Source of the DNA: Nitrospirota bacterium
GTDB lineage: Bacteria; JACPQY01
Direction: 5' to 3'
DNA: 12,549 nt
Assembly (NCBI GenBank): GCA_016180645.1
Contig: JACPAV010000064.1
Coordinates: 1 to 12,549, forward strand
The notes below the pieces were generated by a model. That model had not been told where the DNA came from. It saw only the letters and a list, made by a program, of their open reading frames with translations, and did not search any database. A program made the position numbers and the translations under genes. This document shows, in pieces, positions 1 through 12,549 of the stretch. The first letter of the stretch is position 1, and every line of letters begins with the position of its first letter.

Positions 1-887
1 CGCGTCATTCTTTGAGCCAGCGTCCGCCGGCCGGTTGTGAGGAAGAGGGCAGGGGAGGGCGAAGACGCCATCTCAGATTTGAAATTTGAGATTTCAGATG
101 GAGGAGGGGAGGGGGCCGGCGAGGACGCCATTTCAGATTTCAGATTTGAAATCTCAGTTGAGGAGGGGGAGGGCAGGGGAGGGGATTTCAAACTCGTGGC
201 TCGTGCAGTCAAGATTCGCTCCCGAATCTTGAGCCAGTCTCTCAGGTACGCCCACGCCTCGGGGCCGATCACCACGAAGTTGTTCTTGTCCGCTTCGCCT
301 TTACCTTGGATCACCAGCGTGCGGATGCCGTCCCGCACGCGCAGGTCCGCCTCGTCGGCCCGCCAGGCTTCCACTTGGCGGAGGCCCGTCGTCGCGAGGA
401 GGGCGATGAGCGCCCGGTTCCGGACTGCGGCGGAGCCCTCCCCGGTCCATGCGTCGATCATCCTTCGTACTTCCTCCGGCGTGAAGGCGTCCTTCAGATG
501 GTGCCGACTCCGCCTTGCGCTCTTCACGCGGCCGACCACGACGCCGTGGTAGCCGAGGAAACTCATCACCGCGGCTTTGTAGAGTTGGATGGTGTTCGGC
601 CGCAAAACGGCCGAGGGCGATGGGCGGTGGGCGATAGGCGATGGCAGGGAAGCTGTCGCTCCGTGCGGCTCGCGTCCCGGGTACGGTGCCGCTGCTTGCA
701 GATGCCTGACGAACTCTACCACGGCCTCTCTCGGGGTGGCGAAGGTTTTTCCTCTCAACCAAGCCGCGAACTTTTCGAGGGCGGTGCGATACGTCCGCCG
801 CGTGTCGGCGCTGAAGGAGGGGTCGTTGAGGAAGGCCTCGATCCGGGCGAGGAGCGCGGACGGCGAAGCGAGAGCGAGGTCAGTCAT
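1..887 (-). CDS. Tyrosine recombinase / integrase, C-terminus cut by window edge
   Basis: Site-specific DNA recombinase of the phage-integrase family. The minus-strand frame starts at the ATG complementary to 885-887. It is the first possible start, because an in-frame stop lies at 900-902. About 295 residues are visible. Residues 10-120 form the helical SAM-like core-binding domain. The catalytic domain follows, with the first catalytic Arg at residue 170 (TTGLRQVEA) and the beta-hairpin Lys at residue 196 (IQGKGEADK). The stretch ALFLTTGRRTLAQRMT at the window edge is where the family has the strand before the HxLRH motif; that motif, the last Arg and the Tyr nucleophile lie outside. Two low-complexity in-frame insertions are present: residues 70-93 (SLPSPIAHRPSPSA) and residues 233-281, two copies of a 20-residue unit containing EISNxKSEMASSP. 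Its position next to the accessory operon suggests it mobilised or fixed this region. I saw no attachment site. Upstream Shine-Dalgarno match is poor. Confidence 0.85.
   Translation of the reverse strand, partial: MTDLALASPSALLARIEAFLNDPSFSADTRRTYRTALEKFAAWLRGKTFATPREAVVEFVRHLQAAAPYPGREPHGATASLPSPIAHRPSPSAVLRPNTIQLYKAAVMSFLGYHGVVVGRVKSARRSRHHLKDAFTPEEVRRMIDAWTGEGSAAVRNRALIALLATTGLRQVEAWRADEADLRVRDGIRTLVIQGKGEADKNNFVVIGPEAWAYLRDWLKIRERILTARATSLKSPPLPSPSSTEISNLKSEMASSPAPSPPPSEISNFKSEMASSPSPALFLTTGRRTLAQRMT
61..173. repeat. Two tandem 60-base repeats inside the integrase gene
   Basis: Positions 61-113 and 121-173 are imperfect direct copies with a 60-base period. Each begins GA(A/G)GACGCCAT and carries an imperfect palindrome made from the word ATTTCAGATTTGAAAT, followed by a purine-rich GGAGGGG tract. 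On the minus strand each copy reads in frame as EISN(L/F)KSEMASSP. This AGATTTGAAATTTGAGATTT type of word is a familiar dispersed repeat in GC-rich environmental bacteria. The period is a multiple of three, so the integrase frame survives. Confidence 0.8.
611..647. repeat. Degenerate GGCGATG-word repeat inside the integrase gene
   Basis: The words GGCGATG, GGCGGTG, GGCGATA and GGCGATG follow each other at 7-8 base spacing. On the minus strand they read in frame as SPIAHRPSP, in the linker between two helices of the core-binding domain. It is a different word family from the ATTTCAGATTT repeat at 61-173. Confidence 0.65.
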
Positions 888-909
888 GGGAAGATGTGGT
901 CATGTAGTG

Positions 910-1002
910 ATGGAGTCATGGAATCATCTAACGGAGAAGAAGGACTCCGGGTCCGGCCACATCGCCACATGACTCCATGAACACATGAATACATGACTCC
1001 AT
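910..1002. repeat. Inverted and direct copies of ATGGAGTCATG
   Basis: ATGGAGTCATG at 910-920 is matched exactly in inverted orientation by CATGACTCCAT at 968-978 and again at 992-1002. Between them lie related words such as CATGAACACATGAATACATG. The arms could form alternative hairpins upstream of the integrase start at 887. Confidence 0.6.
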
Positions 1003-1133
1003 TCCTCCTGAACTTTGCACGGTTCTTCCCGCGTGCCTTCCTGTCTCTCTTGCCTCGCGCCTTTCGTCCGGCGCCCTGCGCCTTTTTCCATGACTATATC
1101 ACAAATGAGGGTTAGTGATAGTATGAAAATGGC

Positions 1134-1163
1134 GCATGACACATGACGCATGACCCATGACAC
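1134..1163. repeat. CATGACNC tandem word repeat
   Basis: Four imperfect copies of an 7-8 base word (CATGACAC, CATGACGC, ATGACCC, ATGACAC) stand in tandem. They belong to the same word class as the repeats at 910-1002. Confidence 0.55.
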
Positions 1164-1201
1164 AGGCCGAAAGAGCCCCAAAACAGCCCCAAAACGAAAC
1201 C

Positions 1202-1230
1202 TTGCTTTTGTCGAACGGCTGAACTACAAT
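1202..1230 (+). promoter_or_regulatory. Sigma70-type promoter for the plus-strand operon
   Basis: A -35 like TTGCTT (1202-1207) is followed after exactly 17 bases by a -10 TACAAT (1225-1230). It is the best promoter match upstream of the co-directional genes and is followed at once by AAAGGAG (1231-1237), a strong ribosome binding site. Transcription would start near 1237, so the ribosome site may sit at the extreme 5' end of the transcript. That makes either the promoter or the small ORF assignment uncertain. Confidence 0.5.
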
Positions 1231-1247
1231 AAAGGAGCGTGACAAGG

Positions 1248-1382
1248 ATGCAAAAGAGACACACGCACGGACGCCGCGCTACCCCAACCCACCGCCCAGG
1301 CCGCACCGCGATAGCCGCTCGCCCGAACGGCTTCGATCACGGAAAATCGGTCTCGACCTCAAGAGCCCTCTTTGCCGCATGA
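1248..1382 (+). CDS. Possible small basic protein, 44 aa
   Basis: This short ORF starts with ATG at 1248, or in frame with GTG at 1239, just after the AAAGGAG at 1231-1237. The product would be very basic (MQKRHTHGRRATPTHRPGRT at its N-terminus), without recognisable domain, cysteine pair or membrane segment. Its stop TGA at 1380-1382 coincides with the first base of the palindrome at 1382-1457. I do not recognise it. It may be a leader peptide, a small nucleic-acid-binding protein, or chance. Confidence 0.3.
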   Translation: MQKRHTHGRRATPTHRPGRTAIAARPNGFDHGKSVSTSRALFAA

Positions 1383-1457
1383 TCCCACCACCTCGAACAG
1401 CCCGCCGCTTGGCGGGCTCGAATTCTGCGGCCTCCGGCCGGTTCGAGGTGGTGGGAT
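1382..1457. repeat. Three-way-junction palindrome (REP-like element)
   Basis: ATCCCACCACCTCGAAC at 1382-1398 pairs perfectly with its inverted copy at 1441-1457 (17 base pairs). Inside the arms stand two further perfect hairpins: 1399-1406 with 1411-1418 (8 pairs, loop GCTT), and 1428-1432 with 1436-1440 (5 pairs, loop TCC). The whole can fold as a three-way junction in DNA or RNA. It has no T-run after it, so it is not a classical terminator. Its right arm ends in the start codon of the next gene. Confidence 0.75.
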
Positions 1458-1653
1458 GAAAGGCCGGATCCTGGGAGAGCGGGGAAAGGTCACGTTCTTT
1501 TTCGAGTGCCGCGAATGCAAGGAGAAGATCAGACTCCCGCTCTACTTCGGCGTGAAGAGGATTTGGAACAACTCCACCAGCCCGACGTTGCAGAAACTCT
1601 ATCCGCACCAGGGCCACAGGGTGGGCGTGCGATGGGAGTTTGAGCCGGTGTAG
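1456..1653 (+). CDS. Small CxxC protein, 65 aa, unknown function
   Basis: I chose ATG 1456 because it has GAGGT 6 bases upstream and begins a protein without the palindrome-derived prefix. A TTG at 1372 would add 28 residues encoded by the palindrome. The product is MKGRILGERGKVTFFFECRE onward, with one CxxC (Cys18, Cys21, CREC), then a basic segment and an aromatic C-terminus (WEFEP). One CxxC suggests a half zinc site, perhaps completed by dimerisation, or a remnant zinc ribbon. The stop TAG is followed directly by the ATG of the next gene (TAGATG), which points to translational coupling. I do not recognise the family. Confidence 0.5.
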   Translation: MKGRILGERGKVTFFFECRECKEKIRLPLYFGVKRIWNNSTSPTLQKLYPHQGHRVGVRWEFEPV

Positions 1654-1848
1654 ATGGGCAAGAAACAATACCGGGGTCACTATTGCCGGGTTTGCGGCCG
1701 AATACGCGCGAATGAACGATTCAGCGGCAAGGGCCACGCGAGACATGTCTGTAGGGACTGCGAACTCAAGATGCGCGCCGAGGCTCGCAAGAGGAGGAAA
1801 CCCGACCGCGTAGGCTCGGAAGGGGCGGGACAGGCCGGAAGATCGTGA
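1654..1848 (+). CDS. Small four-cysteine zinc-finger protein, 64 aa
   Basis: The product has two knuckles, YCRVC (Cys11, Cys14) and VCRDC (Cys33, Cys36), separated by a conserved-looking stretch with ANERFSGKGHARH. This is a treble-clef or zinc-ribbon-like layout that should bind one zinc ion. The C-terminus is basic (MRAEARKRRKP), which suggests nucleic acid binding. Small proteins of this pattern (HYCxxCGRxRxNExFSGKGHxxHxC) occur widely in bacteria without a named function. The start abuts the previous stop. Its own stop overlaps the GTG start of the next gene (GTGA at 1845-1848). Confidence 0.7.
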   Translation: MGKKQYRGHYCRVCGRIRANERFSGKGHARHVCRDCELKMRAEARKRRKPDRVGSEGAGQAGRS

Positions 1849-2552
1849 ACATCCCGTTGTCGGATCGACCGATCGTTCATCTCAAGAGCATGAACACCAC
1901 AGAGATGGCCCGGCGGCATCTGGAGGAGTGGTGGGCGCCAAGGATAAAGCCCTGGGCCGCGGAGACAGGCAGGAATCTCTTCGCGGAAGTACTGAGGACG
2001 ATCCGTTCGGTTCGGTTTTGTGGGTATGGGCACGGCGGCTGGATCTACAGCTCGGTGGCCTTCGAGGTCGCAACCCTCCTCACCGTTGAGGTCGAGCAGG
2101 CCTTCAGCTACATCGACAGGGCAGCCAAGCCGGCGCATACGCCGTGCGTCCCCAAGAAAAAGCAGCTCCGGCGCCTGGCGGAGACGCTCTCAAAAGACAA
2201 TCTGGTCAAACCTTCTCTCGACTACCCACCCTGCGAGTGCTGTCTCGAGCGGATCGAGAAACGTTTCTGCAAGAAATGGCAGGGGCTGGATCACCTTTGG
2301 TGGACGAGGCTCCGGGAGATCCTGCCGGAGTATCCGATAGACGAGCGTTTCGAGAAACGGGGCTTCCGGTACGAACTCGATGAGGTCACGCAGTCTGCCA
2401 TGCAGTGGGTCGTGGAGACCTACTTGGAAGAACTTGCAAAGGCCGGAGCGGATGGACGCGAGGAGCTGCCGCCACCGTCCTTCGTCCGGGGCCTGGCGGC
2501 CTCGGTCTTCGCGGGTCGCCCCAGCAAGAAAGAGCGGGCCGCAGCCCATTAG
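1845..2552 (+). CDS. CxxC protein, paralog 1 of a local three-member family, 235 aa
   Basis: Start GTG 1845 overlaps the previous TGA; ATG 1890 is an in-frame alternative that would still keep the conserved start of the family. Residues 26-43 (HLEEWWAPRIKPW...TGR) match the opening of the proteins at 4758 and 5717 (HMLEFWEPRIKPW...AGR). A CxxC at Cys130-Cys133 (PPCECC) falls almost exactly where those proteins have Cys-Lys-Glu-Cys, and both are followed by a Trp-containing segment and a YP-x-D/T motif. The rest has diverged, including a missing ESWGPSK C-terminal block. It is mostly helical with a basic tail. Biochemical role unknown; the shared scaffold suggests the three act in the same process, perhaps as a hetero-oligomer. 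Confidence 0.7.
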   Translation: MNIPLSDRPIVHLKSMNTTEMARRHLEEWWAPRIKPWAAETGRNLFAEVLRTIRSVRFCGYGHGGWIYSSVAFEVATLLTVEVEQAFSYIDRAAKPAHTPCVPKKKQLRRLAETLSKDNLVKPSLDYPPCECCLERIEKRFCKKWQGLDHLWWTRLREILPEYPIDERFEKRGFRYELDEVTQSAMQWVVETYLEELAKAGADGREELPPPSFVRGLAASVFAGRPSKKERAAAH

Positions 2553-2557
2553 GCAGG

Positions 2558-2983
2558 ATGCGACACTACACTTGGATCCCCCGTGCAGCAGACATCGCCT
2601 TCGAGCTGATGAAGGTGCCAGCCCTTCTGGATCGCAAGGACGTGGAGAAGCTTTTCAAGATCCCCAAGACGAGCGCGGTCTACCTCATGCGCGCGGCGGG
2701 AGGAGAGAAGAAGGGCATCTCGATGGTCATCAGCCGGGACCGGCTCACGGCTTTCGTGAACGGCAAAGTGAATGGGGAGCCATCCCGAAGGCCCGCGCTG
2801 GGCGAGTACGTCATCGAAGGGGAACCCCTGAAGGAGGATGAGTGGCTTGAGAAAGTGGCCAACGGCGTCAGGATCGCCGCGAAGTCCCGGGCCGAGTTCG
2901 TGCGGAATCTGAAACGCCTCACGCAGGCTCTCCAGGACCCGATTGAGCGAGAGAAGATGTTCCGGGAACTCCATCTTCAATAG
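2558..2983 (+). CDS. Helix-turn-helix DNA-binding protein, 141 aa
   Basis: I chose ATG 2558 because AGGCAGG stands directly before it and it begins 5 bases after the previous stop; longer in-frame versions would run back over the preceding gene. Residues 24-46 (LDRKDVEKLFKIPKTSAVYL) look like a helix-turn-helix of the excisionase/MerR-like sort, followed by a beta-wing-like segment (ISMVISRDRLTAFV). The C-terminal half (90-141) is charged and helical (WLEKVANGVRIAAKSRAEFV). Similar proteins that open with a W-x-x-R segment and a LLDR-HTH are known as unnamed DNA-binding proteins in Acidobacteria and relatives; that is from memory. It may be the DNA-recognition subunit or the regulator of the operon. 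It lies 10 bases before the kleisin gene. Confidence 0.6.
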   Translation: MRHYTWIPRAADIAFELMKVPALLDRKDVEKLFKIPKTSAVYLMRAAGGEKKGISMVISRDRLTAFVNGKVNGEPSRRPALGEYVIEGEPLKEDEWLEKVANGVRIAAKSRAEFVRNLKRLTQALQDPIEREKMFRELHLQ

Positions 2984-2993
2984 GATATTACGT

Positions 2994-3746
2994 ATGAGCG
3001 CGGCGGCTCTCCACCCTCTCTTCGATCTCAAGCAGAAGCTTGAGGTCCTGATCGCGCTCGTCACCGGACCGGACGAGGAAAAGCGCGAGACGGCAGCCTT
3101 CGAGGCTTCGATCGCGTCCCATGCCTCGCAGCTCACGCTCCTCGCCTCAAACCTGCCGCACGCTCCCCGGGCGATTGAACTGGCCTGCGACCTCCTGGAA
3201 CTGGTGGCGCTTCTCATCCTCCTGAAAAGCACGCGCCTCGTCGAGCGACTCGGAAGATCTCCGGACGACCCCGCGGCGCGAGAGATCCTTCTCAAGCATA
3301 TCCTCGAGAAAGCGCGCGCCCTCCGCGACGAGATCGATGTCCGCCTGTTGCCGGTGAGGCCCGTTCCGCCGCCCGGGCGCTATGGTGAGGTCCTGGCGGA
3401 AGGCGGATCGGATACCGGTGGTCCTCGCATGGAATGGGTGTCGTTCGAGGAGCTTGCCGACAGCCTCGACCAGATCCTTTCCGAACTCGAATCGAGGCCC
3501 CACGAGGTGCAGATGGACCGCCCGACGGTACGGGAGATGATCGAGAAGTTGCTCGCCCTCCTGGCCGCACGAACCAGGTTCATCCTCCAGGCCGTGTGGG
3601 GTATCGAAAGAGCCGAGCGGGTGACGGCGTTCCTGGCCGCCCTTGATCTCACGTATCAGCGAAAGGCGCGGATTGAGCAGCGTGAGGCCGGAGGGGACGT
3701 CTATGTCACACGGGGCACGGCGGGCGATCCTGGTGCCGGAGCATGA
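2994..3746 (+). CDS. scpA: Divergent ScpA-type kleisin, 250 aa
   Basis: ScpA is the kleisin subunit that bridges the SMC dimer heads and binds ScpB in the bacterial condensin. Start ATG 2994 has AGGA 8 bases upstream. Residues 62-83 (LACDLLELVALLILLKSTRL) match the family's helix that normally reads LAxxFLxMAxxLLxIKSxxLL. Residues 148-195 correspond to the middle linker and helices (VSFEELADSLDQIL). Residues 207-240 (AERVTAFLAALDLTYQRKAR, then IEQREAGGDVYVTR) match the C-terminal winged helix that contacts the SMC head. The usual N-terminal FEGPLDLLL motif is replaced by LFDLKQKLEVLIALV, so it is a divergent paralog and probably not the housekeeping copy. Length is normal (about 240-270). A ScpB-like gene follows one gene later; no SMC gene is in the window. 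Its TGA overlaps the next ATG (ATGA). Confidence 0.7.
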   Translation: MSAAALHPLFDLKQKLEVLIALVTGPDEEKRETAAFEASIASHASQLTLLASNLPHAPRAIELACDLLELVALLILLKSTRLVERLGRSPDDPAAREILLKHILEKARALRDEIDVRLLPVRPVPPPGRYGEVLAEGGSDTGGPRMEWVSFEELADSLDQILSELESRPHEVQMDRPTVREMIEKLLALLAARTRFILQAVWGIERAERVTAFLAALDLTYQRKARIEQREAGGDVYVTRGTAGDPGAGA

Positions 3747-4216
3747 AGCAGAATCCCGTCGCGAGGTCCGAAGCGGATTCCGCACCGCAGGTCGAAGGCA
3801 ACCTCCGTTGGATGTCGGTCGGCGAGTTTCGCATCGAGAGAAGATCCCTCGTGCCACCCTCTCTCTCCGGCCTCCTGAATCGGCAACCCTGCATCTATCG
3901 ACTTCTTTTTCTTGACCAAGCTCGGATGAACGAAGCGTGGGTGGGCCAAAGCCGGAGCTTGGGGCCCGACCTGCGGGCGTTCGCAAAGGGTGGAGGTGCG
4001 ATGCCGAAGGAACTCAGGAGCCATGTGCTGAGCGCGCTCCGGAGCGGGAGGAGGGTTTGGGTCGAGGTGGTCGAGCCGAGCCGGCTCAAGTTGCATACCG
4101 GCAATGCGGACCTGAAAGACGACGATACAAGAGCGCTGGTTCGCCAACTCGCTCTCCTCCAGACGGCCGCGACGGTGAAGAAGGTCTTGGAGTTCGGACG
4201 CAAGGGCTGGTCGTAG
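3743..4216 (+). CDS. Unknown protein between scpA and scpB, 157 aa
   Basis: The ATG overlaps the kleisin stop (ATGA at 3743-3746), and the stop is one base from the ScpB-like GTG, so translation of all three is probably coupled. The product has no cysteine pair, signal peptide or membrane segment. An N-terminal part (residues 21-80) contains IYRLLFLDQARMNEAW and looks like a small alpha/beta fold; the C-terminal part (86-157) has a beta-strand-like RRVWVEVVEPSRLKLHTG and two helices ending in VKKVLEFGRKGW. I do not recognise a family. Position alone suggests a partner of the ScpA/ScpB-like pair, in the place where other condensin-like operons may carry an accessory subunit. Function unknown. 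Confidence 0.6.
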   Translation: MKQNPVARSEADSAPQVEGNLRWMSVGEFRIERRSLVPPSLSGLLNRQPCIYRLLFLDQARMNEAWVGQSRSLGPDLRAFAKGGGAMPKELRSHVLSALRSGRRVWVEVVEPSRLKLHTGNADLKDDDTRALVRQLALLQTAATVKKVLEFGRKGWS

Positions 4217-4217
4217 C

Positions 4218-4700
4218 GTGACCGTGGAATCGACTGAGGCCGACCGTCCGAGACAAATATGCGCCGTCCTCATCGGGTCGGGCAGGGCGCTCGCCCCAGC
4301 GGAGATCGGCCAAGTGCTTGGGATCGAGACCCATGACGTGGAGAGCGTGATGGAGCATGTCAAGGATCGGCTTGCCGGCGTCGGCCTCGCGCTCGTCTCG
4401 GACGAGAAGGGGAGATGGCTCGTCGCGGTGGGCGCGGCGGGACGTGTGATGGTCGCGCGGCTCAACGGAGACCCGCTGGGACGTAGGCAACTTTCTACCG
4501 AGGCGGCCGAAACGCTCGCTTTGCTTCAGGAGAAAGGACCGCTCACCATCAAAGAGATGGCCCGCATCCGCGGCGCGAATCCGAGAAATGCCGTCGAGAC
4601 ATTGCGTGCTCTCGGCCTTGTCCGGCGCGCTGGCCGCTCGCGGGGCAGGGGAGGGGCGTGGCTTTACAGGGTTTCGGCGACCGTACCGGATGGCTTGTGA
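4218..4700 (+). CDS. scpB: Divergent ScpB-type winged-helix protein, 160 aa
   Basis: ScpB dimers bind the kleisin ScpA and regulate the SMC ATPase. The GTG start lies one base after the previous stop. Residues 11-75 form the first winged helix (ICAVLIGSGRALAPAEIGQV, then GLALVSDEKGRWLVAV), matching the family pattern of an IEALLFASGEPL start and a G-x-x-L-V strand. Residues 92-154 form the second (LSTEAAETLALLQEKGPLTI, IRGANPRNAVETLRALGLV, then a Gly/Arg-rich turn and WLYRVS), matching LS-x-AALETLAIIAY-x-QPITRAEI-x-x-IRG of ScpB. Several normally invariant positions differ, for example IAYKQPIT is LLQEKGPLT, so like its kleisin neighbour it is a divergent copy. It is a little short for ScpB (usually 170-200) and lacks the charged C-terminal tail. 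Confidence 0.72.
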   Translation: MTVESTEADRPRQICAVLIGSGRALAPAEIGQVLGIETHDVESVMEHVKDRLAGVGLALVSDEKGRWLVAVGAAGRVMVARLNGDPLGRRQLSTEAAETLALLQEKGPLTIKEMARIRGANPRNAVETLRALGLVRRAGRSRGRGGAWLYRVSATVPDGL

Positions 4701-4757
4701 GGGGCTAAGGAATGTGAGAAAGCTGTCTCGGTTGGAGCGCGTTGGTAGGAAGGTGAC

Positions 4758-5606
4758 ATGAATCCTTTCGTGCGAATGCCTGGCAGGCAGAGGGAGCCCG
4801 AATGGCTCCAGGCCGCAGCCTCCCTCGATCATATGTTGGAGTTCTGGGAGCCCCGGATCAAGCCGTGGATGGAGCGCGCTGGGAGGGCTTACTTCGATGT
4901 CGCTCGAGACCTTGCCCAAAAGGTCACGCACTGCCAGCCGCCCTCCGCCCAATCGCGCCGGGCGATCCTGATGATCCTCCCGGTAGCGGAGGTGTATGCG
5001 TGGGCTGCTTCCCTTCACGACTGGTGCAGGCGCGCAGGGTTCTGGGGCGACGCCGGGGAGACCTTCCTGTGGGTCCGCCGCAACGTGGCCGAGAAGCTCG
5101 ACGATGATGAGCGAACGGACCTCATGCTTTTCGGGGAGTGCAAGGAATGCGTGGAGGAGGCGGGCGTCCATTCGAACGCCTCCCCGAAGAGGCCGTTCCA
5201 TGTCTGGAACAAGCGCCTCCCTTCGATCGTGAGGGAGTACGCGAAGAGATACCCCCTGACGGACTACTATCCGCGTGAGCTGATCACCGTGATGACGCTC
5301 GTCGGCGAGGAAGCCATGAGGGGCTATCTTGGCGGCTTTCGGGAGGCGATAGGGATCGATCCCGACCTTCCGGCCGAGGAGCAATTCCGTAGCGATCTGG
5401 CCCACGCGATTCGACACGTTTACACGGCTGCGGACAACCCCGATGTCATGGTGATCGAAAGCTGGGGGCCGAGCAAGAAGTGGGAAGAGGGATGGAGACC
5501 GGAGTGGGCGAGGGTAGCGGAGCCGGCTGCCGATGCGCCTCCGGATGTCCGGAAAAAGCGCCGCAGTCGGACCCAAAGGGCGGGAGCGGGGGCACGAACG
5601 CGGTGA
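4758..5606 (+). CDS. CxxC protein, paralog 2, 282 aa
   Basis: The ATG has a strong AGGAAGGTGAC site just upstream, deciding the start. Recognisable blocks shared with the next gene are: residues 23-46 (SLDHMLEFWEPRIKPW...AGRAYFDV), His58-Cys59, RAILMILPV (68-76), GFW (94-96), the DLMLFGECKECV block with Cys128 and Cys131, KRPFHVW (144-150), TDYYPREL (168-175), LAHAIRH (214-220), and the C-terminal ESWGPSKKWEEGWRPEWAR (234-252). About half of all residues are identical between the two. No signal peptide or membrane segment is seen; the tail is basic and probably disordered. The CxxC with upstream HC could form a metal site. I recognise no characterised family. It is separated from the ScpB-like gene by 57 bases, the widest gap in the operon. 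Confidence 0.75.
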   Translation: MNPFVRMPGRQREPEWLQAAASLDHMLEFWEPRIKPWMERAGRAYFDVARDLAQKVTHCQPPSAQSRRAILMILPVAEVYAWAASLHDWCRRAGFWGDAGETFLWVRRNVAEKLDDDERTDLMLFGECKECVEEAGVHSNASPKRPFHVWNKRLPSIVREYAKRYPLTDYYPRELITVMTLVGEEAMRGYLGGFREAIGIDPDLPAEEQFRSDLAHAIRHVYTAADNPDVMVIESWGPSKKWEEGWRPEWARVAEPAADAPPDVRKKRRSRTQRAGAGARTR

Positions 5607-5716
5607 TATCTGGAAAGGCCAATCCGGCCCACCTCGATTTGGAATTGGCCGTGGCCACTCCCAAGCCGAAAGACCGTCCTCGCCGTTCCCGCAGATTCGC
5701 CTCGCCTCCCCCCAGC

Positions 5717-6559
5717 ATGAAAAGTTCGATCGGCGGTTTTGCGCGATATCTTCGTCGAACACCGCCCTGGCTTGAGGGGGCTCAATTCGTCGACCACATG
5801 CTTCAGTTCTGGCAACCCCGCCTCTGCCCTTCGATGCGAGAGGCTGGACGCGCCTACTTCGACGTCGCCCTCAGAATCCTTGGTCGGATCAAACATTGTC
5901 GGCCGATGTCGGCCGCGACACATCGGGCGATCCTCACGATCCTGCCCGTGCCGGAAGCGTACTGGCTGGCTCGAACACTTGCCAACTCCTGCCGCGAGCA
6001 AGGGTTCTGGGAGGATGGCATGGAGGCGTTTCCCATCGTTCGGAAGAATATCGCGGACAAGGTGTACGACGATGAGAGGCGTCGGGACCTCATGCTCTTC
6101 GGGGAGTGCAAGGAGTGCCTGGCCCGGTCCGCGCCTTTGACGCTGGAGCATCCCAAGCGGCCTTTCTTCATTTGGTCCAGGCGTGTCGAGCCGCTCACGC
6201 TCGAGTATTCGAAGAACTATGCCTTCACGGATTTCTATCCAAGGGAGCTCATCAGCGTCGTCTCCATGGTGGGGGATGAGATCATGAAGGGGTACATCGC
6301 AGGATACGAGGAGGCTCGTCTCCGCGACCCTGACCTGCTGGACACGGCCGTGTTCCGTCGGGATCTGGCTCACGCCATCCGGCACGTGGCTCAAGCAGCA
6401 GACAATCCCAACCATCTTGTCATCGAAAGCTGGGGGCCGAGCAAGATGTGGGAAAGCGGCTGGAGACCGGACTGGGCGCGCGATCCTATTTCACCCATCA
6501 GGAGCCAACGCCGGGCAAAGGTGGGAAGGAGGCGAGATGCCGTACGTGCTCTTCCGTGA
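5717..6559 (+). CDS. CxxC protein, paralog 3, 280 aa
   Basis: The same blocks as in paralog 2 appear in the same order: FVDHMLQFWQPRL (24-36), AGRAYFDV (43-50), His60-Cys61, HRAILTILPVPE (69-80), GFW, DLMLFGECKECL with Cys131 and Cys134, KRPFFIW, TDFYPREL, RRDLAHAIRHV, and ESWGPSKMWESGWRPDWAR (237-255). Start is uncertain. ATG 5717 gives the length and N-terminus of paralog 2 but has no Shine-Dalgarno match. GTG 5603 overlaps the previous stop (GTGA), as at 1845, and would add 38 Pro/Arg-rich residues. The 3' end overlaps the next gene by 23 bases. The family is uncharacterised to my knowledge; tandem duplication of one ancestor gene explains the pair. Confidence 0.75.
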   Translation: MKSSIGGFARYLRRTPPWLEGAQFVDHMLQFWQPRLCPSMREAGRAYFDVALRILGRIKHCRPMSAATHRAILTILPVPEAYWLARTLANSCREQGFWEDGMEAFPIVRKNIADKVYDDERRRDLMLFGECKECLARSAPLTLEHPKRPFFIWSRRVEPLTLEYSKNYAFTDFYPRELISVVSMVGDEIMKGYIAGYEEARLRDPDLLDTAVFRRDLAHAIRHVAQAADNPNHLVIESWGPSKMWESGWRPDWARDPISPIRSQRRAKVGRRRDAVRALP

Positions 6560-7832
6560 CCATCTGCCCGAGATCGCCGAGCGTGAGACCCGGTCGATCA
6601 CCGTCTTGCCCGAATCCAATCTGGGCCTTCCGCCGGGGAACTATGGGTTCATCGAAATGTTCTGCGATGAGACGGGCTGCGACTGTCGGCGCGTTTTCTT
6701 CTACGTCGTCTGTTCGTTCCGCAAGGAGGTCCAGGCGGTTGTGGCGTGGGGTTGGGAAGACCCCGCGTTCTACGCGAAATGGATGAGGAGCGGTGATGCT
6801 CGTGATGTTGCAAACCTCAAGGGGCCTATTCTGAATCTGGGCAGCCCTGAAACGGAACTGGCCCCCGGCATCCTGGCGATAGTCGAGAACATTCTGCTGA
6901 GGGATGCCGCCTACGTCGATCGCGTCAAGAGACATTATGCCCTGTTCAGGGACAAGGTTGATGGCTGTGTGCACGGCCGCCTCGGGGATGGACCGAGCGC
7001 GGAGGAGTTGGTCCCCACAGCGAGTCCCTCCGGAAGGAAAGTCGGACGCAACGAGCCGTGCCCCTGTGGGAGTGGAAAGAAGTACAAGAAGTGCTGCTTG
7101 GGGAAGGAGGCGTCGGAGCCTGAGTTCGAGGGTCTCGACGACGCAATCGATTCCGTTGGAACGAACGCCGAGGATGCCGCCCACGTGAATCGCCCGAGAA
7201 GTCGCAGACCCCGCAGGCGGGTTCAGTTCGCGAGGGTATTCCAGTTCAAGATCACTCTCCACGGGACGAATCCTCCGATCTGGAGGCGCATCCTGGTCCC
7301 GGAGAACTACTCATTCTGGGACCTGCATGTGGCCATCCAGGACGCGATGGGGTGGAAGGACTATCACCTGCATGTCTTCCGGATGTGTCGTGCCGGAAAG
7401 GGGAAGGAAAAGCTGATCGGTATTCCGGATGAGGAGTGGCAGGAGGAGTTTCCCACCTTGCCGGGTTGGAAACAGGCCATCGCGGACTGGGTCACCCTGA
7501 ATCATCCCACGGCTGAATATGAGTATGATTTCGGAGACAGCTGGGAGCATGAGGTGGCGCTGGAAGAGATTATTCCGCGCGATCCCGCCGTGGCCTACCC
7601 TTCTTGCACGGAGGGCGCGCTATTGGCCCCTCCGGAGGATGTCGGGGGCATCGGCGGCTACTACGATTTCCTCGAGGCCGTGCGGGATGTGAACCATCCC
7701 GAGCACGACGAATGGCTGACGTGGGCCGGTGGCGCCTACGATCCCGATTCCTTCGATCCCCGGAAGGTGCATTTCGACGATCCCGATGAAAGATGGTCCA
7801 TTGCCTTTGAAACCATGGGCGAGGAGATTTGA
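6537..7832 (+). CDS. SEC-C motif and pRiA4b ORF-3-like protein, 431 aa
   Basis: ATG 6537 has a strong GGAAGGAGGCGAG site and lies inside the end of the previous gene. Three parts are visible. Residues 1-150 form an N-terminal domain with a cysteine cluster (Cys43, Cys48, Cys50 in FCDETGCDCRR) and the LPPGNYGFIEMF motif. Residues 169-187 are a SEC-C zinc motif (EPCPCGSGKKYKKCC; Cys175, Cys177, Cys186, Cys187), as in the SecA tail, which binds zinc and often proteins or nucleic acid. Residues 234-420 match plasmid pRiA4b ORF-3-like proteins (FQFKITLHGTNPPIWRRILV, YEYDFGDSWEHEV, PPEDVGGIGGYYDFLEA). That family is common on plasmids and mobile elements and has no established biochemical role, though it was once linked to IS1096. 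The combination fits an accessory, mobile setting. It is the last gene of the plus-strand run. Confidence 0.85.
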   Translation: MPYVLFRDHLPEIAERETRSITVLPESNLGLPPGNYGFIEMFCDETGCDCRRVFFYVVCSFRKEVQAVVAWGWEDPAFYAKWMRSGDARDVANLKGPILNLGSPETELAPGILAIVENILLRDAAYVDRVKRHYALFRDKVDGCVHGRLGDGPSAEELVPTASPSGRKVGRNEPCPCGSGKKYKKCCLGKEASEPEFEGLDDAIDSVGTNAEDAAHVNRPRSRRPRRRVQFARVFQFKITLHGTNPPIWRRILVPENYSFWDLHVAIQDAMGWKDYHLHVFRMCRAGKGKEKLIGIPDEEWQEEFPTLPGWKQAIADWVTLNHPTAEYEYDFGDSWEHEVALEEIIPRDPAVAYPSCTEGALLAPPEDVGGIGGYYDFLEAVRDVNHPEHDEWLTWAGGAYDPDSFDPRKVHFDDPDERWSIAFETMGEEI

Positions 7833-7870
7833 TGGCTCGTGTTGCCGAAGTGGGGCGCGGCTTGTGCTTC

Positions 7871-7888
7871 ACGCCCCTTCGGGAGCGT
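7871..7888 (+). terminator. Weak hairpin after the operon
   Basis: ACGC-CCC pairs with GGG-a-GCGT (one bulged A) around a TTC loop, 39 bases after the last operon stop. No T-run follows, so termination here would be inefficient or Rho-dependent. The remaining bases to 8074 contain nothing else I can name, apart from a TATTAT at 7905-7910 without a matching -35. Confidence 0.25.
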
Positions 7889-8074
7889 ATGATAACCCCG
7901 CGCTTATTATGAAATTCTTCACGAAAATGCGGAAAAGGCCCGGACGATTGCCCGGAAAGGAAAGCCCAAGCACCCCCGGCAGACAAATTGGATGTCCCCT
8001 TGTCCGGCTTCCGGCCCGGGAATGCATCGCCGAGTGAAATCTGAGCCGCCCCGTTGACCGGGCCAGCCGATTCC

Positions 8075-9238
8075 ATGCGAGGGGATCCATCGAGGTCCGG
8101 TCGCAATAGACCCAGACTGCGCGTTCTGGCTCTTCGTGGTACGCCCAAGGAGACCATCCAGTGTCTTCTCTGCGGGCTCCGGATGAAGAACCTGGGGATT
8201 CATATTGTTCGGGTCCATCGAATGAGGTCTGAAGACTACAAACGCCGGTTCGGGGTCGTTTACGTGGCAAGTCCGGCTGCTCGGAAAGCCGTGAGTCGGG
8301 CAATTACCCGATGGACCCCCGCCAGGATCATAGCGGAACTCCGGCGCCTCACGACATCGGCGCACGGCCCGCGCCAACTGCGGCCGCAACGCGTTGCGAC
8401 GCACCGGCGACTTCAGACACGTTGCCGCTACCATTTCGGTTCGTATAAGGCAGCACTCCAGGCCGCCGGGCTCGACCTCCACGTGTCCAGCCGCCGCTTC
8501 AAATGGGACCGCGCGCGTCTGGTCGCTGAAATCAGATCGCGCCGACGGCAGGGACTTCCGCTCAACGCCAACGCAGTCCCCCACGGCATCAAGCGTGCGG
8601 CCGCGAGACACTTCGGAGGATATGGGGTGGCCATCGAAGCTGCCGGGATCCGGTATGCCACGATCAGAAAGACCAAGCCTTATGATCTGAAGCTCATCAT
8701 CCGCGCAATTCGCAAGAGGTGGGCGTTGGGGAAACCCCTCAATCATAAGGTGGTCAAATTGGAGGACACATGGCTTGCCCAGGGCGCCCGGTTGCGGTTC
8801 GGAAGCTGGGACGGAGCCCTCCGGGCCGCCGGCTTCGATCCGAAGAAGATTCGGTTCCGGAAAAAGTGGTCCCCTGCGGAGGTGATCAGCCGGATCCGGT
8901 CCCGATCTCAATCTGGCCAACCGATGAACCTGAGGGCCGTATTTTTCGGTGATTCATCGCTCTACGCAGCCGCCTGCCGGTACTTCGGCACGTGGCAGAA
9001 GGCCGTGAATGAGGCGGCGTTGGATTATGAAGCTATCCGTCTGAGAAAAGTCTGGACCATGCAGGATGTCCTGGACAGCATCCGCAGGCAAGCGGCCCTT
9101 GGCATTCCGCCCCTCAAGGCGGCGATGGCAGAGCGGGAAAGTACACTCCCCAGCATCGCCCGAAGGTACTTCGGGACATGGAGGGCGGCTGTTGGCGCCG
9201 CAGGGCTGGATCCGGCCGGCCCGGCGGAGGCTGGATGA
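8075..9238 (+). CDS. Ros/MucR-type zinc finger with five HNR repeats, 387 aa
   Basis: The N-terminal finger has the spacing Cys30-x2-Cys33-x9-His43-x4-His48 (QCLLCGLRMKNLGIHIVRVH), followed by RSEDYKRRFG, which resembles the SPEEYRAKWG segment of Ros/MucR regulators. Five repeats follow at about residues 80-140, 144-200, 202-261, 265-322 and 327-380. Each has a W-containing helix, a Lys/Arg-rich helix, then a (Y/L)FG(S/T)W-x-x-A-(L/V)-x-(A/E)-A-(G/A)-(L/F)-D signature. This is the homing-endonuclease-associated repeat (HNR), thought to bind DNA. No nuclease motif (GIY-YIG, HNH, LAGLIDADG) is visible. It is very basic and probably binds DNA. ATG 8075 is preferred; TTG 8054 is in frame. Neither has a good ribosome site. 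Confidence 0.8.
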   Translation: MRGDPSRSGRNRPRLRVLALRGTPKETIQCLLCGLRMKNLGIHIVRVHRMRSEDYKRRFGVVYVASPAARKAVSRAITRWTPARIIAELRRLTTSAHGPRQLRPQRVATHRRLQTRCRYHFGSYKAALQAAGLDLHVSSRRFKWDRARLVAEIRSRRRQGLPLNANAVPHGIKRAAARHFGGYGVAIEAAGIRYATIRKTKPYDLKLIIRAIRKRWALGKPLNHKVVKLEDTWLAQGARLRFGSWDGALRAAGFDPKKIRFRKKWSPAEVISRIRSRSQSGQPMNLRAVFFGDSSLYAAACRYFGTWQKAVNEAALDYEAIRLRKVWTMQDVLDSIRRQAALGIPPLKAAMAERESTLPSIARRYFGTWRAAVGAAGLDPAGPAEAG

Positions 9239-9505
9239 TTACAGCCACAAGTAGGCCGGTAGGTCACCTCGATGTAATATTTTGGGTCGGTTGCACCAGA
9301 ATGGTGCTCCGAGACGGGTTCGTGGGTAGTCTCGTCTCTGAGTTGATCCGAGGGCCTGTGGGAATCTGGACATGCGTAGCGGTGTGCAACGTCATGTGAA
9401 AACGATGAATTCAAAACCCTTGTTGTGCACTTTTGCAGAAATACGCGCCCAAGGCCAGTTTGTGATGGAGGAGGTTCCGGAGGATGAGTCGACGGGGGAC
9501 AGGTC

Positions 9506-9985
9506 GTGACGGCCCCAGCCAGGGACAGTGCCGGTGTGCGAATCCCTCCTCCCCTCATCGTGGCGGTCGGGATCGGACTGGGCTTTTTCCTTGAGCGCCT
9601 GAAACCCTTTCAGATTCTTGCCTTGTTCGATCCGTTGCCCATGCGTATCGCGGGCGGGGCGCTGATTGCGTTGGGCGCATCGATCCTGCTCCTCACGGTG
9701 CGGCACTTCAAACTGGCCAGGACGGAGCTCAAGCCTTGGAGGCCGTCCGCCTCACTCATACGGAAAGGGCCACTGAGAGTTTCCCGGAACCCCATCTACC
9801 TCGCGTTTCTGCTTGTCCAGTTCGGCGCCGGGATCTTGACGCGAAACACGTGGGTCCTGCTTTTCTCCATTCCCGTGTATCTGGTGCTGCGATTCTATGT
9901 GATCGCTCGCGAGGAACGATACCTTGAACGTGCTTTCGGAAAGGCGTACCTCGAATACAAGACCGGCGTACGCCGGTGGCTGTGA
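9506..9985 (+). CDS. Isoprenylcysteine carboxyl methyltransferase-like membrane protein, 159 aa
   Basis: Integral membrane methyltransferase-like protein of the ICMT/PEMT group, which uses S-adenosylmethionine on lipid or prenylated substrates; bacterial members mostly have unknown substrates. About four membrane segments are visible (residues 14-28, 46-65, 97-112, 115-133). The family signatures are GPLRVSRNPIYLAF (88-101), where the Arg-x-Pro-x-Tyr motif binds the methyl donor, and the C-terminal REERYLERAFGKAYLEYK (135-152). Length fits the short bacterial group. Start GTG 9506 is the only in-frame candidate that keeps the first segment; a purine-rich GGGGGACAGG precedes it. No functional link to neighbours is evident. 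The 267 bases before it contain only a weak hairpin, GGCTG/CAGCC, at the end of the previous gene. Confidence 0.85.
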   Translation: MTAPARDSAGVRIPPPLIVAVGIGLGFFLERLKPFQILALFDPLPMRIAGGALIALGASILLLTVRHFKLARTELKPWRPSASLIRKGPLRVSRNPIYLAFLLVQFGAGILTRNTWVLLFSIPVYLVLRFYVIAREERYLERAFGKAYLEYKTGVRRWL

Positions 9986-10063
9986 AGGATGGCGCGTTGA
10001 AGGGCGGGAACCACGGTCGAATCCTTGGCGACCCCCGAGATGCTGCGCCATCCCGCACATGGA

Positions 10064-10113
10064 AGGTTTTCGGGAAAACCTGCTCGGGGAAGCATCGCCT
10101 CGAAGCGAGGCGA
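10064..10113. repeat. Two perfect hairpins upstream of a membrane-protein gene
   Basis: AGGTTTT (10064-10070) pairs with AAAACCT (10075-10081) around CGGG, and TCGCCTCG (10095-10102) pairs with CGAGGCGA (10106-10113) around AAG. They lie in the 162-base gap between the methyltransferase-like gene and the next gene. They may be a terminator/attenuator pair or a REP-type element. No T-run is attached. Confidence 0.5.
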
Positions 10114-10147
10114 CACTCCGACTCCGTGAAAGCCTCGGTCGAGTAGC

Positions 10148-10750
10148 ATGATCAAGGGCCCGCTCCTTCAATCCACGCTCGCCGCCATCGGCGTCGGATA
10201 CGTGCTGGGGTTTTTCGGCGAGGGGGTCCGGGACGTGCTCTCGCGCGTGTCCAAGTGGTGCATCTGGGGGGCGTGGGGGATGATCCTCCTGGCCGCCATT
10301 CTGTACAGGGGATTTGGGGTGGAGGGCGCGGCGGCTTGGGTGGGTATCGTGGGCGTGAGTTCGCTCGGTCTCGGCGCCTCGCTGACCTTTGCTGCGCTCC
10401 TTTCCCTCTTCACGGAAGTGGTGGTCGACAACATCAAGGAGGCGCGGCGTCCCGGAAAGAGTCGGCAGGAAAAGGCCGAGGACGCCGCGTTGATCGCGGG
10501 GCCGGAAGTAATCCGGGCTCAGCGGCGGCGGGATCTCGCGGCTTGGGCGCTGATGTTCGCCGGGGTCGGCGTGGCTGTCTTTCTTGTATTTGTTTTCGTG
10601 CCGTCCTTCGCCGAGGTCGTCATGGGTTGGATGCGCATGGAGAAACTGACCGAAGAGACGGGGATTGTCCATTCCGGGAACTACGCATGGATCGGGCTGG
10701 CGCTGGGCGCCTTCATGCTGGGCGCCGCCTACTGGCTGAGGCGCTTATAG
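10148..10750 (+). CDS. Multi-pass membrane protein, unknown function, 200 aa
   Basis: Start ATG 10148 lies after an in-frame gap; the ribosome site is weak (GTCGAGTAGC). Hydrophobic segments are at about residues 8-23 (amphipathic, LAAIGVGYVLGFFG), 38-55 (CIWGAWGMILLAAIL), 61-88 (AAWVGIVGVSSLGLGASL), 130-155 (AAWALMFAGVGVAVFLVFVF) and 179-197 (YAWIGLALGAFMLGAAYW). A charged cytoplasmic loop (94-128, NIKEARRPGKSRQEKAEDAA) splits them. I recognise no family or motif. Its 3' end overlaps the 3' end of a small convergent gene by 22 bases. Codon use is similar to the neighbours. Confidence 0.75.
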   Translation: MIKGPLLQSTLAAIGVGYVLGFFGEGVRDVLSRVSKWCIWGAWGMILLAAILYRGFGVEGAAAWVGIVGVSSLGLGASLTFAALLSLFTEVVVDNIKEARRPGKSRQEKAEDAALIAGPEVIRAQRRRDLAAWALMFAGVGVAVFLVFVFVPSFAEVVMGWMRMEKLTEETGIVHSGNYAWIGLALGAFMLGAAYWLRRL

Positions 10751-10872
10751 GAGTCGTCCGTTGCGCGTGTCCCGTTGGCACGCCGATCCTGGAAATAGAT
10801 GACAGCCAGAACCGCCAGACCGATGCCCGCTCCGGTAAGGTAAAGCGTCATGTAGTAGGTACTAAGATCCAC
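10729..10872 (-). CDS. Very small single-pass membrane protein, 47 aa
   Basis: This ORF starts with GTG (complement of 10870-10872), preceded by AAAGGAG with 7 bases spacing, a good ribosome site that lies over the end of the upstream small gene. The product begins MDLSTYYMTLYLTGAGIGLA and continues with VLAVIYFQDRR: a short polar N-terminus, one membrane helix (residues about 8-28), then a positively charged cytoplasmic tail ending DDSYKRLSQ. The stop falls inside the 3' end of the convergent membrane-protein gene. It probably forms a two-gene unit with the next entry. Function unknown; single-helix proteins of this size are often subunits or regulators of larger membrane complexes. Confidence 0.5.
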   Translation of the reverse strand: MDLSTYYMTLYLTGAGIGLAVLAVIYFQDRRANGTRATDDSYKRLSQ

Positions 10873-10874
10873 GT

Positions 10875-11065
10875 TCAGGCTCCTTTTTCAAGGTAAACGG
10901 CTACAGACACAAATATGGCCGTGACGAAGAGCCCGGCCATCATAACCTTGGCGTTTCCGAGTTGTGTAGCGACAAACGGCGCAACGACGGTACCCCCAAA
11001 CGTCAGCTTGGCGCATCGTAGAAGAACTTCGCCAGACTCGTCCGCTGTGTCTTGTTCATTGCCAT
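10875..11065 (-). CDS. Small two-helix membrane protein, probable frameshift
   Basis: The C-terminal part reads KLTFGGTVVAPFVATQLGNA, then KVMMAGLFVTAIFVSVAVYL and EKGA, two membrane helices, and ends at 10875. Upstream, that frame opens only with a GTG at 11081 and an odd N-terminus. The other frame begins at ATG 11065 or 11059 with MNKTQRTSLAKFFYDA and hits a stop at 11003-11005. Joined at about 11005-11017, the two frames give a natural-looking FFYDA/AKLTFGG junction, as in small membrane proteins of this type known to me from other bacteria. So one base seems to be missing, by mutation or sequencing error. If the frame is not broken, the product would be a 68-residue protein starting at 11081. 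The two small genes lie two bases apart. Confidence 0.5.
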
Positions 11066-11071
11066 GACCAA

Positions 11072-11080
11072 AGTGTAGCA
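11072..11080 (-). promoter_or_regulatory. Extended -10 promoter of the small membrane genes
   Basis: On the minus strand TGCTACACT is an extended -10 element (TGnTAnnnT). Transcription would start near 11065, at the ATG of the frameshifted gene, so the message could be leaderless. There is no clear -35. The bases upstream belong to the decayed RCC1 tail. Confidence 0.3.
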
Positions 11081-11083
11081 CGA

Positions 11084-11160
11084 TTACGGAAGATTTGTGA
11101 CGGGGACGGGGGTGGAGCGGTTGACGGTGGTCCGGTCGCCGAGTTGGCCGGCGGGGTCGA
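11084..11160 (-). pseudogene. Decayed copy of the RCC1 gene 3' end
   Basis: On the minus strand this reads DPAGQLGDRTTVNRSTPVPV followed by TNLP and a TAA stop, clearly homologous to the true gene's end (NLYGQLGDGTSTQRLTPVPV then TNLP stop). Its last 31 bases are identical to the true end. It has no start and lies downstream of the real stop, so it is a leftover from tandem duplication or from a longer ancestor gene. Confidence 0.7.
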
Positions 11161-11166
11161 GAAGTA

Positions 11167-11182
11167 TCAAGTCAAGACTTGA
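11167..11182. repeat. Perfect TCAAGTC palindrome between the two RCC1 ends
   Basis: TCAAGTC (11167-11173) pairs with GACTTGA (11176-11182) around AA. It lies 19 bases past the RCC1 stop on the minus strand and could act as a weak terminator, but no T-run follows. It lies in the 37-base block that breaks the homology between the two RCC1 tails. Confidence 0.5.
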
Positions 11183-11200
11183 CCCGTGCGCCTTTTCCGA

Positions 11201-12549
11201 TTACGGAAGATTTGTGACGGGGACGGGGGTGAGGCGTTGGGTGCTCGTGCCGTCGCCCAGTTGGCCGTAGAGATTCCTCCCCCAGCATTTCACCGTCCCG
11301 TCGGAAAGAAGGGAACAGGTGTGATCGATGCCCCCCGCCACGGCCACACCGCCCGAAAGTGATGACACGGCGGTAGGCGTCAGGCGATCGGCGCTGGTTC
11401 CGTCCCCAAGCTGACCGTAGACATTGCGCCCCCAGCATTTCACCGTGCCGTCGGAGAGAAGGGAACAGGTGTGATTTAGGCCCCCTGCCACGGCCACACC
11501 GCCCGACAGGCTGCTCACGGCCACGGGGGTCGATTTGTCCACCAGCCCCCCGTCCCCAAGCTGACCGAAGACATTGCGCCCCCAGCATTTCACCGTGCCG
11601 TCGGAGAGAAGGGAACAGCTGTGATCGGCGCCCACTGTGACCGCCACGCCGCCCGTGAGGGAGCTCACGGCCACGGGGGTCAATTTGTCCACCGTCGTCC
11701 CGTCCCCAAGCCGACCGCCGTAATTGTATCCCCAGCATTTGACCGTGCCGTCGGAAAGAAGGGAACAGGTGTGATTGCTGCCCCCCGTGACGGCCACGCC
11801 ACCGGAGAGTGAAGACACGGCGGTGGGCGTTGGGCGGTTGCCGGTGGTTCCGTCCCCAAGCTGACCTTGGGCATTGGCCCCCCAGCATTTGACCGTGCCG
11901 TCGGATAGAAGGGAACAGGTGTGATTGCTGCCCCCCGCGACGGCCACACCGCCCGACAGGCTGCTCACGGCCACGGGGGTCGATTTGTCCCCCCCCGTCC
12001 CGTCCCCAAGCTGACCGTAGAAATTGCGCCCCCAGCATTTCACCGTGCCGTCGGATAGAAGGGAACAGGTGTGCACGTTGCCCCCCGCCACAGCCACACC
12101 ACCCGACAGGCTGCTCACGGCCACGGGGGTCGATTTGTCCCCCCCCGTCCCGGCCCCAAGCTGGCCGTAGATATTGTACCCCCAGCATTTCACCGTGCCG
12201 TCCGAGACGAGTGCGCAGGTGTGATTGCCGAGGTGGTTGGTGATGCCTTCGCGGAAGGGGCGGGCGGGGGCGCCGGAGGCGGTGGATTCGTGGAGGCGGG
12301 GGAGTTTGACGGCCATCGGGCCGACTAGTGAGGACACGGCGGTGGGCGTTAGGCGGTCGGCGGTCGTCCCGTCCCCAAGCTGACCGTAGAGATTGCGTCC
12401 CCAGCATTTCACCGTGCCGTCGGAAAGAAGGGAACAGGTGTGATTTTGGGCCCCCGCCACGGCCACACCGCCCGAAAGTGATGACACGGCGGTAGGCGTC
12501 AGGCGATTGGCGGTGGTTCCGTCCCCAAGCTGACCGTAGAGATTGTCCC
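11201..12549 (-). CDS. RCC1-repeat (beta-propeller) protein, N-terminus outside window
   Basis: RCC1/ATS1-type repeats fold as blades of a propeller and usually mediate protein binding; in bacteria such proteins are often secreted or surface-bound. The gene runs in from the right edge and stops at TAA (complement of 11201-11203); about 449 residues are visible. Eight full units carry the signature NHTCSLLSDGTVKCWGRN, then YGQLGDGT and a TPVAVSSLSGG linker. Seven units have exactly 50 residues (150 bases); the second visible one has 73, because KLPRLHESTASGAPARPFRE and a few more residues are inserted before its HTC. Every unit has two cysteines (HTC and KCWG), which could form a disulfide if exported. 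Neighbouring units are nearly identical in DNA, a sign of recent expansion or gene conversion. Signal peptide and total length cannot be seen. Confidence 0.92.
   Translation of the reverse strand, partial: DNLYGQLGDGTTANRLTPTAVSSLSGGVAVAGAQNHTCSLLSDGTVKCWGRNLYGQLGDGTTADRLTPTAVSSLVGPMAVKLPRLHESTASGAPARPFREGITNHLGNHTCALVSDGTVKCWGYNIYGQLGAGTGGDKSTPVAVSSLSGGVAVAGGNVHTCSLLSDGTVKCWGRNFYGQLGDGTGGDKSTPVAVSSLSGGVAVAGGSNHTCSLLSDGTVKCWGANAQGQLGDGTTGNRPTPTAVSSLSGGVAVTGGSNHTCSLLSDGTVKCWGYNYGGRLGDGTTVDKLTPVAVSSLTGGVAVTVGADHSCSLLSDGTVKCWGRNVFGQLGDGGLVDKSTPVAVSSLSGGVAVAGGLNHTCSLLSDGTVKCWGRNVYGQLGDGTSADRLTPTAVSSLSGGVAVAGGIDHTCSLLSDGTVKCWGRNLYGQLGDGTSTQRLTPVPVTNLP
11283..12410. repeat. 150-base tandem repeat array within the RCC1 gene
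   Basis: The word CAGCATTT begins at 11283, 11433, 11583, 11733, 11883, 12033, 12183 and 12402. The first six intervals are exactly 150 bases; the last is 219, that is 150 plus 69. The shared cores around CAGCATTTCACCGTGCCGTC differ at only a few positions between units. Confidence 0.9.

Follow-up and report, generated by a model that had tools for sequence, protein, structure and literature searches.

The window analysed here, a stretch of 12,549 bp, is an entire contig (C64) of the host genome bin, which comprises 65 contigs, totals 4.7 Mb, and is 97% complete. Ten open reading frames (ORFs), all on the plus strand, lie within positions 1456–7832 (Table 1); the first-pass annotation had claimed nine genes in this interval, although its own list contains ten. 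Its description of a coupled, co-oriented unit is borne out, as every junction that it named is present: TAGATG at 1651, GTGA at 1845, ATGA at 3743, GTGA at 5603, a single base between 4216 and 4218, and an overlap at 6537–6559. Two modest gaps, of 5 bp (2553–2557) and 57 bp (4701–4757), occur in the operon. Third-position GC across the ORFs is 0.66–0.83. The open frames, the tight overlaps, the third-position GC, and the selection on P0008 and P0009 described below argue that the genes are real and that the cluster is no ORF-calling artefact.

Table 1. Genes and other features of the 12,549-bp window
Feature	Position	Strand	Length	Description
Tyrosine recombinase	1–887	-		Divergent; truncated at the contig end, ahead of HxxR/Y
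Small upstream ORF	1239 or 1248 to 1382	+	44–47 aa	Basic; upstream of the operon; predicted from sequence
Palindromic mobile element	1383–1456	.	74 bp	Three-way junction; fold z -8.5
P0001	1456–1653	+	65 aa	CxxC; orphan
P0002	1654–1848	+	64 aa	Zinc-ribbon-like (CxxC ... CxxC); Zn_ribbon_Nudix 0.0017, below cut-off
P0003	1845–2552	+	235 aa	Divergent CxxC-family member; E 0.001 to the P0008/P0009 profile
P0004	2558–2983	+	141 aa	Orphan with a putative HTH recognised by eye only
P0005	2994–3746	+	250 aa	Diverged ScpA-type kleisin (predicted)
P0006	3743–4216	+	157 aa	Orphan between the kleisin and KITE genes
P0007	4218–4700	+	160 aa	Diverged ScpB (KITE; predicted)
P0008	4758–5606	+	282 aa	CxxC family
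P0009	5603–6559	+	318 aa	CxxC-family paralogue in tandem with P0008
P0010	6537–7832	+	431 aa	N-terminal domain, SEC-C, and pRiA4b ORF-3
MucR/HNH-repeat gene	8075–9238	+		ROS/MUCR-like N-terminus, then HNH-associated repeats (PF18780)
RCC1-repeat gene	11201–12487	-		150-bp DNA repeats

Upstream of P0001, the small basic ORF has AAGGAG 5′ of its ATG at 1248; a promoter-like TTGCTT-17-TACAAT at about 1202–1230 is weak and falls under the consensus-scan threshold. The palindromic element sits exactly in the stop/start overlap of this ORF and P0001, which would read ATGA without the insert. A 3-bp TGA target duplication flanks the element (1380–1382 and 1457–1459); its left copy is the stop codon of the small ORF, and the duplication leaves both reading frames intact. 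The start codon of P0001 takes its A from the last base of the element. With the insert in place, a strong hairpin separates the first ORF of the operon from the second.

The element belongs to a dispersed family, represented in the host by 12 exact-arm copies plus degenerate ones. Its fixed arms (CCCACCACCT...AGGTGGTGGG) recur in at least 120 stretches of named genomes, and the arm-bearing stretches among the matches listed come mostly from Candidatus Omnitrophota and Elusimicrobiota MAGs; further copies of the family are in the thinly sampled phylum of the host. Family members are roughly 60–90 bp long, with hypervariable but self-complementary interior hairpins. Among the matches listed, 112 of 133 distinct copies are structured; 81 of these 112 carry an identical 3-bp flank (vs. 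16% by chance), and the identity reaches 4 bp in only two. The 3-bp flanks are mostly TCA, TGA, TTA, or TAA, which defines a TNA target duplication. Five bases inside the fixed arms vary, and at least four of the five pair in 105 of the 133 copies listed, as against 6% with shuffled partners. Rfam gave no match in the window, and a search for an autonomous partner or transposase of the element found none. We also considered an integron, with the divergent integrase and the palindrome as attC, and rejected it because 3-bp duplications at dispersed sites signal transposition, not site-specific recombination, and because the operon genes overlap.

Two products of the operon, P0005 and P0007, resemble the small subunits of the Smc–ScpAB condensin, and the earlier designations of a kleisin-like and an ScpB-like protein both hold up. 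P0005 scores 22.7 bits with the Pfam ScpA model (PF02616), below the 24.6-bit cut-off, but a profile built on canonical ScpAs of relatives, 13 in all, recovers it (HMM E = 3.8e-13, Z = 1000). In hhalign, residues 61–247 of P0005 are aligned to ScpA (97%). The alignment covers the neck-binding helix region (LLELVALLILLKSTRLV vs. FLAMAATLLYIKSRMLL) as well as the winged helix at the C terminus; in ScpA, these are the two ends known to contact Smc. Sequence comparison with solved ScpA structures gives a weak match, and alignment to canonical ScpAs indicates that the N-terminal FEGPLDLLL motif is absent from P0005. Judged by its sequence, P0005 is best read as a kleisin of the ScpA type that has diverged strongly.

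P0007 matches PF04079 significantly (E = 1.3e-17; 64 bits, cut-off 27.4), with residues 13–154 spanning both winged helices of ScpB, and it matches the ScpB structure 3w6j in the PDB by sequence (E 3.4e-8). Its score of 44 bits does not reach the NCBI equivalog cut-off of 89, and it is 23% identical to the host ScpB. In the alignment, P0007 has lost the AYKQP motif and kept the IRG motif. In a 21-row tree, which does not resolve the position of P0007, its terminal branch is 8.05 (median 1.24). Some HTH models, MarR-like ones among them, also match it weakly. We interpret P0007 as a genuine ScpB that has diverged very far. Given its lost AYKQP motif, low identity, and extreme branch, interfaces may be lost.

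The host has its own condensin. The first-pass annotation had raised the question of whether hosts of such an operon carry a separate scpAB; this one does, as canonical, adjacent scpA and scpB genes on contig C48. The genome encodes one full Smc (C61:9135-12689), beside RecN; RecN and SbcC-like sequences are the other strong matches in the host Smc search. No smc gene was found in the operon, so that the kleisin/KITE pair is duplicated in this genome but the motor is not. Given the separate scpAB and the single host Smc, this pair would have to use the host Smc or none. A search of 97 other genomes with P0007 gave a match in 54, each with just one. The 20 ScpB loci examined in other genomes are all of the canonical type, and scpA is recognisable nearby in most.

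The remaining products include a family of CxxC proteins. P0008 and P0009 share 53% identity, and a two-sequence profile of this pair recovers P0003 (Table 1), in agreement with the earlier proposal that the three are related; none of them has a Pfam, NCBIfam, or PHROG match of note. Between P0008 and P0009, dN is about 0.4 and dS about 1.8, which puts the ratio near 0.2 (synonymous sites are close to saturated); the pair is under purifying selection. No Pfam HTH model matched P0004. In P0010, the SEC-C (7.5e-10) and pRiA4b (2.4e-60) domains assigned on first reading are both solid. AlphaFold2 models of P0008 (pLDDT 41, from a 3-row alignment) and P0006 (pLDDT 38) are poor, too poor for their Foldseek matches, including those to MukF and JetA, to have meaning, and we discarded these matches.

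Searches for the cassette elsewhere returned little. The CxxC-family profile found no relatives in 385 other genomes or in the plasmids, phages, and viral contigs searched, and a peptide-pattern scan of 85k genomes, which is insensitive to distant relatives, also found none. P0002, P0004, and P0006 have no convincing relative in our searches: matches of P0004 in two genomes, and those of P0002 and P0006, were rejected as short or as lying within unrelated genes. No relatives of P0004, P0005, P0006, or P0007 appeared in the mobile-DNA collections. The cassette is absent from the sister genome of the phylum, which is 84% complete. The phylum is represented in the searched set by these two genomes, so the absence of relatives is weak evidence and conservation is barely testable. 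A check on whether the gene order is kept elsewhere, beside integrases, turned up no second instance in the genomes searched, which include one other from this thinly sampled phylum; the idea of a conserved system is therefore unsupported but not refuted. Our best guess is that the operon is lineage-restricted and chromosomal, and both its function and the claim that it is a system rest on a single genome.

The divergently oriented tyrosine recombinase at the left end of the window contains in-frame low-complexity insertions, made up of ATTTCAGATTTGAAAT-type and GGCGATGGGCG-type repeats; no continuation was found in the sampled host contig ends. When the ends of C64 were compared with other contigs for an overlap that would join them, the left end had no match and the right end matched RCC1 repeats only. 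RCC1 relatives lie near the ends of five host contigs (C5, C17, C20, C42, and C63), and this family probably causes assembly breaks. The ROS/MUCR-like N-terminus of the other flanking gene is just under the Pfam cut-off, and its product has a host paralogue on contig C36. Both flanking genes thus have paralogues elsewhere in the host, and the tetranucleotide composition and GC content (0.62 vs. 0.61) are inside the host range. A misbinned contig was rejected: C64 has the dispersed palindrome family of the host, paralogues of RCC1 and P0011, and host-like composition. Relatives in the mobile DNA searched are confined to the widespread domains of P0010, on plasmids; pRiA4b ORF-3 proteins are common there (2706 plasmid records), but all plasmid matches to P0010 fall short of 80% coverage. 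The original proposal of a system of an integrated element is partly supported: the coupled unit and the kleisin-like and ScpB-like proteins stand, and the integrated element is at most putative, with host-like composition, flanking genes that have host paralogues, and an integrase that runs off the contig end.

Among known systems, the operon is close to Smc–ScpAB (PF02616, PF04079). As there, kleisin and KITE genes occur in one operon in scpA-to-scpB order, and their products can be aligned at both kleisin ends and across both winged helices, respectively. In contrast to Smc–ScpAB, the pair is a very diverged second copy besides the canonical scpAB, with an extra gene (P0006) between its members, orphan CxxC genes around it, and no smc. 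With Wadjet/MksBEFG (JetABCD) the operon shares the idea of an accessory kleisin/KITE set separate from the chromosomal condensin, but its subunits are of the ScpA/ScpB type. Genes for the Wadjet SMC (JetC/MksB) and nuclease (JetD/MksG) are absent from the window, at both sides of which the contig ends. Wadjet or another defence system was rejected, as PADLOC gave no Wadjet match and only short SEC-C or winged-helix matches. P0010 has both domains of the pRiA4b ORF-3/SEC-C proteins and is here encoded by the last gene of the operon.

We favour, with a probability of about 0.36, the reading that this lineage-restricted operon encodes an accessory kleisin–KITE pair. P0005 and P0007 would bind each other as ScpA and ScpB do, and P0005 would use its neck-helix region and C-terminal winged helix to dock the complex, in place of ScpAB, on the heads of the single host Smc. 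P0002, P0003, P0008, P0009, P0010, and the putative HTH protein P0004 could serve as DNA- or partner-specific adaptors for targeting or loading. The outcome would be an alternative Smc complex for particular DNA or conditions. The neck-helix region and C-terminal winged helix that P0005 retains favour this reading, as do the match of P0007 across both winged helices, the scpA-to-scpB order within one coupled operon, the single host Smc with its separate scpAB, and the selection on P0008 and P0009. The lost motifs, the divergence of P0007, the operon without smc, and the lack of a second instance in our searches count against it. In the main rival, P0005 and P0007 would have left the Smc world and, as repurposed winged-helix proteins, would join the CxxC proteins in a complex that binds DNA or regulates independently of Smc. 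The extreme divergence of P0007, the loss of hallmark motifs from both proteins, the weak MarR-like and other HTH matches of P0007, and an operon without smc are all consistent with such a departure. However, P0005 remains alignable at both Smc-contacting ends, which is more than a purely regulatory protein would require; we consider this rival only slightly less likely than the favoured reading.

The cassette might instead belong to an integrated mobile element, as cargo or as a module for its maintenance that uses or blocks host condensin so that the element is segregated or protected. A divergent tyrosine recombinase adjoins the operon, plasmids often carry pRiA4b ORF-3 proteins, and the distribution is patchy, with a sister genome that lacks the cassette. 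We nonetheless judge this unlikely: the distinctive genes have no relatives in the plasmids, phages, and viral contigs searched, the composition is host-typical, the flanking genes have host paralogues, the integrase is truncated by the contig end, and no attachment sites could be defined in a window that is the whole contig. It is more improbable still that there is no functional system at all, only a chance run of fast-evolving or decaying orphans beside one diverged scpAB duplicate. That most products are orphans and that no search found a second instance would fit a chance assemblage, but none of the ten tightly overlapping frames is interrupted, P0008 and P0009 are under purifying selection, and the kleisin and KITE genes are both intact despite their divergence.

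As far as we know, condensin diversity in bacteria comes from the addition of complete SMC complexes (MukBEF, MksBEFG, Wadjet), and a non-exhaustive full-text literature search found no description of a second kleisin/KITE unit of this kind without a second motor. An accessory pair on the host Smc could amount to a partner-exchange condensin, in which the operon's kleisin/KITE pair and metal-binding adaptors re-target the single Smc to a specific task, a specific proposal that we regard as rather unlikely. If it is true, Smc function would be diversified by swapping small subunits, with no second motor needed, and three new protein families would gain a testable role.
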